DNA of 64,000 bases from Bryobacterales bacterium (GTDB lineage Bacteria; Acidobacteriota; Terriglobia; Bryobacterales; UBA6623). Made by a program: the position numbers and the translations under genes. The DNA lies in contig JAPPMC010000235.1 in the NCBI GenBank assembly GCA_028819235.1, positions 1 to 64,000 of the forward strand, given 5' to 3'. The notes beneath the pieces are model-generated. The model was given only the letters and a program-made list of their open reading frames with translations, did not search any database and was not told the origin of the DNA. The stretch's first letter is position 1. Each line of letters opens with the position of its first letter. This document shows positions 1 through 64,000 of the stretch, piece by piece.

Positions 1-37
1 CCCCAATAACGACCAGTCTCCTAGGCCACGAATACTC

Positions 38-283
38 CTAGGACTGAATGCTTACGCCCACATCATCCCAGCCGAGGTCGTCGGCCATGATGTAGACGAG
101 ATTAGGCCGGGCTGGCTGAGCAGCCGCGGCCGCCACGATCCACCCGACCGCGCCAAACACGCACGCGAGCCCGACTGCGCGCCCGCGCAGCCGGGCTGTC
201 CCAACGTCGGCGGCGCAGGTCCGGTATGGCCTTGTCGGCGCCGTTCCCCGACCTAAGCCGACTTGGAATACATCACCTGCCAT
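38..283 (-). pseudogene. N-terminal fragment of an exported sulfatase
   Basis: The 81 residues hold a hydrophobic signal segment (residues ~36-55) followed by the opening of a sulfatase: PNLVYIMADDLGWDDVG, whose paired Asp residues bind the active-site calcium. The frame then runs V-S-I-Q-S and stops at TAG, about 400 residues short of the family, before the formylglycine motif. The ATG lies inside the last codons of the upstream gene, so it was the fourth gene of the FecR/YHYH operon. Only 37 bases remain to the window edge and I see no sulfatase continuation in them in any frame, so a rearrangement or deletion is likelier than a point stop. It could also be an assembly-edge artefact. Confidence 0.6.
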
Positions 284-1403
284 CGACGCGCACCTCCGTT
301 TTCGAAACGAGACGCCGCATCACCTGAAACCCGTGGCCTTCGTCGAGACCTGCAGCAAAGTCAATGCCGTCGAGCAGCGTTCCGAGCGCACGTGTGACCG
401 TCACTTCAATGCCGCCTACGATCGAGCGCCGCTCCAGCGGACCCTCCGCATCTCCCAACGCACGGAATTCGCCGTACGCGCCGGCGGAGCGCAGCTCAAA
501 CGGCGCTCCTCTTGAGCCAGCTGCCCTGCCCCAAGTGCCCGAGAGCCACAAAGCCGGAGCTCCCGGGGCTGTGCCCTTCCCCCGAGCAACCAAGTAGTGT
601 GCACTGCAGTACTCGGGATCTGTGACCACCCGGGCCTCGAGAAACATGGATTGCGGCCGCGCCAAGTCCTCGGTGTAGGACTTCGAGATCTTGGACTCGT
701 TCGGGACAAGGCTGCTGTGGCCCGCCATCGCCGTGGGAAGCGTGAGCAACGCCGGGAGCAGGGAGGCCCGGCGCCCCGGAACGGGGACATGGCAAGGCAC
801 CAGCTCCAGGTTCCGCGTAACCACGCCTCCGGACGTCACGTGCACGTGGTACCCCAGATCCGTGATGGTGGACCAGCCTCCGGCCTTCGACTGCCGGGCG
901 CGGCCCCATTCCCAATCAAGCGTGTAGCCGACCTGCGAGCGCACGATCGGATCGCCGTCTGCTACGCGGCTGTCCAGCAGGATGTCTGCCCCAATGGGCT
1001 GGCCAGCGACAGCCCAAGTGGAGTGGTCGTTCGTACTGAATTCCACTTCGAGGCGATTAATGCCATCCCGCAGGCTCGCGCGCGGGACGTGGTGCCACGG
1101 CGAATACATGCGGGCGACCTTCTGCCCATTGAGGTACAGGTGGGCGTGGCCCTCGTTCGCGACGTTGGCCGTGTCGACGCGCTCGGGAGTGAATCGGAAG
1201 TCGCGGGTCTCGAGAAAGAGGTTGAAGCCGTCCATCAAGTCCGCGTGCATGTGGACACGCATGAAGGGGACCGGCTCACCGGCAGGGTGCTCGAAGAGCG
1301 GATGCTGCGAGTGGTCGACGGCGGGCAGGAGCGGATCCTGCGGCCAAGCCGCGACTCCCCCGAGTATCGCGGCCGCTCCAAGCGCGACGCGCGTCAGCCG
1401 CAC
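273..1403 (-). CDS. Exported protein of a YHYH-associated family, function unknown
   Basis: I chose the GTG at 1403 because it overlaps the YHYH gene's stop by 10 bases (translational coupling) and begins directly with a signal peptide (RLTRVALGAAAILGGVAA). The mature protein has two parts. A His/Met-rich first half (RVHMHADLMDGFN, then GHAHLYLNGQKVARMY, then NDHSTWAV) looks like a compact beta domain. The second half contains TDLGYHVHVTSGG and NLELVPCHVP, followed by scattered Cys. From memory, proteins of this look sit next to YHYH proteins in other genomes, but I cannot name a function. Periplasmic location is inferred from the signal peptide. The His clusters could bind metal; that is a guess. 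Confidence 0.75.
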   Translation of the reverse strand: MRLTRVALGAAAILGGVAAWPQDPLLPAVDHSQHPLFEHPAGEPVPFMRVHMHADLMDGFNLFLETRDFRFTPERVDTANVANEGHAHLYLNGQKVARMYSPWHHVPRASLRDGINRLEVEFSTNDHSTWAVAGQPIGADILLDSRVADGDPIVRSQVGYTLDWEWGRARQSKAGGWSTITDLGYHVHVTSGGVVTRNLELVPCHVPVPGRRASLLPALLTLPTAMAGHSSLVPNESKISKSYTEDLARPQSMFLEARVVTDPEYCSAHYLVARGKGTAPGAPALWLSGTWGRAAGSRGAPFELRSAGAYGEFRALGDAEGPLERRSIVGGIEVTVTRALGTLLDGIDFAAGLDEGHGFQVMRRLVSKTEVRVDGR

Positions 1404-2614
1404 TTGTTGTCGTCGCAGGGGCGAAAGCAGAGAACCTTGTGGTCGGGTGTGAGCGTGCAACCGACGGCGTCCTCCTCGCTCTGACCGCAGCGGAAGAAGC
1501 ACTCCGGCTCCCCGGGGGGCGCCAGATTCGGGCGCTGCCGCCTGGGCCGTTGCTGGCGACCAAGGGCCTCGGTGAGGCTCCCCTGCTCGACACCGAGTAC
1601 ACGGGCCGATGCGGCGAGGTTGACGGGCTTGAGATTGCCCGGCTCGGCCCGCAGAGCTTTGGCCACATCGTCGCTGCCCATGCCCAAGGCCTTCGCCGCT
1701 GCCATAACTTCGGACTGAGATGCGCGCGGCGTGCGGCCCGGCCCGGCCCCTCTGGGCCGCCTCGCCGCCGGCGGCCTAGCGCCGTCGGGTGGCCGCTGGC
1801 CCTGGGTCAGGTTGGGGCGCGGCGCGCCCGGCCGCGCCTGCGGCATCGGCGTCCCGGAGTAGCAGCCCAAGATGTAGGGCCAAGTCTCGGTCGCGTGGTA
1901 GTGGTAGTCCCCATCTGCATGGGCGTGCCCGTTGCACACATCGAGGTACTCAGGGCCCTCCTTCTCTACATATTCATACGCGTCCCATGCGTCCTGGTGG
2001 GCCTCCCGGACTTGTTCCCAGCTGCTGCGGACCCGGACAACTTTCGAGCAATCGGCGTCAACGCAGTCCCACGGGCCCCGGATCGGGATTCCGTCGAAGC
2101 CGAACCCAAGAATCGGGGATGGCTCACCCGGCCGGACATCCGTGCTGAGGCACTTCTGGACCAGTGCGTGGTAGTGGTACTCCTGAGCCGTGTGGCCCAT
2201 GCACGCGTCCATGATCGAGTTGAAGATCGGATCCCCGAACTGCTCTTCGACCGGGACGGCACCTTCGTTCGGGCCAAAGATCGCCATACCGTTCACGGCA
2301 AAGCCGAGCGAGCCCAGCAGCGGGATCGGCGTCTTTTCGTCCGCCAGCTGGGGCCTTGCCGGAACGCGGAACTCGTTGTCTCGCTCAACCAGCGGGTTGG
2401 GCGTTACCTGTACAAACTCGTAGTGCGGAATGCCGTTCGATCGGACGACGAGCTGGTCGCCGTCGCAGCTCGCTTCCACCCTGGGTTTGGGATAGGCCGG
2501 CCCAGCGCCTGGAGAGTCTGAAACGTCGAGCATCGCGTCGGCCAAGCATGGTCCGTCCTGCGCCCACGCTCCAGAGGCCAACAACACGATTAGGGGAAGG
2601 GTCTTGAGAGTCAT
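1394..2614 (-). CDS. YHYH-domain exported protein
   Basis: The ATG at 2614 is preceded by GGAAAG at 7 bases and starts a clean signal peptide (TLKTLPLIVLLASGAWAQ). The body carries the hallmark YHYH motifs twice (QEYHYHAL and GDYHYHATET), with FGFDGIPIRGP between them, matching the YHYH family (PF14240), whose function is unknown. The C-terminal third differs: a Pro/Arg/Gly-rich linker, two short helical repeats (KALGMGSDDVAKAL, RVLGVEQGSLTEAL) and a Cys-rich end. It is the second gene of a minus-strand operon, 103 bases after the FecR/DUF6600 gene and coupled to the exported protein that follows. The conserved His/Cys hint at a metal role, which is inference. Confidence 0.85.
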   Translation of the reverse strand: MTLKTLPLIVLLASGAWAQDGPCLADAMLDVSDSPGAGPAYPKPRVEASCDGDQLVVRSNGIPHYEFVQVTPNPLVERDNEFRVPARPQLADEKTPIPLLGSLGFAVNGMAIFGPNEGAVPVEEQFGDPIFNSIMDACMGHTAQEYHYHALVQKCLSTDVRPGEPSPILGFGFDGIPIRGPWDCVDADCSKVVRVRSSWEQVREAHQDAWDAYEYVEKEGPEYLDVCNGHAHADGDYHYHATETWPYILGCYSGTPMPQARPGAPRPNLTQGQRPPDGARPPAARRPRGAGPGRTPRASQSEVMAAAKALGMGSDDVAKALRAEPGNLKPVNLAASARVLGVEQGSLTEALGRQQRPRRQRPNLAPPGEPECFFRCGQSEEDAVGCTLTPDHKVLCFRPCDDNKCG

Positions 2615-2717
2615 CGTGTCTTTCCATGCATCATACGACGCACGGTCTGCGCTAGGCGGCAGGGGCTGCCGCGGTTGCCCAAAGGTCGGGATTTCCCGCC
2701 CAAGGGCCGATGCTCGC

Positions 2718-5700
2718 CTATCTTGAACGGCCAGCCCGGCTTGACGGTGTTCTGGTCGCCGAAGTCGGTGTTCGACTGCCAGAGAGTGATCCGTAGGCGC
2801 CACTGGTCCGCGATGACGCCGAAGAGGGCGGGCGGCTGGAGCCTATGCGCGATCCGCTCCCGTAGCCGGTACTCGGTCGGGACTGCGACCCGATGGCACT
2901 TCCGCTCTGGGACGGACCGATCCTGCTCCCGCTCCTGTGTGTCGATCGGCTGGTGCCATAACGCGGCGGACTCCCTGACCTTCCCGTGTTCGAAGAGGAT
3001 CCCAAACGGGACGTCGATCGCGACGGCGTCCGGGCGCCTCCGTAGGTCGATCTGGTCGACCTGCCTGACTCAATGCGTGTCCCGGACCCGCCACCGATCC
3101 GAGAGGAAGGTGAAGGTGTCGGGCGGCCGGACCCCATGCGCGATCCGCTCCCGTAGCTGGATGTCGTTCGGGACCGCGACCCGATGCTGCTACTGCCCGA
3201 GGGGGCTCTTGTCGTGCTCTGGCTTCCGTACGTGGATCGGCTGCTGCCATACCGCGAATTGCTCCCGGACCCGCCCGTGGTCGTTGGCCGGGAACCTAGG
3301 CGGGAGGTCGGACTAGCCGACGGGCGAGTGCCTCTGGAAGTCGATGATGAATTGCGCTGAGAACTGGTCCTCGCCGTAGGCGACCTTCGGGATGTGCCGT
3401 TCTGTCCTGGCCAACCACCGGCCGACCCGCCCGGGGAGCCTACTCCGCTGGGACGCGAAGACGGCGCACCGATCCGAGAACTGGTCCTGGGCGTATAGGT
3501 GCTGAAGCGCTCCGATCGACCGCTCGAACTTGTGGAGCCGCCGGTTCGGCTCGACCCGACTTGCGAACCGATACCTGGCGGACTGCCGTAGCGGGAGCGG
3601 GACGAAGAACCGCCTGCGCTACTAGACGGCGAACGAGGCAGGGTCGAGGGCCGCGATGTGCGTGACGCAGGCCGACCGCGGTTCCCTGACTGTGGCTGTC
3701 GAGTGCTCGTTGGCGCGGAGCCGGACGGGGACTGGTTTCGGGTGGCGCCTTGGGACGGTCGTCGCGGTGTGCCCGTCGACCTACTCGCGGGACTGTTCCT
3801 GGTTGAGTTGGGGCGTGAGGTCGGATTGGTGGCTCCGCGCGTGGAACCGACGCGGGAAGCTCGATTGCCGATCGTGCCCGAAACCGTTGGCCTACCCGCT
3901 CCCACTCGCGATCCAAGCCTCGGAACAACTGCTGGCCCGACGTCGGTTCTTGGGACGCTGGGCGCGTCGGCCTTCGACGGTCTCGCCGTCCTCCGGTTGG
4001 CAGTGGTGGATGGAGACCGGGCCTGGCCACTGTTCGCGAGCCCGCGCCGGTCAGATTCGGCGTTCGGCGCACTTCGGACGACGCGTCCCGTGGGCGAAGT
4101 GCGACCAGCCTGGGAGGCCGCGCTGGACGATCGCTGGTTGTCGGCGGGTGTGCCTGACCGCTGTGCCCTCGCGCGAGTGGCGGAAGGATAGGTAATCCCG
4201 ACTCTCGAGGATTCCCTCCCGGTGGGCGGGCCTGAGGATCTCATGGGCTGCCGACCATCCGTGGCCGACGATTGCCTCGCCGCGGCCGATGGCCCACCTG
4301 ACGTGGGCGCGGTTACGCTCCCAGAGGAAGTGACGGGCATCGAGGGCTGCCGAGCGGCGGGGCGCGGAGAACCCACGCTAGTCGCGCGATTGGACGGGGA
4401 CGGCGCCGCAGCCGCCCTCGGACGCCCTGAAGAACGGGAGGCGGGGGTGCCGAGGGGTGTCGCGCCGCCGACCGACTGTCCTCTCTGGCCCAGCCGTATG
4501 GGATCGGTCAGAGTCCGGTCGGTCCCAGGCGTCCGGCCTGCGGGTACAGGCGCGGTTCTCGTACCCAGCCGTCGGCCTGAGGGGACCGTCGGCGTTGCCG
4601 CGGAGGCAGTTGGGCGCTTGCGGACAGTGCTGTCCCCGCTTGGGGCCGGGCGCGACGCTGACCTGACGCCGGACTGGCCCCCAGACCCACCGGGATTCGC
4701 GGCTGCCTGGGTGGTCGGGCGCCGTCCCAGTTGCGTCGATCGAGGCTGCGCAACGATCGTGCTTGGCCGCCGCTCCCCGCCTGACCGTCCGGAAGCGGTA
4801 GCTCCAGATCCGGACGCCGAGCCCGCAAGAGACGACCCAATCCTCCCGGTCCTTGTGTAGGTCCGATTGAACTCATCCACGGTACGACGCATTTGAGCCC
4901 TCTGGTCCTCGAACGAAGGCCGCTCCGTTCCGTCGCGCAAGCGGGACACGTTCACGCGGCCCCACCCAGCTGCAGGTGCTGCCCGCACCGATGTCGACGA
5001 CGCAGGTAGCAGCCGGCCTTGGCTCGACCTGCTTGGGACCACCGGGACGGGTCCCCGGATGGGTTGGGTGCGGGATTGCATCCCGAGCCGGATCGAGCGC
5101 GGCGTGGCGGCCCTTCCCGAGGCGAACTCATCGGTCCTCAAGTAAGAGCCTCCGACCGTGGCACGATTGCCGTGCCACGACCCCGCACGTCTGACCGGGG
5201 AATTGTTGACGTTGACGACCACCTCGGTAATCTGGGTGGACGAGCCTCCGCGGGGCCCGAGCCGGCCTCCGCGACCCCAGCCGTACCAGGGGCGGTAGAC
5301 CTCGCCGAGGCCGAGCGGCGACCAAGCAACGTAGCCAGGCCCGGCCAGAGAATAGCCTCCCCAGGCGAACGAAACCAAGGCTGGCCTCCAAACATGGCGC
5401 AGGAAGGGAGCGCCGGGATACCAACCCCAGCCGAACGAGACATCGTAGTGCCAGCGGCCCCAATGCGACGGCGCCCAGCCCCAAGGCTCGTCCGGGACCC
5501 AAGTCCAACCGTAGTGTGGGACCCAAATCCAGTGGCCATGTCGGTACGGGGCCCAGCCGACAGAGACTCTTGGAAACCAGCACCACCCGACTGACCTAAC
5601 GTTGCGCCAGCGGCCGTGGGAATGCAGTGTCTCGATCCCGTAAATGTCCCTGCTGATGTATTGGCGGGCCGCCGTCCGGCGAAGCTCTTTGTCCCTCTTC

Positions 5701-6317
5701 ACCGCCCACCGGTCGAACGCGTCCGAGTTTCCGAGCTTCCCAACCTCGAACTCCACCTTCTCGTCGGCTGTCCAGATCGTCAGTTGCTGTCCCTTTCCGA
5801 GCGTGGTCGCACTGTGCTCGAAGGCAATCTCAGCCTCGCCCTCTCGGATCTCAACCAGAGTCCAATCCTCGGCCACGAATACCCGGTAACGGCCCTTGGC
5901 AGACGGTCGGACAGCGGCCCGCGGGGTCTCGATGTCGATGTCCGCGGCACTGTCCGCCCACTCGCTATAGAGTGCAGTGCCGCGAAGGACGCGCACTCGG
6001 AATCGCATCTCGCCGAGCTCCACAAGCTGGACCTCGGTGTCGCCTGTTATGCGGACGACATTCCCGGCGTCTAGCTGCACTTCCGCCCGCGATGCGTCCA
6101 GCGTGCGGATCGAGTCACCCTCGACGAGGGGGATATTCACGGCTGCGGCGATCCAATCGCCCGAGTCCCCTCGAAGAGTGGCAACGTCACCGCTAAGGGC
6201 GCTAATCCTGGCCACACCCAGCGCGGGTTGCGGGGTATCGTCGGCGATGGCGGGTAAGGAGCTCAGCAGCAGCAGCACGAACGTGCCGGGGAAGAGAGGG
6301 GAAATCTGAAAGCGCAC
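2718..6317 (-). CDS. FecR/DUF6600 protein with a giant basic low-complexity tail
   Basis: The GTG start is set by a strong AGGAGG 9 bases upstream. A signal peptide (to ~residue 25) is followed by a FecR-like beta domain (residues ~35-190, with GDVATLRGDSGDW and VRVLRGTALYSEW), then a Trp/Gly-rich DUF6600 segment (residues ~225-350: repeated GxWxWVPxYGWTWVP-like units). The remaining ~800 residues are almost only Ser, Arg, Gly, Thr and Pro, with hardly any acidic or large hydrophobic residues. FecR proteins normally face the periplasm and signal to ECF sigma factors; no sigma gene is nearby. The tail is several times longer than usual for the family and could bind polyanions such as nucleic acid or cell-wall polymers, which is speculative. 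Confidence 0.85.
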   Translation of the reverse strand: MRFQISPLFPGTFVLLLLSSLPAIADDTPQPALGVARISALSGDVATLRGDSGDWIAAAVNIPLVEGDSIRTLDASRAEVQLDAGNVVRITGDTEVQLVELGEMRFRVRVLRGTALYSEWADSAADIDIETPRAAVRPSAKGRYRVFVAEDWTLVEIREGEAEIAFEHSATTLGKGQQLTIWTADEKVEFEVGKLGNSDAFDRWAVKRDKELRRTAARQYISRDIYGIETLHSHGRWRNVRSVGWCWFPRVSVGWAPYRHGHWIWVPHYGWTWVPDEPWGWAPSHWGRWHYDVSFGWGWYPGAPFLRHVWRPALVSFAWGGYSLAGPGYVAWSPLGLGEVYRPWYGWGRGGRLGPRGGSSTQITEVVVNVNNSPVRRAGSWHGNRATVGGSYLRTDEFASGRAATPRSIRLGMQSRTQPIRGPVPVVPSRSSQGRLLPASSTSVRAAPAAGWGRVNVSRLRDGTERPSFEDQRAQMRRTVDEFNRTYTRTGRIGSSLAGSASGSGATASGRSGGERRPSTIVAQPRSTQLGRRPTTQAAANPGGSGGQSGVRSASRPAPSGDSTVRKRPTASAATPTVPSGRRLGTRTAPVPAGRTPGTDRTLTDPIRLGQRGQSVGGATPLGTPASRSSGRPRAAAAPSPSNRATSVGSPRPAARQPSMPVTSSGSVTAPTSGGPSAAARQSSATDGRQPMRSSGPPTGRESSRVGITYPSATRARAQRSGTPADNQRSSSAASQAGRTSPTGRVVRSAPNAESDRRGLANSGQARSPSTTANRRTARPSKADAPSVPRTDVGPAVVPRLGSRVGAGRPTVSGTIGNRASRVGSTRGATNPTSRPNSTRNSPASRSTGTPRRPSQGATRNQSPSGSAPTSTRQPQSGNRGRPASRTSRPSTLPRSPSSSAGGSSSRSRYGSPPGIGSQVGSSRTGGSTSSSGRSERFSTYTPRTSSRIGAPSSRPSGVGSPGGSAGGWPGQNGTSRRSPTARTSSQRNSSSTSRGTRPSASPTSRLGSRPTTTGGSGSNSRYGSSRSTYGSQSTTRAPSGSSSIGSRSRTTSSYGSGSRMGSGRPTPSPSSRIGGGSGTRIESGRSTRSTYGGARTPSRSTSRLGSSSNTGRSGSPPRYGTSRSTHRSGSRIGPSQSGSAIGSQSRPSTGYGSGSRIGSSRPPSSASSRTSGAYGSLSGSRTPTSATRTPSSRAGRSR

Positions 6318-6451
6318 TTTGCGATGCCTCCTGAGCTGGTTGCCGTCGCGCGATTAGATGCATGGCCAGAAGATTCGGTTGCATCGAAGGTGAGAGGAAC
6401 CATCGAGCACACTCGACGACCAGCTGCCACGAGCTCCGGCATCAAGTGTTG

Positions 6452-6457
6452 GATAAT
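6452..6457 (+). promoter_or_regulatory. Candidate -10 element for the amidohydrolase gene
   Basis: GATAAT lies 9 bases before the ATG at 6467. No Shine-Dalgarno sequence fits in between and I see no good -35 box. If used, transcription would begin at or next to the start codon, giving a leaderless mRNA. Confidence 0.3.
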
Positions 6458-6466
6458 CGCTCGTAA

Positions 6467-7921
6467 ATGAGACGACTCGTAGCGACTCTTGCACTGTGCA
6501 CCGGCACGTTGGCTGCCCAAGCCGGGTTGGACCTGGTGATCGAGGGCGGCCGGGTGATGGACCCAGAATCCGGCCTGGACGGCGTTCGGAACGTAGGGAT
6601 ATTGGCCGGTCGCGTCGTTGTCTTGGCCGAGGGCCAGCTTGAGGGGCGTCGCGTACTCGACGCTTCAGGCCAAGTGGTCGCCCCCGGATTCATCGACCTG
6701 CACCAGCATGGCCAGAGCCTCGAGAACTACGCTGCGCAAGCCCGGGACGGCATAACCACCTCATTGGAACTCGAAATTGGAGTGGAGGACATCGAGGCGT
6801 GGTACCGGGACCGGCAAGCAAAGGCGCTGGTGAACTATGGCGCGAGCATCTCACATCCGTACTCTAGGCAGCTCGCGGTCCTCGGGCACAATCCGGGCTT
6901 GGCGGGCGAGTCGCTCGCCGCAGAGCTGACACCCGAGCAGATGCAGGTCATGCTGCGGCGCATTGAGCGCGGTCTCGATCAGGGCGCGGTGGCGGTCGGC
7001 TTTGGCCTCGCCTACACGCCCGGCGCGTCCAAAGACGAGATCGAGCAGGTCTTCCGGCTTGCCCAGCGCTATGGCGCCAGCTGCCACGTGCACATGCGTA
7101 CGGACCACGAGTCGCTCTCGAACCTGCTGGAGGTCATCGAGTTGGCGAGGACGACAGGCGCGCAGACCCATGTCGTGCACCTCAATAGCAGCGCACGGGA
7201 CCGCGTCGGCGAGTACTTGGCCGAGATCGAACGCGCTCAGGCGGCCGGCGTGGACATTACGACCGAGGCCTATCCCTACAACCGCGGTTCGACCCTCATA
7301 CAGTCCCACCTGTTCAACGACTGGGAGCGATACACGGACGAGGAACTGTCACAGTTCATCTGGGTGCGGACCGGCGAGAGGCTGTCCCGAGAGACGTTTC
7401 CCGAGAGACGCAAGGTAGGAGGGACCATCATTGTGCCTCCGTTCTACAAGGAGTCAAGCGTCCGGCGCGTGATCGCGGACCCGTTGGCCATGATCGCCAG
7501 CGACGGCATGTGGCTCAGCGGCGGACGGGCGCACCCTCGGTCGTTTGGGACGTTCTCGAGGGTGCTGGGACGGTACGTGCGGGAGCAGCGTGCTCTCTCG
7601 CTGATGGAGGCCCTGCGGAAGATGACAGTCATGCCGGCGCGGCGACTTGAGCGGCGGCTGCCGAACATGCGAAACAAGGGACGCCTTCGGCCGGGCGCGG
7701 ACGCCGACATAGTGGTGTTCGATCCCCAGACGGTGATCGACCGTGGAACATATGAAGACCCAGCAAGGCCTCCGGACGGCATTCGATATGTGATCGTGAA
7801 CGGCGTTCTGGCCCTAGATAACGGCGCACTGGCGCCAATTGCCCGTCCCGGCCGGGCGGTGCGCGCGGAGCGCATGTACCCGTTCGCCCCCGGAACTACC
7901 TGGGGTCGGCCTGGCCAATAG
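6467..7921 (+). CDS. Exported amidohydrolase, N-acyl-D-amino-acid deacylase type
   Basis: The 484 residues begin with a signal peptide (to ~residue 19) and continue as an amidohydrolase: a small beta domain, then the first metal site GFIDLHQHGQ (H-x-H), a Glu in the TSLELEIG position that serves as metal bridge in D-aminoacylases, later metal His in CHVHM and HVVHLNSS, and ASDGMW supplying the Asp near the C-terminal end of the barrel. The ending KGRLRPGADADIVVFDP is typical of D-aminoacylase and dihydroorotase relatives. It probably removes acyl groups from D-amino acids or cleaves related cyclic amides in the periplasm; the substrate is not readable from the sequence. It stands alone, divergent from the FecR operon. 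Confidence 0.85.
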   Translation: MRRLVATLALCTGTLAAQAGLDLVIEGGRVMDPESGLDGVRNVGILAGRVVVLAEGQLEGRRVLDASGQVVAPGFIDLHQHGQSLENYAAQARDGITTSLELEIGVEDIEAWYRDRQAKALVNYGASISHPYSRQLAVLGHNPGLAGESLAAELTPEQMQVMLRRIERGLDQGAVAVGFGLAYTPGASKDEIEQVFRLAQRYGASCHVHMRTDHESLSNLLEVIELARTTGAQTHVVHLNSSARDRVGEYLAEIERAQAAGVDITTEAYPYNRGSTLIQSHLFNDWERYTDEELSQFIWVRTGERLSRETFPERRKVGGTIIVPPFYKESSVRRVIADPLAMIASDGMWLSGGRAHPRSFGTFSRVLGRYVREQRALSLMEALRKMTVMPARRLERRLPNMRNKGRLRPGADADIVVFDPQTVIDRGTYEDPARPPDGIRYVIVNGVLALDNGALAPIARPGRAVRAERMYPFAPGTTWGRPGQ

Positions 7922-8602
7922 CCCGCATTCTTCGTCGATTGTCAACTGGCACAGGCTGGGCAGACCGGCCCGGCGCTGGTAAAGCAGCATCCTCGTACCA
8001 TCGCGGCCTCAAGACATCTTGGCGGCGTCCCTCTTGCCTCATGGAGAATCCGGCACGCTGACCTGAGAGCGTCCAACCACAAGAGAGTCGAACCGAGAGT
8101 TGATGGGGGAGGAACGAGTAGCGCAGATTCTCCCGAGTCCTCTAGCTGCTCTTGGCTGCGAAGGCTCGCCCCCGTCACAGCAACTCGCGGGTGCGAGGCC
8201 ATAGGATTGTAATGGTCTTGAGGAGTCGCCAAGAGGTGGGGATCGCGGGACTACGCAATCGACGATGTGCCGCTGTCGTCGAGCGCTGACTTGCGGGGGC
8301 ACCTGACTAGATGATGCGGACCCAGTAAAGCAGGCCCGAGCAAAACCACAGCCGCGGTCTCCTTGCGAGCTCCCGGTCTCCCGAGCCCGGAAGCCACCGG
8401 AAATGGCACTCGCGAGGGGCCATGTGCATGCCCAGCGTCACCCTCCCAGCCGTGAGGGTCGGCTTGATGGCCGTCCTATGCGTTCTGGACGGGCGCACGT
8501 CCGCCGGCCGCAATTGAACGGTCTGTTTGAGCGGAACTCTGCCGATTCACGTCGCGCGTTGAGGCGGGCTGGCCACTACGGGCTCGCCGACTGACGCCAG
8601 AA
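7922..8602. other. 681-base gap without a recognisable gene
   Basis: Lies between two convergent genes. Short open frames on both strands show no family signature, no ribosome site and no codon pattern like the neighbours. No repeat or clear terminator seen. Confidence 0.5.
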
Positions 8603-9799
8603 TCAGCCGTCATACCGCTGCCAGCGATCGGGATTCATCTCGTATCCGATCCCTGGCCTGTCCGGAATCTCCAGATAGCCGGACTCGACTCTCTCGGCGG
8701 GCACGACCGTATCTTCACGCCACGACACTTCACCGTAGGCCATCTCAAGAATGTCGAAATTGGGCATCGTCGCGCACACGTGAGCCGCTGCCATGTTGCC
8801 GACCGGACTGGCGGGCCCGTGCGGCGAGCACAACAGCCCGGCTCCTTCCGCCACGGCCGCGATCTTCTTGAGCTCGTACATTCCCCCGCAGAACTTCACG
8901 TCGGGCATCACCGCATCGACGGCACCGGACCGAATGTAGTCATAGAATCCGTCTACGCCCCACAGCGATTCTCCGCCAGCAGTCTGAACATCGACGGCGT
9001 CGTTGAACCGCCTCAGGTCTTCCGTGCTCCTACACATCTCTTCCATCCAGTACAGATCGAACGGCTCGAGCTTCCGGCTGACCTCAATGGCGCGTGCCGC
9101 ATCGAAGCGGCTGTGACCGTCGATCAGCAAATCCCTGTCCGGGCCGATTGCCTCCCTGACGGCTTCGACAAAGCCGATTCCGCGACTGACGCCCTCCGCA
9201 TAGCGCTCCGGATCGGCCTCATTCCTAGCCATATGGTCGAACGGTGCAAGTTTGAATGCATCGAATCCCGCCTGAAGGCCGCGCCGTGCGTTCTTCGCAA
9301 ACCCCTCGGCAGTTCGATCCGCCCCACGCGTGGCTCGGTTGATGTTGGCGTAGTTCCGTATCCTCTTGCGCAGAGCGCCGCCAAACAGGGCGTAACAGGG
9401 TAGGCCTAACACCTTCCCTTGGAGGTCCCACATGCACTGCTCCAGTGCCGAGCACGCCGCAACCGTTATCCGCTTCTCGGACGGCGCGGTGCCAGAAACC
9501 ACCTCCATTGCCTTTCCCCGCAACCGCTCGACTTCAAAGGGGCCACGGCCATTGATCGTTTCAAACAAGTTGCGCGCGATCCTTGTCGCGTTCTCTGGGA
9601 TTCGCTCGTTGGCAGAGGCATCTCCGAGGCCGGTCAGCCCTCCCGCAGTGGTCAACTCGCAGAGCACCCAAGATCGGTTGCCGACTTGGGTGTAGTAGAT
9701 GGCAAGGCCTTCAATGGAGTCTGCTGACGGTTCGTGTGCGTGCAGCACGCTCGGAAGAGCGGCCATCGGGGCAAGTCTGAGCCAGTCGCGCCGTGTCAT
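8603..9799 (-). CDS. Enolase-superfamily enzyme (mandelate racemase/muconate lactonizing type)
   Basis: I start at the ATG at 9799 because it opens with a Tat-like leader (TRRDWLRLAPMAALPS), suggesting export. The barrel shows the superfamily residues in order: FKLAPF supplies the Lys of the K-x-K motif, LLIDGHSRF the first metal Asp, YWMEEM the metal Glu, TAGGESLWG the third acidic ligand, MPDVKFCGG an Asp, and SPHGPASP the general-base His. The second position of K-x-K is Ala, so abstraction probably relies on the His. Likely a dehydratase or epimerase of a sugar acid; the substrate is unknown. No partner genes adjoin it. Confidence 0.82.
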   Translation of the reverse strand: MTRRDWLRLAPMAALPSVLHAHEPSADSIEGLAIYYTQVGNRSWVLCELTTAGGLTGLGDASANERIPENATRIARNLFETINGRGPFEVERLRGKAMEVVSGTAPSEKRITVAACSALEQCMWDLQGKVLGLPCYALFGGALRKRIRNYANINRATRGADRTAEGFAKNARRGLQAGFDAFKLAPFDHMARNEADPERYAEGVSRGIGFVEAVREAIGPDRDLLIDGHSRFDAARAIEVSRKLEPFDLYWMEEMCRSTEDLRRFNDAVDVQTAGGESLWGVDGFYDYIRSGAVDAVMPDVKFCGGMYELKKIAAVAEGAGLLCSPHGPASPVGNMAAAHVCATMPNFDILEMAYGEVSWREDTVVPAERVESGYLEIPDRPGIGYEMNPDRWQRYDG

Positions 9800-10322
9800 G
9801 ACGCTCAACAGTGTAGGTGAGCCTGTCAGGCGAATGCTGCGGGTCAGAGCATGGCCCTTGCCCGTCCGCTCCAGCAACTTTCACTGAACCCTTGAGCCGA
9901 CTGCGGCCGCCACCGTGCACAAGGTCAACAGCGGACGATGAGCGGGCCGAGTCCCCATCCTCTCCCTCCGTCTCCGACATCCGACAGGGAGCGTGGCTGG
10001 AAGGTTCGTCCATGCCAATGCCACGCCGTGCCAGACGATCGCGGGCCTTCCCTTGCCGGTGATCCGACTGAGGGTGCGTCGAATTGCAGACGGCTGCTAT
10101 CCAAGACCGTCCGCCGGTCCGAAGGGATGCGACCGAATGCCCGCGGCGGAATCGAGTGTTCGCGCTGGTGGCCAATAGCAGCCACTCCTCACGTAGAGCA
10201 CCAACAAGGCGGAGATTCTGCAGGCTGAGTGATTCAGGCCGCTGGTCGGGAGCAACGGCCCGAAGCGGGATTCATGCGCCGCTGGCAGGGTGCCACGATG
10301 GGACGGCCGCGCGCTGTGTCCG
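9800..10322. other. 523-base gap without a recognisable gene
   Basis: Open frames exist on both strands but look like GC-driven shadows; none has a start signal or family motif. No hairpin with a T-run was found. Confidence 0.5.
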
Positions 10323-11735
10323 CTATTGGACCAGGTTCCGAGGCTGCCGAAGCACGGTGAACACTGTCCGAGCGTCCACTACGTAGCCCTTGGCTACCCT
10401 TGTGGATAGCCTCCCAGCGGTAGCCACAAACATGACCGGCACACGCTCCATCCCTGTGCTGGCCGGTAACGAGAGGTTGTCCACCGCGGTCGTCCATCTC
10501 GACACGTCGGCGGCACTCGCGGACAGTTTGGCCTCACCCACGAGCAGTCGGTTCCTTTCGATGTCGGGAGTGACCAAGTCTACTTCTCGCTGGCTGCCAC
10601 GCCAATAGCGCCACGCGGGCTCGAACGGTCCTAACTTCGCTACGGGGTGGTCGGCTCGATGGAGGAGCGGCACGGCCGCCCGACATAGCTCCTGCCAAGC
10701 GTACCCTTCCAATTGCCCTCTGTGGCGCTTCCAATACAAGAGTCGGCTCTCTGGTGGCGACGCGTACATCGCCGCGCGATGGGGAGCGATGACGCGGAAC
10801 CACAGGCGCAGAAATGGATCGTCAATCCGGTAAAGGCTCCTCTTGCTGGTCCTTGGATTTGCTCCAAAGGGTGTTTCGCGCCGCACCAGCCCCATCTCGA
10901 CCAGAGATTTCAGAGGTCGCGACAGGCTGGATGCAGCACGTCCAAGGCGACCGCCGACTTCACTAACTCGATGCGCTCCCGCCCCAATGACATCCAGCAG
11001 CGGGCGCAACGCGGACGCAGGCGGAATCTCCTGTTCCAGTAGACGCGCCGGCTCTTCGTGTAAGGGACCGGCCGGATCGAGAACCAGCGAATCCACGGCG
11101 GCTTCAAGGTCGCTACCGAAGGGCAGTGCCAATTCCCAATACCGTGGCATTCCACCCCACAGTGCATAGAGGCTGACCAGCCAGCGCCAGTCGTCAGAGC
11201 CAAACGCATCGGAAAGATGCCCGGGCTGAAGGGGCCGAAGCGCGAACGCTTGGTCAGCCCTGCCGTAGAGAGGGGCGCTGGCATCCAGCACAGCGCCGTG
11301 CATCATGCGCTGGCTCGAGCCGCTGACCACAACTCCGAGTTGCCTGGAAGGGTGGTCGATCCAATTCTGGATGTCACTGGCCAATCCGGGGTCTGCGGCG
11401 ATCAGATAGGGCAACTCGTCAATCACGAACGGTCCGGGCCACCCGACACGGTCAGCCTCTTCGGAGAGGCGAGTCAGGAAGGCTCGCCAATTCGGATACT
11501 CCACATCGGCAAAGTTCGGGAATCGCTCAGCGACAGCGGATGCAAGGTAGCGCCGCTGGACCGACGGGACTGACAGGTCGGCGACGGTGTAGAGGCCGTT
11601 ATGTCTTCCGGACCACTCGACCAAGAGGCGGGACTTGCCCACGCGGCGGCGGCCCCAGATAACAGAAAAGGACCCGGGGCGGGCCAGTGCACGGTCCAAG
11701 CGTCCCATTTCTTCGCGCCGGTCGACGAATCTCAC
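10323..11735 (-). CDS. AAA-type ATPase with DUF234 nuclease-like C-terminus
   Basis: A 470-residue protein with Walker A GRRRVGKS at residues ~29-36 and a Walker B strand ending FVIDELPYL near residue 125, followed by VVSGSSQRMM (sensor 1). The middle (residues ~240-300) is a winged-helix segment (AHRVSEVGGRLGRAASSLSRPL). The C-terminal ~100 residues carry the DUF234 arrangement SQREVDLV...LLVGEAKLS, which resembles a PD-(D/E)xK nuclease core. This architecture is the archaeal-type ATPase family, common in archaea and scattered in bacteria. Its role is unclear; mobile-element or defence functions have been suggested for relatives. The GTG start is preceded by two inverted repeats. The gene is solitary between gaps, which fits acquisition by transfer. 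Confidence 0.85.
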   Translation of the reverse strand: MRFVDRREEMGRLDRALARPGSFSVIWGRRRVGKSRLLVEWSGRHNGLYTVADLSVPSVQRRYLASAVAERFPNFADVEYPNWRAFLTRLSEEADRVGWPGPFVIDELPYLIAADPGLASDIQNWIDHPSRQLGVVVSGSSQRMMHGAVLDASAPLYGRADQAFALRPLQPGHLSDAFGSDDWRWLVSLYALWGGMPRYWELALPFGSDLEAAVDSLVLDPAGPLHEEPARLLEQEIPPASALRPLLDVIGAGAHRVSEVGGRLGRAASSLSRPLKSLVEMGLVRRETPFGANPRTSKRSLYRIDDPFLRLWFRVIAPHRAAMYASPPESRLLYWKRHRGQLEGYAWQELCRAAVPLLHRADHPVAKLGPFEPAWRYWRGSQREVDLVTPDIERNRLLVGEAKLSASAADVSRWTTAVDNLSLPASTGMERVPVMFVATAGRLSTRVAKGYVVDARTVFTVLRQPRNLVQ

Positions 11736-11736
11736 A

Positions 11737-11776
11737 ACAGGATTATTCCTGTGTGCATTATGTCATGCCGCATAAT
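11737..11776 (-). promoter_or_regulatory. Two inverted repeats upstream of the ATPase start
   Basis: The first repeat (11737-11752) has arms ACAGGA/TCCTGT around a 4-base centre and ends one base before the GTG, so it would cover the ribosome site. The second (11757-11776) has arms ATTATG/CATAAT around 8 bases. Read on the gene's strand the second contains CATAAT, a possible -10, with TTGCAA 15 bases upstream as a weak -35. The layout suggests an operator or mRNA hairpin, but the repeats are short and could be chance. Confidence 0.35.
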
Positions 11777-12185
11777 CTTGCAAACCGGCATTGGTTGCAC
11801 AGGACTCCCACGTCTTGCCCATTCACTCTCGGACAGACCCCCTGCGGATGGTGGAACATCGCAGTTCGGCCAAGGTCTCAACCAAGGCGCGATCTAGGTA
11901 GCCGGGGCCAAGTTCGAGGATGCCTTAAGAAGTTTCCGCGATCTCGTTAGAGAAGAGCTCCGTCGGTCGGCCCAGTCAGACGTCCTGATGGTTGCTTGTT
12001 CTCGCGTCCCGACGGCAGGACGAGGCCTTTAGACCCACCGGACACGCTTCCAGTCGGACCGAAACTCGGCGTAAGAGACCTGCGAGCCCAGCGCGACAAC
12101 CGCTCTCGGGTATCGATCACGACCCTTCGGTCAGGTCCTCGAACCAGTCGCGTCGAGTCGGTGATCGTCCACTGGCCGATGATCG
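11777..12185. other. 409-base gap without a recognisable gene
   Basis: Separates the ATPase start from the 3' end of the DUF418 gene. Nothing coding is supported on either strand. Confidence 0.5.
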
Positions 12186-13415
12186 TTACTGGGCGCCTTC
12201 GAGGCGATGCACGCGACTGAGTGGTGGGCGGATACCGTAGGTGACTGACCGCCACGTCCACTCTGCCGGCCCGAAACGGAACCACCGAAGCCAAAGTGTC
12301 GACGCGAGGAGTTGCACCGCCCAGACGCTGACCACGACGGCGAGCTGCCCAACACGACCCACGGAGCCATACCAGCCGAGACCGTGACCGAAGAAGATCG
12401 TCGTGCAGACGACCGTCTGAAGAAGGTAGTTGGTCAGGGCCGTTCGACCGACGGCTGCGAACGGACGGGTAAGTCGTCGAAGTGCCGGCGTCCGACACGC
12501 CAGCATGAGTACGCCGACGTAGCCGAGGCTTATGGCAATGCTCGGCCAGTAGATGAACTGCAGACCCACAAAAAACGACCAGACTGCCCATCCGCCCTCG
12601 AAGTCGAGCGCCATCCCGTAGGCTTGGAGCGGGAGCCCGACTGCGACTGCCAGCGCGACCAGCGCGGCGTAGAAGCGAGGAGAGCGCATTCCGCTGAAGA
12701 CCCCCCATTTGAAGAGCGCCATCCCGACCAGCATCAATCCACCTGCGCGCCATAGCCCCCACTTGATCAGGAGGAACGTCTCGAAGCCGAATGCAGACGC
12801 CGAACGGACGGGCTGCTGGTCAAGCCAGCTGCCCCGATAGGCGTCCAGTTCCGCATCGATCATCTCCGGCGTCGGCTGCCACATCTCCACAACCAGAGCG
12901 TCGCGATCCACCTGCGGCCAGTATGGAAACGACAATCCGGTACCGATCGACATCAGCGAAGCGACTGCAAGCGCAACCAACCCGAACACAAGCAGTTTCC
13001 TCGGTGGCTGGTGGCGCAGCGGATAAACCAACATCCCGCATACGGCGTAGAGGAAGAGGATGTCCCCGGGCCAGAGAAGGTGGGCGTGCAGCACCCCGAT
13101 GACCAGCAGCGATGCCATGCGCCGATAGTGCAACCGGCGGGCTCCCGGCCCGGCCCGGCCCGACATGAGTACGATGCCCGCCCCGAACAGCATCGAGAAG
13201 ATTGTCATGAACTTCTGGTCCGCCAGCATGCGGCTCACGCCCCAGACATAGAGGTTCGGCCCTGTGAGGTCTCCATATACGGTGGGGTTGAAGTAAGCCG
13301 CCTGCGGCATCGCGAACAACTGAATGTTCATGACGAGGATGCCAAGCAACGCAAACCCCCGCAGTACGTCTAGAGAATCGATGCGGGCACTTTGGGGGAC
13401 AGGTGTGGCTCTCAT
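12186..13415 (-). CDS. DUF418 (YeiB-type) multi-pass membrane protein
   Basis: The 409 residues start with the family signature RIDSLDVLRGFALLGILVMNI and contain about ten hydrophobic segments. The C-terminal DUF418 region is recognised by FAAVGRTALTNYLLQTVV and FFGHGLGWYG, followed by WLRWFRFGPAEWTWRSVTYG, which closes nearly all members. DUF418 proteins resemble membrane acyltransferases (heparan-alpha-glucosaminide acetyltransferase/OpgC fold) but their substrates are not established. Only a weak AGG precedes the ATG. The gene is isolated. Confidence 0.9.
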   Translation of the reverse strand: MRATPVPQSARIDSLDVLRGFALLGILVMNIQLFAMPQAAYFNPTVYGDLTGPNLYVWGVSRMLADQKFMTIFSMLFGAGIVLMSGRAGPGARRLHYRRMASLLVIGVLHAHLLWPGDILFLYAVCGMLVYPLRHQPPRKLLVFGLVALAVASLMSIGTGLSFPYWPQVDRDALVVEMWQPTPEMIDAELDAYRGSWLDQQPVRSASAFGFETFLLIKWGLWRAGGLMLVGMALFKWGVFSGMRSPRFYAALVALAVAVGLPLQAYGMALDFEGGWAVWSFFVGLQFIYWPSIAISLGYVGVLMLACRTPALRRLTRPFAAVGRTALTNYLLQTVVCTTIFFGHGLGWYGSVGRVGQLAVVVSVWAVQLLASTLWLRWFRFGPAEWTWRSVTYGIRPPLSRVHRLEGAQ

Positions 13416-13818
13416 GACCTAAATGGCAGTGGGGTTTCGGGTGCGCTCCGTGCGCCCACTCCAAGACCCCGGAGAATGCTATCACGCCAGCCGTGCGGCA
13501 GAATCAGACAAAGCTTGCCTGCCGCCTGTCCCAGGAACGCCATGGCAATTCACCTGCCCAAAGGCCAAGTTGGTCTGCGCCCTGACGGGAACGGATCAGC
13601 GCTTGCCATGCCTACACGTCCCCGTTGAGGAACCCTACTCGCACCAGTTGGCCACGGGCCTCGGTCCCCAATACGTGCAGACAGGTCCGGATCCGCCTGC
13701 TGCAGGCGAACGGGCCCGAGAGCGCGGACTCTTTGGGCCCGAAGACCAATCTGTTCTGAGTCCAGCGGTCCGAGCGGCTGATTTGCCGTCAGATGCCAGC
13801 AGCAGGGGGCGGTTGCGT
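13416..13818. other. 403-base gap without a recognisable gene
   Basis: Lies between the DUF418 start and the end of the serine-hydrolase gene, both on the minus strand. No supported coding frame, RNA gene or repeat. Confidence 0.5.
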
Positions 13819-15315
<1,497 letters not shown>

Positions 15316-15899
15316 GACGATTCCCTTTCCTGTCACTGGAAACATGCTGTCCAACCCTACGAGGCAGGGTACCCCACTTCTTGATCCTCGTGGCCGGTGC
15401 GGCGGGAGAGTGGCCGATGGGCTGGCTCTGGAACTGCAAATTTGGAGCGCAGAGAAGCTACTTGTACGACGCTAGTCCGCGGCGGCCACAGCTTGACTGT
15501 GCACTTCACAATGCTGTCCAGGCTGTAGACTTGGGCGGCCTGCGTCGTATCGGAACAGCACTACGACACCCGGCGGATCTTGCGTTGTCGGGCCAAGGTT
15601 TCGTTTTCCGGGAAAGATCAGGGCGAGGCGCCCAAGCGTGCGAACCAGAGTCAGAGGAAGCGACCGATGAGATCCGCACGCGGGGCTACTGTCCAGCAAG
15701 TTGCCGTTGCGCGGCAGTTCGGCGAACCGCCATGCAGCTGCCAGCCGACTGGTCCCTCCAAGTGGCCAGTAGGCCAGCGTGATCTCTCAGCGTGACAGTC
15801 GGTCATGCAGTCGCAGCAACGACACGCATGCGGGCCTAACGACGGGACCGCAGACCTGTCACAGAGCCGTTCGACGCTTCAGGCCGGGCTTAGAGGCGC
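15316..15899. other. 584-base gap without a recognisable gene
   Basis: Between the serine-hydrolase start and the tRNA-Lys 3' end. Plus-strand open frames overlap one another and carry no domain signature. Confidence 0.5.
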
Positions 15900-15975
15900 T
15901 GGTGAGGCGGCCGGGACTCGAACCCGGGACCCACGGCTTAAAAGGCCGTTGCTCTACCAACTGAGCTACCACCCC
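15900..15975 (-). tRNA. tRNA-Lys (UUU)
   Basis: Folds as a full cloverleaf of 76 bases including an encoded CCA. The acceptor stem is GGGGTGG/CCGCCTC with one G-T pair and discriminator A. The anticodon arm is ACGGC-CTTTTAA-GCCGT, giving anticodon TTT. The T arm is CCGGG-TTCGAGT-CCCGG. Confidence 0.95.
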
Positions 15976-16132
15976 AATCCTGGCCCGGTGCCTCCTCAGC
16001 GTACCAGCAGGCAGGTGGCCTTGACCGGCTACGGTTCACGCAACATCACCGGCGGCGATGCGGCACCCAGTCCCCTGCTGTCGTAGAATTCGGGAACGGC
16101 TCCGGCGACAAGCCGACCGGCCAGGAAGTCCA

Positions 16133-17491
16133 ATGCCAGAGATGCAGCGCAGGCTCACCCTGCTCAACGCGACCAACATCAACATGGCCAACATGGTCGG
16201 GATCGGCCCGTTCATCGCCATCGCACTGATCCTGAAGACCTTGGAAGGGCCGCAGGCCTATCTAGCCTGGATCACTGGGACCTTGATCGCGCTGGCGGAC
16301 GGCATGGTCGTCGCCGAACTCGGGGCGTCGATTCCTGCAGCCGGAGGCACGTACGTCTTCCTCAAGGAAGGATTCGGCCCGAAGACCTGGGGGCGCATGC
16401 TCGCATTCCTGTTCGTGTGGCAGGTGCTATTCGCCGGACCCCTCGAGATCGCCAGCGGAAACATCGGCCTAGTGCAGTACCTGAGGGTGTTCTTGCCTGA
16501 CATGTCCGGGATGGAAGGCAAGTTCCTTGCGGCCGGGATCTGCGGCCTGCTCGTGTTCGCGCTTTACCGCCGCATCGACGACATTGCCAAGCTGATGTTC
16601 GCGCTGTGGTCGGTGATGCTGCTGACGACTGGCTGGGTGATCATCACCGGCCTGTTGTACTTCGACGCTGCCTTAGCGTTCGACTTGCCCCCGAATGCGT
16701 TCGACTTCAGTCTGGACTTCATCGCCAGCCTTGGCACAGGCTCGGCGGAGGTGCTGTACCTGTTCCTCGGTTACTACCAGGTCTGCTACTTGGGCGCGGA
16801 GGTACGCGATCCCGGCCGCACGATCCCCAAGGCAGTGCTCTACTCAGTGCTCGCCGTCGCGGCCATCGACATCGCCATCTCCTTCAGCTTCATCGGCGTT
16901 GTCCCTTGGCGCCAAGCTATGGAATCCCAATTCCTGGGCGCGCTGTTCATGGAGCAAGCGCTCGGTCCCTGGGCATCGGACGTGCTGGCCGGAATGATCG
17001 TACTGACCGCGTTCGGGTCAATCTTTGCGCTGCTGCTGGGCTATTCCCGCGTTCCGTACGCGGCTGCGCGAGACGGCATCTTCTTCCGGTCGCTGGCAGT
17101 GCTGCACCCGACCAAGGAATTCCCGCACCGTTCCCTGCTCCTGATGGGTGCCGGCGCCATGGCTGCCAGCTTCTTCAGCCTCGACAATGTCATCAAAGCC
17201 CTCATGGCGGCGCGCATCCTGATCCAATTCGTCGGGCACACCATCGCGCTGTTCCTGATCCGACGCGACCGCCCAGACATCCAGCGGCCATTCCGCATGT
17301 GGGCCTATCCCCTCCCAGCGATCGTTTCGCTGGTGGGCTATATTTATGTGTTCCTCTCGCTGGGCGGCACATTCGTAGTGTTCGGCATCGGCACCTTGCT
17401 GCTGGGAGCAGCGGTGTACCTTGCCATGGCCCGCCGTCAGCGGCAGTGGCCGTTCGGCGGTCGCCCGGCCGAGGTTAAGACCGATGCGTAG
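16133..17491 (+). CDS. APC-superfamily amino-acid permease
   Basis: The ATG at 16133 has AGGAAG 6 bases upstream; a longer reading upstream lacks a ribosome site. The 452 residues give about twelve transmembrane helices. TM1 carries NINMANMVGIGPF, the glycine-rich broken helix of APC transporters, and helix 3 begins with AGGTYVFLKEGFG, equivalent to the usual AGGxYxY motif. It probably imports an amino acid or amine by proton symport; specificity cannot be read. Its last 8 bases overlap the start of the PIG-L deacetylase gene, so the two are translationally coupled and open the operon running to 23697. Confidence 0.9.
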   Translation: MPEMQRRLTLLNATNINMANMVGIGPFIAIALILKTLEGPQAYLAWITGTLIALADGMVVAELGASIPAAGGTYVFLKEGFGPKTWGRMLAFLFVWQVLFAGPLEIASGNIGLVQYLRVFLPDMSGMEGKFLAAGICGLLVFALYRRIDDIAKLMFALWSVMLLTTGWVIITGLLYFDAALAFDLPPNAFDFSLDFIASLGTGSAEVLYLFLGYYQVCYLGAEVRDPGRTIPKAVLYSVLAVAAIDIAISFSFIGVVPWRQAMESQFLGALFMEQALGPWASDVLAGMIVLTAFGSIFALLLGYSRVPYAAARDGIFFRSLAVLHPTKEFPHRSLLLMGAGAMAASFFSLDNVIKALMAARILIQFVGHTIALFLIRRDRPDIQRPFRMWAYPLPAIVSLVGYIYVFLSLGGTFVVFGIGTLLLGAAVYLAMARRQRQWPFGGRPAEVKTDA

Positions 17492-18353
17492 CGCCCTGCC
17501 CTGCCTGCTTCTGACGATGCCAATCTCCGTTCCCACAATCGCCGCAGAACCGATCCGGGTGATCGCGATCGGAGCCCATCCCGACGACTGCGACATCAAG
17601 GCCGGCGGTATCGCGGCCAAGTTCGCCGAGCTGGGCCACAAGGTCCGCTTTGTCTCGGTAACCAACGGCGACGCTGGCCACCAAGCCGAGGGCGGGGGCA
17701 TGCTGGCCGCCCGCCGCCGCGCCGAAGCCCAAGAGTCGGGACGCCGTCTGGGAATCGAGTACATCGTGCTGGACAACCACGACGGCGAACTCGTGCCCAG
17801 CCTGGACGTTCGGATGCAGATCATCCGACAAATCCGCGAGTGGGACGCCGACGTCGTGCTGGCCCCGAGGCCGAACGACTACCACCCGGACCACCGCTAC
17901 ACCGGGATCTTGGTGCAGGACGCGTCGTACATGGTGACCGTCCCCAACCTAGCCAGCGACACACCGGCCATCCGCAAGAACCCGCTGTTCCTGTACTTCT
18001 CGGACCGCTTCCAGCGGCCAGCTCCGTTCCGGCCCGACATCGTGGTGTCCATCGACGACGTGATCGACAAGAAGTACGCCGGGCTCGACGCGCACGTCTC
18101 CCAGTTCTACGAGTGGCTACCCTGGCACGGGGGAATCTTGGACGACGTCCCTAAGGATCCGGTTAAGCGGCTGGAATGGCTCAAGTCCCGGCGCAGCTTC
18201 GCGCTGCGGTCCGGCTGGAGGGAAGCTGCCCGCAAGTGGTACGGGGACGCCGCCGACGGGATTCAGAACGCGGAGGCGTTCGAAATCACCGAGTATGGAC
18301 TCCAGCCGAGCGACGAGCAGATTCGGAATTTCTTCCCTTTCTTCCCGGACTGA
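17484..18353 (+). CDS. Exported PIG-L (LmbE-like) deacetylase
   Basis: A 289-residue protein with a signal peptide (to ~residue 20) and the PIG-L zinc site: AIGAHPDDCDIKAGG near the N-terminus (His-Pro-Asp-Asp) and NDYHPDHRYTG (His-x-x-His) further on. Family members remove N-acetyl groups from GlcNAc-type sugars and mycothiol or bacillithiol precursors. Here export plus a permease upstream and exported PSD1/DUF1501 proteins downstream suggests action on an external amino-sugar substrate, which is inference. It overlaps the permease stop by 8 bases. Confidence 0.88.
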   Translation: MRSALPCLLLTMPISVPTIAAEPIRVIAIGAHPDDCDIKAGGIAAKFAELGHKVRFVSVTNGDAGHQAEGGGMLAARRRAEAQESGRRLGIEYIVLDNHDGELVPSLDVRMQIIRQIREWDADVVLAPRPNDYHPDHRYTGILVQDASYMVTVPNLASDTPAIRKNPLFLYFSDRFQRPAPFRPDIVVSIDDVIDKKYAGLDAHVSQFYEWLPWHGGILDDVPKDPVKRLEWLKSRRSFALRSGWREAARKWYGDAADGIQNAEAFEITEYGLQPSDEQIRNFFPFFPD

Positions 18354-18405
18354 GCAGGCTCGGCAGGACCCGTCGAGAGGCCAGGCGGGTACAATTCCAT
18401 ATGAC

Positions 18406-21400
18406 GTGCGCAGCTTGGTGACCCGTGCCTGCCTGCCCGCACTAGTGTGCGGCGTACTTGTCTCGACCGGCTTTGCCGCGGACTTCCGACGGGACGTCCG
18501 GCCAATCCTGTCGGACCGATGCTACACCTGCCACGGCCCGGACGCCGCGATGCGAATGTCACCGCTGCGGCTGGACACGAAGGAGGGCGCACTAGGGCGG
18601 GCTTCAACCGGGCGGTCGGTCATCTCCCCGGGCAACCCCGAAGAGAGCGAGCTGATTCTGAGGCTCGTCGCGGAGGACCCTGCCCACAGGATGCCCCCAG
18701 AGGCCTTGGGACACGCCCCCCTGAGCCCCGCAGAGATCGACACCCTACGGGAGTGGGTCCGCGACGGCGCCGAGTGGGCACAGCACTGGGCATTCGAGCC
18801 AGTCCGCCGTCCCGATCCGGGGACGGGGCCTGCCAGCGATTGGGAGCGGAATCCGATCGATCGGTTCGTCTTGGCGCGGATGCAGGCCGCCGGCCTGAGG
18901 CCCTCGCCCCAGGCCGAAAAGGCCAAGCTCCTGCGGCGCGTCACCTTGGATCTGACCGGCATTCCCCCGACCGCGGAAGAGATGCGGACTCTGCTTGCGG
19001 ATCGATCTCCGCAGGCCTACGAAGGGGCGGTGGACCGGCTGCTGGCATCGCCGAGGTTCGGCGAGCGGATGGCGTTTCGGTGGCTTGAGGCCGCCCGGTA
19101 TGCAGACACCAACGGCTACCAGAACGACCAAGAGCGCGACATGTGGCGCTGGCGGGACTGGGTGATCGAGGCATTCAACGCCAACATGCCCTTCGACAGG
19201 TTCACGGTCGAACAGCTGGCCGGAGACCTGCTCCCCAATCCAAACCTCGAGCAGCGCATTGCAACGGGCTTCAATCGCAATCACCGTGGGAACGCCGAGA
19301 ACGGGACCGATCCTGAGGAGTATCAAGTCGAGTACGCGGTGGACCGGCTGGAGACCACCGGGACCGTGTGGCTGGGCCTGACGGTCGGCTGCGCCCGCTG
19401 CCACGACCACAAGTACGACCCGATCTCGCAACACGAGTTCTACAGGTTCTACGCCTACTTCAACAACGTCTCGGACCGGGGCCGCTACTACAAGTATGGA
19501 AACACACCGCCGATCGTTCGGGCCCCAACCCTAGAGCAGAGCGAGGAGCTCGCGAACCTCGACCGGACCATCGCCGCACTTGAGCGCCGCGTGGGCGAGC
19601 ATTCCGAGAGTGTCCAAGACGCTGCCCGAGCGCCAGACTTGGCCGCTGCGGATGAATGGTTCCACTCGGAGGGCCTGGTCGTGCGACGGACATTCGATGC
19701 CGCCGGATCGGAGCCAGTTGGTATCAGCGGACGGGCCGCGCGTTTCGACGGCAAGCGCCACTTTGACCTTGGGGACCGCGCCAACTACGACTTCTACGAT
19801 CCGTTCACGATCTCCGCATGGGTGCGTGCCGAGGCCCGGACCGGCGGCATCGTATCGCGCTACCTGCCCACCGGGCCAAAGGGCTTCGGCCTCTTCTTGG
19901 TGGACGGCAAGCTGCAGTTGCGCATCGACACAGCGAGCATCTCCGACCGAACCCGCATCGAGTCGGCGGATCCGCTGCCGTTAGGCAAATGGGTCCATGT
20001 CGCCGCCACCTACGACGGCTCCCGCAACACGGCCGGGATGCGGCTGTACTTGGATGGACGGCTCGCCGAGGCCAAGTCCCTGATTGACGAGTCCCTCAAT
20101 TCCACGAAAGCCAACGCGCCCTTGCGAATCGGTCACGGGCCGGGGCCAACCGACCGCTTCTCCGGGCAAATGGACGACACTCGGCTGTACTCTAGGGCGC
20201 TCAGCGCCTCCGAGGTCTCCGTACTCGCGGTACGTGAGACACCCGCCGAGATCGCGGCAAAGCCGCCCGAGCGGCGCAGCGAAGCCCAGCGCGAGAAGCT
20301 TCGGCGCGCATTCTTGGAGCACTGCGCCCCGGAAGCAGCCAAGAACGACTGGATGCGGTTGCGCGAACTTCGGCTGGAACGGGAAGCGTTCCTGTCTGGA
20401 CTGCCGACGGTCATGGTGATGGACGAGCGTCAGGATCCGAGGCCCACGCACGTCCTGTTCCGGGGAGCGTTCGACGCCCCCCGGGAAAGGGTGGAGCCAG
20501 GCCTCTTCTCCGCCCTGCCCCCAATGCCCGCAAGTGCCCGCAACGACCGCCTCGGGCTCGCTCGCTGGCTGACCAGCGATGACCATCCCCTCACGTCGAG
20601 GGTGACGGTCAACCGCTACTGGCAAATGCTGTTCGGCAGGGGGATCGTCTCCACGTCGGAGGACTTCGGGTCGCAAGGCGCAGCCCCTACGCATCCCGAG
20701 CTGCTGGACTGGCTGGCGGCGGAGTTCATGCAGGGCGGCTGGGATGTCAAGGCCTTGCTGCGGCTCATCGTCACGAGCGCGACATACCGTCAGTCGTCGG
20801 CAGTGACGCCAGAACCGCTCGAAACCGATCCCGACAACCTCCTCCTCGCGCGCGCGCCCCGGCTTAGGCTTCCGGCGGAAGCGATCCGGGATCAGGCGCT
20901 TGCCGTCGCCGGGCTCCTGTCCCCGGAGTCTGGAGGGCCGTCCGTGAAACCGTACCAGCCCGGAGGGCTGTGGAAGGAGCTGTCCAACTGGGGAGCCTAC
21001 CGGCACGACCGGGGCGACAAGCTGTACCGCAGGAGCCTCTACACATTCTGGAAGCGGACGCTCGGCCCGCCCGCCATGCTGGCATTCGACGCTGCTGCCC
21101 GCGAGACATGCGTCGTGCGGCAGGAGCGCACGAACACCCCGATCCAGGCCCTGAACCTCATGAACGACCCGACGTACAACGAGGCGGCCCGACTCTTTGC
21201 CGAGCGCATGCTGCGCGAAGGAGGGCAGAATGACGCCGACCGGCTGGCCTACGGATTCCTGCTGGCCACGGGTAGAGAGCCCGCCGAGAGCGAGGCCGGC
21301 ATCCTCGGCGACAGCCTCAGCCTCTACAGGGACCGCTTCCTGACGTCGCCGGACGACGCCGACCGGATATTGGCGGTGGGCGAAGCCGAGTGGAATGCCA

Positions 21401-21483
21401 GCTTGGAAGCCCCAGAACTGGCAGCTTACACGACGGTGGCCAGCATGCTGCTGAACTTGGACGAGACCATCACCAGGGAATAG
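18406..21483 (+). CDS. PSD1/DUF1549/DUF1553 protein with cytochrome c and LamG domains
   Basis: Domains in order: signal peptide; planctomycete-type cytochrome c (PSCyt1) with the single heme motif CYTCH at about residue 45; DUF1549/PSCyt2 (around [20 protein letters not shown]), which carries a second Cys pair [11 protein letters not shown]; a LamG/concanavalin-like insertion ([10 protein letters not shown] ... [12 protein letters not shown] ... [15 protein letters not shown]); DUF1553/PSD1 ([21 protein letters not shown] to [22 protein letters not shown]). The GTG at 18406 is a best guess; GTG 18418 is also possible, and neither has a strong ribosome site. These proteins are large periplasmic partners of DUF1501 proteins, which follow here 3 bases later. 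Their biochemistry is not established, though redox-linked polysaccharide breakdown is often proposed. Confidence 0.9.
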
Positions 21484-21486
21484 ACC

Positions 21487-22920
21487 ATGAAGTTCGACCT
21501 TCGCCACGCCCTGACCCGTAGGCAGCTGTTCGGATCCTCGGCGCGCGGGCTGGGAGTCGCCGCCCTCGCGCACCTGCTGGCAGAGGATCTGAGGCCGGCG
21601 ACGGGACAGCCTGCATTGAACGGGCTGCCGCACTTCGCGCCTCGGGCCAAGCGGGTGATCTACCTGTTCCAGTCCGGCGGGCCATCCCAGATGGACCTAT
21701 TCGACGCCAAGCCCGGGCTGCGCCGGCTCCAGGGAAGCGAGCTGCCCGATTCGGTGCGGGGCGGCCAGAGGCTAACGGGAATGACGGCCGCCCAAACGAG
21801 CTTCCCGGTGGCCGCCTCCAAGTTCGAGTTCCAGAGGGCGGGAGAGTCCGGTCAGCAGTTCAGCGAACTGATCCCGAACATTGCGTCGATCTCGGACAAG
21901 ATCGCCGTGGTCCGATCGATGTCCACGGAGCAGATCAACCACGACCCGGCGATCACCTTCTTGCAGACCGGCCACCAACTCGCAGGCAGGCCCAGTTTGG
22001 GCTCATGGCTGGCATATGGCCTCGGCAGCGAGACCAGCAGCCTGCCGGCCTACGTTGTGATGGTCTCTCTAGGCAGCACAGGGCAGCCCTTGTACTCGCG
22101 GCTCTGGGGCAGCGGCTTCCTGCCCACCCGGTATCAAGCGGTCAAGTTCCGCGCTGGCCGCGAGCCCGTCCTCTACCTGAACAACCCGGACGGCTTCACG
22201 CGAAACGACCGGAGGGCGTACCTGGACAATTTGGCCGCCCTCAACCAGATGCACTTCGAGCAGTCTGGCGACCCCGAGATCCAGAACCGGGTGGCCCAGT
22301 ACGAGATGGCCTTCCGGATGCAGGCGTCCGTGCCCGAACTAACCGACCTGTCAGGCGAGCCCGACTCCGTCTTCGAGATGTACGGCGAAGAGGCCCGAAA
22401 GCCCGGCACGTACGCCAGCAACTGCCTGCTGGCGCGCCGCCTCGTCGAGCGGGGCGTGCGCTGCGTGCAGTTGTTCCACCGTGGGTGGGACCACCACAAT
22501 GCCCTCCCCAAGCGCCTAGCCGAAATGTGCGCCGAGACGGACCGCGCCTCGGCAGCACTGGTGAATGACCTCGAGCAGCGCGGCCTGCTGGACGAGACGC
22601 TGGTCGTTTGGGGCGGCGAATTCGGTCGCACGGTCTACTGCCAAGGCAAGCTGTCTGCGGAGAACTACGGCAGGGACCATCACCCTCGCTGCTTTTCCCT
22701 TTGGCTCGCCGGGGGCGGGATCCGCGGGGGTACGACGCACGGGGCAACCGACGACTTCTCGTACAACGTGACGCGGGACCCGGTGAGCGTTTACGACCTG
22801 CACGCGACGATCTTGCACTTGCTGGGCGTGGACCACAAGCGCCTTACGTTCAAGTATCAGGGGCGCCACTTCCGGCTCACAGACGTCCACGGGGAGGCCA
22901 TCCGGCCAATCCTCGCGTAG
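21487..22920 (+). CDS. DUF1501 exported protein
   Basis: 477 residues opening with a Tat leader (HALTRRQLFGSSARGLGVAA). The DUF1501 fold is related to the sulfatase/alkaline phosphatase superfamily: YLFQSGGPSQMDLFDAKP near residue 60, FPVAASKFEFQ, VVRSMSTEQINHDPA, LVVWGGEFGRT and GRDHHPRCFSLWLAGGG are the usual blocks, with metal-ligand-like His and Asp. DUF1501 and PSD1 genes are nearly always adjacent, as here (3-base gap). The substrate is unknown; export by Tat suggests a folded, perhaps metal-loaded periplasmic enzyme. Confidence 0.9.
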   Translation: MKFDLRHALTRRQLFGSSARGLGVAALAHLLAEDLRPATGQPALNGLPHFAPRAKRVIYLFQSGGPSQMDLFDAKPGLRRLQGSELPDSVRGGQRLTGMTAAQTSFPVAASKFEFQRAGESGQQFSELIPNIASISDKIAVVRSMSTEQINHDPAITFLQTGHQLAGRPSLGSWLAYGLGSETSSLPAYVVMVSLGSTGQPLYSRLWGSGFLPTRYQAVKFRAGREPVLYLNNPDGFTRNDRRAYLDNLAALNQMHFEQSGDPEIQNRVAQYEMAFRMQASVPELTDLSGEPDSVFEMYGEEARKPGTYASNCLLARRLVERGVRCVQLFHRGWDHHNALPKRLAEMCAETDRASAALVNDLEQRGLLDETLVVWGGEFGRTVYCQGKLSAENYGRDHHPRCFSLWLAGGGIRGGTTHGATDDFSYNVTRDPVSVYDLHATILHLLGVDHKRLTFKYQGRHFRLTDVHGEAIRPILA

Positions 22921-22953
22921 AGCGTGGCGCTAGAGCGGTCGTGCGGAGCGGCG

Positions 22954-23697
22954 ATGACGAATAACCAGCCGGTGGCGGTTGTGACCGGGGCAAGCCGGGG
23001 CATCGGTCGCGCCGTCGCCCTGGAACTGGCCCGCACACACCGCGTTGTGGGGACCTACCGCGGCAACCTCGTGGCCGCAGAGAGCCTGCGCGCGGAATGC
23101 GGGGCCCGCATCGCCCAGATGGATGTCGGCGTGCGCGCTGACCGCGAGTCGCTGCTGCGAATCGTACGGGAGGAGTTCGGACGACTCGACCTCTTGGTGA
23201 ACAACGCGGGCATGGCTCCTCGCCAGCGCAACGACATCCTCGTGGCTACGGAGGAGAGCTTCGACGAAGTGCTCCGAACCAACCTTCGAGGTCCCTACTT
23301 CCTGACGCAGGGCGCTGCCAAGCTGATGCTTGAGGGCGAGGCCGGCCGGATCGTGTTCGTCACGTCGATCTCCGCCTATACGGCGTCCACTAGCCGCGGA
23401 GAGTACTGCGTATCAAAGGCAGGACTGAGCATGGCAGCCCAGCTATACGCCAGCCGACTGGCGGGCGAGGGGATTGGAGTGTTCGAGATCCGCCCGGGAA
23501 TCATCGAGACGGACATGGTTGCCCCCGTCGTAAAGCACTACCGTCGCCTGGCGGCCGAGGGCCTGCTGCCGCAGGGCCGGCTGGGCCGGCCCGATGACGT
23601 TGCCAGAGCGGTCCGTGCCATTGCCGACGGACTGCTGGACTACTCTTCCGGCCAAGTGCTGGACGTGGACGGAGGCTTTCACACCCGCACACTGTAG
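22954..23697 (+). CDS. Short-chain dehydrogenase/reductase (3-ketoacyl reductase-like)
   Basis: The ATG at 22954 has GGAG 5 bases upstream. Classical SDR motifs: TGASRGIGRA (cofactor glycines), LVNNAGMAP (structural NNAG), SISAYTASTSRGEYCVSKAG (Ser, Tyr-x-x-x-Lys with Tyr-Cys-Val-Ser-Lys), IRPGIIETDM and DVDGGFHTRTL at the C-terminus. A short gap (33 bases) after the DUF1501 gene suggests it ends the same operon, where it may oxidise or reduce a sugar-derived intermediate. It is convergent with rplS. Confidence 0.88.
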   Translation: MTNNQPVAVVTGASRGIGRAVALELARTHRVVGTYRGNLVAAESLRAECGARIAQMDVGVRADRESLLRIVREEFGRLDLLVNNAGMAPRQRNDILVATEESFDEVLRTNLRGPYFLTQGAAKLMLEGEAGRIVFVTSISAYTASTSRGEYCVSKAGLSMAAQLYASRLAGEGIGVFEIRPGIIETDMVAPVVKHYRRLAAEGLLPQGRLGRPDDVARAVRAIADGLLDYSSGQVLDVDGGFHTRTL

Positions 23698-23749
23698 GCC
23701 GGAGTCCGGGAACGGCCAGCGCACAGCGGCGCCGAGCGCGCGGCCCGGG

Positions 23750-24103
23750 TCAGTGACGCCGGCGTTCCTTGAGGCGGGCGGCCTTGCCCTTGAGCTTCCG
23801 CAAGTAGTAGAGCTTGGCGCGGCGCACCCTGTGGCGCTTGACGACCTCGATCTTGCTCACGATTGGCGAGTGCAGGGGAAAGATCCGCTCGACGCCCTGG
23901 CCAAAGCTGATCTTGCGCACGGTGATCGTCTCGCGGATTCCGGGATTGTTGCGGGCAAGAAGGATCCCCTCGAAGACTTGGATGCGCTCCTTTTCGCCTT
24001 CGCGAATGCGGACATGCACCCTGATTTGGTCCCCGGGCTCCAGCGCAGGGACGGACTCCTTGCGGTGCGCCCGTTCGACCTTCTCGATGATTGCGTTCTG
24101 CAT
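23750..24103 (-). CDS. rplS: 50S ribosomal protein L19
   Basis: 117 residues, the normal length for bL19. It shows PGDQIRVHVRIREGEKERIQ, FEGILLARNNPGIRETITVR and the basic C-terminus RRAKLYYLRKLKGKAARL. Last gene of the ffh-rpsP-khpA-rimM-trmD-rplS run, 67 bases after trmD, with GGAGAG 6 bases upstream. bL19 sits at the 30S-50S interface. Confidence 0.98.
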   Translation of the reverse strand: MQNAIIEKVERAHRKESVPALEPGDQIRVHVRIREGEKERIQVFEGILLARNNPGIRETITVRKISFGQGVERIFPLHSPIVSKIEVVKRHRVRRAKLYYLRKLKGKAARLKERRRH

Positions 24104-24170
24104 TGTCCACTCTCCCGTGTTTGCAGGCGGCCCGCCGCAGGTGCGGGTGCCGCCGGATTCTCTTTCGTGG

Positions 24171-24914
24171 CTAACCCGGCCCTGTCACCTCTCCGGTGGT
24201 CAGAAGATCTGGCCGATTCGCCCTGGTCTTCTCCAAGGCCGCCCGCCGCCGCCACTTGGCTACTTCGCCATGGTGCCCGCTAAGCAGCACGGCCGGGACT
24301 TCCCAGCACTGCGACGGTGAACGGGGAGGCCGGTACCTTGCCGGCCGTGTGAACTGAGGGAAGTCAAGCAGGCCGAGAGCGCCGGAACCCAGCGGCGTGA
24401 ACGATTCCCGCCGAGTCGAGTCCGCGTTGCCCACGACGCCCGGGCAGAGGCGCGCGACGCCGTCGACGACGGCGCCGGCGGCCCACTCGCCGCCACTCAG
24501 GACGTAGCTCCCCACGGACAGCTCCTCGTCGACGAGATGCTGTGCGACGCGCTCGTCCACGCCTTCGTAGCGGCCGCAAACAAGGACGATCTCGCTACGG
24601 CGGGACAGCCGCTGGAGCACGGCCTGGTCCACCAGCTTCCCTTGCGCCGAGAGCAGCACTCTCCAGGGAGGGGCGCCCCCGCCGTGTTCGGCGATTTCGG
24701 CCAGTGCGTCATCGATCGGTTGGACCTTCATGACCATGCCCTCTCCGCCGCCGAACGGCCGGTCATCCACGGTCCGGTGCACGTCCGATGTCCACTTTCG
24801 CAGGTCGTGCAGGACGATCTCAACTAGGCCTGCGTCGCGGGCCCGGCCCAGAACGCCGCACGAAAACGGCCCGTCGAAGAACTCCGGGAAGATCGTCAGG
24901 ATGTGAAACCTCAC
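24171..24914 (-). CDS. trmD: tRNA (guanine-N1-37) methyltransferase
   Basis: The protein uses S-adenosylmethionine to methylate G37 next to the anticodon, preventing frameshifting. Trefoil-knot SPOUT motifs are all present: RPFGGGEGMVMK, LVCGRYEGVDERV and YVLSGGEWAAGAVVDGVARL. The length (247) is normal. The start is GTG, one base after the rimM stop, so translation is probably coupled. The position between rimM and rplS is the conserved order. Confidence 0.98.
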   Translation of the reverse strand: MRFHILTIFPEFFDGPFSCGVLGRARDAGLVEIVLHDLRKWTSDVHRTVDDRPFGGGEGMVMKVQPIDDALAEIAEHGGGAPPWRVLLSAQGKLVDQAVLQRLSRRSEIVLVCGRYEGVDERVAQHLVDEELSVGSYVLSGGEWAAGAVVDGVARLCPGVVGNADSTRRESFTPLGSGALGLLDFPQFTRPARYRPPRSPSQCWEVPAVLLSGHHGEVAKWRRRAALEKTRANRPDLLTTGEVTGPG

Positions 24915-24915
24915 G

Positions 24916-25452
24916 TCAAACCCTCAACTCTTCCATGCCCTGCGGCAATCGCGCCAATATGCGCTTGGACGGAATGTCCACCTTGGGGCAGATCTCTTCC
25001 ACGAACGGCAGGAGCAGCTCTCGGCGAGCGGCGTCCATGACAGACAGCAGCAGCACGTCTCCCGGCGGATCGTAGACCTCGTCGACGACTCCCAAGTCCT
25101 TCCCGGTCGACTCCTCCACCACCTTGCACCCGACCAAGTCGTCGATGAAATACTCGCCTTCGGCAGGCGGGCTGAGCTCGGCCTTGTCCATTCGTGCCTT
25201 TGCCCGCCTGAGGCGCTCGGCGTCGGAGATCGTCTCGAAGCCGGCGAACTTCAGGATGAGCCGCCCGTTGTGCTCCCAAGCCCACTCGACCTCCAATTCG
25301 AGACTCGTGCGGTCCGCCAGAATGACCTTCAGCCGGCGCCCTCTAGCGAAGCAGTCCATGTCGCCGACAAGGTTCTGGGCAGCGACCTCCCCCTTATTGC
25401 CGCGAGGGCGGCTGATCCTGGCGACCGTGAGGTAGGTTGCTGCCGCCTTCAT
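24916..25452 (-). CDS. rimM: Ribosome maturation factor RimM
   Basis: Two beta domains: the N-terminal part opens with TVARISRPRGNKGEVAAQ (RimM signature G-x-x-G), and the PRC-barrel-like C-terminal part has YFIDDLVGCKVVEE, GDVLLLSV and LLPFVEEICPKVD. RimM helps mature the 30S head, binding uS19. 178 residues is usual. It lies 30 bases after khpA in the S16-RimM-TrmD-L19 arrangement. Confidence 0.97.
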   Translation of the reverse strand: MKAAATYLTVARISRPRGNKGEVAAQNLVGDMDCFARGRRLKVILADRTSLELEVEWAWEHNGRLILKFAGFETISDAERLRRAKARMDKAELSPPAEGEYFIDDLVGCKVVEESTGKDLGVVDEVYDPPGDVLLLSVMDAARRELLLPFVEEICPKVDIPSKRILARLPQGMEELRV

Positions 25453-25482
25453 GCCTTGCCTCTCGCCAATGGTCTCGCGGAG

Positions 25483-25740
25483 TCAGTCGGTCTCCAAGAT
25501 CTCAAGGGCATAGCGGCGCCTCCGCTGCACGCCCATGGCGCCCAGAAGGACCCGCACGGACCTCGCATTGCGGCCCTTCTTGCCGATGACCCTTCCCAAG
25601 TCCGAGGGATCCACCGACAGCTGGATCACGCATCTGCGGCTGGCGTCAACCGCTTCCACTTCAACTTCGTCGGGCAGGTCCACCAGAGCCTTGGCAATGA
25701 CTCGGACCAGTTCGACCGCGGATTCGGTATCCCTGCTCAT
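25483..25740 (-). CDS. khpA: KH-domain RNA-binding protein KhpA
   Basis: 85 residues from the ATG at 25740 (a TTG codon just upstream is less likely). A single KH domain with the GxxG loop in GRVIGKKGRNARSVRVLL. KhpA proteins bind RNA, often with KhpB/Jag, and influence cell elongation and sRNA stability. The gene between rpsP and rimM is the standard position. The stretch after the loop, LGAMGVQRRRRYALEIL, is as in family members. Confidence 0.95.
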   Translation of the reverse strand: MSRDTESAVELVRVIAKALVDLPDEVEVEAVDASRRCVIQLSVDPSDLGRVIGKKGRNARSVRVLLGAMGVQRRRRYALEILETD

Positions 25741-25786
25741 CAAAACCCCCAGATTGGGCCCACATGATCGCTGCGCGTTGGTTGCC

Positions 25787-26290
25787 TCAAGAGCCGGCCG
25801 GCCCGCGGCTGTCGGCCGACTTTGGCGGTCCTGAGACTCCAGCCTCGGCGGCTAGAGCCTCCTCTAGCTGCCTGTCCATCTCCTCTTCGGCCAGATCGTC
25901 CTGCGAGCCGTGCGCGGCGGATCCCTCCGCGACGGGCGCGCCTGGCTCTGACGGCTGCGCCTGGGCAGGAGCAGCCTCCTCCACCTCTGGCTCGGGCTGC
26001 GGCTCGGGCCGGGCTGCAGCTTGTTCGGCGGCCTCTGCCGCGCGCTGGGCCTCGCGCTCGTCAAACACCTTCAAGAGGCGCCGGACCCTGTCCGAAGGCT
26101 GGGCGCCGACACTCATCCAGTAGGTGATGCGGTCTCGCTTCAGGACTACCTCGATCGGATCTTTCCTCGCGCTGTAGTGCCCGACGATCTCGATGCTGCG
26201 GCTGTCCCGCGCCCGCCGCTTGTCCATGACGACGACCCGGTAGCTCGGCTTCTTCTTTGCTCCTGTCCTTGACAGGCGAATTCTAACCAT
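25787..26290 (-). CDS. rpsP: 30S ribosomal protein S16 with long C-terminal tail
   Basis: Residues 1-82 are standard bS16 (VRIRLSRTGAKKKPSYRVVV, RDSRSIEIVGHYSAR, ITYWMSVGAQPSDRVRRLL). It then continues for about 85 residues of Ala, Glu, Pro and Gln, acidic overall and likely disordered, so the protein is twice the usual length. Such tails occur in some phyla. GGAGG lies 6 bases before the ATG. It follows ffh by 26 bases. Confidence 0.97.
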   Translation of the reverse strand: MVRIRLSRTGAKKKPSYRVVVMDKRRARDSRSIEIVGHYSARKDPIEVVLKRDRITYWMSVGAQPSDRVRRLLKVFDEREAQRAAEAAEQAAARPEPQPEPEVEEAAPAQAQPSEPGAPVAEGSAAHGSQDDLAEEEMDRQLEEALAAEAGVSGPPKSADSRGPAGS

Positions 26291-26316
26291 CTGACTCCTC
26301 CGATTCGAGCGCGCCT

Positions 26317-27750
26317 TTAGCGCCCCAGCAACTTGCCGAGATCCATGCCGCCTGGAGCCGCGGGACGGGCCCGGTATCGGCGTCTGCGGGACTTGCGCCT
26401 GCGCTTGGCCCGTTTCCTGTTACTGCCCTTTCGCCGCGAGAACCCGCCGGGGCCACCGTGGACGGCGCCGCGCAACATATCCCTCGTCATGCGGAACTTC
26501 TTGACAACCTGGTTGACCTGCTGCACGGTGGTGCCGCTGCCGGCGGCGATCCGCCGGCGGCGGCTGCCGTTCAGGAGGTCGACGTTGGACCTTTCCTTGG
26601 CGGTCATCGAATTGATGATGGCCTCGGTGCGGGAGATCTCCTTCGGATCGATCTCGGCATTGCGCAACTGCTGGAATGGCCCGCCACTCGGCAGCATGTC
26701 GAGCATCGACCGCAGCGAGCCCACCTTGGTGACCTGCCGGATCTGCTTGCGGAAGTCCTCCATCGTGAACTGGTCCGTGCGCATCCGGCGCTCCATCTCG
26801 CGCGCCTGCTTCTCGTCGACCTCCCGCTCAAACTTCTCGATCAGGGTGAGCATGTCGCCCATTCCCAACAGGCGGGACACGATGCGATCTGGGTGGAACA
26901 CCTCCAGAGCGCGCGGCTTCTCGCCGGTGCCTATGAACTTGATCGGGCAGCCTGTGGCCCTGCGGATGGAGAGAGCCGCCCCGCCTCGCGCGTCACCGTC
27001 GAGCTTGGTGAGGACGACTCCCGTGACCGCCAGACGGTCGTGGAACTCCGCCGCGGACCTGACGGCGTCCTGGCCGGTCATGGCATCCGCGACGAAGAGG
27101 ATCTCTGCCGGGGCCAGCTTGGCCTTGAGTTCCTCGAGCTCTCCCATTAGCTGGTCGTCCAAGTGAAGCCGGCCAGCCGTGTCCACGAGCACCGTATCCC
27201 GGCCCGTCTGCCTAGCGTCGCGCAAGGCGCCGAGCGCCAGCTGCAGCGGAGTGGATTCGCCCTCGCCGCCCCGGTAGATCGGCTGGCCGATCTGGCCAGC
27301 GATGATTGCTAGCTGCTCGCGGGCCGCCGGGCGGTGTACGTCGACGGAGACCATCAGAGGCGTGCGTCGCTGCTTGGAGAGCCAGAGGGCGAGCTTGCCG
27401 GTCGAAGTTGTCTTGCCGGATCCCTGCAATCCCACCATCAGCACGACGCTCGGCGGCCGGGAGGCGCGACGCAGCCGCGCTGTGCCGGTCCCCAGAACGG
27501 CGACCAGCTCATCGCGCACAATCTTGAAGAGCTGCTCAGTGGGCGAAAAGGATGTCAGTACCTTCTGGCCCAGCGCCTTCTTGCGCACGCTGGCAATAAA
27601 CTGCTTGACGATCGGGAAGCTGACATCAGCCTCAAGCATGGCCACGCGAATCTCCCGCAGGCCATCCTGGACGTTCTGCTCGGAGAGCTTGCCCTGCCCG
27701 CGGAGATGCTTGAAGGTCCGCTGCAGCCTTTCTGAGAGACTTTCGAACAT
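26317..27750 (-). CDS. ffh: Signal recognition particle protein Ffh
   Basis: The SRP GTPase that binds 4.5S RNA and signal peptides for co-translational membrane targeting. NG domain: GLQGSGKTTSTGKLA (P-loop), DTAGRLHLDDQL, TKLDGDARGGAAL and KFIGTGEKPRALEVF. M domain: ERRMRTDQFTMEDF, then GSRRRRIAAGSGTTVQQVNQVV (RNA-binding helix-turn-helix) and KFRMTRDM. The C-terminus has a very basic Lys/Arg run before GMDLGKLLGR. 477 residues, slightly longer than usual because of that run. First gene of the ribosomal run. Confidence 0.98.
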   Translation of the reverse strand: MFESLSERLQRTFKHLRGQGKLSEQNVQDGLREIRVAMLEADVSFPIVKQFIASVRKKALGQKVLTSFSPTEQLFKIVRDELVAVLGTGTARLRRASRPPSVVLMVGLQGSGKTTSTGKLALWLSKQRRTPLMVSVDVHRPAAREQLAIIAGQIGQPIYRGGEGESTPLQLALGALRDARQTGRDTVLVDTAGRLHLDDQLMGELEELKAKLAPAEILFVADAMTGQDAVRSAAEFHDRLAVTGVVLTKLDGDARGGAALSIRRATGCPIKFIGTGEKPRALEVFHPDRIVSRLLGMGDMLTLIEKFEREVDEKQAREMERRMRTDQFTMEDFRKQIRQVTKVGSLRSMLDMLPSGGPFQQLRNAEIDPKEISRTEAIINSMTAKERSNVDLLNGSRRRRIAAGSGTTVQQVNQVVKKFRMTRDMLRGAVHGGPGGFSRRKGSNRKRAKRRRKSRRRRYRARPAAPGGMDLGKLLGR

Positions 27751-28297
27751 CGGAACCTGGGCTGGCCCACCTATCGGGGCCGTTCAACCCCCGGCTGGGT
27801 CACTTGCAAGGGGGGTACGGCGGGAACGGATCGGGCCTGCCGGACTGCTTCCGGACAGGCACTAGCCCATTGTATGCCGTGCCGCGCATGGCGGTCAATC
27901 TTGAGCGCATCCGTGCAAGCGGTTCTGCAGCTCTCGCGTGAAGCCTGATGGCTGGATGGCACACAACTCGGCCAGTGCATCCTCGGACTTTGGGCACGCC
28001 GAATTCGGTCCGGCTGCACCAGGGCACTCTGACCCGGTTGGCGTTAGGCCTCGTCAGGTGCGGCACGAAGGAGGGGAGCCCCGACGCTCCGCCCGTTGAC
28101 GGGTGGCTGCCCGCAGTCAAGTGTCGTTGAGCATCGCGGCAACGTCCGGAGTAGTCGATCGCCGGGCGACGCATCTGGAGGCCCCATCCGGCGCCGGTCC
28201 AATCTCTCGAAACAGTAGGTCCGATACACGCTGTGGAAGAAGCGAGGGACGCTGCTCTGGCGACTGGCCAGCCAGCGGGGTCGATCGTTCGACGCCT
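27751..28297. other. 547-base gap without a recognisable gene
   Basis: Upstream of ffh and downstream of a sulfatase on the same strand; it presumably holds the ffh operon promoter, but I could not pick a convincing -35/-10 pair. Confidence 0.5.
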
Positions 28298-29662
28298 CTA
28301 ATCGTTCCCATCCAACGCGTCGATCGGCTTGCCCCCCGTTCTCCGCCACCATTCGAACACGGCCTCGCGCATGGCCGCCATCCGGTGGGCGTGTTCGGGC
28401 CTCTCAGCCAAGTTGCTGCGTTCCCTTGGATCGGCGTGGAGATCGTACAGGTCCTCGGCCCCCATCTGGCGTGTGGGATAGTCGGTCTCAATAGACTGGA
28501 TGCGAAAGTAGTCCTGATTACGAGAGGCGACGATGTCCTGAAGGTACAGGATGTACTTCCACCGATCATCCCTTCCGTAGAGCGCGAAGATGTCTCGCTC
28601 GGGCCGTTCGTCGCCCTCGGTTACGAACGCCGGGTAGATCGCCCCGAACAGGCGCTCCCGATTCTTCGACCTCCTACCCTCGATGATTGGCCTTAGGCTG
28701 TTCCCCTCGGCGGAGGCCGGCACCGGAACGTCGGCGTAATCCAGAATCGTTGGGTAGACATCCAGAGTGCTGGTCAGGTAGTCGAAGCGCTGTCCGGCCT
28801 CGATCTCGGTGGGCCACGAGAAGAGGATTGGAGTGCGGACGCCCTTCTCGAAGGGAGAACCCTTGGATACCAAGCCATTGCACCAACCGTTGTCCGTGAG
28901 GAACACGAACAACGTGTTCTCGTAGAGGCCCTTCTCGCGCAGTTTCCCACGAAGCTTCCCGATCCCGTCGTCCATCCATGCCTCCATCGCAAGGCTTACG
29001 TGCTCCTTCTCTAGGAATGCCTCCCGGCGATCTTCCGCGATCCACGGGGGAACAGGAATCTCGCTTCGATCAATCAACGAGAGGTAGTCTTCCGAAGGGT
29101 TGTGGGGACGATGCGGCAGCTTGGGAGCCCACCAGATAAACATCGGATTGCGCCCGCCAACTTCGTCGATGAACGCAAACAGATCGGCTTGACCATCGCG
29201 AACGAAGGTATCCGCAGTCTCACCCTTGCCGTGGGTGAAGCCCATGGCCCTCGGATCGCCCTCCCAGTACTTTCCTTCTACGTAGGTGGCGTAGCCCGCG
29301 TCTCGCAAGAGGCTCGGCAACGAGTTTGCGGGGTCGAGTCTCTTGGTTCCAAAGTTGTGGTAGACGCCTGTCTGATGGGGCCAGCGACCGCTCAGGAAGC
29401 TCGCAAGTGTCGGATGGCAGCGCGACATGGGCAGGTGCGCGCGGGTGAAGAGCGTTCCAGACCTAGCTAGCAGGTCGACATTGGGAGTGTGCGCGATCCG
29501 GCTGCCCATGAAGCCAAAGTGTTCGTTGTCGTGGTCATCGGAAATGAGGAGCACGATGTTCGGCTGCTCGGCAGCGGGAAGCAGTGCCGCTATGAGTGTC
29601 GCAGAAGCAATCGCAGCGAGCAGGGCGCAAGGGCGAGTCGCTCTTCGCAGAAGGCTAGGCAT
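28298..29662 (-). CDS. Exported sulfatase with an atypical active-site motif
   Basis: The ATG at 29662 begins a signal peptide (RATRPCALLAAIASATLIAALLPAA). The fold is a clear type I sulfatase: NIVLLISDDHDNEHFG (calcium Asp pair), GYATYVEGKYW, FVFLTDNGWCNG and KGVRTPILFSWP. The formylglycine segment reads SRCHPTLASFLSGRWPHQTG: the Cys that is oxidised is present, and so is Pro, but the invariant Arg of C-x-P-x-R is Leu. Members of such divergent groups may still be modified by another maturase or may be inactive or phosphatase-like. The neighbour at 30239 has the canonical motif. The substrate is unknown. Confidence 0.88.
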   Translation of the reverse strand: MPSLLRRATRPCALLAAIASATLIAALLPAAEQPNIVLLISDDHDNEHFGFMGSRIAHTPNVDLLARSGTLFTRAHLPMSRCHPTLASFLSGRWPHQTGVYHNFGTKRLDPANSLPSLLRDAGYATYVEGKYWEGDPRAMGFTHGKGETADTFVRDGQADLFAFIDEVGGRNPMFIWWAPKLPHRPHNPSEDYLSLIDRSEIPVPPWIAEDRREAFLEKEHVSLAMEAWMDDGIGKLRGKLREKGLYENTLFVFLTDNGWCNGLVSKGSPFEKGVRTPILFSWPTEIEAGQRFDYLTSTLDVYPTILDYADVPVPASAEGNSLRPIIEGRRSKNRERLFGAIYPAFVTEGDERPERDIFALYGRDDRWKYILYLQDIVASRNQDYFRIQSIETDYPTRQMGAEDLYDLHADPRERSNLAERPEHAHRMAAMREAVFEWWRRTGGKPIDALDGND

Positions 29663-30238
29663 GCGGTTGCCCCGGTTCGGGGCCAGCACATTGTAGTGCA
29701 GACACTCGCAATTGCGTGGTAGGCCCACGATCAGACGCAATCAAGAAGCCCGGACGATTGGGCTGTTGCTGGCCCTGTCTGCGAGGGAGAACTCGGGCCA
29801 CCGGGGGGAATGATCGGCCACCGCCGTGGAAGCAGACGACTCCATGAGCATTCCGCTCCAAACAGCACGCGAGGATTGCTGGAAGTTTGCTGATGGAGAA
29901 TGCGGATCCCGCGGACAGACTGGCTGCGGCGCTCAACTGGGAACGGCGGTGAGCCCAGCGAGACCTCGACGGAGCGTGAGCATCTTTGGAAAGCACCCTG
30001 GCGCGGGGCTCTTCTGGGGACTGGGCAGTCGCAGAAGCACCAGCCTCGGAATCACGAGGATCTCGCAAGAACTGCGGCAGCATTCCGCCCGATGCCTGCA
30101 ATTGGCTACTCGCAGCCCCGGCGACCGATGACCCTCGTCTCAGAAGAGTCAAGTGACGCCAGATGCCGCACGCATGGCGGGCCTTGGACAATTGGCGGGC
30201 AACTGCCCGAGCAGAAGGAGTGAGACGACTCCTGCTTT
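29663..30238. other. 576-base gap without a recognisable gene
   Basis: Separates two same-strand sulfatase genes. Scattered open frames on both strands have no supporting motif or start signal. Confidence 0.5.
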
Positions 30239-31726
30239 CTATCGCGGACCCGGGTCTAGACCGACATAGTTCGCCGGGTCCGAGGGCCGATGGTGGCCTG
30301 GCAGCAGTTCGGTAAGCCGCCGTCTCTCCGGAGGCAGGTCCTGGAACTGCATCACCTGCTTGCGGGCGGGATTCTGGGGCAGCAGTGCCGCCAGACGCTC
30401 CCTGGTCGTTGCGAACTCCGTAACACCCGCCAGGTTGTGCCACTCATTCGGGTCGCTGTCGTGGTCGTAGAGCTCCTCGCCGTCTGGGTAACTCGTAAAG
30501 CGCCACCGCTCTGTGCGAACGGAGTTCCTGTCGGGCCCCATGGAGGTGATCGCCGGGTGATCCCACTCAGCAGTGTGGTCTTGGAGGAGGCGTCGCAGGC
30601 TCTCGCCGTCAAGCTCCTCACGCTTCGGCAACCCGGCCAGATCGATCAAGGTTGGATAGATGTCGAGCAACTCGGCCGTGCGGTCGCAGATCACGCCACC
30701 AGCCTCGATGCCCGGGCCCGCAAAGATGATGGGCACGCGACAGGAGCGTTCCCAAAGGGTGAACTTCCGCCAATGCTTCTTCTCGCCGAACTGCCAGCCA
30801 TGGTCGCTCCACAAGACAACGATTGTGTTGTCGGCATGGGGCCCGCTGTCGAGTGCCTCAATCACACGCCCGACGTTGGCATCTGCAAAGTTGACGCAGG
30901 CCAGGTACGCCGACACGGCGCGCTTCCATTGCCCCGATGAGGTCACGTTGTCGTGATCCCGGAAGCTGCGGAGCGATGTCGCACTGCTGATGGCAGACTT
31001 CGGCACGTCGGCAAGGTCGTTTTCCAAGTACGGTGGGAGTTCCACTGCGGCCTCTGGAAACCTGCCGAAGTACTTCATTGGCGCGTAGAACGGCAGGTGC
31101 GGCCTGTAGAACCCACAGGCCACGAAAAAGGGCCTTGCATGGTCCTTGGAGAGGTATTCCGCCGCCCAATGGGCAAGTCTCCTGTCTGCGGTAGCCTCGT
31201 CGTCGACGTCGAGTCCACTCCAGTCGAAGCGGCCGCTGTCGAGCCTATTCACTGGAGGATCGGGTGCCTGCAGAAAGCCGCGGAAGCTGTTGTAGTAATG
31301 CCAGGAGGCGGCCTCATTCTGGGTATTGTGGAAGGTCTTGCCCCCGCCAATCACTTCGTAGCCGTGCCGCATAAAGTGCTGCGGCAGCGTCACAGCCAGC
31401 GGCATCGCGTCGCGCCAGACGTCGCCATTGCTGTAGCAGCCAGACGTGGTCGGGCGCATGCTGGTCATCATGCTCGCCCGCGAGGGATTGCATGCCGGGG
31501 CTTGGCAGTACGCCCGCCGGAAGGTGACACCCCGCTTGGCAAGCGCGTCGATGTTCGGCGTGAGCGACTGGGGGTGCCCGCGCAGGACTCCGATCCAATC
31601 GTTCAAGTCGTCGATCGAGAGCATTAGGACGTTGGGGCCTGCGGCACTGCTGCGCCGGCAAGCGGCGCCGCTTGCGGCTGCGGCGCCCAGTCCTGCAAGT
31701 CGGATCCATTCCCGGCGGGAGAGCAC
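30239..31726 (-). CDS. Exported sulfatase, iduronate-2-sulfatase-like
   Basis: I prefer the GTG at 31726, which gives a Tat-type leader (LSRREWIRLAGLGAAAASG) ending at GAAC, a possible lipobox; an ATG at 31768 would add 14 residues. Active-site blocks: NVLMLSIDDLNDWIG (metal), CNPSRASMMTSMRP (canonical C-x-P-S-R for formylglycine), GKTFHN, HLPFYAPMKYF and VLWSDHGWQFGEKKHWRKFTLWE. The last block is characteristic of iduronate-2-sulfatase/choline-sulfatase relatives. It probably removes sulfate from a polysaccharide outside the cytoplasm. No anaerobic or aerobic sulfatase maturase is visible in the window. Confidence 0.9.
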   Translation of the reverse strand: MLSRREWIRLAGLGAAAASGAACRRSSAAGPNVLMLSIDDLNDWIGVLRGHPQSLTPNIDALAKRGVTFRRAYCQAPACNPSRASMMTSMRPTTSGCYSNGDVWRDAMPLAVTLPQHFMRHGYEVIGGGKTFHNTQNEAASWHYYNSFRGFLQAPDPPVNRLDSGRFDWSGLDVDDEATADRRLAHWAAEYLSKDHARPFFVACGFYRPHLPFYAPMKYFGRFPEAAVELPPYLENDLADVPKSAISSATSLRSFRDHDNVTSSGQWKRAVSAYLACVNFADANVGRVIEALDSGPHADNTIVVLWSDHGWQFGEKKHWRKFTLWERSCRVPIIFAGPGIEAGGVICDRTAELLDIYPTLIDLAGLPKREELDGESLRRLLQDHTAEWDHPAITSMGPDRNSVRTERWRFTSYPDGEELYDHDSDPNEWHNLAGVTEFATTRERLAALLPQNPARKQVMQFQDLPPERRRLTELLPGHHRPSDPANYVGLDPGPR

Positions 31727-31732
31727 GTCGCG

Positions 31733-31738
31733 AGTATA
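31733..31738 (-). promoter_or_regulatory. Candidate -10 element for the iduronate-type sulfatase
   Basis: On the minus strand TATACT is followed by 6 bases and then the GTG at 31726. That spacing would place the transcript start at the start codon (leaderless). No ribosome site is visible before the GTG. Confidence 0.35.
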
Positions 31739-31956
31739 GCCCGAGCGAGGCGCCCTCGACCTAGACATCAAGCAGGCCGGAAGCCCCGACAAAGGTCGAG
31801 ATCGACTCCAAGCGGATCGTGTCCCGGCGATTCGATCGGCAGGACTGCCGGTGCTCTTGCAGAAGGCGGCTCGGGGCCCCATCAACGCCCGTCTGCCTCG
31901 AATTCCCAAGGGCCTGGCCGATCAGAGAGAGGCTCCGGTCCAGATTCACTTGCGAC

Positions 31957-33048
31957 TCACACGGCCGCGACCTTGACGCAATAGATCGGCGGCAACGAAT
32001 CGAAGATGCACGTCCAATCTTCACCTCCGTCGCGCCCCATCCATAGTTGCCCGGTAGTCGTGCCGAAGTAGATCGCGGGCGAATCGAGGTCGTCACACAC
32101 CATCGCGTCCCGCAGAACGGTGAAGAACGTCTGTTGCTGGGGGAGTCCCTTGCTCAGCCGCTGCCACGAGGTTCCGCCGTCCTCACTGCGCCAGACCGCG
32201 GGCGCCCCGTCGGGACAGGCGCGAGTGGAAGGCTCAAGTGGCATGACGAATACGGTATTCGGGTCGTGCGGGTGGACGATGATCGGCAACCCGAAATCAG
32301 AGGGGAGCCCGGCGGCTATGGAGCGCCAAGTCCGACCGGAGTCATCGCTCCTTAGGACGCCGATGCCCGGACGCTCCGGAAAGCCTCCGTGGTTCTGCAT
32401 GTATAGGCGGCCGGGAGCGGCCGGGTGGGCCGCGATCTTGTGGACACATTGCCCGAATTCCGGGTAAGGGTCGGGCATGAATCCGACACCGATTCCTTGG
32501 TTGTTGGCGGTGAAGGTTTCGCAGCCGTCTTCGCTGACGTAGTGGCCTCCCGTCGAGATGCCGAGATGCAGGCGATTCTCGGTACGCAAGATCGTGTGCA
32601 GGCAGAGGCCGCCATTGCCGGGCTGCCAATGCGGGGCGTGTTGGTGGTTGCTGATGGATTGGACCAACTGCCACGATTGCCCCCCATCGTGACTTCGGAA
32701 CAGCGCAGCCGGTTCGACCCCGCACCAGAGGTCGTTTTCGTTGTCTCCGGCCTCGAGAGCCCAGATGTTCTCCAGCGCGCGCCCGTCGTCTTCCGGGAAG
32801 GTTGGGGCGGACGCCGTCTCGCCGAACTTGTTGCCAAAGTCCCTTGAGACCAGAACCTTCATTCCAAAGAACGGGTTGCAGCACGACGCGTAGATCCGGG
32901 GCTCGCTACGCAGATCGATCAATGTCGAGAACACGGCAACGCCCGGGGCGAAAGGTCCCCGCAACGAAAAACCGGTCCGCGACGGTGACGCCTCTGCTAC
33001 GAAGAGCCCCTTCTTGGTGCCGATACAGAGAACGACGCGCTGCGACAT
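31957..33048 (-). CDS. BNR/sialidase-like beta-propeller protein
   Basis: 363 residues without a signal peptide. Asp-box repeats are clear: RSHDGGQSWQLV, VSEDGCETF, RSDDSGRTWRSI, RSEDGGTSWQRL and GRDGGEDWTCI (S-x-D-x-G-x-T-W pattern), building a multi-bladed propeller like sialidases and photosynthesis stability factors. Catalytic sialidase residues are not evident, so a true glycosidase role is doubtful. The start ATG shares a base with the stop of the MoaD-like gene (TGATG), so the two are translated together. The conserved pairing with a ubiquitin-like protein is the best clue to function, which is unknown. Confidence 0.85.
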   Translation of the reverse strand: MSQRVVLCIGTKKGLFVAEASPSRTGFSLRGPFAPGVAVFSTLIDLRSEPRIYASCCNPFFGMKVLVSRDFGNKFGETASAPTFPEDDGRALENIWALEAGDNENDLWCGVEPAALFRSHDGGQSWQLVQSISNHQHAPHWQPGNGGLCLHTILRTENRLHLGISTGGHYVSEDGCETFTANNQGIGVGFMPDPYPEFGQCVHKIAAHPAAPGRLYMQNHGGFPERPGIGVLRSDDSGRTWRSIAAGLPSDFGLPIIVHPHDPNTVFVMPLEPSTRACPDGAPAVWRSEDGGTSWQRLSKGLPQQQTFFTVLRDAMVCDDLDSPAIYFGTTTGQLWMGRDGGEDWTCIFDSLPPIYCVKVAAV

Positions 33049-33320
33049 CAAGAGCCTCCTGAAACTGCCGGAAGGACGACGATAACGTCTCCCGGCTCGA
33101 GTTGGGTTGCGAGCGCCTCCCGGTCCAGGATGTTTGCGCTGTTGACGAAGAGGTTCAAGTGTCGGCGAACCGCACCGGTTTCATCGCAGATCGAGCGATA
33201 CAACGAAGGGTGATTCCCGTCGAGTTGATCCAATGCTGACCCGACCGTGGCGGCCTGCAGCACGATCTCGGAGGGGCACTTCGCATAGCTCGCGAGTGCA
33301 GAGGAGATCTCAACCGTCAC
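33048..33320 (-). CDS. MoaD/ThiS-like ubiquitin-fold protein
   Basis: The GTG at 33320 starts a 90-residue beta-grasp protein (VTVEISSALASYA at the start, LFVNSANILDREALATQLEPGDVIVVLPAVSGGS at the end; only short parts are cited as diagnostic: FVNSANI and PGDVIVVLPAVSGG). MoaD and ThiS end in Gly-Gly, the site of thiocarboxylation; here one Ser follows, so removal of the Ser by a protease, as in some ubiquitin-like proteins, would be needed. An ATG at 33362 would add 14 residues. It is coupled to the BNR propeller gene by a TGATG overlap. Confidence 0.82.
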   Translation of the reverse strand: MTVEISSALASYAKCPSEIVLQAATVGSALDQLDGNHPSLYRSICDETGAVRRHLNLFVNSANILDREALATQLEPGDVIVVLPAVSGGS

Positions 33321-33615
33321 GCAGACGCCCTGCCCTTCGCTTGCCAAGGGTCTGCCTCCCATTCTGGTTGCCGTTCCCGACTCACTCCGTCGATTGCTGC
33401 GCTGGTGCGTACCGTCGTTGGCCTGCTAACGAGGTTGGGACCGGAGTACTCCCCCGCTGTCCTAGAGTCACGTTTCACCATAGAACACGCTATCTGCAAC
33501 TGCTGTAGGCACTTGAGGGACCTTGCCGTTCGAGGGGCGTGCCGAGCCGTTGACAGAGGTTGCATCGCCACCCTCCGCTCCGTTTCTGTCCCCGGAAGTC
33601 GCCATGGCGCGGTAG

Positions 33616-33962
33616 GCGATCGGTCAGCAGGACAGCCCCAACGGGCTGCACACGCGCAGGCTATGCCGGACGGACGAGCAGGTCTCGATTCTCCGCCTTG
33701 GTGGCTGGCACATCGGCGCGGCCCAGGGCAAGGACGAGGCAATCCGGATCATGCACGCGGCGATCGACGAGGGCATGACGGTTCTTGAAGACCCTCGAGA
33801 CTACCAAGACGGAGGTTCTGAGGAAATCATGGGCCGCCCGCTCGCCGAAGGCGGCAAGAGGGAGAACGTCTTCTTCATGACTAAGAACTGCGAGCGTGAC
33901 TGCGGGGTCCCCCGAGCAACCTCGAGGACCGTCTGCGCCGCCTGAAGACGGATCGCCCAAAT
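33616..33962 (+). pseudogene. Aldo/keto reductase remnant
   Basis: About 115 residues of an aldo/keto reductase are readable in frame: EQVSILRLGGWHIGAA, KDEAIRIMHAAIDEGMT, DYQDGGSEEIMGRPLAEGGK and NVFFMTKNCERD. After position ~33900 the homology continues two bases out of phase (SNLEDRLRRLKTDRP) and then ends. The remaining ~230 residues are missing, the start is degraded, and Asp/Tyr of the catalytic DxxxY are partly changed. At 33962 it runs straight into the end of another pseudogene on the opposite strand, marking a rearrangement point. Confidence 0.75.
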
Positions 33963-34133
33963 GGGCAACGGCCTTGATGCGGTTCACTCCAAAGCCAGCA
34001 GCGTCCACCTCCGCCTCGCACCGTCCGGGCTCGGTGCACGGGGGCTTTAGCTCGACCGTCACAGACGGGCCTTCCTCGAGCGTTACGATGGCCGTCACCT
34101 GAGCGTTGTTGGCGAAAGTACGATCCTTGGCTA

Positions 34134-34158
34134 GCGTAGTGTCCCGTTAATTAATTTA
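34134..34158 (+). repeat. Left terminal inverted repeat of the IS630 element
   Basis: Begins GCGTAGTGTCCCGTTAAT directly after the TA. It pairs with the right end with matches concentrated in GTCCC and TTAAT. Confidence 0.75.
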
Positions 34159-34196
34159 TTCTTAATAGCAGATCTTGAACTCGAAAGGAGACTGCC

Positions 34197-35285
34197 GTGC
34201 CACGTGGCCGCAAACTCACCCCGCTCGGGCTCACTGACGATCAGCGAGAACAACTGGAAGCGTGGTCTCGCTCGACATCCATGCCGCATGGGCTGGTCCT
34301 GCGTGCCCGCATCATTCTGGCGAGCGCCGAAGGCCTGACGAACACTGCCGTTGCCCGGCAGCTCGGCATTTCGTTGCCGACGGTTGGCAAGTGGCGTAAG
34401 CGCTTCTTGGATGTCGGTGTGCAGGGCCTGCACGACGATGCCCGACCGGGGGCGCCCCGCACTTACGACGATGAGAAGGTCGCCGCTGTGATCCACCGAG
34501 CGCTGCACGAGCGGGCGAAGGGATCGCGCACCTGGAGTGTGCGGCAAATGGCGGACGAAGAGGGGATCTCCAAGAGCACTGTGCAGCGCTGGTTCTCGCT
34601 GTTCGGGGTCAAGCCCCACCTCTCGAAGACGTTCAAGCTGTCAAACGATCCCTTCTTCATCGAGAAGGTCCGCGACATCACCGGCCTTTATCTCAATCCT
34701 CCCGACCATGCTGTCGCGATCTGCGTGGACGAGAGGACCCAGATTCAAGCGCTGGACCGCACGCAGCCGATCCTGCCCTCGGGATTCGGCTGTGCCGAAG
34801 GGTACACGCACGACTACATCCGGCACGGGACGACAACCCTGTTCGCGGCCCTAGACGTCGCCAGCGGCAACGTGACTGCGAGGTGCCGCAAGCGGCACCG
34901 CCACCAGGAATGGCTCTCCTTCCTGCGGCTGATCGACAGGGAGACACCCGAGGAGCTTGACCTGCACCTCGTCTGCGACAACTACGCCACGCACAAGCAC
35001 GCGAAGGTGCGCGCGTGGATTGCCAAGAATCCGCGCATCCACCTGCACTTCCCGCCGACCTACGCCTCCTGGCTGAATCAGGTCGAGCGCTGGCTCGCGC
35101 TGCTCAGCCAGCGAGCCATCAAGCGCCAGACCCTCCACAGCGTGACAGACCTCAAGCGCAAGATCATGGCCTTCTGCGAGCACTACAACGAGTCCCCGAA
35201 GCCGTTCGTATGGGTGGCCACAGCCGACTCGATCTTCGAGAAGCTCAACCAGTTATGTAAACATATTAATGGGACGGCAGACTAG
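34197..35285 (+). CDS. IS630-family transposase
   Basis: 362 residues, intact. N-terminal helix-turn-helix pair (GLTNTAVARQLGISLPTVGKW and MADEEGISKSTVQRWF) followed by an RNase-H-like DDE domain: Asp in ICVDERTQIQALDRTQP, Asp in LHLVCDNYATHKH and Glu in ASWLNQVERWLALL. The family transposes by cut-and-paste into TA. The ATG at 34197 follows AAAGGAG at 10 bases. Unusually, the frame runs through the right inverted repeat and its stop TAG is made of the target-site TA plus the first flanking base. Confidence 0.95.
   Translation: MPRGRKLTPLGLTDDQREQLEAWSRSTSMPHGLVLRARIILASAEGLTNTAVARQLGISLPTVGKWRKRFLDVGVQGLHDDARPGAPRTYDDEKVAAVIHRALHERAKGSRTWSVRQMADEEGISKSTVQRWFSLFGVKPHLSKTFKLSNDPFFIEKVRDITGLYLNPPDHAVAICVDERTQIQALDRTQPILPSGFGCAEGYTHDYIRHGTTTLFAALDVASGNVTARCRKRHRHQEWLSFLRLIDRETPEELDLHLVCDNYATHKHAKVRAWIAKNPRIHLHFPPTYASWLNQVERWLALLSQRAIKRQTLHSVTDLKRKIMAFCEHYNESPKPFVWVATADSIFEKLNQLCKHINGTAD
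35258..35282 (-). repeat. Right terminal inverted repeat of the IS630 element
   Basis: On the minus strand it begins GTCTGCCGTCCCATTAAT after the TA. It also encodes the last residues of the transposase. Confidence 0.75.
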
Positions 35286-36100
35286 GACGTCGGCGCGCAA
35301 CTGCACGCGGGACTCGTCGGCATAGTTCGACCGGTTGCTGGTGAGGCGGACGGTGCCCTGGGAGCCCGCCACGAGACTGCGCAGCAACTGCCGCCAATTG
35401 GCGTCGTGCCGCTGGTCGTCGCTCGGCAAACGCATGCGCCAACGCCAGCTGCCCCCGGTCGCGAATATCACGGCGCGGGCGTGGCCGTACTTCTGTCGGA
35501 CAAGCAGCGGCAGGCTGTCGCGGCCGAAGCGCACGCTCGAGAGCATCACGGCGGCTGGCTTGAGAGCGCCCAGAATCTGAGAGTCGGCGAGTTCCGGCAA
35601 CTCTTCCCACAGCTCGTTGTTCCTCGTGGGATCCGAAGCCAGTCGGCAGACCAGCGAGTCCCGTCCCTGGGGCGAGAGTTCGGCCTTGACCCGTTCCCCG
35701 AAAAAGGAGGCCTCAGCTGCAGCCAGCCTTGCAGGCAACACATCGACGGTTTCGGAATGCTGCCATCCGCCCGCCCCGAGACCATTGCATCCGCCCAGCA
35801 TCAGCAGAGTGCCGCCCTTCCGGTTCGCGTACTCGCCAATCGCCACCTGATGGTTCGGCGAGAAGAACGCTGCCTCGAAACTCCCGATGATCAGCGCGTC
35901 TTGGGCAAACAGATCCTCCTCCTCAGACGGAAAGCTGTCCTCCAGTTCCTCGGAGAGTGTCGACACCTTGGCGATAGAACTTGTTGGCGGGCGTACGCAA
36001 CATCGTGACCAGCTGCACGCTCGCATCGATGTGCCTGGCCCGCCGCATGAACTTGTACTGCCGCGGGGTTCGCCCTCGACATACAGGCTGCTGCGGCGCC

Positions 36101-36793
36101 CCCGCGGAACGTCCAAGGTCCGGCGGCGGGCGTGAGCACGGTCCTGCCGGATCGATGAAAGGCTTCGTATCCATCGCCGAGCTGCGAGCGAAGCCAATGG
36201 TCCTGATTCACGCGCGGCCGCGGGTGAACCCCGCGGGCCCGCGCCCCCGTTGACTGATGGCTCCGGCCCCAACGCGTGAGAACTATCGGCGCCGATGGCC
36301 TTGGTCTTTATGCAACGGTCCCATAGCCCATAGACTAGTCAGGAATGCGGAGGCACAACGACGGCGAGCGTTGCGGTCCGCAATCTGGACAACGTGATGA
36401 GAGAGGCGCTTGCGAGCGCAAGTGGCGGGAAACAGTTGTCCCGTTGAAGAGGGAGCGCGGCTCATTCTGCACGATGCTGTGGGGCGCAATCCCACCCGGC
36501 CGGATCTCACGAGCCGCGTCCGCTCGCACTTCGGACCGATTCTCCCCGTGGACTTCGAACTGCCCGATCTGGAGCCAGCTAGTGGAGCAGGGGCCTTCGA
36601 GTCGTAACCTCTCGCCGATGCCCAAGGTTCGCGAAACCAGCACTGTGCCCGGACCCATCCGCAAGTCGCCCGATCCCGATTCTGCAGCTCGGGTCTCGAC
36701 TCATCCCCTGCACGAGCTGTGCTTGACGGCTGCAGCGCGGACGTGTGTCGTGAAGACGGGCGCTGCCGCCTGCTGCGGCGAGGAGCACTGACG
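36101..36793. other. 693-base stretch with no supported gene
   Basis: Probably includes the decayed 5' end of the amidotransferase-like pseudogene and whatever preceded the GMC gene. A 109-residue minus-strand frame (36335-36664) and plus-strand frames exist, but I recognise none and find no start signals. GMC oxidoreductases of this type often have a small partner gene (gluconate dehydrogenase subunit 3-like) upstream; I do not see one. Confidence 0.4.
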
Positions 36794-38428
36794 GTGGCCA
36801 TCGAAGGAACTGACGTAGTCATCGTCGGCAGCGGCGCGGCCGGAGGAATGGCCGCCTGGAACCTAACCCGCAAAGGCGTCAAGGTTCTGCTGCTCGAAGC
36901 CGGCCAGAAGTTCGAACGCAGCCAGTTCTGGTCGCACGTCAAGCCATGGGAGGAGCGCGAGCGCCGGCGCCGAGGGGAAGCGCCCCCGGACTGGATGGGG
37001 ACGGCGCTGGCCGAGAGCCCGTACGGGACCCTGCCCGGCAAGCGCTTCTGGCTAGCCCGGGTCTGGGGCGTGGGGGGAAAGACCAATATCTGGGGACGGG
37101 TCTCGCTGCGCTATTCCGATCTGAACTTCCAGGAACCTTCCAAGGACGGTTGGGAGATCCCCTGGCCGATCACCTACAAGGAAATCGCCCCCTACTACGA
37201 CAACGTGGAGAGAAAGATCGGTGTCTGCGGCGGCGACGAAAACACGCCGTGGCTGCCCGGCTCTGTAAACTACCTGCCCCCGCCGAACCTGCGCTGCGGC
37301 GAAGTGCTGGTGCGCAAGGCCGCAAAGAGCGCCAAGTATCCCGTGGTGCACATTCGCCGGGCCGTTCTCACCCGCGCCCACAAGGGACGGAGCCCATGTC
37401 ACTACTGCGGCGCTTGTGGGCGAGGGTGCGACATCGGCGCGTTCTTCAATTCCTTCGACTATCTGCTGAAGGACTCTCTCGAGACGGGCAACCTCGAGTT
37501 GGTGGAGAACGCGTTGGCCGAGGAAATCCTGGTCAACGACGAGGGACTGGCTTCCGGCGTCCGCTATTTCGACAGGCGGACGGGACGCGAGCGGACCGTC
37601 CCAGCCAACCGTGTAATCGTTGCGGCGTCGGCAGTTGACTCGACGCGATTGCTGCTCAACTCAAAATCACGCCAGCACCCCAACGGCATCGGCAACGGCT
37701 CGGACGTCATCGGTCGCTACCTAGTCGAACAAGTGCGGGTGCAGGTGCAAGCCTTCGCTCCGGAGCTGATCGGTGCGCCGGCATCGAACGACGACGGCAT
37801 CTCTGGCGGGCACATCTACATTCCCAGATTCGAGCCGACGGATGAAGGCCGCGCCTATCTGCGCGGGTTCGGCGTCCCGGTTACTGGAGTCGGCTGCGCG
37901 TCGAACGCAAGGTTCGCCAAGAGCCTGGGCGGGTTTGGGCTTTCCTACAAGCAGGCGGTGAAGGAACTCTACCCGGCGCTGTTCAATCTGACGCCCTACG
38001 GCGAGGTCCTGCCCTACCGGCACAACCGCATTACGGTAGACGGTACACCCAATGATCGGTTCGGCTACCCGCTTCTGCGCATCGAGTACGACATCGGGGA
38101 GAACGAGAGAAATATGGCCTCACGCATGTACGACGTGGTGGAAGAGATCCTCGACGGGATGAAGGCAGAGCCATTGCCGTATGAGCGCGGGGCGATCGAA
38201 ACGCCAGGCACAGCGATCCACGAACACGGCACCTGCCGCATGGGCGATGATCCAAGGCAATCAGCGCTGAACCGCTACAACCAGATGCACGAAGTGAAGA
38301 ACGTGTTTGTGATGGACGGCAGTGCCTTTCCTACTGCGACCGAGAAGAACCCGACGCTGACGATTCTGGCACTGGCGTGGCGTGCAAGCGACTACATGGC
38401 TGAGCAGATGAAGCGCGGAGAGATCTGA
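36794..38428 (+). CDS. GMC-family FAD oxidoreductase
   Basis: The GTG at 36794 has GGAG 8 bases upstream and begins just before the Rossmann motif DVVIVGSGAAGGMAAWNL. The middle contains WGVGGKTNIWGRVSLRY (FAD contact) and a Cys cluster, CHYCGACGRGCDIG, seen in the gluconate 2-dehydrogenase-like branch, which could hold an iron-sulfur site. The C-terminal block HEHGTCRMGDDP followed by NVFVMDGSAFPTATEKNPTLTI gives the catalytic His and the second FAD-binding segment. It likely oxidises a sugar or sugar alcohol. There is no obvious signal peptide on the chosen start and no cytochrome or small subunit gene next to it. Confidence 0.9.
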   Translation: MAIEGTDVVIVGSGAAGGMAAWNLTRKGVKVLLLEAGQKFERSQFWSHVKPWEERERRRRGEAPPDWMGTALAESPYGTLPGKRFWLARVWGVGGKTNIWGRVSLRYSDLNFQEPSKDGWEIPWPITYKEIAPYYDNVERKIGVCGGDENTPWLPGSVNYLPPPNLRCGEVLVRKAAKSAKYPVVHIRRAVLTRAHKGRSPCHYCGACGRGCDIGAFFNSFDYLLKDSLETGNLELVENALAEEILVNDEGLASGVRYFDRRTGRERTVPANRVIVAASAVDSTRLLLNSKSRQHPNGIGNGSDVIGRYLVEQVRVQVQAFAPELIGAPASNDDGISGGHIYIPRFEPTDEGRAYLRGFGVPVTGVGCASNARFAKSLGGFGLSYKQAVKELYPALFNLTPYGEVLPYRHNRITVDGTPNDRFGYPLLRIEYDIGENERNMASRMYDVVEEILDGMKAEPLPYERGAIETPGTAIHEHGTCRMGDDPRQSALNRYNQMHEVKNVFVMDGSAFPTATEKNPTLTILALAWRASDYMAEQMKRGEI

Positions 38429-38625
38429 GCGGTCGGCACCCCCGAACCTGCCATGCCCACCGGCACGGCGCTTTCCTGCCCGTAGCGCAGCGAGCTGGCC
38501 CACCCCAGAGCCGTGGGCGGACGGCCTATGCCCTTGACCGGTTAGCGGGCCGGAGAGCGGCGCTGATAGCACTGCACCACCCTCCGGCACGCAGAAGGGC
38601 CGGGCTGGAAACCAGCCCCCTGGAC

Positions 38626-41600
38626 TCAGAAACTCACGCGCATTCCGAGCTGCTGCTGGCGCGGCAGGCCCAGCGTGCTGGTGATCTTTCCCACGTCCGG
38701 GCTCGAGAGATTCGTGTTCGGCGTCGCGTAGGACGGATGGTTGGTGACGTTGAAAGCCTCCCACCGGAACTGCAGCCTGACCCTCTCCGTGATCTGGAAG
38801 TTCTTCATCAGGCCGACGTCCCAGTTGAAGATTCCGTCTTCCTGGAGTGAATTGCGACCTAGGTTGCCGTAGGTCGGGTTTCCGTTGGCGTCCCGCGGAA
38901 CCTCGAAGGCATCCGGATTGAGCCACAGGTCGGGCGTTGGATTGCTCAGCCGATGATTGCCGATGACATTCGGACGCCAGGCGCCCACGCCGTTCGTTCC
39001 GAGGTTGGCAGTGGCATTGGCCAGTGTCAGGTCGTAGTACTGGCCCGACTGCATGCTCAGGATGCCCGTCATCTGCCAGCCACCAAAAATGGCTCCAATA
39101 ACACCGCCTCGATCCAGCATCCTCTGTCCGCGACCGAACGGGAGGTTCACGATGTAGCTGTTGACCCAGCGGTGGTTGGTGTCGTTGGACGAAGGCCCCC
39201 GCTCGCAGGCAAAACACTCTCGGTTCTGCGGCCCCCCGTTGTCGCCGGAGACGAACAGTTCCTGGGTCTGGCTCATGGCACGAGACCAGGTGTAGGCACT
39301 GGTAAAGGTGAAACCCTTCGAGAAGCGCTTCGTAAGGGTCGTCTCCAGCCCGTTATAGGAAGCGTGCGCCGCGGGCGTGCGATAGGTTAGCCCGTTCAGC
39401 GACTGGAAGTAGACCCGACGCTGGCGCTCCGTGCTTGGTGGGCCGACTTGCGGGGCGTTGATGTTGTACGAGAACTGGATATTTCCCGAAGACGAGCCCA
39501 CATACGCTGTCGTGAGGGCCATCGAGCCACTGAGCTGGCGCTGGATGCTGAAGCTCCACTGATAGACGATCGGCATCGGGAACTCCTTGGACCAAGTGCG
39601 CATCACGGAGTTGTTCGGCAGGTCAGCGACCGATGTGACGGGAGCGTTCAGATCGCCCAAGAAGTCAGCCGGGAAGCCGTCCTGCAGCAAGAACACCGGG
39701 CGGGTCCGCGTGCCCCGGGCATTGACGGCGGCGACGAACGGGAAGTTGCGCAGCATGCGCGCGCTGGCCCCCAAGCCCTGAGAGCCGCCATAGAAGACGC
39801 CACCACTGGAACGGACAGTCCACTTGGCTCCCGGCTGCCAGGCAAAACCAATACGCGGGGCCCAGTTGTTCTTGTCGAAGCTGATCAGGGCCCGGTCCTC
39901 GATGCCTGATCCCAGCTCGCCTGCGCGGATCACACGCCCGAAGTCGGGACCTTGGGCAAACTCGACGCGGTTCATCCGGTCTTGCTGCTCGATGTAGGGA
40001 GTCGTGAGCTCGTACCGAATCCCCAAGTTGAGGGTGAACGTCGGCGTGACCTTCCAGTCGTCCTGGAAGTAGAACATGTAGCTGTCGAACGTCATGTCCG
40101 CGTCGATCGTCGTGCCGGAACTGCCCCGGTCAACCCAGCCGAGCAGGGCGTCGCCGAGTGCGATCCTCGTGTAGCGCCCGTTGAAGCGAAACGTCCCGGT
40201 GGCCTGCTGGGAACCTAGGATGTCAGCGAAGTCGTGCCGCAGGTCGGCCCCCATCTTCAGGCTGTGATTGCCTCGGATGAGGGTCAGGTTGTCGATGAAC
40301 TGCCAGGTCTGGCTGACCTTGCCGTTCGGCAGGTTGGGACTGCCACCCAGGCCAAGGTGGGACAGGCCTCCGGTCAGCTGGATGCGGGGAAGTCCCAAGA
40401 TCGACGGATCCTCGTTGAGGCCGTTGAGCCCGAACTGGGCGTTGAGCTCTGATTGCGGCGGCGCCTGCTGGACCTTGTTGACCTTGAGCCACTTGTAGCC
40501 CATCCGCACCTCATTGATGACCATGGGCGAGAAGACGTGCGTCCAGGAAGCGGCCAGATGGTCACCGTCGTTGTCGTCCAGGCCACGGTCGTTGCCCACC
40601 CCGCCCCTGGCAATGCCCTCCAGCGGCGCCGCGCGGAGATTGTCGTAGCGGTAGTGGCTGTACCGCACAAAGAAGTTGTCCTTGGCCGAGACTGTGTGGT
40701 CGTATCGAAAGTCAAGCTGGTCCCGATCGGTCTTCCACGGGGGGTTGTTAACGAAATTCCGCCGAGTGTTGTCGGAGAAGTTCGGACTTGGATAGAGCTG
40801 CACGAGCTGCTCGAATGACGAGTCGAACCGCGAGGAGGGGATCGCCTTGTTTGGGAATTCCTCCCCCATGGGATCGTTGAGGGAGCCCAGGCCCAACGTC
40901 TGGCTGAAATCTCCCGAGCGCTCGGCCGTGGTCGGCACGATCACGATGTCCGACTGCGACTTGCGCAGCTTCCAGGCCTCCCAGCTGGCGAAGAAGAATG
41001 CCTTGTTCTTGCGGATCGGTCCCCCGAAAGTTGCGCCGAACTGGTTCTGGCGCAAGACTTCCGGATCGGCCTTGCCGTCGCCGTCTCGATCGTTGCGCGC
41101 GAAGGCTTCGCGCGCGTCAAAGAAGTCGTTGCGCATGAACTCGTAAGCGCTTCCCCGGAACTGGTTCGTGCCGCCCCGAATCGTCACGTTGACGACGGCG
41201 CCGGCGTTGCGCCCGTACTCGGCCGAATAGTTGCTGGTCTGAATCTTGAACTCCTGGACGGCGTCCATCGAGGGGATCATGGCCTGCGCCTTGCGGTCCT
41301 GCTGGCCCATGATTGTCGAGTTGTTGTCGATCCCGTCGATCAGGAAGTTGTTCTGCCCGACCTGCTGTCCGTGGCTCAGGAAGCCGCCACCGAGCCGCGA
41401 GTCTCCCAGAGGCCCACGGTCGCGCCCACCGATCTCGGGCACGACGCCAGCCGTGAGCTGGGCAAGCGACTGGTAGTTTCGGCCGCTGATCGGCAAGTCC
41501 TCGATCTGCTGGCGCTCGACGGTGTAGTCCAAGGTCGCGGACTCCGTCTTGAGCAGCGGCGTCGCACCGGTCACCTCGACCACCTCGACCAAGTTCCCGA

Positions 41601-41931
41601 TCTCTAGGGCGAAGTTCAGGCCGATGCGGTCGCCCGCGTGGATTTCGACTCCGGACCGAACAGCCGTCTTGAAGCCGTCGGTGGCCACAGAGATCTCGTA
41701 CATCCCGACCTTGAGGGGCCCGGACACATAGACGCCGCTGGCATTCGCCTCCTTATCGACCTGAATGCCGGTGTTCATTTCGAGTATCGAGACCTGTGCC
41801 CCCGGGACAACCGCCCCTGTTGCATCAGTGATGGTGCCCGTGATGACGCCCTGATCTTGCTGACTCATGACGGGCAGGGCCACCAGCAGAACCCCCGCTG
41901 CGCCAAGAATCGTGTTCAACCTATGTCTCAT
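38626..41931 (-). CDS. Oar-like TonB-dependent outer-membrane receptor
   Basis: The ATG at 41931 has GGAGG 7 bases upstream and starts a signal peptide. The mature 1080 residues are arranged as: carboxypeptidase-regulatory-like Ig domain (VITGTITDATGAVVPGAQVSI, residues ~28-110), a plug domain (VERQQIEDLPISGRNY; NFLIDGIDNNSTIMGQQ; AEYGRNAGAVVNVTIRGGTN) and a long beta-barrel ending in Phe (RQQQLGMRVSF), as outer-membrane porins do. Receptors of this Oar form are abundant in Acidobacteriota and take up complex carbohydrates or siderophores, powered by TonB-ExbBD, which are not in the window. The ligand is unknown. It is divergent from the peroxiredoxin gene. Confidence 0.93.
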   Translation of the reverse strand: MRHRLNTILGAAGVLLVALPVMSQQDQGVITGTITDATGAVVPGAQVSILEMNTGIQVDKEANASGVYVSGPLKVGMYEISVATDGFKTAVRSGVEIHAGDRIGLNFALEIGNLVEVVEVTGATPLLKTESATLDYTVERQQIEDLPISGRNYQSLAQLTAGVVPEIGGRDRGPLGDSRLGGGFLSHGQQVGQNNFLIDGIDNNSTIMGQQDRKAQAMIPSMDAVQEFKIQTSNYSAEYGRNAGAVVNVTIRGGTNQFRGSAYEFMRNDFFDAREAFARNDRDGDGKADPEVLRQNQFGATFGGPIRKNKAFFFASWEAWKLRKSQSDIVIVPTTAERSGDFSQTLGLGSLNDPMGEEFPNKAIPSSRFDSSFEQLVQLYPSPNFSDNTRRNFVNNPPWKTDRDQLDFRYDHTVSAKDNFFVRYSHYRYDNLRAAPLEGIARGGVGNDRGLDDNDGDHLAASWTHVFSPMVINEVRMGYKWLKVNKVQQAPPQSELNAQFGLNGLNEDPSILGLPRIQLTGGLSHLGLGGSPNLPNGKVSQTWQFIDNLTLIRGNHSLKMGADLRHDFADILGSQQATGTFRFNGRYTRIALGDALLGWVDRGSSGTTIDADMTFDSYMFYFQDDWKVTPTFTLNLGIRYELTTPYIEQQDRMNRVEFAQGPDFGRVIRAGELGSGIEDRALISFDKNNWAPRIGFAWQPGAKWTVRSSGGVFYGGSQGLGASARMLRNFPFVAAVNARGTRTRPVFLLQDGFPADFLGDLNAPVTSVADLPNNSVMRTWSKEFPMPIVYQWSFSIQRQLSGSMALTTAYVGSSSGNIQFSYNINAPQVGPPSTERQRRVYFQSLNGLTYRTPAAHASYNGLETTLTKRFSKGFTFTSAYTWSRAMSQTQELFVSGDNGGPQNRECFACERGPSSNDTNHRWVNSYIVNLPFGRGQRMLDRGGVIGAIFGGWQMTGILSMQSGQYYDLTLANATANLGTNGVGAWRPNVIGNHRLSNPTPDLWLNPDAFEVPRDANGNPTYGNLGRNSLQEDGIFNWDVGLMKNFQITERVRLQFRWEAFNVTNHPSYATPNTNLSSPDVGKITSTLGLPRQQQLGMRVSF

Positions 41932-42499
41932 GCCCACCTCCAAAGACCGTTCGCCCACTTTCAGGGCAGCACGTGACAGCATACACCAGACACCCCGAAG
42001 AATCCGCGCGACGGCCTGTGCCTCAGAACCGCTCCATTCTCGCTTAGGTCCGCCCAGCCTCAGGGGTGGTGGGAACGACCATTCCTTCTGGGGGTCGGCG
42101 GTCCGAGGCTCCGAAAACGGCGAACGATGAAGTCTGAAGTCCGCCTCCGCGATGCGCGAGACTACGCGCATGGGCCGTTTCCCGAAGCGGTTCGGTCTGG
42201 CAGCACTGGACAACCCGGGAAGTATCGGTGCGGACGAGGGCGATCCTGGGGGAATGGGGTACATCCGCCAAGAGAGAGCTGGGACGCGCCGCCACCACGG
42301 TATCCGGACAGGCGGGACGCTAGTGACTACCGTTGGCCGAAGCTCACGAGGTTCAGGTGCGATTCGACCCGCTTAAGCCGGCATCTCAGAATGCGCCCTG
42401 ACATTGGCGATGGCGGAAGGGAAGGCCACGCCCGACGGCAGGGCTCGTGTCTTCCGGGCGAAAGGGCCCTGCCACCGAGCAGCCCGCCGATTGGCCTCT
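41932..42499. other. Non-coding divergent region between the TonB receptor and peroxiredoxin genes
   Basis: About 570 bases without a supported gene. On the minus strand TATGCT at 41978-41983 is a possible -10 for the receptor. No repeats noted. Confidence 0.45.
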
Positions 42500-42508
42500 T
42501 GCTAGAAT
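42500..42508 (+). promoter_or_regulatory. Extended -10 promoter of the peroxiredoxin gene
   Basis: TGCTAGAAT is a near-consensus extended -10 (TG-n-TAGAAT) about 50 bases upstream of the start codon. There is no obvious -35, as expected for extended -10 promoters. Confidence 0.45.
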
Positions 42509-42557
42509 GGGTGCGCCCGGTGTGCGAAAGCCGGCCGACCTGAAGGAGGGAAGAAGC

Positions 42558-43070
42558 ATGAGGACGATTTCGAGGCGAGCGGCCATCTTGGCAGGCGCAG
42601 CCGCAGTGGTGGCAGGCCGGGCGGTCGGAGCGCTGGCCGTCGGCGACGAGGCTCCCGACTTCACCTTGCCCGGCTCCGACGGTTCCAAAGCCACACTGTC
42701 GTCCTTTAAGGGCAAGAAGAACGTTGTCCTGGCGTTCTTCCCGAAAGCGTTCACAGGCGGTTGAACGCGCGAGATGAATGGATATCAGGCTGATATCTCA
42801 ACCTTCACCGAGACCGGCTCGGTCGTGTTCGGAGTGAGCACGGATTCATTGGAAACCAATACGAAGTTCGCGGATTCCCTTAGTCTGGACTTCCCCATCC
42901 TCAGCGACGCGGGGGGCGCGGTCTCCAAGAAGTTTGGGATCCTCAACGAGCGCATGATGGCAAACCGAACGACCTTCGTGATCGACAAGGACGGCAAGAT
43001 CGTCCACGTCGAGTCCGGCGGTGGGGCCATCGACCCGGCCGGCGCCGCGGACGCCTGCTCCAAGCTCTAG
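42558..43070 (+). CDS. Tat-exported peroxiredoxin, probable selenoprotein (Sec at TGA 42762)
   Basis: Read straight through the in-frame TGA at 42762-42764 the gene encodes 170 residues. It has GGAGGG 7 bases before the ATG and a Tat leader ([19 protein letters not shown]). The AhpC/TSA fold follows: [31 protein letters not shown], then the TGA, then [42 protein letters not shown] and [16 protein letters not shown]. In homologues the residue after FTGG is the peroxidatic Cys (FTGGCT-K/R-E), so TGA replaces exactly the catalytic residue and the T-x-x-U motif is intact. Codon 69 is therefore best read as selenocysteine. A C-terminal Cys (residue 167, DACSKL) could resolve it. Likely reduces peroxides in the periplasm. 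The alternative is a nonsense mutation, but both halves are uneroded. Sec-insertion genes are not in this window. Confidence 0.85.
42765..42798 (+). promoter_or_regulatory. Candidate bacterial SECIS hairpin
   Basis: Starting 15 bases after the TGA, GGATATCA pairs with TGATATCT (7 Watson-Crick pairs plus one G-T) around the loop GGC. The loop lies 23 bases downstream of the TGA and begins with G-G, matching the known features of bacterial SECIS elements bound by SelB (apical-loop G, stem inside the coding sequence just after UGA, loop about 16-37 bases away). Confidence 0.7.
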
Positions 43071-43089
43071 GCGATTCGGCCAGCACCTG

Positions 43090-43120
43090 CCGCCGCTCCG
43101 CTCCGACGCGGCGGGTCCTT
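43090..43120 (+). terminator. Possible terminator between convergent peroxiredoxin and thiolase genes
   Basis: A perfect 7-base stem CCGCCGC/GCGGCGG with an 11-base loop, 20 bases after the peroxiredoxin stop, followed by GTCCTT. The T-run is weak, so efficiency is uncertain. Confidence 0.35.
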
Positions 43121-43211
43121 ACTATCGCCAACCTTCCTCTGCAGGGAAGACTCCGGCTGTCCTTCCCGGAGAGGTCCGGTCGACGTATCGAGGCTGTAGT
43201 CCCGCCTTCTG

Positions 43212-44399
43212 CTACCAGACGCTCTCAAACAGGCCCGCGGCACCTTGGCCCCCGCCCACGCACATCGTCACAACGCCAAGAGAAGCCTTGCGGTGCCGCA
43301 TCTCGTTCCCCAGCGTGCCCACCAATCGGGCACCCGTCATCCCAAACGGGTGGCCGATCGATATCGAGCCACCGTTGACGTTCAGCCGATCATTGGGGAT
43401 GCCGAGCCGGTCGCGGCAGTAGACCACCTGCACGGCGAAGGCTTCGTTCAACTCCCATAAGTCCACATCGTCCTTGCGCTTGCCTTGGGACTTGAGCAGC
43501 TTCGGCACCGCAAAGACTGGGCCAATACCCATCTCGTCTGGCTCGCATCCAGTGGTGGTGAAGCCCCGGAAGACCAGCTTGTACGGAACGCCGAGCTGGT
43601 CTGCGCGCTCCTTGGACATGACCAGGGACAACGCGGCCCCGTCCGATAGCTGGGAAGAGTTTCCGGCTGTGACCGACCCCTGACCGGACTCCCGGTCAAA
43701 GTACGGAGGCAGTGCGGCGAGTCCTTCCATTGTGGTGTCGGGACGGTTGCACTCGTCGCGCTCCAGGACGTGCTCCACCTTGTCGACGATCGTCTTGGTC
43801 TTACGGTCGAAAACCCCCCTGACCACTCCCATCTCAGTCAGCTCTTCGTCGAAGAAACCGGACTGCTGGGCCGCAGCGGTCCGCTGTTGGCTCTGGAGAG
43901 CGTACTCGTCCTGCTGTTCGCGGGTGACGCCATACCGCTTGGCGACTACTTCCGCGGTGACGCCCATCACCATGTAGGTGCCGGGCTTGGTCTCCTTCAG
44001 CCGCGGGTGCGGCGACCGGTCCGGGATCATCATCGAGATGGATTCGACACCGCCAGCCAGCATGACCTCCTCGCCTTCGACCATGATCTGGTGGGCGGCC
44101 ATAGCGATCGCCTGGAGCCCTGAGGAGCAGAACCGGTTCACGGTCGTGCCGCCGACCGAACTGGGCAGGCCTGCTAGCAGGGCCGAGATGCGCGCGATGT
44201 TGTGACCGGCGGCTCCATGAGGCTGACCGCAACCCAATATCAGGTCGCCAATCTCTACCGGGTCGACCTGCGGGTATTTGGAGAGCAGTACGCGGACGCA
44301 GTGGGCCACCTGATCATCCGGCCTAGTCAGGTTCAACGAGCCCCGGAAGGACTTCGCCAGCGGCGTGCGGACTGAGTCAACAATTACGGCTTCGCGCAT
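43212..44399 (-). CDS. Acetyl-CoA C-acyltransferase (thiolase)
   Basis: 395 residues. Catalytic motifs of type II/degradative thiolases: NRFCSSGLQAIAMAA (acyl-enzyme Cys at about residue 89), VNGGSISIGHPFGMTGARL (His) and VVTMCVGGGQGAAGLFE (second Cys). The N-terminus EAVIVDSVRTPLAKSFRG is also standard. It joins or cleaves acyl-CoA, probably in beta-oxidation or ketone metabolism; no fadB-like partner adjoins it. The ATG at 44399 is used; a TTG 7 codons upstream is less likely. Confidence 0.93.
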   Translation of the reverse strand: MREAVIVDSVRTPLAKSFRGSLNLTRPDDQVAHCVRVLLSKYPQVDPVEIGDLILGCGQPHGAAGHNIARISALLAGLPSSVGGTTVNRFCSSGLQAIAMAAHQIMVEGEEVMLAGGVESISMMIPDRSPHPRLKETKPGTYMVMGVTAEVVAKRYGVTREQQDEYALQSQQRTAAAQQSGFFDEELTEMGVVRGVFDRKTKTIVDKVEHVLERDECNRPDTTMEGLAALPPYFDRESGQGSVTAGNSSQLSDGAALSLVMSKERADQLGVPYKLVFRGFTTTGCEPDEMGIGPVFAVPKLLKSQGKRKDDVDLWELNEAFAVQVVYCRDRLGIPNDRLNVNGGSISIGHPFGMTGARLVGTLGNEMRHRKASLGVVTMCVGGGQGAAGLFESVW

Positions 44400-44520
44400 G
44401 TCCCGTCCAGTGTCGCGCAATCGGGGCGCGCGTGCCAGCCCGCTCCCGGAGGGAGTCTGGACGCGCTGGCAACGAGCGGCAAGTCACTCAGCGGTGCTGG
44501 TGTAGGATTAGGGCAGGAGC

Positions 44521-44597
44521 GCGCTCGTAGCTCAGCTGGATAGAGCGTCTGGCTACGGACCAGAAGGCCGGGGGTTCGAATCCTCCCGAGCGCGCCA
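44521..44597 (+). tRNA. tRNA-Arg (ACG)
   Basis: A 77-base cloverleaf with encoded CCA. The acceptor stem is GCGCTCG/CGAGCGC with discriminator G. The anticodon arm is TCTGG-CTACGGA-CCAGA, giving anticodon ACG (inosine-modified, reading CGU/CGC/CGA). The T arm holds GGGGG-TTCGAAT-CCTCC. Confidence 0.95.
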
Positions 44598-44841
44598 TTC
44601 GCATAGTCGATGTGATTAGGACCGGCACGCCGGTGCAGCCTTGCATCGCCGCCCATCACTCTCCAGTTTCCGGCCCCTCGCATTTCACATGGAAGCCGAA
44701 TTGGAGACAGCTAGCTCCGTTGTCGCTGCGATCCCGTCAGCCGCACCAAGAATCACTGGCAAACACTCAACGGCGGACGCCCTCTTGCCTTGGGCCGTAG
44801 GGCACGTCCAATCGGGCTCAAGTATTGCGAGGAACTGCACG

Positions 44842-45861
44842 TCAGGGCCCGGAGTCGCTGGCAGCGTCCGAGAGTAACGGCTTGAGAGCCTTTTCGACCG
44901 CACCGGCCGGCGTGTAGCCCTCCATTCGCTTTAGCAGCTGACCGTCCCTGCCGACGATCAGGCTGGTTGGAATTGCGTGGATCTGATAGGTCTGCATCAC
45001 GGTGCCGTCCACATCGAACAGCGAGGGATAGCCGATGCCGAGTTCTTCTACGTGCATTCTGGCCTTGCTCGGATCTTCGTCACTCACCCCGAGCACGACG
45101 AGGCCGTCAGCGGAGTGTCGCTCGTGAAGCCGCTGCAGCTGCGGCAACTCCCGTCGGCAGGGCTCACACCATGACGCCCAGAAGTTCAGAAGCACGACGC
45201 TGCCGCGCAGTTGCGACAGGCTCCAAGACACGCCATCCAGATCGGCTAGCGCGAATTCCGGTGCCGGCTTCCCTCGTTCCGGATATGGCTCACGTTCGCG
45301 TAGAGAGGCGGAATCGGCCGGGCGGGTACGCAGCTCCTTGGAGAACCGGAGCGCGAACTCGTCCAGTATCTTGCGCCGCAACTTCGCGTCGCGGGGCAGC
45401 GCCAACTGAGAGCAACGGTGGGAATCTTCGGAGTGAAGGCCAATCTGATGCCGCCGGCCACGACTCGCAACCCACCGCGACATGTCTAGCGCATGGGCCG
45501 CTCCGAGGTAGCCGGCCAAGGAATAGGGGCCAAGTAGATAGAACAACGGCGCTGCCGGAAGCGTTGTAAGCCAGTAGGTCTTGCTAAAGAGCGACCAGCC
45601 GACGGGCGGGCGACTCCGCTGGAATCGGATCGTGTCGTAGCCGAAGCGCTCAGAGTCGTGCCCGTGCAGATCAACAGTCACGTACTTGTCCGTGAACACG
45701 AGCCTAGCCGGTCGAAATCTTGTCCGTTCGATGCGCGCGCGGAGACCCTTCGCGTAGACTGCAGGTCCTGACCCCGTGGGAGGGTTCGCGCGGGCTGTAC
45801 CCACGCAGCAGACGAGCCCCAGCGCGATGCCAGTCGCGAGCGTCCTGTGTGCACCGTCCAT
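44842..45861 (-). CDS. TlpA-like exported thiol-disulfide oxidoreductase with N-terminal extension
   Basis: I start at the ATG at 45861, where a signal peptide begins (DGAHRTLATGIALGLVCC). The C-terminal ~140 residues are a TlpA/ResA thioredoxin: GKPAPEFALADLDG, VVLLNFWASWCEPCRRELPQL (active site Cys-Glu-Pro-Cys), VVLGVSDED and IHAIPTSLIVGRDGQ (cis-Pro). The ~180 residues before it form an unrecognised domain, with DLHGHDSERFGYDTIRF and a hydrophobic stretch near LPAAPLFYLLGPYSLAGYLG that may be a membrane hairpin. It likely reduces disulfides in the periplasm, for example in cytochrome c maturation; no such genes adjoin. Confidence 0.82.
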   Translation of the reverse strand: MDGAHRTLATGIALGLVCCVGTARANPPTGSGPAVYAKGLRARIERTRFRPARLVFTDKYVTVDLHGHDSERFGYDTIRFQRSRPPVGWSLFSKTYWLTTLPAAPLFYLLGPYSLAGYLGAAHALDMSRWVASRGRRHQIGLHSEDSHRCSQLALPRDAKLRRKILDEFALRFSKELRTRPADSASLREREPYPERGKPAPEFALADLDGVSWSLSQLRGSVVLLNFWASWCEPCRRELPQLQRLHERHSADGLVVLGVSDEDPSKARMHVEELGIGYPSLFDVDGTVMQTYQIHAIPTSLIVGRDGQLLKRMEGYTPAGAVEKALKPLLSDAASDSGP

Positions 45862-46518
45862 CAGCAGATCATTCCTTGCCCGCGTCTCTGGCCGGCGATT
45901 CGACACGCTCGATCGCCGAGACCATCTCGTGGACATCTGGTTCACACCTGTAGACGGAGCAGAGGCCACAAGCGAGTACCGAATCCTCTCGGCCAGATTC
46001 GGCATGTGCGCGGCGACAGCTAGCGCCAAGGGGCTTGCGGGCGCGGGTTCGGCACTCAGGGCAGTGGCGGTCCCGGAGGGGGAAGCGCCGGGCGGAACGG
46101 TCTCACTGCTCGGACCGGGTAACAGAGCACCAATGCTCAAGGGCAGGGTTCACCCATAGCCGTGCCGCCGGGCGTAGAGGGTTGATGGTCGGCCCGGTTC
46201 GGGCACGCCGTAGCCGACGCCACGCATGTTTGGAAAGTGCGTTGGCCTGGCTGCGCCGTCGCCCGGATGGTGGCGGCGCCGCTTCACGACGGCGCGCATC
46301 AGTCAGGCGTCGAGTGATCTCGTCAGATTCACCCCAAGCGCACCCGCAAGTCGGACCTCGGCACTCGTCCTCGGTTGACCGACAACACACGTACCGGTTC
46401 GCACCAACTTGCCTTCAGAGCCTCCGGCCGGCCATTCCACCCAGCCGACCGCCTGGCCTTGAGTGAAGCGAACGGCCACGATTCGAGGCCAGAGCCGCGA
46501 TGTTTGCCTCGCAGCCGA
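45862..46518. other. 657-base gap without a recognisable gene
   Basis: Lies between the xylose isomerase end and the TlpA-like start, both minus strand. No supported frame or RNA. Confidence 0.5.
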
Positions 46519-47754
46519 CTATGAGCCGAAGACGCGTCCGCGATGCTGGCCCACCAGCAGCTGGAAGAGGCGGTGAGCCACCAGCTCGTGCAGGGTCAGG
46601 AGCTCCCTGTTTGCCCGGACGATGTCGTCGACGTTTCCTGAACCGCCCCCACCTGCCGCCAACGCAGCGGTGGCCTCCTGCATCACGGGATCCTCCATGA
46701 CCTCTCCGGCGATATTCCAAAGCGTGATGAAGCGATCTACCGCCGTAGGAAAGCTGACCTTCCAGACGCCGTAGTTCGACGTCGTCCTTGGCGGCTTGAA
46801 GTCCAGGTTGAAGGGGCCCTCGTAGCCGTGCGAGCGAAGCAGCACGAGTACGTTGAGCCAGTCAAGGGGGTTGACCACGCCGATCCCAAGGTCCACGTCG
46901 TGTTTTAGGGGATACCCGTCGTTGATGTCGAAATGGAAGAGCTTCTTGCAAAGCAGCGCACGGGCGATCACGGCCCGCGTCGCGCCGCCCCACATCAGCT
47001 CGTGCAGGTACTCGGGGTTCAGGCCGACCATCTCCGGATGCTCGAGCAGGCCGCTCGATATGAACGCGAGCATGGCATCGCTCGTGGGCAGGATGATCTG
47101 AGCTTGCGGCTCGAAGGGCTTGGCCTCCAGACAGTGCTTCAGAGCGGGGCGGCCCTTCTCCGCGGCCACCTGCAGATCCCGGCGGCAGGCAGCGTTGAGG
47201 CCGTCTGCAAACCAGCGCAACGTCTGCGTCTCGTCGATTGCTCCCTGCACCATGTACCCGAGAGTTCCTGGCCAGTACACGGCGAAGCTAGCCCCCAGCT
47301 CGTGGCCGATGTCAACGGTGTTCTCAAGCCGGCGTGCGGCATAGTCGCGCACTTCCGGGGCCTCGGCGGCGGCGCTGGCCGCGAAGACGGGATGGAAGAA
47401 AGTCTCGCAGGTGACCATCGAACACTGGACACCGTTCTTCTCCAACGCAGCGTTGATGCGCGCGACGGTTTCCCATTGCCGGTCGGTGAGCAAGTCGTCG
47501 GTGTCGATCACATCCGAGTCGTGGGTTGACCAGCACCGGATGCCGAGCTCGCCCAAGTGCCGGATCACTTCCTCGAATCCAATTGGCTCTCGGGTCGGGG
47601 CGTGGAAGAGGGCTTGTCCCTCGTAGGCTCCAGCCCATTGAGGCCCGCTGATGTAGTACTTGCGGCGCTGCTCAGGCGTGTAGCTGCCGCCGGAGAGGTC
47701 CATCAGCCGATCGGTGATTGCCCGCTGCTCGGCGGGCTTCGGTGTTGCAGCCAT
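46519..47754 (-). CDS. xylA: Xylose isomerase
   Basis: Interconverts D-xylose and D-xylulose (and glucose/fructose) using two divalent metals. All ligand positions are visible: CLEAKPFEP (first Glu), GLNPEYLHELM (second Glu and His), FHFDINDGYPLKHDVDLGIG (three Asp) and FNLDFKPPRT (last Asp); the base-pair His/Asp are in WSTHDSDVID. The closest form is the shorter Streptomyces-type enzyme, though with an unusual N-terminus (SGGSYTPEQRRKYYISGPQW) and a Gly-rich stretch near residue 365. No xylulokinase or transporter lies next to it. The substrate may be another aldose. Confidence 0.88.
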   Translation of the reverse strand: MAATPKPAEQRAITDRLMDLSGGSYTPEQRRKYYISGPQWAGAYEGQALFHAPTREPIGFEEVIRHLGELGIRCWSTHDSDVIDTDDLLTDRQWETVARINAALEKNGVQCSMVTCETFFHPVFAASAAAEAPEVRDYAARRLENTVDIGHELGASFAVYWPGTLGYMVQGAIDETQTLRWFADGLNAACRRDLQVAAEKGRPALKHCLEAKPFEPQAQIILPTSDAMLAFISSGLLEHPEMVGLNPEYLHELMWGGATRAVIARALLCKKLFHFDINDGYPLKHDVDLGIGVVNPLDWLNVLVLLRSHGYEGPFNLDFKPPRTTSNYGVWKVSFPTAVDRFITLWNIAGEVMEDPVMQEATAALAAGGGGSGNVDDIVRANRELLTLHELVAHRLFQLLVGQHRGRVFGS

Positions 47755-49547
47755 TTGGCCCAGTAGAACGCGCCAAGGCCGACCAAGTCAAGGAAGAATC
47801 CGAGGCGACGCCCAAGTCGGCACGACATCGATGGAGCACTGGACGGCATCACACGCCAAGGCGCATACATAGGGACGGTCATTCGAGGCAGTGGTGGCAA
47901 TTGGCATTGGTCGGGGTAGGTCGCTGGGGCCTGGGCGAAGCGAGTATGGTCCGAAGCCGCGAAGACGGGCCCCCAAAGTTACAAGGAGATCTCAGCAGGG
48001 CAGGAGATCTTCCGCGGTCTGAAAGGTCGCAAGGGGCAAGGTTGAAACCCATGCATCGATGAACTAACGCCCAGATCACGGTGCCCGCATTCTCCTGCAT
48101 GCTGGCAGTGGCGTAATGCCTGCGACGCGGACGAGCGTGGTCGGCTTCCATACGAGCAACCGGTGGCCGCCGCCGGGAGGCCAGATGGTGCGGCAAGCGT
48201 GGTTGGCGCTGCGGCCGACGGTTCGAGAAGCCGATGCGGCCTTGAGTGAATGCGGCTCGGCTGGGTCGCTGGCTGCTGTGGGGTCGCGAGCAGACGGCGC
48301 CAGAGGTACCTGCAGGGACTAGGGTAGGTGTACAGGAGTAGGCAACCACTTCAGAGCGTCCTCTTGGACAGCCGCATTCGGTGGCTGGCCACGCGCATCC
48401 GTGGCGCAATCCTACTCGACCCGGGCGGTCCCCTACCGTGCCTCCGCACACGGAACAATCAACAGATACCACCCTAGGCGCTGGCGGCCAGACCCCAAAG
48501 GCCATGCTCTTGTTGACCTACAGAAAGGCCCCCGAACTCTAGTTCCGACAGTCGACTATCGATGTGTTCCGCGACTTGCATCGGCCATTTCAAGCGATTG
48601 TTCCCCAGTCGGAGTCATGGCTTCGCAAGCTCCATGACATCGACCTGTACCTTGTCGACTCGAGGGAGCGCGAGGAGGGCTCCGGGGGCGTGCGGGTGGT
48701 CGCCCCATCCGTTGCCCTTGGTGGGGAATTGGTTCTCGGGTCATCGGGCAGAGGCTTGAACCGACGGCCGACGGGTTGCACCCTGACTGCAACATCCGGG
48801 ATTTGAAGCCCGCGGCGACAGACCTACGGTGCGTCAGTCTCTGGGTGTGGGGCAGAATGCGCAGGAACGATGTCTGTTCAGTCGAAACGCCTGCACTCCG
48901 TCTTCGGAGGCTTGATCTGCACTACCTAGGCACCCCGCACGTGCTGTGGCTCGTCAAGGGCAGGCCTGAGCGCAATGACCAGCAGTTCAGGCGACGGTAT
49001 CGTGCGCATTGTGCGGCCAGACATGGATAGCGGAGCCAAGTGACCTGTGAATGAGCCGTGGGTTCCCGCGAGCTTGAATTCCGATGTGCCACATGACAGC
49101 GGTCCACCCCATGCCAAGATCGCGGTCCCTAGGACCATGACGCTGGCTCGCCAATTGGGCCTGACAGGGGGCCAGCGAAGTCTCGAAGCATGACGAGACG
49201 ACAGCCGATGGCCTTCTGGATGCGTCAAGTGGTGCCAAGTGCAACACCCTCTTCTGAAAGCTCGTCCGTTCCTTCCCGAGGTGGACATTTCCCACCAAGG
49301 CATTGCCGTCCGCTCACGACGCAGAGCAACACGCCAATGCTGCGCAATGCCATTCTAGGGAAGATGCGCCACAACATCCCGGATCTGAAAGCGTCGCACT
49401 ATCGAAGAATCGTATCTATTTCTCTCCCCCACCAGTTGGCTGGAGAGATGCGGGGTGCGGGCGGACACGCAGCCCTTATCGCATCGCGTCAGCCAAGGGT
49501 CAAGCAAGGGACACTGGGCGGCTGTTTAGCATCTCGCATCTCCCTGC
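47755..49547. other. 1.8-kb stretch with no supported gene
   Basis: The longest non-coding run in the window. Open frames are short or overlapping on opposite strands and none has a start signal or recognisable family. I see no tandem repeats or CRISPR units. It may be decayed mobile DNA. Confidence 0.45.
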
Positions 49548-49577
49548 TTGCGGCAAGACGGTCCCGTGTTGTATAGT
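49548..49577 (+). promoter_or_regulatory. Sigma-70-type promoter of the winged-helix gene
   Basis: TTGCGG (49548-49553) and TATAGT (49572-49577) are separated by 18 bases. The ATG follows 6 bases after TATAGT, so transcription should begin at the start codon and the mRNA would be leaderless. Confidence 0.5.
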
Positions 49578-49583
49578 TTCAAT

Positions 49584-50054
49584 ATGGAAATCTCGCTGAA
49601 CAAGGCGCTAGTGGATCGTTTTGAGGAGGCGGTCGAGCGGCGATACAAAAGCGACAAGGAGACCGTGCGCGCCATGCGGACGCTCCTTGCGAGGTATGAA
49701 CAAGGTGACTTGGCCGCGGACTTGGTCGGCATCTTGGGACGACAGGAGGAGGAGAGACAGACGCCGACCCAGCGGACGCGCAAGGGTCGTCCCGGAACAC
49801 TTAGGAGCAAGGTGATCGAGGCCTGTGAGAGCCAGCCCGAGAAACAGTGGACTACCCGGGAGATGGTAGCTCATCTCGAGGGCACGGGTTTTCCTGTCAG
49901 TGAACAGACAGCCCGAAGCGTTTCCGCGTGCCTCTGGAAGCTCTCTCGCGAGAAGAAGCTCCTAGTCGTCCACCAAGGGACGGGAAGCAGGCCGAGTGTC
50001 TACCGGTGGAAGTGCGAGGAAGGTGATCCCAAGGGGCCAGAGGCGGCAGCATGA
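49584..50054 (+). CDS. Putative winged-helix DNA-binding protein
   Basis: 156 residues, not a family I can name. The first ~60 residues are helical and charged (NKALVDRFEEAVERRYKSDK; LLARYEQGDLAADL). A basic linker (QRTRKGRPG) precedes a winged-helix-like domain: EKQWTTREMVAHLEGTGF, SEQTARSVSACLWKLSREKK and VVHQGTGSRPSVYRWK (wing). It has a promoter but no ribosome site. A HicA-like toxin gene follows 83 bases later on the same strand, so it may regulate that gene or serve as its antitoxin, which is inference from position only. Confidence 0.65.
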   Translation: MEISLNKALVDRFEEAVERRYKSDKETVRAMRTLLARYEQGDLAADLVGILGRQEEERQTPTQRTRKGRPGTLRSKVIEACESQPEKQWTTREMVAHLEGTGFPVSEQTARSVSACLWKLSREKKLLVVHQGTGSRPSVYRWKCEEGDPKGPEAAA

Positions 50055-50137
50055 CTGGGCCGACAGGGTAGGAGTACATACGCCGTGCCGTCATCTTCGC
50101 AGGGATCCTCAGGTCAGCGTCGTCGGAGCAGAGTGCC

Positions 50138-50347
50138 GTGAAGGTCCGCCAAGTTGAGCGCATCTTGTCCAAGCACGGATTCGTCAGAGACCGGCAGACA
50201 GGGGGACACAGCCAGTACAAACGTTCGGTGAAGAACGGGGGCACGAAGCTTGTGACGTTGGTGGGACGAAGAGGCGACGACATCCCCAACGGTACGTTGG
50301 CAAACATCCGCCGACAATCCGGCCTTCCGAGGCGTTTGTTCCGCTAG
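50138..50347 (+). CDS. hicA: HicA-type mRNA interferase toxin
   Basis: 69 residues from a GTG with GGAG 9 bases upstream. It fits the HicA/YcfA double-stranded-RNA-binding-like toxin: KVRQVERILSKHGFVRDRQ, the catalytic His in GGHSQYKRS, then KLVTLVGRRGDDIPNGTLAN and IRRQSGL. HicA enzymes cut mRNA and are normally held by HicB encoded immediately downstream on the same strand. Here the neighbouring HicB-like gene faces it from the other strand, and the two stop codons share CTAG. Confidence 0.88.
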   Translation: MKVRQVERILSKHGFVRDRQTGGHSQYKRSVKNGGTKLVTLVGRRGDDIPNGTLANIRRQSGLPRRLFR

Positions 50348-50655
50348 GCGTACTTCAATCGCGGGACGGAGATTGGGAATACTTCCGACTGCCTGCCGTT
50401 AAGGCGGTTCCATGGCAACGATGCCAAGAAGGCGAGCTTGGCACGGACGTACCAAGGGGTCTTGCGATTGAGGAGTCGGTGCTGGTCCTCGACGGGAACT
50501 TCGGCAACTGCGCTTAGATGCATCTCTACGGCCAACTTGAGAAAGTCCTTGACTTCCTCCAGAGATCGCCCGTAAACAGAAATATCGAAGTCAATGCAGA
50601 TGGCCTGCCATGCGCTTCCGCGCCCATATGCATAACATCGAAGCGTTAGGGTCAT
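50344..50655 (-). CDS. HicB-like protein, convergent with HicA
   Basis: 103 residues. The first 60 look like a partial RNase-H-type HicB/DUF1902 domain: a strand pair around SAWQAICIDFDISVYGRS and the helix LEEVKDFLKLAVEMHLSAV, matching the usual D-L-E-E-A-x-x-N-x-x-E-A-I-x-x-x-L region. The rest (RKTPWYVRAKLAFLASLPW) is hydrophobic and unlike the DNA-binding tail of typical HicB. It may be an antitoxin for the convergent HicA or a stand-alone relative. Confidence 0.65.
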   Translation of the reverse strand: MTLTLRCYAYGRGSAWQAICIDFDISVYGRSLEEVKDFLKLAVEMHLSAVAEVPVEDQHRLLNRKTPWYVRAKLAFLASLPWNRLNGRQSEVFPISVPRLKYA

Positions 50656-51356
50656 AGCATGGCCCCCATCAACCGCGTCAAGTTCGATCGCATCAGAGAG
50701 AATGCAGGTTCAGCATAACGGTTCGCACGGGGGTCAGCAAGTCCCCGTCGAGTCCCGAGTCCGAGAAAGGCTACTCAGTTCATGAAAGTCCGAGTAACAA
50801 GTACAGTCTAGCGAAGGGTATTGCCGGTGACGAATAGTCATGAGCGGGTGGGCAGGACCTTCCCGTGCGGGAAGTATCTGCACACGTCGGGAGTGCCGAC
50901 GAGGTCTCGCACTCGACCCAAGTGGTCTGCTGCCATCATTGTGTCGGATTGCCTCGGAAGTGCGGTCGCCGCCTGCGCATGGCCCCGGAGCAACGCGCAC
51001 TGGTCGGACACCTGCCCACCGTGCAGGAGGCGGTGGTGCACTGGGTAGCCCGTCAACGCTGGAATAGCTTGGCCAGCTTGCTGAGCTGGAAGCGACCCTT
51101 TCTGCATCTTGAACATCTCTGAGCACGTCGACACAGTCCCCTTGACCTGCTGCGTTGTCAATGGGCATCGAAAATGGCACACTGCGCCCCGGTTCCCGTG
51201 GAGGGAGCGGAGCGACCGGAGCGGGGGCGGGGCGTTGGCTCGCTGAGTTCTCATGAGGTCGGCCTCATCTGCGCTTGTTCGGCGTCCAGTGCCCTCGAGG
51301 CCGTCGGATGAATGGCCTTGGACAGGTCCTTGTGGCGGCGCAGACCCCGCGTTCAT
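50656..51356. other. 701-base stretch with no supported gene
   Basis: No recognisable protein or RNA. It includes a short purine-rich run (GGAGGGAGCGGAGCGACCGG near 51201). Confidence 0.45.
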
Positions 51357-51536
51357 TGGCCAATTGCCACTGACAATCCTTACGGAGCTCCCGATCGTGA
51401 CGCGCTGGGCGATCTTCGCCTCGTAGTTGGTGTGTGTGTGCTCGGTGATTTCGACGTCACTCCTCACTTCGGCACCAGCCCCGATACGGACTCCTGGCCA
51501 GATCCGCACGAGGTCGCCGATTGTACTGCGCTGGAG
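51357..51536 (-). pseudogene. Fragment of a left-handed beta-helix (hexapeptide repeat) protein
   Basis: About 60 residues read RSTIGDLVRIWPGVRIGAG, AEVRSDVEITEHTHTNYEA, then QRVTIGSSVRIVS: three or four hexapeptide turns as in nucleotide-sugar pyrophosphorylases or acyltransferases. Both ends run into unrelated sequence, and the N-terminal side abuts the transposase relic, so it is a remnant cut by rearrangement or insertion. Confidence 0.45.
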
Positions 51537-51537
51537 G

Positions 51538-52575
51538 ATGGTTCGGGAGGGGCTGCGCCTGACGGGCTGGCAAGAGGGCGAGCAGCTGCGGGCGCGCTGC
51601 GACAGCTACGTGGTCGAGACCAACGTGGTGTACCCCACGGACTACCGGCTGTTGCGGGACGCGCTGGGGGGCATGGTGCGGGAAGCCGCCTTCCAGTGCG
51701 GCGCTGCCCGCGTGGCTGGCTGGAGGCAGGAGGCGCACTGGAAGGGGAAGGTCGAGAAGCGCTACCGGCAACTGAGGCGGGACTATCGCCGCAAGAACCG
51801 CGACGTGCTCGTGAAGGGCCTGCTGCAAGTGGCCCGGTAGGTGGGCCGGCGGGTGCAAGAGTCGCGGCAGCGGCTGGTCGCGGCGGGACTGGGGAACGCC
51901 AACCTTCAGAATCTGGACCAGCTGGTCGGGCACGCCGAGAGGCAGGCGGACCAACTGCGGCGGCGGCTGTTGAAGGGCGAGAAGATTCCGCACGAGGAGA
52001 AGGTGTTCTCGATCCACGAGGATGACACGCGCTGGGTGTCGAAGGGCAAGGCGGGCCAGCCGGTGGAGCTGGGAGTGCCGGTGGCGATCGCGGAGTGCGG
52101 GCAGCAGTTCGTGCTGGGCTGGCGCTGCCTGTGGAGCGAGCAGGACGCGGAAGTGACCACGGAGCTGGCGGAAGCGCTGAAGCAGGAGTGGCCGGAGGTC
52201 GGCACGCTCAGTTTCGACAAGGGGTCCTCGAGCCGAGCGAACATCGACGCCTTGGGGAAGGTGGTGGAGCAGGCAGTGCTGCCGAAGCGGGGGAAGCTGT
52301 CGAAAGCGGATCAGGCGCGCGAATCGCAGGCTTGGTTTGGGGAAGCGCGCCGGGCGCACGCCGGGGTGGAATCGGCGGCGAACAATCTGGAGCAGGGCGG
52401 GTTGGACCGGGTGAGAGAGAAGGGGAAGGAACGATTTGAATAGGTGGTGGCGCGCGGGATGCTGGCGGCGAACGTGCATCGGATCGGAGTGTTGATCCGG
52501 GCAGGAAAGCGTGCGAAGTTGCAACACAACGAGGCAGTCCGGCGGGGGCTGAGTCGCCATCGCCGGGCGGCCTGA
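51538..52575 (+). pseudogene. ISNCY-type transposase relic with two in-frame TAG stops
   Basis: One continuous frame matches the C-terminal two-thirds of an ISNCY-type transposase: RCDSYVVETNVVYPTDYRLL, RRRLLKGEKIPHEEKVFSI, GKAGQPVELGVPVAI, QAWFGEARRAHAGVESAAN and MLAANVHRIGVL. It is interrupted by TAG at 51838-51840 and at 52441-52443, with no frameshift. The first ~130 residues of the family are missing. I could not find terminal repeats. The element looks inactive. Confidence 0.75.
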
Positions 52576-53529
52576 GCAGGCGGGAGCCGAAGCCAGCGCC
52601 CGAGAACGGGCGGAAACGGGGCGGAATTGTGCCCCGAAAACGACTCTTGGAACAAACAGGGAACAAATCGAATTGAAACCGGAACGGGCTCTGGCAGCTT
52701 ATCCGGTCTCGGCTCACGCCGGACCGCATCAGCCCGACATCAAGGTGACAGAGGATCGCTGGCCCGCCGTTGGAGAGGCTTTTGCCGCAAGGACTAACTG
52801 GCCCCCCTAGCTGCCCGATCCGCAGCACGGTCGGCCTCTGCGCACGGACGCTGCTAAGACTCTGTCGCGAAAACTGCAGTTCCGGCTAGCGGCCGGCCGA
52901 TTGCCGTGTGGGTCAGCCAAACCAGCAGCCGGCAAGAGCTGCTGGTTCGCATTGCTAGCCGAGAGCTTCGACCGCGATTGCTGACGAGACCAGACCGTCC
53001 TCGCCCTTACCGACTCCGTGCCGGTCTCCAAGATCGCCCGCCAGTACCGCGACGCCGGGACTTCCGCGAATCTGATCGGCACACCATTAGGCGACGCTGG
53101 GCGCATCCGCCACTCCGTGGCCGTGAGGGCCCCGAACTGCTGCTGCATACCGACAGGTTGGGTGCGGACTTCAGCCTGCATCGCACGTCCGGCCAGACCG
53201 GACTCAACTATGAGCTTATGAGCTCCTGCGAATTTGAGTCCGCAAGTTCCCTATGCAGATTGCCGATCCTGCTAACTTGTCGAGCCTCAACAATGTACCG
53301 ACCGATCATCGAGCCGGTCCTGCTCGCTTTCTGCAGACCTTCCAGCCTAGTAGCTTCGGACCAGCAGACTACTTCGGTTATCGAACCTGTCGGGCACCTG
53401 CAACGCTGCCTGAACCAGTATCGCGCCGACCGTCTAAGGCGTGCGGCACCGCCGTGTACGCTACAGGTGGCGGGGCCGAGGGGGTGACCTACGGCCCAAG
53501 GGCACGCCTATCCCGCCCTGCCCTCAAGA
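52576..53529. other. 954-base stretch with no supported gene
   Basis: Follows the transposase relic and may contain its right end. Overlapping open frames on both strands carry no family signature. Confidence 0.45.
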
Positions 53530-54669
53530 ATGTTACTCACACGTCGATCTCTTCTCGCTGGGGCCTTGGCCCTTCCCGAAAGCCACCGACCTCTGGCGGC
53601 CCAGACAACGCAGGCCGCGCCCGAGGGGTTCTTCACCCTTGGCCAGAGGACAGGCCGCTGGTGGCTCATCACCCCGGCCGGCGATCCATTTTTCTCCCTG
53701 GGCCTGAACCACATCGATCCCGCCAGCCTCCGCTATCCGGAGAACGTCCACCTGTGGAGGGAGCGCTACGGGGGCAGCACGGCGAAGTGGATCCGAGAGT
53801 CGGTCGTCCCCAACCTCAAGCAGTGGGGCTTCAATTCGGTCGGCTGGGTCCAAGAGGTGACCGTGAGGCAGTGGAGGCATTCGCGCTCGTTCACCATCGA
53901 CGAGTACCGGGCGCTCGACATGCCGTTCTGCCACCTCTTGCCGTTCATGGAGTCCCACCAATGGGAGCAACACACGCGCCACTTTGACTTCCTCAGCACT
54001 GAGTGGGAGGAATGGGTGGACTACGTCGCCCGTTCTCACTGTGCCGTGCTGCGGGACGAGAAGAACCTCATCGGCTATTTCTACAGCGACTGCCCCACTT
54101 GGCTGCACACTCGCGAGCGCAATGAATGGAGGGGCCCGATCTTCGAGCCTGATCGCCTGAAGTCCGAGTCAGGACGGCGGGAGCTCGCCCGATTGGCCGG
54201 CAACTACTACAAGGTGACCCGCGATGCGATCCGCCGCCATGACCCGCACCACCTAATCTTGGGGGACCGCTACGAGGCGAATGCGCCGCTGGCGACGGAG
54301 ATCGTTGAGAGCGCGAGGCCCCATGTGGACGTGCTGTCGTTCCAGGACTTTCGCGATCCGCTCACGCACCTCGAAGACTGGCACGGCAAGACCGGTATGC
54401 CCGTGCTCCTGGCGGATGCAGCAGGCATCGGCACGCCACAAACCCCGGACGGATTTCGCCCGAATGACGGGGAATGGTACGCAAGCGTGCTGCAGGGGCT
54501 CTTGGAGAACCCCGGATGTGTCGGCTTTCACTTGTGCGGCGCCTATCAGCGCAACAAGGCGCGCCGCCGCGGGCTGCTGGACGAGATGGAGAGGCCAGAC
54601 GCCGAGAACGTTGGGCGCATCAGCGCCGCGAATCGCGACGCCCAAGAATGGATCTCGTCTCATCTCTGA
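53530..54669 (+). CDS. Exported agarase-like glycoside hydrolase
   Basis: 379 residues starting with a Tat-like leader (LLTRRSLLAGALALPE). The TIM-barrel pattern of agarase-like/GH-A enzymes is recognisable: GRWWLITPAGDPFFSLGLNH at the start of the barrel, VVPNLKQWGFNSVGW, EKNLIGYFYSDCPTW (where agarases have an N-E catalytic pair; here Ser-Asp), HHLILGDRYEANAP and ENPGCVGFHLCGAYQRN. The acid/base Glu is thus changed, so activity or substrate may differ. It probably acts on an external polysaccharide, in keeping with the sulfatases in this window. Confidence 0.75.
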   Translation: MLLTRRSLLAGALALPESHRPLAAQTTQAAPEGFFTLGQRTGRWWLITPAGDPFFSLGLNHIDPASLRYPENVHLWRERYGGSTAKWIRESVVPNLKQWGFNSVGWVQEVTVRQWRHSRSFTIDEYRALDMPFCHLLPFMESHQWEQHTRHFDFLSTEWEEWVDYVARSHCAVLRDEKNLIGYFYSDCPTWLHTRERNEWRGPIFEPDRLKSESGRRELARLAGNYYKVTRDAIRRHDPHHLILGDRYEANAPLATEIVESARPHVDVLSFQDFRDPLTHLEDWHGKTGMPVLLADAAGIGTPQTPDGFRPNDGEWYASVLQGLLENPGCVGFHLCGAYQRNKARRRGLLDEMERPDAENVGRISAANRDAQEWISSHL

Positions 54670-54854
54670 CGCCTCGCTGGCCGCGAGTTCCGATAGCCAA
54701 TCGCGGCAGAGGCGCACGCGGGGCAGTCTATTGGCGGTGGCACACTCCAGCCCGGGATTGAACATCGCGAGCCAGCCACGGTCGGCGCCGCGCACGTGGC
54801 CTCGGCCAAGCGTCGGGCTGGAGGCAAAAAGGGCAGTGACCTGAGGGACACCAG

Positions 54855-57254
54855 ATGAACGCCCCCGAGATCGAATACAACACCTCACACTTGCGCCTTG
54901 AGGAGATCTTGCGGACCATCGACCGGCCCGGGGACTTCGTGGCCTCCGGCAGGCTCGAATCGATCCCTCCGCAAGTGAGGGTGAAGGGCGTGGGGAAGAT
55001 TGCCTACCCGATCCTCGAGCGGCAAGTAGAGGACTTGATCTCCGTGGCCGAGAGAGCCCCGTACGGCCGGGGGCCTGACACCATCACCGACAGGTCCGTA
55101 AGGGACTGCTGGCAGATCGACGCCAACGACCTTGAGCTGAGCGGCACCAGATGGGACGCGACGCTGAGCAGAATCTTGGACCTTGTGGCGAAGGGCTTGG
55201 GACTTCCGAGGAGCGGCATCAACGCAAAGCCGTACAAACTGCTGGTTTACGAAGAGGGCGGTTTCTTCGCCGAGCACCGCGACACCGAGAAGGAAGACCG
55301 GATGGTCGCAACGCTAGTGGTATCCCTGCCGGTCGAAGGCGAGGGCGGAGAAATAGTCGTGAGACACGGGCAGGAGGAGGTCACCATCGACCTGTGCGTC
55401 GACGATCTGGGCGAACTGCCTTACGCAGTCTTCTACGCCGACTGCCGGCACCGAACGAAGAGGGTCGTCAAGGGCAACAGGGCCTCGCTGGTCTTCAACG
55501 TGATCGCGGAACAGGGTGCCCCGAAGTCGACCCCCGACTATTCACGGCAAGTCCGCGAAACGGCGGAGGTCCTCCAAGCGTTGGCAGAGCAGCAGTGGGA
55601 AGAGGGCGATCCGAGCAAGCTGGTTTGGCTATTGGACCACGCCTACAGCCTGGACGGGCTCTCCTTCGAAGGGCTCAAGGGCGTTGACCGGGCACTTGCG
55701 GAAACACTGAGATCGGCAGCCCGGCGGAAGGGATGCGAAGTATGCCTTGGCACGCTTCGGATCCGGGAGGAAGGAGCCAGTGAATCGGACTACCACGACC
55801 ACGGCAAACGCGAGAGGGACGTCACCGATGAGGACTACTCGATCTTCGAGATGTACGACGTGACCGCTTGGTTCACTCCGAAGACCTGCGGGGGCAGCGG
55901 GCTGCTAGCCGGAGGCACTCAGATTCCGGTCGAAGATGGGGAAGCCCTGCCTCGGGGCGCCTTGGACGGCTTGGAGCCATACCGCAAGACCCTGCTGGAA
56001 GCCACGGGAAATTCCGGCGTCACGCTCAGTCGTATCTACCAAGTGGCAGCAATCACAGTGTGGCCGCGAGCCCGGACCTTCGACATCCTCGCGGGCCGAC
56101 GAATACAAGACGCCGCCAGCTTCGCCCTTCGGAAATTGGAGCGCCACTCCGATCCGAGCGAGCGGCGGATCATGGCAGCGGATTATGTGAGCCGACTGAT
56201 CGAAGCGTGGCACGCCGCAGACCGGGCGATCATCTCCCGCTCCGATTCCATCATGGACGGAAAGGGCGCTGCCGTGCGAAGGGCGCTGAAGCTGCTGTCC
56301 ACCGCCGGCGATCCGGCCCTCACGGCACGATTCCTGAATGTAGTTGGGCGGCGGGACTACCACCAAGACCTGAATGAGCCCCTTGTCGCCGCTCTGCGCA
56401 CGATCCGGCCCGAAGACCTATCAGAATTCCTCAGAAACTTCTTTCGGGCCCACGCGAACCACGGGCTTGAAGGCCCGTTCGGACTGCTGGCATGCCTCGC
56501 TCAAGCGTCGGGGTTTGAGGCGAACACTGTTCGCTGGAACGTCCTTCGCCGAGAAGCGTCCACAGCCTACCGGCGCGTGAACTCTCGGCTGAAGGAGATC
56601 GCCGAGCACCCGCAGCCGGCTTGGTGGGATGACCTTGTGCTCGACGGCGGCGCGATCTTCGCACTGCTGTGGGCGGGACAACTGCTGGGCCTGCGCCAAG
56701 AGACAGACCACACAGCGGCACTTGTGCGGAAACTGAGCCATCACGCGAACCCTTGCCGGGATGTGCCGAAGGCCCTCAGAAGGCTGCGCCCCGCTTCAGT
56801 CGAGGAAGGGGACTCGGCTGCGCAGTTGATGCTGTGGCAGCACTCGGCCGACCACTTGCTAGCCCGAAGCTCCGTTCCGCCGCCCGGCCCGGACAACTGG
56901 TCAACAGAGGCCCCGGGAGGGTGCGACTGCGCAGAATGCAAGAGACTCGCCTCGTTCTGCAAGTCCGCGACCGAGCGCGTCGTGCGCTTCAAGCGACCTT
57001 GGGATGTGCGCTCCCACTTGGAGGACGTTATCGGGTGGGAGTCGGTCTTTATCGACTGCAAGACCGAACAACAGGGAGTGTCACAGACCTTGGTCTGCAC
57101 GAAGACGGACGAGGTGCACAAAAAGCGAGAGAACCGGTACACGGGCGACATGGAAGCCATGAGGATGCTGGTGGAATGCGTGCCGACGGAGGCGACGGAC
57201 GAGTCTCGAGACGTCTTGCGTCGGCTGCGCCGAGCCCTGGCCCTGTCTGCCTGA
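54855..57254 (+). CDS. Large 2-oxoglutarate/Fe(II)-dependent oxygenase-like protein
   Basis: 799 residues. The N-terminal ~215 form a prolyl-hydroxylase-like double-stranded beta-helix: LLVYEEGGFFAEHRDTEKED supplies the H-x-D iron ligands, GEGGEIVVRH a strand, and YADCRHRTKRVVKGNRASLV the distal His and the Arg that binds 2-oxoglutarate. About 500 residues of mostly helical, unrecognised sequence follow. The C-terminus has a Cys-x-x-Cys segment (GGCDCAECKRLASFCKS) and WDVRSHLEDVIG. This architecture reminds me of large fungal proteins with a similar oxygenase head. It may hydroxylate a protein; the target is unknown. The start has GAGGG 9 bases upstream. Confidence 0.82.
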   Translation: MNAPEIEYNTSHLRLEEILRTIDRPGDFVASGRLESIPPQVRVKGVGKIAYPILERQVEDLISVAERAPYGRGPDTITDRSVRDCWQIDANDLELSGTRWDATLSRILDLVAKGLGLPRSGINAKPYKLLVYEEGGFFAEHRDTEKEDRMVATLVVSLPVEGEGGEIVVRHGQEEVTIDLCVDDLGELPYAVFYADCRHRTKRVVKGNRASLVFNVIAEQGAPKSTPDYSRQVRETAEVLQALAEQQWEEGDPSKLVWLLDHAYSLDGLSFEGLKGVDRALAETLRSAARRKGCEVCLGTLRIREEGASESDYHDHGKRERDVTDEDYSIFEMYDVTAWFTPKTCGGSGLLAGGTQIPVEDGEALPRGALDGLEPYRKTLLEATGNSGVTLSRIYQVAAITVWPRARTFDILAGRRIQDAASFALRKLERHSDPSERRIMAADYVSRLIEAWHAADRAIISRSDSIMDGKGAAVRRALKLLSTAGDPALTARFLNVVGRRDYHQDLNEPLVAALRTIRPEDLSEFLRNFFRAHANHGLEGPFGLLACLAQASGFEANTVRWNVLRREASTAYRRVNSRLKEIAEHPQPAWWDDLVLDGGAIFALLWAGQLLGLRQETDHTAALVRKLSHHANPCRDVPKALRRLRPASVEEGDSAAQLMLWQHSADHLLARSSVPPPGPDNWSTEAPGGCDCAECKRLASFCKSATERVVRFKRPWDVRSHLEDVIGWESVFIDCKTEQQGVSQTLVCTKTDEVHKKRENRYTGDMEAMRMLVECVPTEATDESRDVLRRLRRALALSA

Positions 57255-57474
57255 GCGGGGTCGCGGGACAGCTTTCCCGGCGGGCGGCGTCCGGTGGGCG
57301 TCCTGCGTTCCGAGGGGCACGGGATCCGCTCGCGCCGCACCATCCGCCCCCTGGCGCGGTCGGGCTAAATCGGAAGCCGGGGATGGAACCCTAGGTGTTG
57401 GCGGACGAGCAGCTCCAAGGCGCACGCAGAAATGGACGGCCTTGTCTAGCGAGATTGGACGAATCGGTCTCCCA

Positions 57475-57777
57475 CTAAGGTTGGCGAAGCCTCGCGACGA
57501 CCGCTTCGCCTCCGTCGTCGGCGACCAGCCACTGCCCAATGCGCACCCAGCTGTGCGTACGCGGCGAGCCATCCGCTCCGTTGAATTGACGGCCCGAAGC
57601 TGCCGGTGCCGACCCGGCACGGGGCGATGGCTGCAGGCCCCGTGCCAGACGGTTACTTCCATTCCTGCCTGCAGATTCCGCAAGCATCTCAGCCAAGCCA
57701 TCCGCGTAGCCTTGGGCGTAGCCCTCAGCCCTCATGCGGTCTGCCCAAGTCAGGTGTCCCGGGTCACGCTTGTCCAT
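57475..57777 (-). CDS. Possible small protein, unknown
   Basis: 100 residues beginning DKRDPGHLTWADRMRAEGYA with a heptad-like Gly/Ala/Tyr helix (GYAQGYADGLAEML), then a low-complexity middle and a C-terminal RIGQWLVADDGGEAVVARLR. AGGACGTAGG precedes the ATG but is placed oddly. It is not recognised and may be a chance frame in an otherwise empty kilobase. Confidence 0.3.
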   Translation of the reverse strand: MDKRDPGHLTWADRMRAEGYAQGYADGLAEMLAESAGRNGSNRLARGLQPSPRAGSAPAASGRQFNGADGSPRTHSWVRIGQWLVADDGGEAVVARLRQP

Positions 57778-58317
57778 AACCTACGTCCTGTCGCCGCTTA
57801 CCAGGGAGGCCCAGACTCCCGGGTAACTGGCAGCATCACACTAATGATAAGGGCTCACATCGAAGGCTGGGCATTCGGCTGCGATTCTGGAGCAGTGCAC
57901 AGCCCAGCGGCCCATGTTGGCGCTCCATCTGCGATAACCCCATCCGCCAGCGTCAGCATCTGCTTCCACTGGATTGAGTTGCAGTCCAACCGATCGAACG
58001 GGAGGGGCACTTGCGCCTATTAGTCCCTGATTCATGCTGGCTCGTCCATCATTCGATGTAACCCACTTTCCAAGCTTCAGGGTGGAGGCCCGGAATGCCC
58101 CAACGGAAGGGGAGCCGCCGACACTCTGACCTCGGGGACGGGCCAATGAATCGCGTGAATCGAATGGCAACGGGCGCGCATCTCGGTGACGCATCCGCCA
58201 GAGCGGTGCGGCCACTGCGACAGCCTCATTCGCAGCGCCCTCGATGTCTTTTCCGAATGACATGAGCCGTTCGTGCCGAAGGCCGGATCTTCCCTTGCCA
58301 ACACCTCACCATCCGCC
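57778..58317. other. 540-base gap without a recognisable gene
   Basis: Immediately downstream of the membrane-protein gene on the minus strand. A 140-residue minus-strand frame is present but has no recognisable features. Confidence 0.45.
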
Positions 58318-58941
58318 TCACTCGCCGCGGACATCTCCCTTGGACGCAGCCGCGGCCCCCAAGAGAGACTTCCTGAACCTGGCCGCGGGCTTGGCAATGA
58401 AGACCTCCACCAGCACCTGCGGGGCCAATAGCACGTCCGCCACGAACGGCTTGCCGTCCGCGCCCACCACCATCAGCCCGCGCCGCTGCAACAAGTAGGT
58501 CGTCAGCACGGTGAGCATTGAGAACGCCACGGATGCTGCGACGCTCTCGGCGAGGCGCGCCGTGCCCCGCCACCAGTGCATCGTGAACTCGATCAGATGT
58601 GCCATCACAGGAATCGCCACCATGATCAGTCCGGCAGCGGCCCACGCAGGCTGCACTCTCCGGAAGGACTGCGAGACCGCAGCAAACGTGCCGACCATCG
58701 GTGCGCGATACAACAGCTCGGTGACCAAGGCCCGCATGGCGCTATCCCAGCCGACCGTCGCGTTCACGGCGAAGAACAGAGCCCCCCGGCACGCGACGCT
58801 AACTAAGGCGGCCTTCCAGTTCCAGCGACGGAGGAGGTGGTCCCACGGGTGCCGGCAGATGTCCCAAACCACCGCCCCGACTGTGGTGGGCAGCCCGGAG
58901 CCGTTGGATCCTCCCCCGAGACGTTCGCTGCCTGTATGCAT
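58318..58941 (-). CDS. Hypothetical membrane protein
   Basis: 207 residues from the ATG at 58941. A Gly/Ser-rich soluble start precedes ICRHPWDHLLRRWNWKAALVS and three or four hydrophobic segments (about ALFFAVNATVG, WAAAGLIMVAIPVMAHLIEF and ASVAFSMLTVLTTYLL). The C-terminus is cytoplasmic-looking and basic (KPAARFRKSLLG). I do not recognise a family, but the composition and topology look like a genuine inner-membrane protein. It is on the same strand as the cytochrome c gene and 105 bases after it. Confidence 0.65.
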   Translation of the reverse strand: MHTGSERLGGGSNGSGLPTTVGAVVWDICRHPWDHLLRRWNWKAALVSVACRGALFFAVNATVGWDSAMRALVTELLYRAPMVGTFAAVSQSFRRVQPAWAAAGLIMVAIPVMAHLIEFTMHWWRGTARLAESVAASVAFSMLTVLTTYLLQRRGLMVVGADGKPFVADVLLAPQVLVEVFIAKPAARFRKSLLGAAAASKGDVRGE

Positions 58942-59046
58942 CACAGCTGAAGTGCCGCATGTGGGCGGCTGGTGCCAAGGATCGTCACACCAAGCACGAC
59001 ATCTTGCCAGCCGATCCCGCCGCGCATCCCCTGAGAATGCGCAGGC

Positions 59047-59571
59047 CTACTGTCCCAGGTCATGGCACAGATAGCACTCATTCGAGACATCGCGCTCCGC
59101 GTGGCAGTTCATGCAGGACACCATGTTGACCGAGACTTCTTGGGACAGAACGCTCCGCTCGCCAACCGGCCCGTGGCACTGCTCGCACCCCACGCCGTTA
59201 GGAACGTGGTCCCGGTGGCTGAAGAACGCAAATCCTGGGACCTGGTAGACCCGCACCCAATCGATCGCCTCGCCGGGAGGCATCGCGGCGAGGCCCCGGA
59301 CAGCCGCGCTCTCTAAGGAGATGGTCTGATGACACACCATGCAGTCGTCGCGTCCGGGCAGCCCTGCACGCTCTCGGTCGGCCGCTCCTGGGTGGCAGTC
59401 GGCGCAAGCCATGCGATTGCGCATGTGCAGGGAATGGTCGAAGGGGATCGGCTGCGGGGCCACGGACCGGGGCAATCTCTCGTCTGGCGGTTCGTATAAC
59501 GGAGCTTGCGCGGCTCCGAAGCAGAAGAGTGCAGCACCCAAGGCCGCGGTTGCCAAAAACCGAAGCGGCAC
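59047..59571 (-). CDS. Exported pentaheme cytochrome c
   Basis: The GTG at 59571 lies 7 bases after the stop of the ThDP-enzyme gene and begins a signal peptide (PLRFLATAALGAALFCFGAA). Five C-x-x-C-H heme sites follow in 174 residues: CADCH, CMVCH, CEQCH, CMNCH and CYLCH. His residues upstream (PFDHSLHMRNRM, FSHRDHVPNG) are probable distal ligands, as in cytochrome c3/c7-type and ACIII ActA-like proteins. It should carry electrons in the periplasm; the partner is not evident. The tight junction with the ThDP enzyme suggests co-transcription. Confidence 0.88.
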   Translation of the reverse strand: MPLRFLATAALGAALFCFGAAQAPLYEPPDERLPRSVAPQPIPFDHSLHMRNRMACADCHPGAADRERAGLPGRDDCMVCHQTISLESAAVRGLAAMPPGEAIDWVRVYQVPGFAFFSHRDHVPNGVGCEQCHGPVGERSVLSQEVSVNMVSCMNCHAERDVSNECYLCHDLGQ

Positions 59572-59578
59572 GCGTGAA

Positions 59579-61249
59579 CTACTGCTGGCGGTGGACCAGC
59601 TGGTCACGTGTGAACGGAGACCCGACGCCGCTGATCTCAATGTTCACCAGAAAAGGCTTCTCGCTGCGAAAGGCCCGTTTCAGAGCGGGGCGCAGTTCTT
59701 CGAGCGACCGGACGTGCGCACCGTCACCCCCGAAGCCCTTCATGACCAGATCGTAGCGCGTGCTCCGAAGCTCGCAGGCGACTGTGTCCGATTCCGGGTA
59801 GAAGCCCTCCTGCAGCACCCGTTCCACCCCCCAGCCGGCGTCGTTGCCAACGATGACCACGATTGGGAGGTTGTGGCGCACGGCCGTGTCCAACTCGCCG
59901 ATGTAGAAGCCCAGAGAGCCGTCCCCGGTGACTACGACCGCCTTCGAGTCGGGACGAAGGATCTGGGCGCTGAGTCCGATGGGCAGGCCGACGCCCAGAC
60001 CCGCGAGGGAGCCCAGACGCATCCAATGCCCGGGCTGACGGGCGCTAAGAACGTAGCGGCCCCAGTGCACGAAGTCGCCGCCGTCCCAGCAGACGGTGGC
60101 ATCCTCAGGGAGGACTTCCCGCAACGCCTGATGGACGTGCAACGGATGCATCGGCACCATCGGGGCAGCCGCCTCCTTGGCCACTTTCGCGGCGTACGCG
60201 TCGCATCCGCGCTGCACCTCTTGCAGCCATTCCGAGCGGTCGGGGACAGGACGAGAGGAGAGGACATCGCAAAGCTCCGCAAGCGTGGTCTTGGCGTCCG
60301 CCTGGATTCCCAGTTCCAGTGAGCGGTTCAGTCCCAGTTCGCTCCCGCAAACGTCGATCTGGACCGTTCTCGCCCCGGGCGCGAACAGGCGGGGGCCGCC
60401 CATTCGCAGTCCGAAGTCGACCCTCTTACCGACGATGATCGCGAGATCGCCCTGCCGCAGCGCGTTGACCGCGCCGGGGTTGATGGTCCCGTCTGCGTAT
60501 CCGAAGCAAAGCGGATGGTCATCAGAGACCATTCCTCGGGCTAGGTTCGTCGTGAAGAGCGGGACGTTAGCGGACTCCACGAATCCCCGCAACTCGATTT
60601 CCGCGCCGGACCAGTACGCTCCCGAGCCGGCAATCACTACGGGCCGCTCGCATCCCGCGAGCAGGTCAACAACCCTATCGACGGCTGAACTGGACGGGCC
60701 GCCTTGGGCGATCTCGACGCGTTCGTCAGGAATCGCTGCATACGAGTCGTTGCGCTGCGTGAATAGGTCGACGGGAATACTGAGGTGGGCGACCCCGGGC
60801 CGGCCCCGCCACATCTCAAGGAAGGCGCGCTTGACGTGGAACGGGATCTGGCCGGACTGCGCGGGGACAGCGGCGTACTTCGTGATGCCCCGAACTTGTC
60901 GGATCTGCTCCATGTCCTGGAAGGCGTTCCGGTCTCGGGCAGAAGAGTCGCTCATTCCGCTCACCGTCAGGACCGGAACGCTGGTGATTTGCGCAGCGGC
61001 GATGCCCCCAATGGAATTGGCGTGCCCGGGGCCGCCGGTCACGATTGAGACGCCCGACTGCCGGGTCAGTCGAGTCCAGCCATCGGCCATGTGCACGGCC
61101 GCAGACTCGTGGCGGGTATCGTAAACGGCAATCCCGTCCTTCGCGGCCGCCTGCAGCACGTCGTTGAGGTGATCTCCAACCAGCGTGAAAAGGCGATCTA
61201 CGCCCTGGCTGCGCAGACTGCGCACGAATAGGTCCGAACCCGTCGGCAT
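59579..61249 (-). CDS. Thiamine-diphosphate-dependent enzyme, acetolactate synthase-like
   Basis: 556 residues with the three domains of the acetolactate synthase/benzoylformate decarboxylase superfamily. The catalytic Glu is in YDTRHESAAVHMADGW, the central domain has ERPVVIAGSGAYWSGA, and the ThDP-binding motif is GDGSLGFYIGELDTAVRHN with ...NDAGWG after it. The order and the RHESAA context resemble oxalyl-CoA decarboxylase and acetolactate synthase large subunits. No regulatory ilvN subunit adjoins, and it is upstream of a cytochrome c, so a decarboxylase role is plausible. The exact substrate cannot be read. Confidence 0.85.
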   Translation of the reverse strand: MPTGSDLFVRSLRSQGVDRLFTLVGDHLNDVLQAAAKDGIAVYDTRHESAAVHMADGWTRLTRQSGVSIVTGGPGHANSIGGIAAAQITSVPVLTVSGMSDSSARDRNAFQDMEQIRQVRGITKYAAVPAQSGQIPFHVKRAFLEMWRGRPGVAHLSIPVDLFTQRNDSYAAIPDERVEIAQGGPSSSAVDRVVDLLAGCERPVVIAGSGAYWSGAEIELRGFVESANVPLFTTNLARGMVSDDHPLCFGYADGTINPGAVNALRQGDLAIIVGKRVDFGLRMGGPRLFAPGARTVQIDVCGSELGLNRSLELGIQADAKTTLAELCDVLSSRPVPDRSEWLQEVQRGCDAYAAKVAKEAAAPMVPMHPLHVHQALREVLPEDATVCWDGGDFVHWGRYVLSARQPGHWMRLGSLAGLGVGLPIGLSAQILRPDSKAVVVTGDGSLGFYIGELDTAVRHNLPIVVIVGNDAGWGVERVLQEGFYPESDTVACELRSTRYDLVMKGFGGDGAHVRSLEELRPALKRAFRSEKPFLVNIEISGVGSPFTRDQLVHRQQ

Positions 61250-61377
61250 GACATAGCAGCATACTACCGGCGCCGGGGCCCTCGTTGCCCAGTTCTTTGG
61301 CGTCCCAGCGCAGATACGACGCGGTCGGGCCAGCCCACCGAAGCCGCCCGTGCCGGATTCGCCAGGCGGGAATCAAG

Positions 61378-62802
61378 CTACCGGCGGTCAGGTCTCCTGC
61401 CACGCATCCAGAAGTACAGCGGCACTCCGAGCGCAATTACGAGAATGCCGGCGCCCGAAGTGCCGGGCCTCTCCCAGATCGCGTTGACCACGATCAGGAA
61501 GCTGGCCACCACGAAGAAAAGCGGCGCTACCGGATAGCCCCACGTGCGGAACGGTCGGACATCCGTAGGTCGACGGTGGCGGAGGACGAACACCGCCAGC
61601 ACAGCCGTGCCTGCGAAGAGGACGATCGCAAAGCCCGTGTACTCGATAAGCTGCTCGAACGTCCCCGTAAGGACCAAGAGCCCACTCCATGCAGCTTGCG
61701 CCGCGATGGCGAAGACCGGAGTGCGCGATCGTGGGTGGACTCGCGCGACCGCTTTGAAGAACAGCCCGTCGCGGGCCATTGCGTAGTACACGCGCGGTCC
61801 CGCAAGCACCATGGCGCTGATGCTGGCGAGAATCATCACGATCGAGGCCGCCGACCATGCGCTGGCCGCCCCGGCTCCGAAGAGACGCTCGACTGCGGCA
61901 TCGCCGATGCGCACCGCCTGGCCGGGGAACTCGCCGATTGGAATGGCGTACAGGAATACTAGGTTTAGGGCCAGATAGAGCAGAACGACCGCTGCCGTGC
62001 CCACCAGCAATGCTCTGGGGATGTTGCGGCCCGGGTCTCGGATCTCCTCGGTCACATACGCCGCGGCATTCCACCCGGAGTAGCTGAACATTACCGGAAT
62101 CAGGGCGAGGGCCCAAGGCCCTAGGGCAACCGCATCTCCACCGGAGAAGTTCTGCGAACTGCCCTGGCCCAAAGAGAACCCGAGGGCGACGACCGCCGCC
62201 AAGACAGCGACCTTGGCTCCTGCCAGCACGTTCTGCACCATGCGACCGGGCCCGAGGCCCGCGCTGTGGACGGCTGACAGCGCCGCGATCACGCAAAGGG
62301 CCACAACGGATTGCGGCGACAGCGTGAGCGACACGAACGGGAGAGGGAGCGAGTAGATGGGCGACGAGTCCGCCGCGAAAGGAAGGAATCGCCCCAGTAT
62401 TCCGGCGATGCCCACGGCGCCCGCCGCGATGGCCCCAGAGAATCCGGCGACGAATGATGTCCATCCGGTCAGAAAGCCGGCCAAAGGACCATAGGCCGCG
62501 CGGAGGTAGACATATTCGCCACCAGCCCGTGGCCGCAGCGTCGCCAGTTCCGCGTACCCCAGCGCTCCAGCGAATGCAAGTGCCCCCCCGAGGAGCCAAA
62601 CCCCGAGCATGGCCCACGGGCTCGGCGCCAGATCGGCGACGAAGGCGGGCACAATGAGGATTCCGCTGCCGATGACGTTGGACACGACGATGGCGGCGCC
62701 ATCGCCAGCGCCCAGCTTGCGCGATAGCGTGGTGGGCGCAACTTCAGGAGGTGAGAGTTGGTCTCCGGCAGATGGAGATTCGGCTGCACCGGAAGGTGGC
62801 AT
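61378..62802 (-). CDS. APC-superfamily permease, LAT/SteT-like
   Basis: 474 residues with about twelve transmembrane helices. TM1 has VVSNVIGSGILIVPAFVA (the G-S-G break), followed by LATLRPRAGGEYVYLRAAYG, typical of L-type amino-acid exchangers and SteT. TM6 has FSYSGWNAAAYVTEEIRDPG and TM8 MVLAGPRVYYAMARDGLFF, both family blocks. It probably exchanges or imports neutral amino acids. It is divergent from the methyltransferase gene with only 82 bases between, so the two may share a control region. A second, distinct APC permease lies at 16133. Confidence 0.92.
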   Translation of the reverse strand: MPPSGAAESPSAGDQLSPPEVAPTTLSRKLGAGDGAAIVVSNVIGSGILIVPAFVADLAPSPWAMLGVWLLGGALAFAGALGYAELATLRPRAGGEYVYLRAAYGPLAGFLTGWTSFVAGFSGAIAAGAVGIAGILGRFLPFAADSSPIYSLPLPFVSLTLSPQSVVALCVIAALSAVHSAGLGPGRMVQNVLAGAKVAVLAAVVALGFSLGQGSSQNFSGGDAVALGPWALALIPVMFSYSGWNAAAYVTEEIRDPGRNIPRALLVGTAAVVLLYLALNLVFLYAIPIGEFPGQAVRIGDAAVERLFGAGAASAWSAASIVMILASISAMVLAGPRVYYAMARDGLFFKAVARVHPRSRTPVFAIAAQAAWSGLLVLTGTFEQLIEYTGFAIVLFAGTAVLAVFVLRHRRPTDVRPFRTWGYPVAPLFFVVASFLIVVNAIWERPGTSGAGILVIALGVPLYFWMRGRRPDRR

Positions 62803-62884
62803 ACTAGGCCGTCGGGTGGGTTCTGCGCGAAGTCGGCAAGGCAGGACCGCACCTGACTAACGGAATAGGAATGAGAGGACAGCG

Positions 62885-63553
62885 ATGAACAACCCGATCC
62901 GTAAGAGGTGGTCGAGCACAGCGGGGCTCGTTGCAGTGGCTTGCCTGATCGCTACGGCCCAGCCGGCGGCGGCCCAGCTTGGGGCTCGGTCCGCCGAGCA
63001 GTGGATCCAGATGCTTGATCGGCCCGAACGCATCAAGGGGCTCAACATTGACCGCGTCCTCGAACTGCTCCGGCTGAAGCCCGGTCAGGTCTTGGCCGAC
63101 ATCGGGGCCGGCACGGGAGCATTCAGCCTGCCGCTGGCTCGCTCGGTTGTGCCCGGGGGCAAGGTCTATGCGGTGGAGGTAAATCAGGGCTTGGTGGACC
63201 ACATCGCGCAGAGGGCCGATACGGAGGGAGTAGAGAACGTCGAGGCCGTCCTGGGTGAGTTCGGCGACCCCAGCCTGCCCGCCCAAGATGTGGATTTGGC
63301 GTTCTTCCACGACGTACTGCACCATGTCGAAGACCGCGCAGGCTATCTCAAGAACCTAGCACGCTACGTCAAGCCTGACGGGCGGATTGCGGTGATCGAG
63401 CGCACCGACATTCACCGAGGCGGCGACCAGAGGCACATGAGGATGACGAAGGATCAGGTGACCGCATGGATGAAGGAAGCCGGCTTCCAGCCCGCCGAGG
63501 AGTACTTCACGCTCGGCGAGAACAAGTGGTTCGTGGTGTATTCGAGGCCGTGA
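62885..63553 (+). CDS. Class I SAM-dependent methyltransferase with signal peptide
   Basis: 222 residues with AGAGGA 5 bases before the ATG. The N-terminal 30 residues form a clear signal peptide (WSSTAGLVAVACLIATAQPAAAQ). The remainder is a Rossmann methyltransferase: VLADIGAGTGAFSLPLA (motif I), VYAVEVNQGLVDHI, VDLAFFHDVLHHVED (motif IV) and KPDGRIAVIERTD. An exported SAM enzyme is puzzling because SAM is cytoplasmic. Similar exported methyltransferases occur in Acidobacteria and Planctomycetes. The substrate is unknown. Confidence 0.85.
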   Translation: MNNPIRKRWSSTAGLVAVACLIATAQPAAAQLGARSAEQWIQMLDRPERIKGLNIDRVLELLRLKPGQVLADIGAGTGAFSLPLARSVVPGGKVYAVEVNQGLVDHIAQRADTEGVENVEAVLGEFGDPSLPAQDVDLAFFHDVLHHVEDRAGYLKNLARYVKPDGRIAVIERTDIHRGGDQRHMRMTKDQVTAWMKEAGFQPAEEYFTLGENKWFVVYSRP

Positions 63554-63774
63554 CGGCCCTCGGGCCCCGTTACCCCGGTATCTTGCCCAGAGCGAGCCTG
63601 CCTTCCCATCGCTCAAGCGACTGACGTAAGGCGCGTGTGATCGATGCTTTGGCATACGGGCGACCTGAGGTGTAGCGGAACCAGCGCAACCCTCGCCCGG
63701 AACGCGCTAATTCGCTAGGATGTGATGGGGGGTGTCCGGCTGGGCCGGAACACTCCGGGTTGGATGGCAACACC

Positions 63775-64000
63775 ATGTTTCTGACGGACGAATTTCGACT
63801 CAAGGTTGGCTTGGCTGAGCAGCTGAAGGGTGGCGTGATCATGGATGTCACGGATGCCCGTCAGGCTCAGATCGCACAGCAGGCAGGCGCCGTCGCGGTA
63901 ATGGCGCTCGAACGCGTGCCAGCGGACATCCGCAAAGAAGGCGGCGTCGCCCGCATGGCCAGCATCCAGAAGATGCGCCAGATCATGGAGACCGTTTCGA
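63775..64000 (+). CDS. pdxS: Pyridoxal 5'-phosphate synthase lyase subunit (5' part)
   Basis: The first 75 residues match PdxS closely: [39 protein letters not shown] and [17 protein letters not shown]. The enzyme condenses ribose 5-phosphate, glyceraldehyde 3-phosphate and ammonia from PdxT into PLP. The gene runs off the window; the true length is ~290-300 residues. A possible -10 (TAGGAT, 63715-63720) lies upstream. Confidence 0.95.

Follow-up and report, generated by a model that had tools for sequence, protein, structure and literature searches.

The hicA and hicB genes usually lie in a same-strand bicistronic operon, as in classes 1–10 of the survey by Gerdes (2024), and the 14 HicA contexts set out in the available text of that survey are all operons or gene fusions (PMC10865869). 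In the window, by which we mean the whole 64,000-nucleotide stretch of Bryobacterales DNA analysed here, a hicA gene is met head-on by a HicB-like gene and is preceded by a winged-helix-like gene (Table 1). What would hold such a toxin gene in check if it does not share an operon with its antitoxin? The initial annotation took hicA before hicB as the norm; this order is known, but it is not the only one, as the available text of the survey counts same-strand hicBA among the common classes too (PMC10865869). Since the window pair is convergent rather than a same-strand operon, it is a variant of HicAB and not an ordinary member. We consider it probable that the pair belongs to a convergent form of HicAB in which hicA is controlled by a guide in type I-C relatives, with the winged-helix gene as the candidate controller in the window.

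Table 1. Features of the head-on hicA/hicB cassette and its surroundings in the window.
Feature	Position	Strand	Description
Winged-helix-like gene	49584-50054	+	156 aa; ATG at 49584, stop codon ends at 50054
TATAGT, -10-like box	49572-49577	+	Ends 6 nt before the winged-helix ATG; possible leaderless promoter
hicA, predicted toxin gene	50138-50347	+	GTG start; 69 aa; Pfam PF07927 (HicA_toxin)
HicB-fold gene, predicted antitoxin	50344-50655	-	103 aa; HicB matches of the AlphaFold model in VIA-align; 23-locus family
CTAG common to the hicA and hicB stop codons	50344-50347	.	
ISNCY-family transposase remnant	51427-52440	+	Two ORFs; NCBIfam NF033593

The three genes lie where the initial annotation had placed them, and the sharing of one CTAG by the two stop codons was confirmed. 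All three frames (3/3) are open over their full length, and the start at 49548 that can be given to the winged-helix-like gene is an in-frame TTG upstream of its ATG. The window HicA scores 51.7 bits for PF07927 (cut-off 27) and carries GGH, a form of the G(S/G)H motif that is kept in 11/11 intact convergent HicA proteins and which we take to hold the catalytic histidine. PADLOC returned no match for hicA or hicB of the window, and tblastn with type I-C Cas proteins located no cas gene in it. The suggestion of a mobile-like region is supported by the ISNCY-family transposase remnant, whose two pieces match NF033593 at 4.5e-15 and 1.8e-54, both under the cut-off of 325 bits. Further out, a tRNA-Arg gene lies 5 kb upstream of the cassette (44521-44597), and a large gene 4 kb from it (54855-57251, + strand), which encodes a 2OG-Fe(II) oxygenase domain, matches the PADLOC CRISPR-associated '2OG' model (3.4e-07).

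The partner gene owes its proposed identity to predicted fold. Neither Pfam nor NCBIfam contains a HicB model that matched the protein, and no sequence match was found in the PDB; the description as HicB-like is thus without sequence-family support, yet HicB structures are the best VIA-align matches of its predicted model. The AlphaFold model was built from 15 sequences and is of middling confidence (mean pLDDT 75). VIA-align placed it closest to 6g1c (Z 8.9; the HicB N-terminal domain), 6g1n (Z 8.7), and 4p78 (Z 7.8), and the top nine rows were all HicB, toxin-antitoxin, or small HicB-like entries; Foldseek alone gave weak matches (best E 0.22, none below 0.2). The protein has no recognised DNA-binding domain. 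It had no match in plasmids, and its sole phage match was in Pseudomonas phage Medea1 (36%), where no hicA is annotated in the matching region.

The head-on arrangement recurs well beyond the window. We searched sets of 300 relatives, 396 genomes of the phylum, 18 of the family, 18 of another order, and 293 and 390 genomes of the orders of two carriers (at least 21 genomes common to both), together with the genomes of the named loci and a scan of genome contigs. Strong matches define the HicB family at 23 distinct cellular loci, weak profile matches (E above 1e-12) being left out, and the carriers known by name are Bryobacterales, other Acidobacteria, Vicinamibacterales, Gammaproteobacteria, Pseudomonadales, and a Spirochaetia bacterium. 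A convergent hicA is present in 18/23 loci: it is intact in 11 (the window, C56, L057, L058, L059, L060, L114, L063, L069, L071, and L143) and broken or a remnant in seven (G007, G002, G003, L062, L064, L067, and L068), and no hicA was detected in the remaining five (G292, L119, L121, L120, and L072). Within the stretches searched, hicA lay on the same strand in 0/23 loci. In seven of the 11 intact pairs the two genes share exactly 4 nt (CTAG, TTAG, TTAA, or CTAA); others overlap by 29 and 35 nt, and two near-identical loci have a 104-nt gap. PF07927 was also matched by 6/6 further convergent HicA proteins tested. A second convergent pair lies in the genome of the window itself (G000:C56; 48% and 57% identity), and this pair, along with the recurrence in other phyla, argues that the head-on pair is not a product of chance. 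The proposal of a convergent antitoxin is therefore well supported as regards a conserved unit, and this conserved head-on variant of HicAB is real.

Loci with weak HicB-profile matches were considered as further family members and rejected; they look like canonical small HicB. In ten of them hicA is on the same strand with hicB first (L073, L074, L075, L081, L090, L093, L095, L103, L104, and L105), as it is in the broken locus L108, while L025 has hicA first on the same strand. The HicB-like gene of L024 is more distant and has no hicA. The nearest relatives on viral contigs (L099 and L100, from IMG/VR) carry hicB and then hicA on one strand, and the tree splits these two from the head-on family with support of 100/99. 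This tandem outgroup on viral contigs is a possible source of the family. The tree needs 6 state changes and has many open forks, and it gives no order for the CRISPR-embedded and the free state.

Among the known classes the pair comes closest to Gerdes Class 2, that is, hicBA with a small HicB of 63–103 codons that lacks a DNA-binding domain (PMC10865869). Like Class 2, the window has a HicA family toxin and a HicB without a recognised DNA-binding domain whose 103 aa lie at the top of the 63–103 range, and the viral relatives L099 and L100 share the tandem hicB-hicA order. Unlike Class 2, the window genes are convergent with overlapping stops, an arrangement that none of the 14 classes shows in the available text of the survey (PMC10865869).

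Several signs are consistent with a toxin and its antitoxin. Across the 11 intact pairs, the distances among HicA proteins are correlated with those among HicB proteins (r 0.67; Mantel 0 of 5000), and every locus with intact hicA also has intact hicB (11/11). Conversely, intact hicB accompanies a broken or absent hicA at 9 loci, both genes are broken at one (G002), and at two (L119 and L072) hicB is broken with hicA absent. Loss of hicA with retention of hicB is the pattern expected if hicA is the harmful partner, although this asymmetry is biased because the loci were gathered with HicB as query and any hicA without hicB would be missed. HicA is a predicted mRNA interferase and would be toxic; HicB most likely neutralises it by direct binding, as judged from the fold, the conservation, and the decay pattern. 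Alternatively, the HicB-fold gene might not be the antitoxin of this HicA, the convergence being an old accident and hicA being neutralised otherwise or inert. The lack of a Pfam HicB match and the presence of hicB without any detected hicA in 5/23 loci would suit such a reading, but the HicB fold of the predicted model, the junction conserved across phyla, the correlated distances, and the fact that no locus was seen with intact hicA and broken hicB all speak against it, and we hold it to be highly unlikely.

It could also be that the window copy is a relic in decay, close to the remains of a transposase. The ISNCY remnant adjoins the cassette, hicA is broken in 7/23 loci of the family, and the G007 copy is cut at contig ends with an insertion-sequence-like end. 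All three window frames are nevertheless open at full length, and hicB pairs elsewhere have dN well below dS (0.039/0.199 and 0.105/0.515; two further pairs give 0.105/0.532 and 0.063/0.353), which indicates slow protein change. We thus regard a relic as improbable. In G007 itself, hicA is split between two contig ends, one on C105 (L128) and one on C66 (L129), and both ends carry a common inward-reading sequence with a short repeated flank, the kind of trace expected from an insertion sequence.

If the window pair is a functional module, the gene upstream of hicA deserves attention. Its product is assigned to the winged-helix proteins on weak grounds, with 23.6 bits for Pfam HTH_32 (cut-off 33.7) and a low-confidence model whose matches to winged-helix folds are weak. 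The initial annotation suggested a leaderless promoter for this gene, which is plausible in that 3/4 of the homologues, the window included, have a TAnnnT box whose end lies 6 nt ahead of the ATG, but a consensus promoter scanner reported no promoter at the box. Homologues were found in 7/150 relatives at E 0.01, of which 4 are strong when the window's own genome is counted. The same annotation proposed a three-part toxin system with a separate regulator, and a search for co-occurrence of the winged-helix gene with HicA gives this weak support. The gene precedes hicA in only 2/23 loci, the window and G007, where the adjacent winged-helix and hicA genes share approximately 50% identity and the flanks show no other similarity over the stretches compared; the three genes therefore seem to have travelled together within the clade of the window and G007. 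At the other 21 loci, including C56 of the same genome, no winged-helix gene was found next to hicA, and the gene occurs without hicA in G010 and G014. Both the winged-helix gene and the HicB-like gene were hence found with HicA in loci other than the window, and the possibility that neither ever was can be set aside.

These observations bear directly on the idea of a true three-part system, in which the winged-helix protein would be a dedicated repressor or a second antitoxin. Its conservation next to hicA between otherwise dissimilar flanks favours this idea, but the failure to find it at 21/23 loci, the second copy in the same genome among them, means that it could be a dedicated third component at most in the small clade of the window, and the copies without hicA in G010 and G014 weigh in the same direction; we find such a system rather unlikely. 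As a controller of hicA in the window, the winged-helix gene is the best candidate, which we infer from its position.

A different kind of control is suggested by the relatives. In six loci (L057, L058, L059, L063, L071, and L143) hicA and hicB are flanked by cas3 and cas5 of a type I-C operon, in the order cas3, hicA, hicB, cas5, cas8c, cas7, cas4, cas1, the carriers being Spirochaetia, Gammaproteobacteria, and Acidobacteriota. Pfam and NCBIfam confirmed Cas3, Cas5c, Cas8c/Csd1, Cas7/Csd2, Cas4, and Cas1 for representative genes and tblastn placed the rest; cas1 is present in 5/6 loci, the contig of L059 ending in cas4. CRISPR arrays lie beside all 4 of the type I-C hicAB loci that were scanned for repeats. 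Fragments of cas5 also flank hicB in L062 and L067, and cas genes are absent from the fetched stretches at 13 of the other 15 loci (L120 and L121 left out). The genome of the window (G000, 98.45% complete) has no type I-C Cas8c (PF09709), and two type I-C loci of its family (G006 and G014) have no hicAB between cas3 and cas5. The array adjoining the Spirochaetia type I-C operon (L123, from 1507) contains more than 80 repeats, and some of its spacers are duplicated.

The gap between cas3 and hicA in four of these six loci contains a degenerate CRISPR repeat. For this analysis five loci carry second names (L123 is L057, L124 is L058, L125 is L063, L127 is L059, and L126 is L071). The query was the 14-nt end of the CRISPR repeat, taken from the locus's own array for L123, L124, and L125 and from a consensus for L127, whose contig has no array. 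Matches of 13/14 (L123), 12/14 (L124), 14/14 (L125), and 12/14 (L127) were obtained, and dinucleotide shuffles did as well 0, 5, 0, and 5 times out of 2000, respectively; L126 gave a weak match (10/14; 340 of 2000 shuffles), and the 43-nt gap of L143 held no repeat element. A degenerate repeat-spacer-repeat thus precedes hicA in 4/6 type I-C hicAB loci, in constant orientation and 106–132 nt before the gene. Its repeat arm is followed by a spacer of approximately 28 nt and then by a diverged second arm, which has the potential to form a hairpin as real repeats do. In L125, two spacer copies flank an N run and odd low-complexity sequence; they were counted as one, as this is probably a scaffolding artefact. 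No element was found in the hicB-cas5 gap. In the standalone or decayed loci the best matches upstream of hicA reach 9–11 of 14 without an element, the two 11/14 matches lying on the other strand at approximately -650, and in the window the 899 nt ahead of hicA match the end of the repeat at 9/14 at best.

The spacer of the element matches a site in its own gap. We masked the spacer, required a TTC or TTT PAM, and ignored positions 6, 12, and 18. The best own-locus sites scored 13/15 (L124), 14/15 (L125), 13/15 (L127, with TTT), 10/15 (L123), and 8/15 (L126), and shuffles did as well 0, 0, 0, 74, and 1045 times out of 2000, so that the 18-nt match of L123 is modest when taken alone. The four good target sites lie on the opposite strand, 15–57 nt after the cas3 stop. 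Over the seed (nt 1–5 and 7–11) the match is 10/10 with TTC in L123, L124, and L125, position 6 being mismatched, and 8/10 with a TTT PAM in L127. For each of the four spacers the seed scores highest in the gap of its own locus, and 0/125 distinct array spacers reach the score of the element spacer in those four gaps. The spacer of L123 is palindromic. The target of L127 covers a -35 box that is supported by a sigma-70 scanner, and the same scanner sees no promoter over the target of L125. L126 has no seed match with a PAM upstream of the toxin in its own gap, its spacer fitting the gap of L123 (9/10) better than its own (4/10). The Acidobacteriota cas3 of L126 is in two frames (approximately 11290-11312) and the guide in this locus lacks a promoter match; the whole system of L126 may be decaying.

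The element has the form of a guide RNA of the CreA type, for which pairing of nt 1–5 and 7–11, a 5'-TTC PAM, and a shared promoter are described in the available text (PMC8501985). It could also recall CreR RNAs, which show partial promoter complementarity in types I-B, I-E, and V-A according to the accessible part of PMC13131331: the element would then autorepress cas5-cas8c-cas7, with hicA and hicB simply occupying a transcribed gap. Like CreR, the element of the relatives is repeat-like, matches a promoter in part, and lies inside the cas locus, and the putative promoter is directed to cas5 as well as to hicA. Unlike CreR, the first gene downstream is the toxin gene; the element stands directly before hicA, some 700 nt separate it from cas5, with a gene of opposite orientation in that interval, and the cas3-cas5 gaps of the type I-C loci without hicAB, G006 and G014, lack it (best 10/14 and 9/14; n=2). 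Its absence from standalone loci fits both the CreR and the CreA readings. We judge autorepression of the cas genes to be quite unlikely as the explanation and prefer control of hicA by a CreA-like guide.

The comparison with CreTA and CrePA is instructive here. Like CreTA, the type I-C relatives have two degenerate repeats around a spacer, a TTC PAM, nt 1–5/7–11 pairing, and a target just upstream in a putative promoter, all within the cas locus. Unlike CreTA, the candidate toxin is the HicA protein with its own protein antitoxin and the system is type I-C, whereas the available portions of the CreTA papers concern RNA toxins (PMC8501985, PMC9458426, PMC10097628). In CrePA the toxin CreP is a KilA-N protein (Shu et al. 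2025, as cited in the accessible text of PMC12737573 and PMC13131331). Like CrePA, the relatives have a protein toxin that Cascade and a crRNA-like guide appear to repress. Unlike CrePA, this toxin has a HicA domain and no KilA-N match, and the convergent HicB would add a second, protein antitoxin. The window copy differs from both CreTA and CrePA in being without a repeat-like guide.

A working model can be drawn from these elements. The window is read as a type II toxin-antitoxin module consisting of HicA and a small HicB-fold antitoxin placed tail to tail. Genes in this position with overlapping stops require a promoter each, and their messages would be antisense at the 3' ends. Because the two genes do not form one operon and HicB lacks a recognised means of repressing DNA, some factor acting upstream of hicA probably keeps its transcription in check. 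For the type I-C relatives, the most likely controller would be the CreA-like guide, which could pair with the TTC-flanked site in the putative hicA promoter. Cascade carrying this guide would silence hicA as long as CRISPR-Cas is healthy, and residual HicA would be bound by HicB, which is transcribed from the other side; were Cascade to fail, hicA transcription would rise. Repression of HicA by Cascade in these relatives is what we infer from sequence. With neither a repeat element nor a PF09709 match, control in the window must come from elsewhere, and the winged-helix gene occupies the place of the guide upstream of hicA.

We lean slightly towards an extended form of this model in which the pair guards the CRISPR system. 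HicA would be doubly controlled, by Cascade and the CreA-like guide at transcription and by convergent HicB at the protein level, and the loss of Cascade or its inhibition by an anti-CRISPR would free the mRNA interferase. The clade of the window would then be a descendant that has escaped and is free of CRISPR, the guide having been replaced by a leaderless winged-helix repressor.

In the literature available to us, in which a passing mention may be overlooked, no description of convergent hicA/hicB or of a CRISPR-embedded HicAB was found. Where the CreTA papers are searchable, the words HicA and I-C are both absent from PMC9458426 and PMC10097628, and I-C is absent from PMC8501985. PMC10779009 was considered as an instance of convergent hicAB and rejected, as the tail-to-tail genes with overlapping stops in its available text are a restriction-modification pair.

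The accessible text of a 2025 review asks whether CrePA-like systems exist with other CRISPR types and other cellular targets, and whether toxin-antitoxin systems of other kinds cooperate with CRISPR-Cas (PMC12737573), and that of the Gerdes survey asks how hicAB with a HicB lacking a DNA-binding domain is regulated (PMC10865869). Head-on HicAB offers a directly testable answer to both questions, namely outside control: by Cascade and a guide RNA in the type I-C loci, and perhaps by the winged-helix protein where CRISPR is absent. The coupling to CRISPR is the most striking property of the family and belongs to the relatives rather than to the window. Head-on HicAB also allows naturally occurring CRISPR-coupled and uncoupled forms to be compared within one toxin-antitoxin family.
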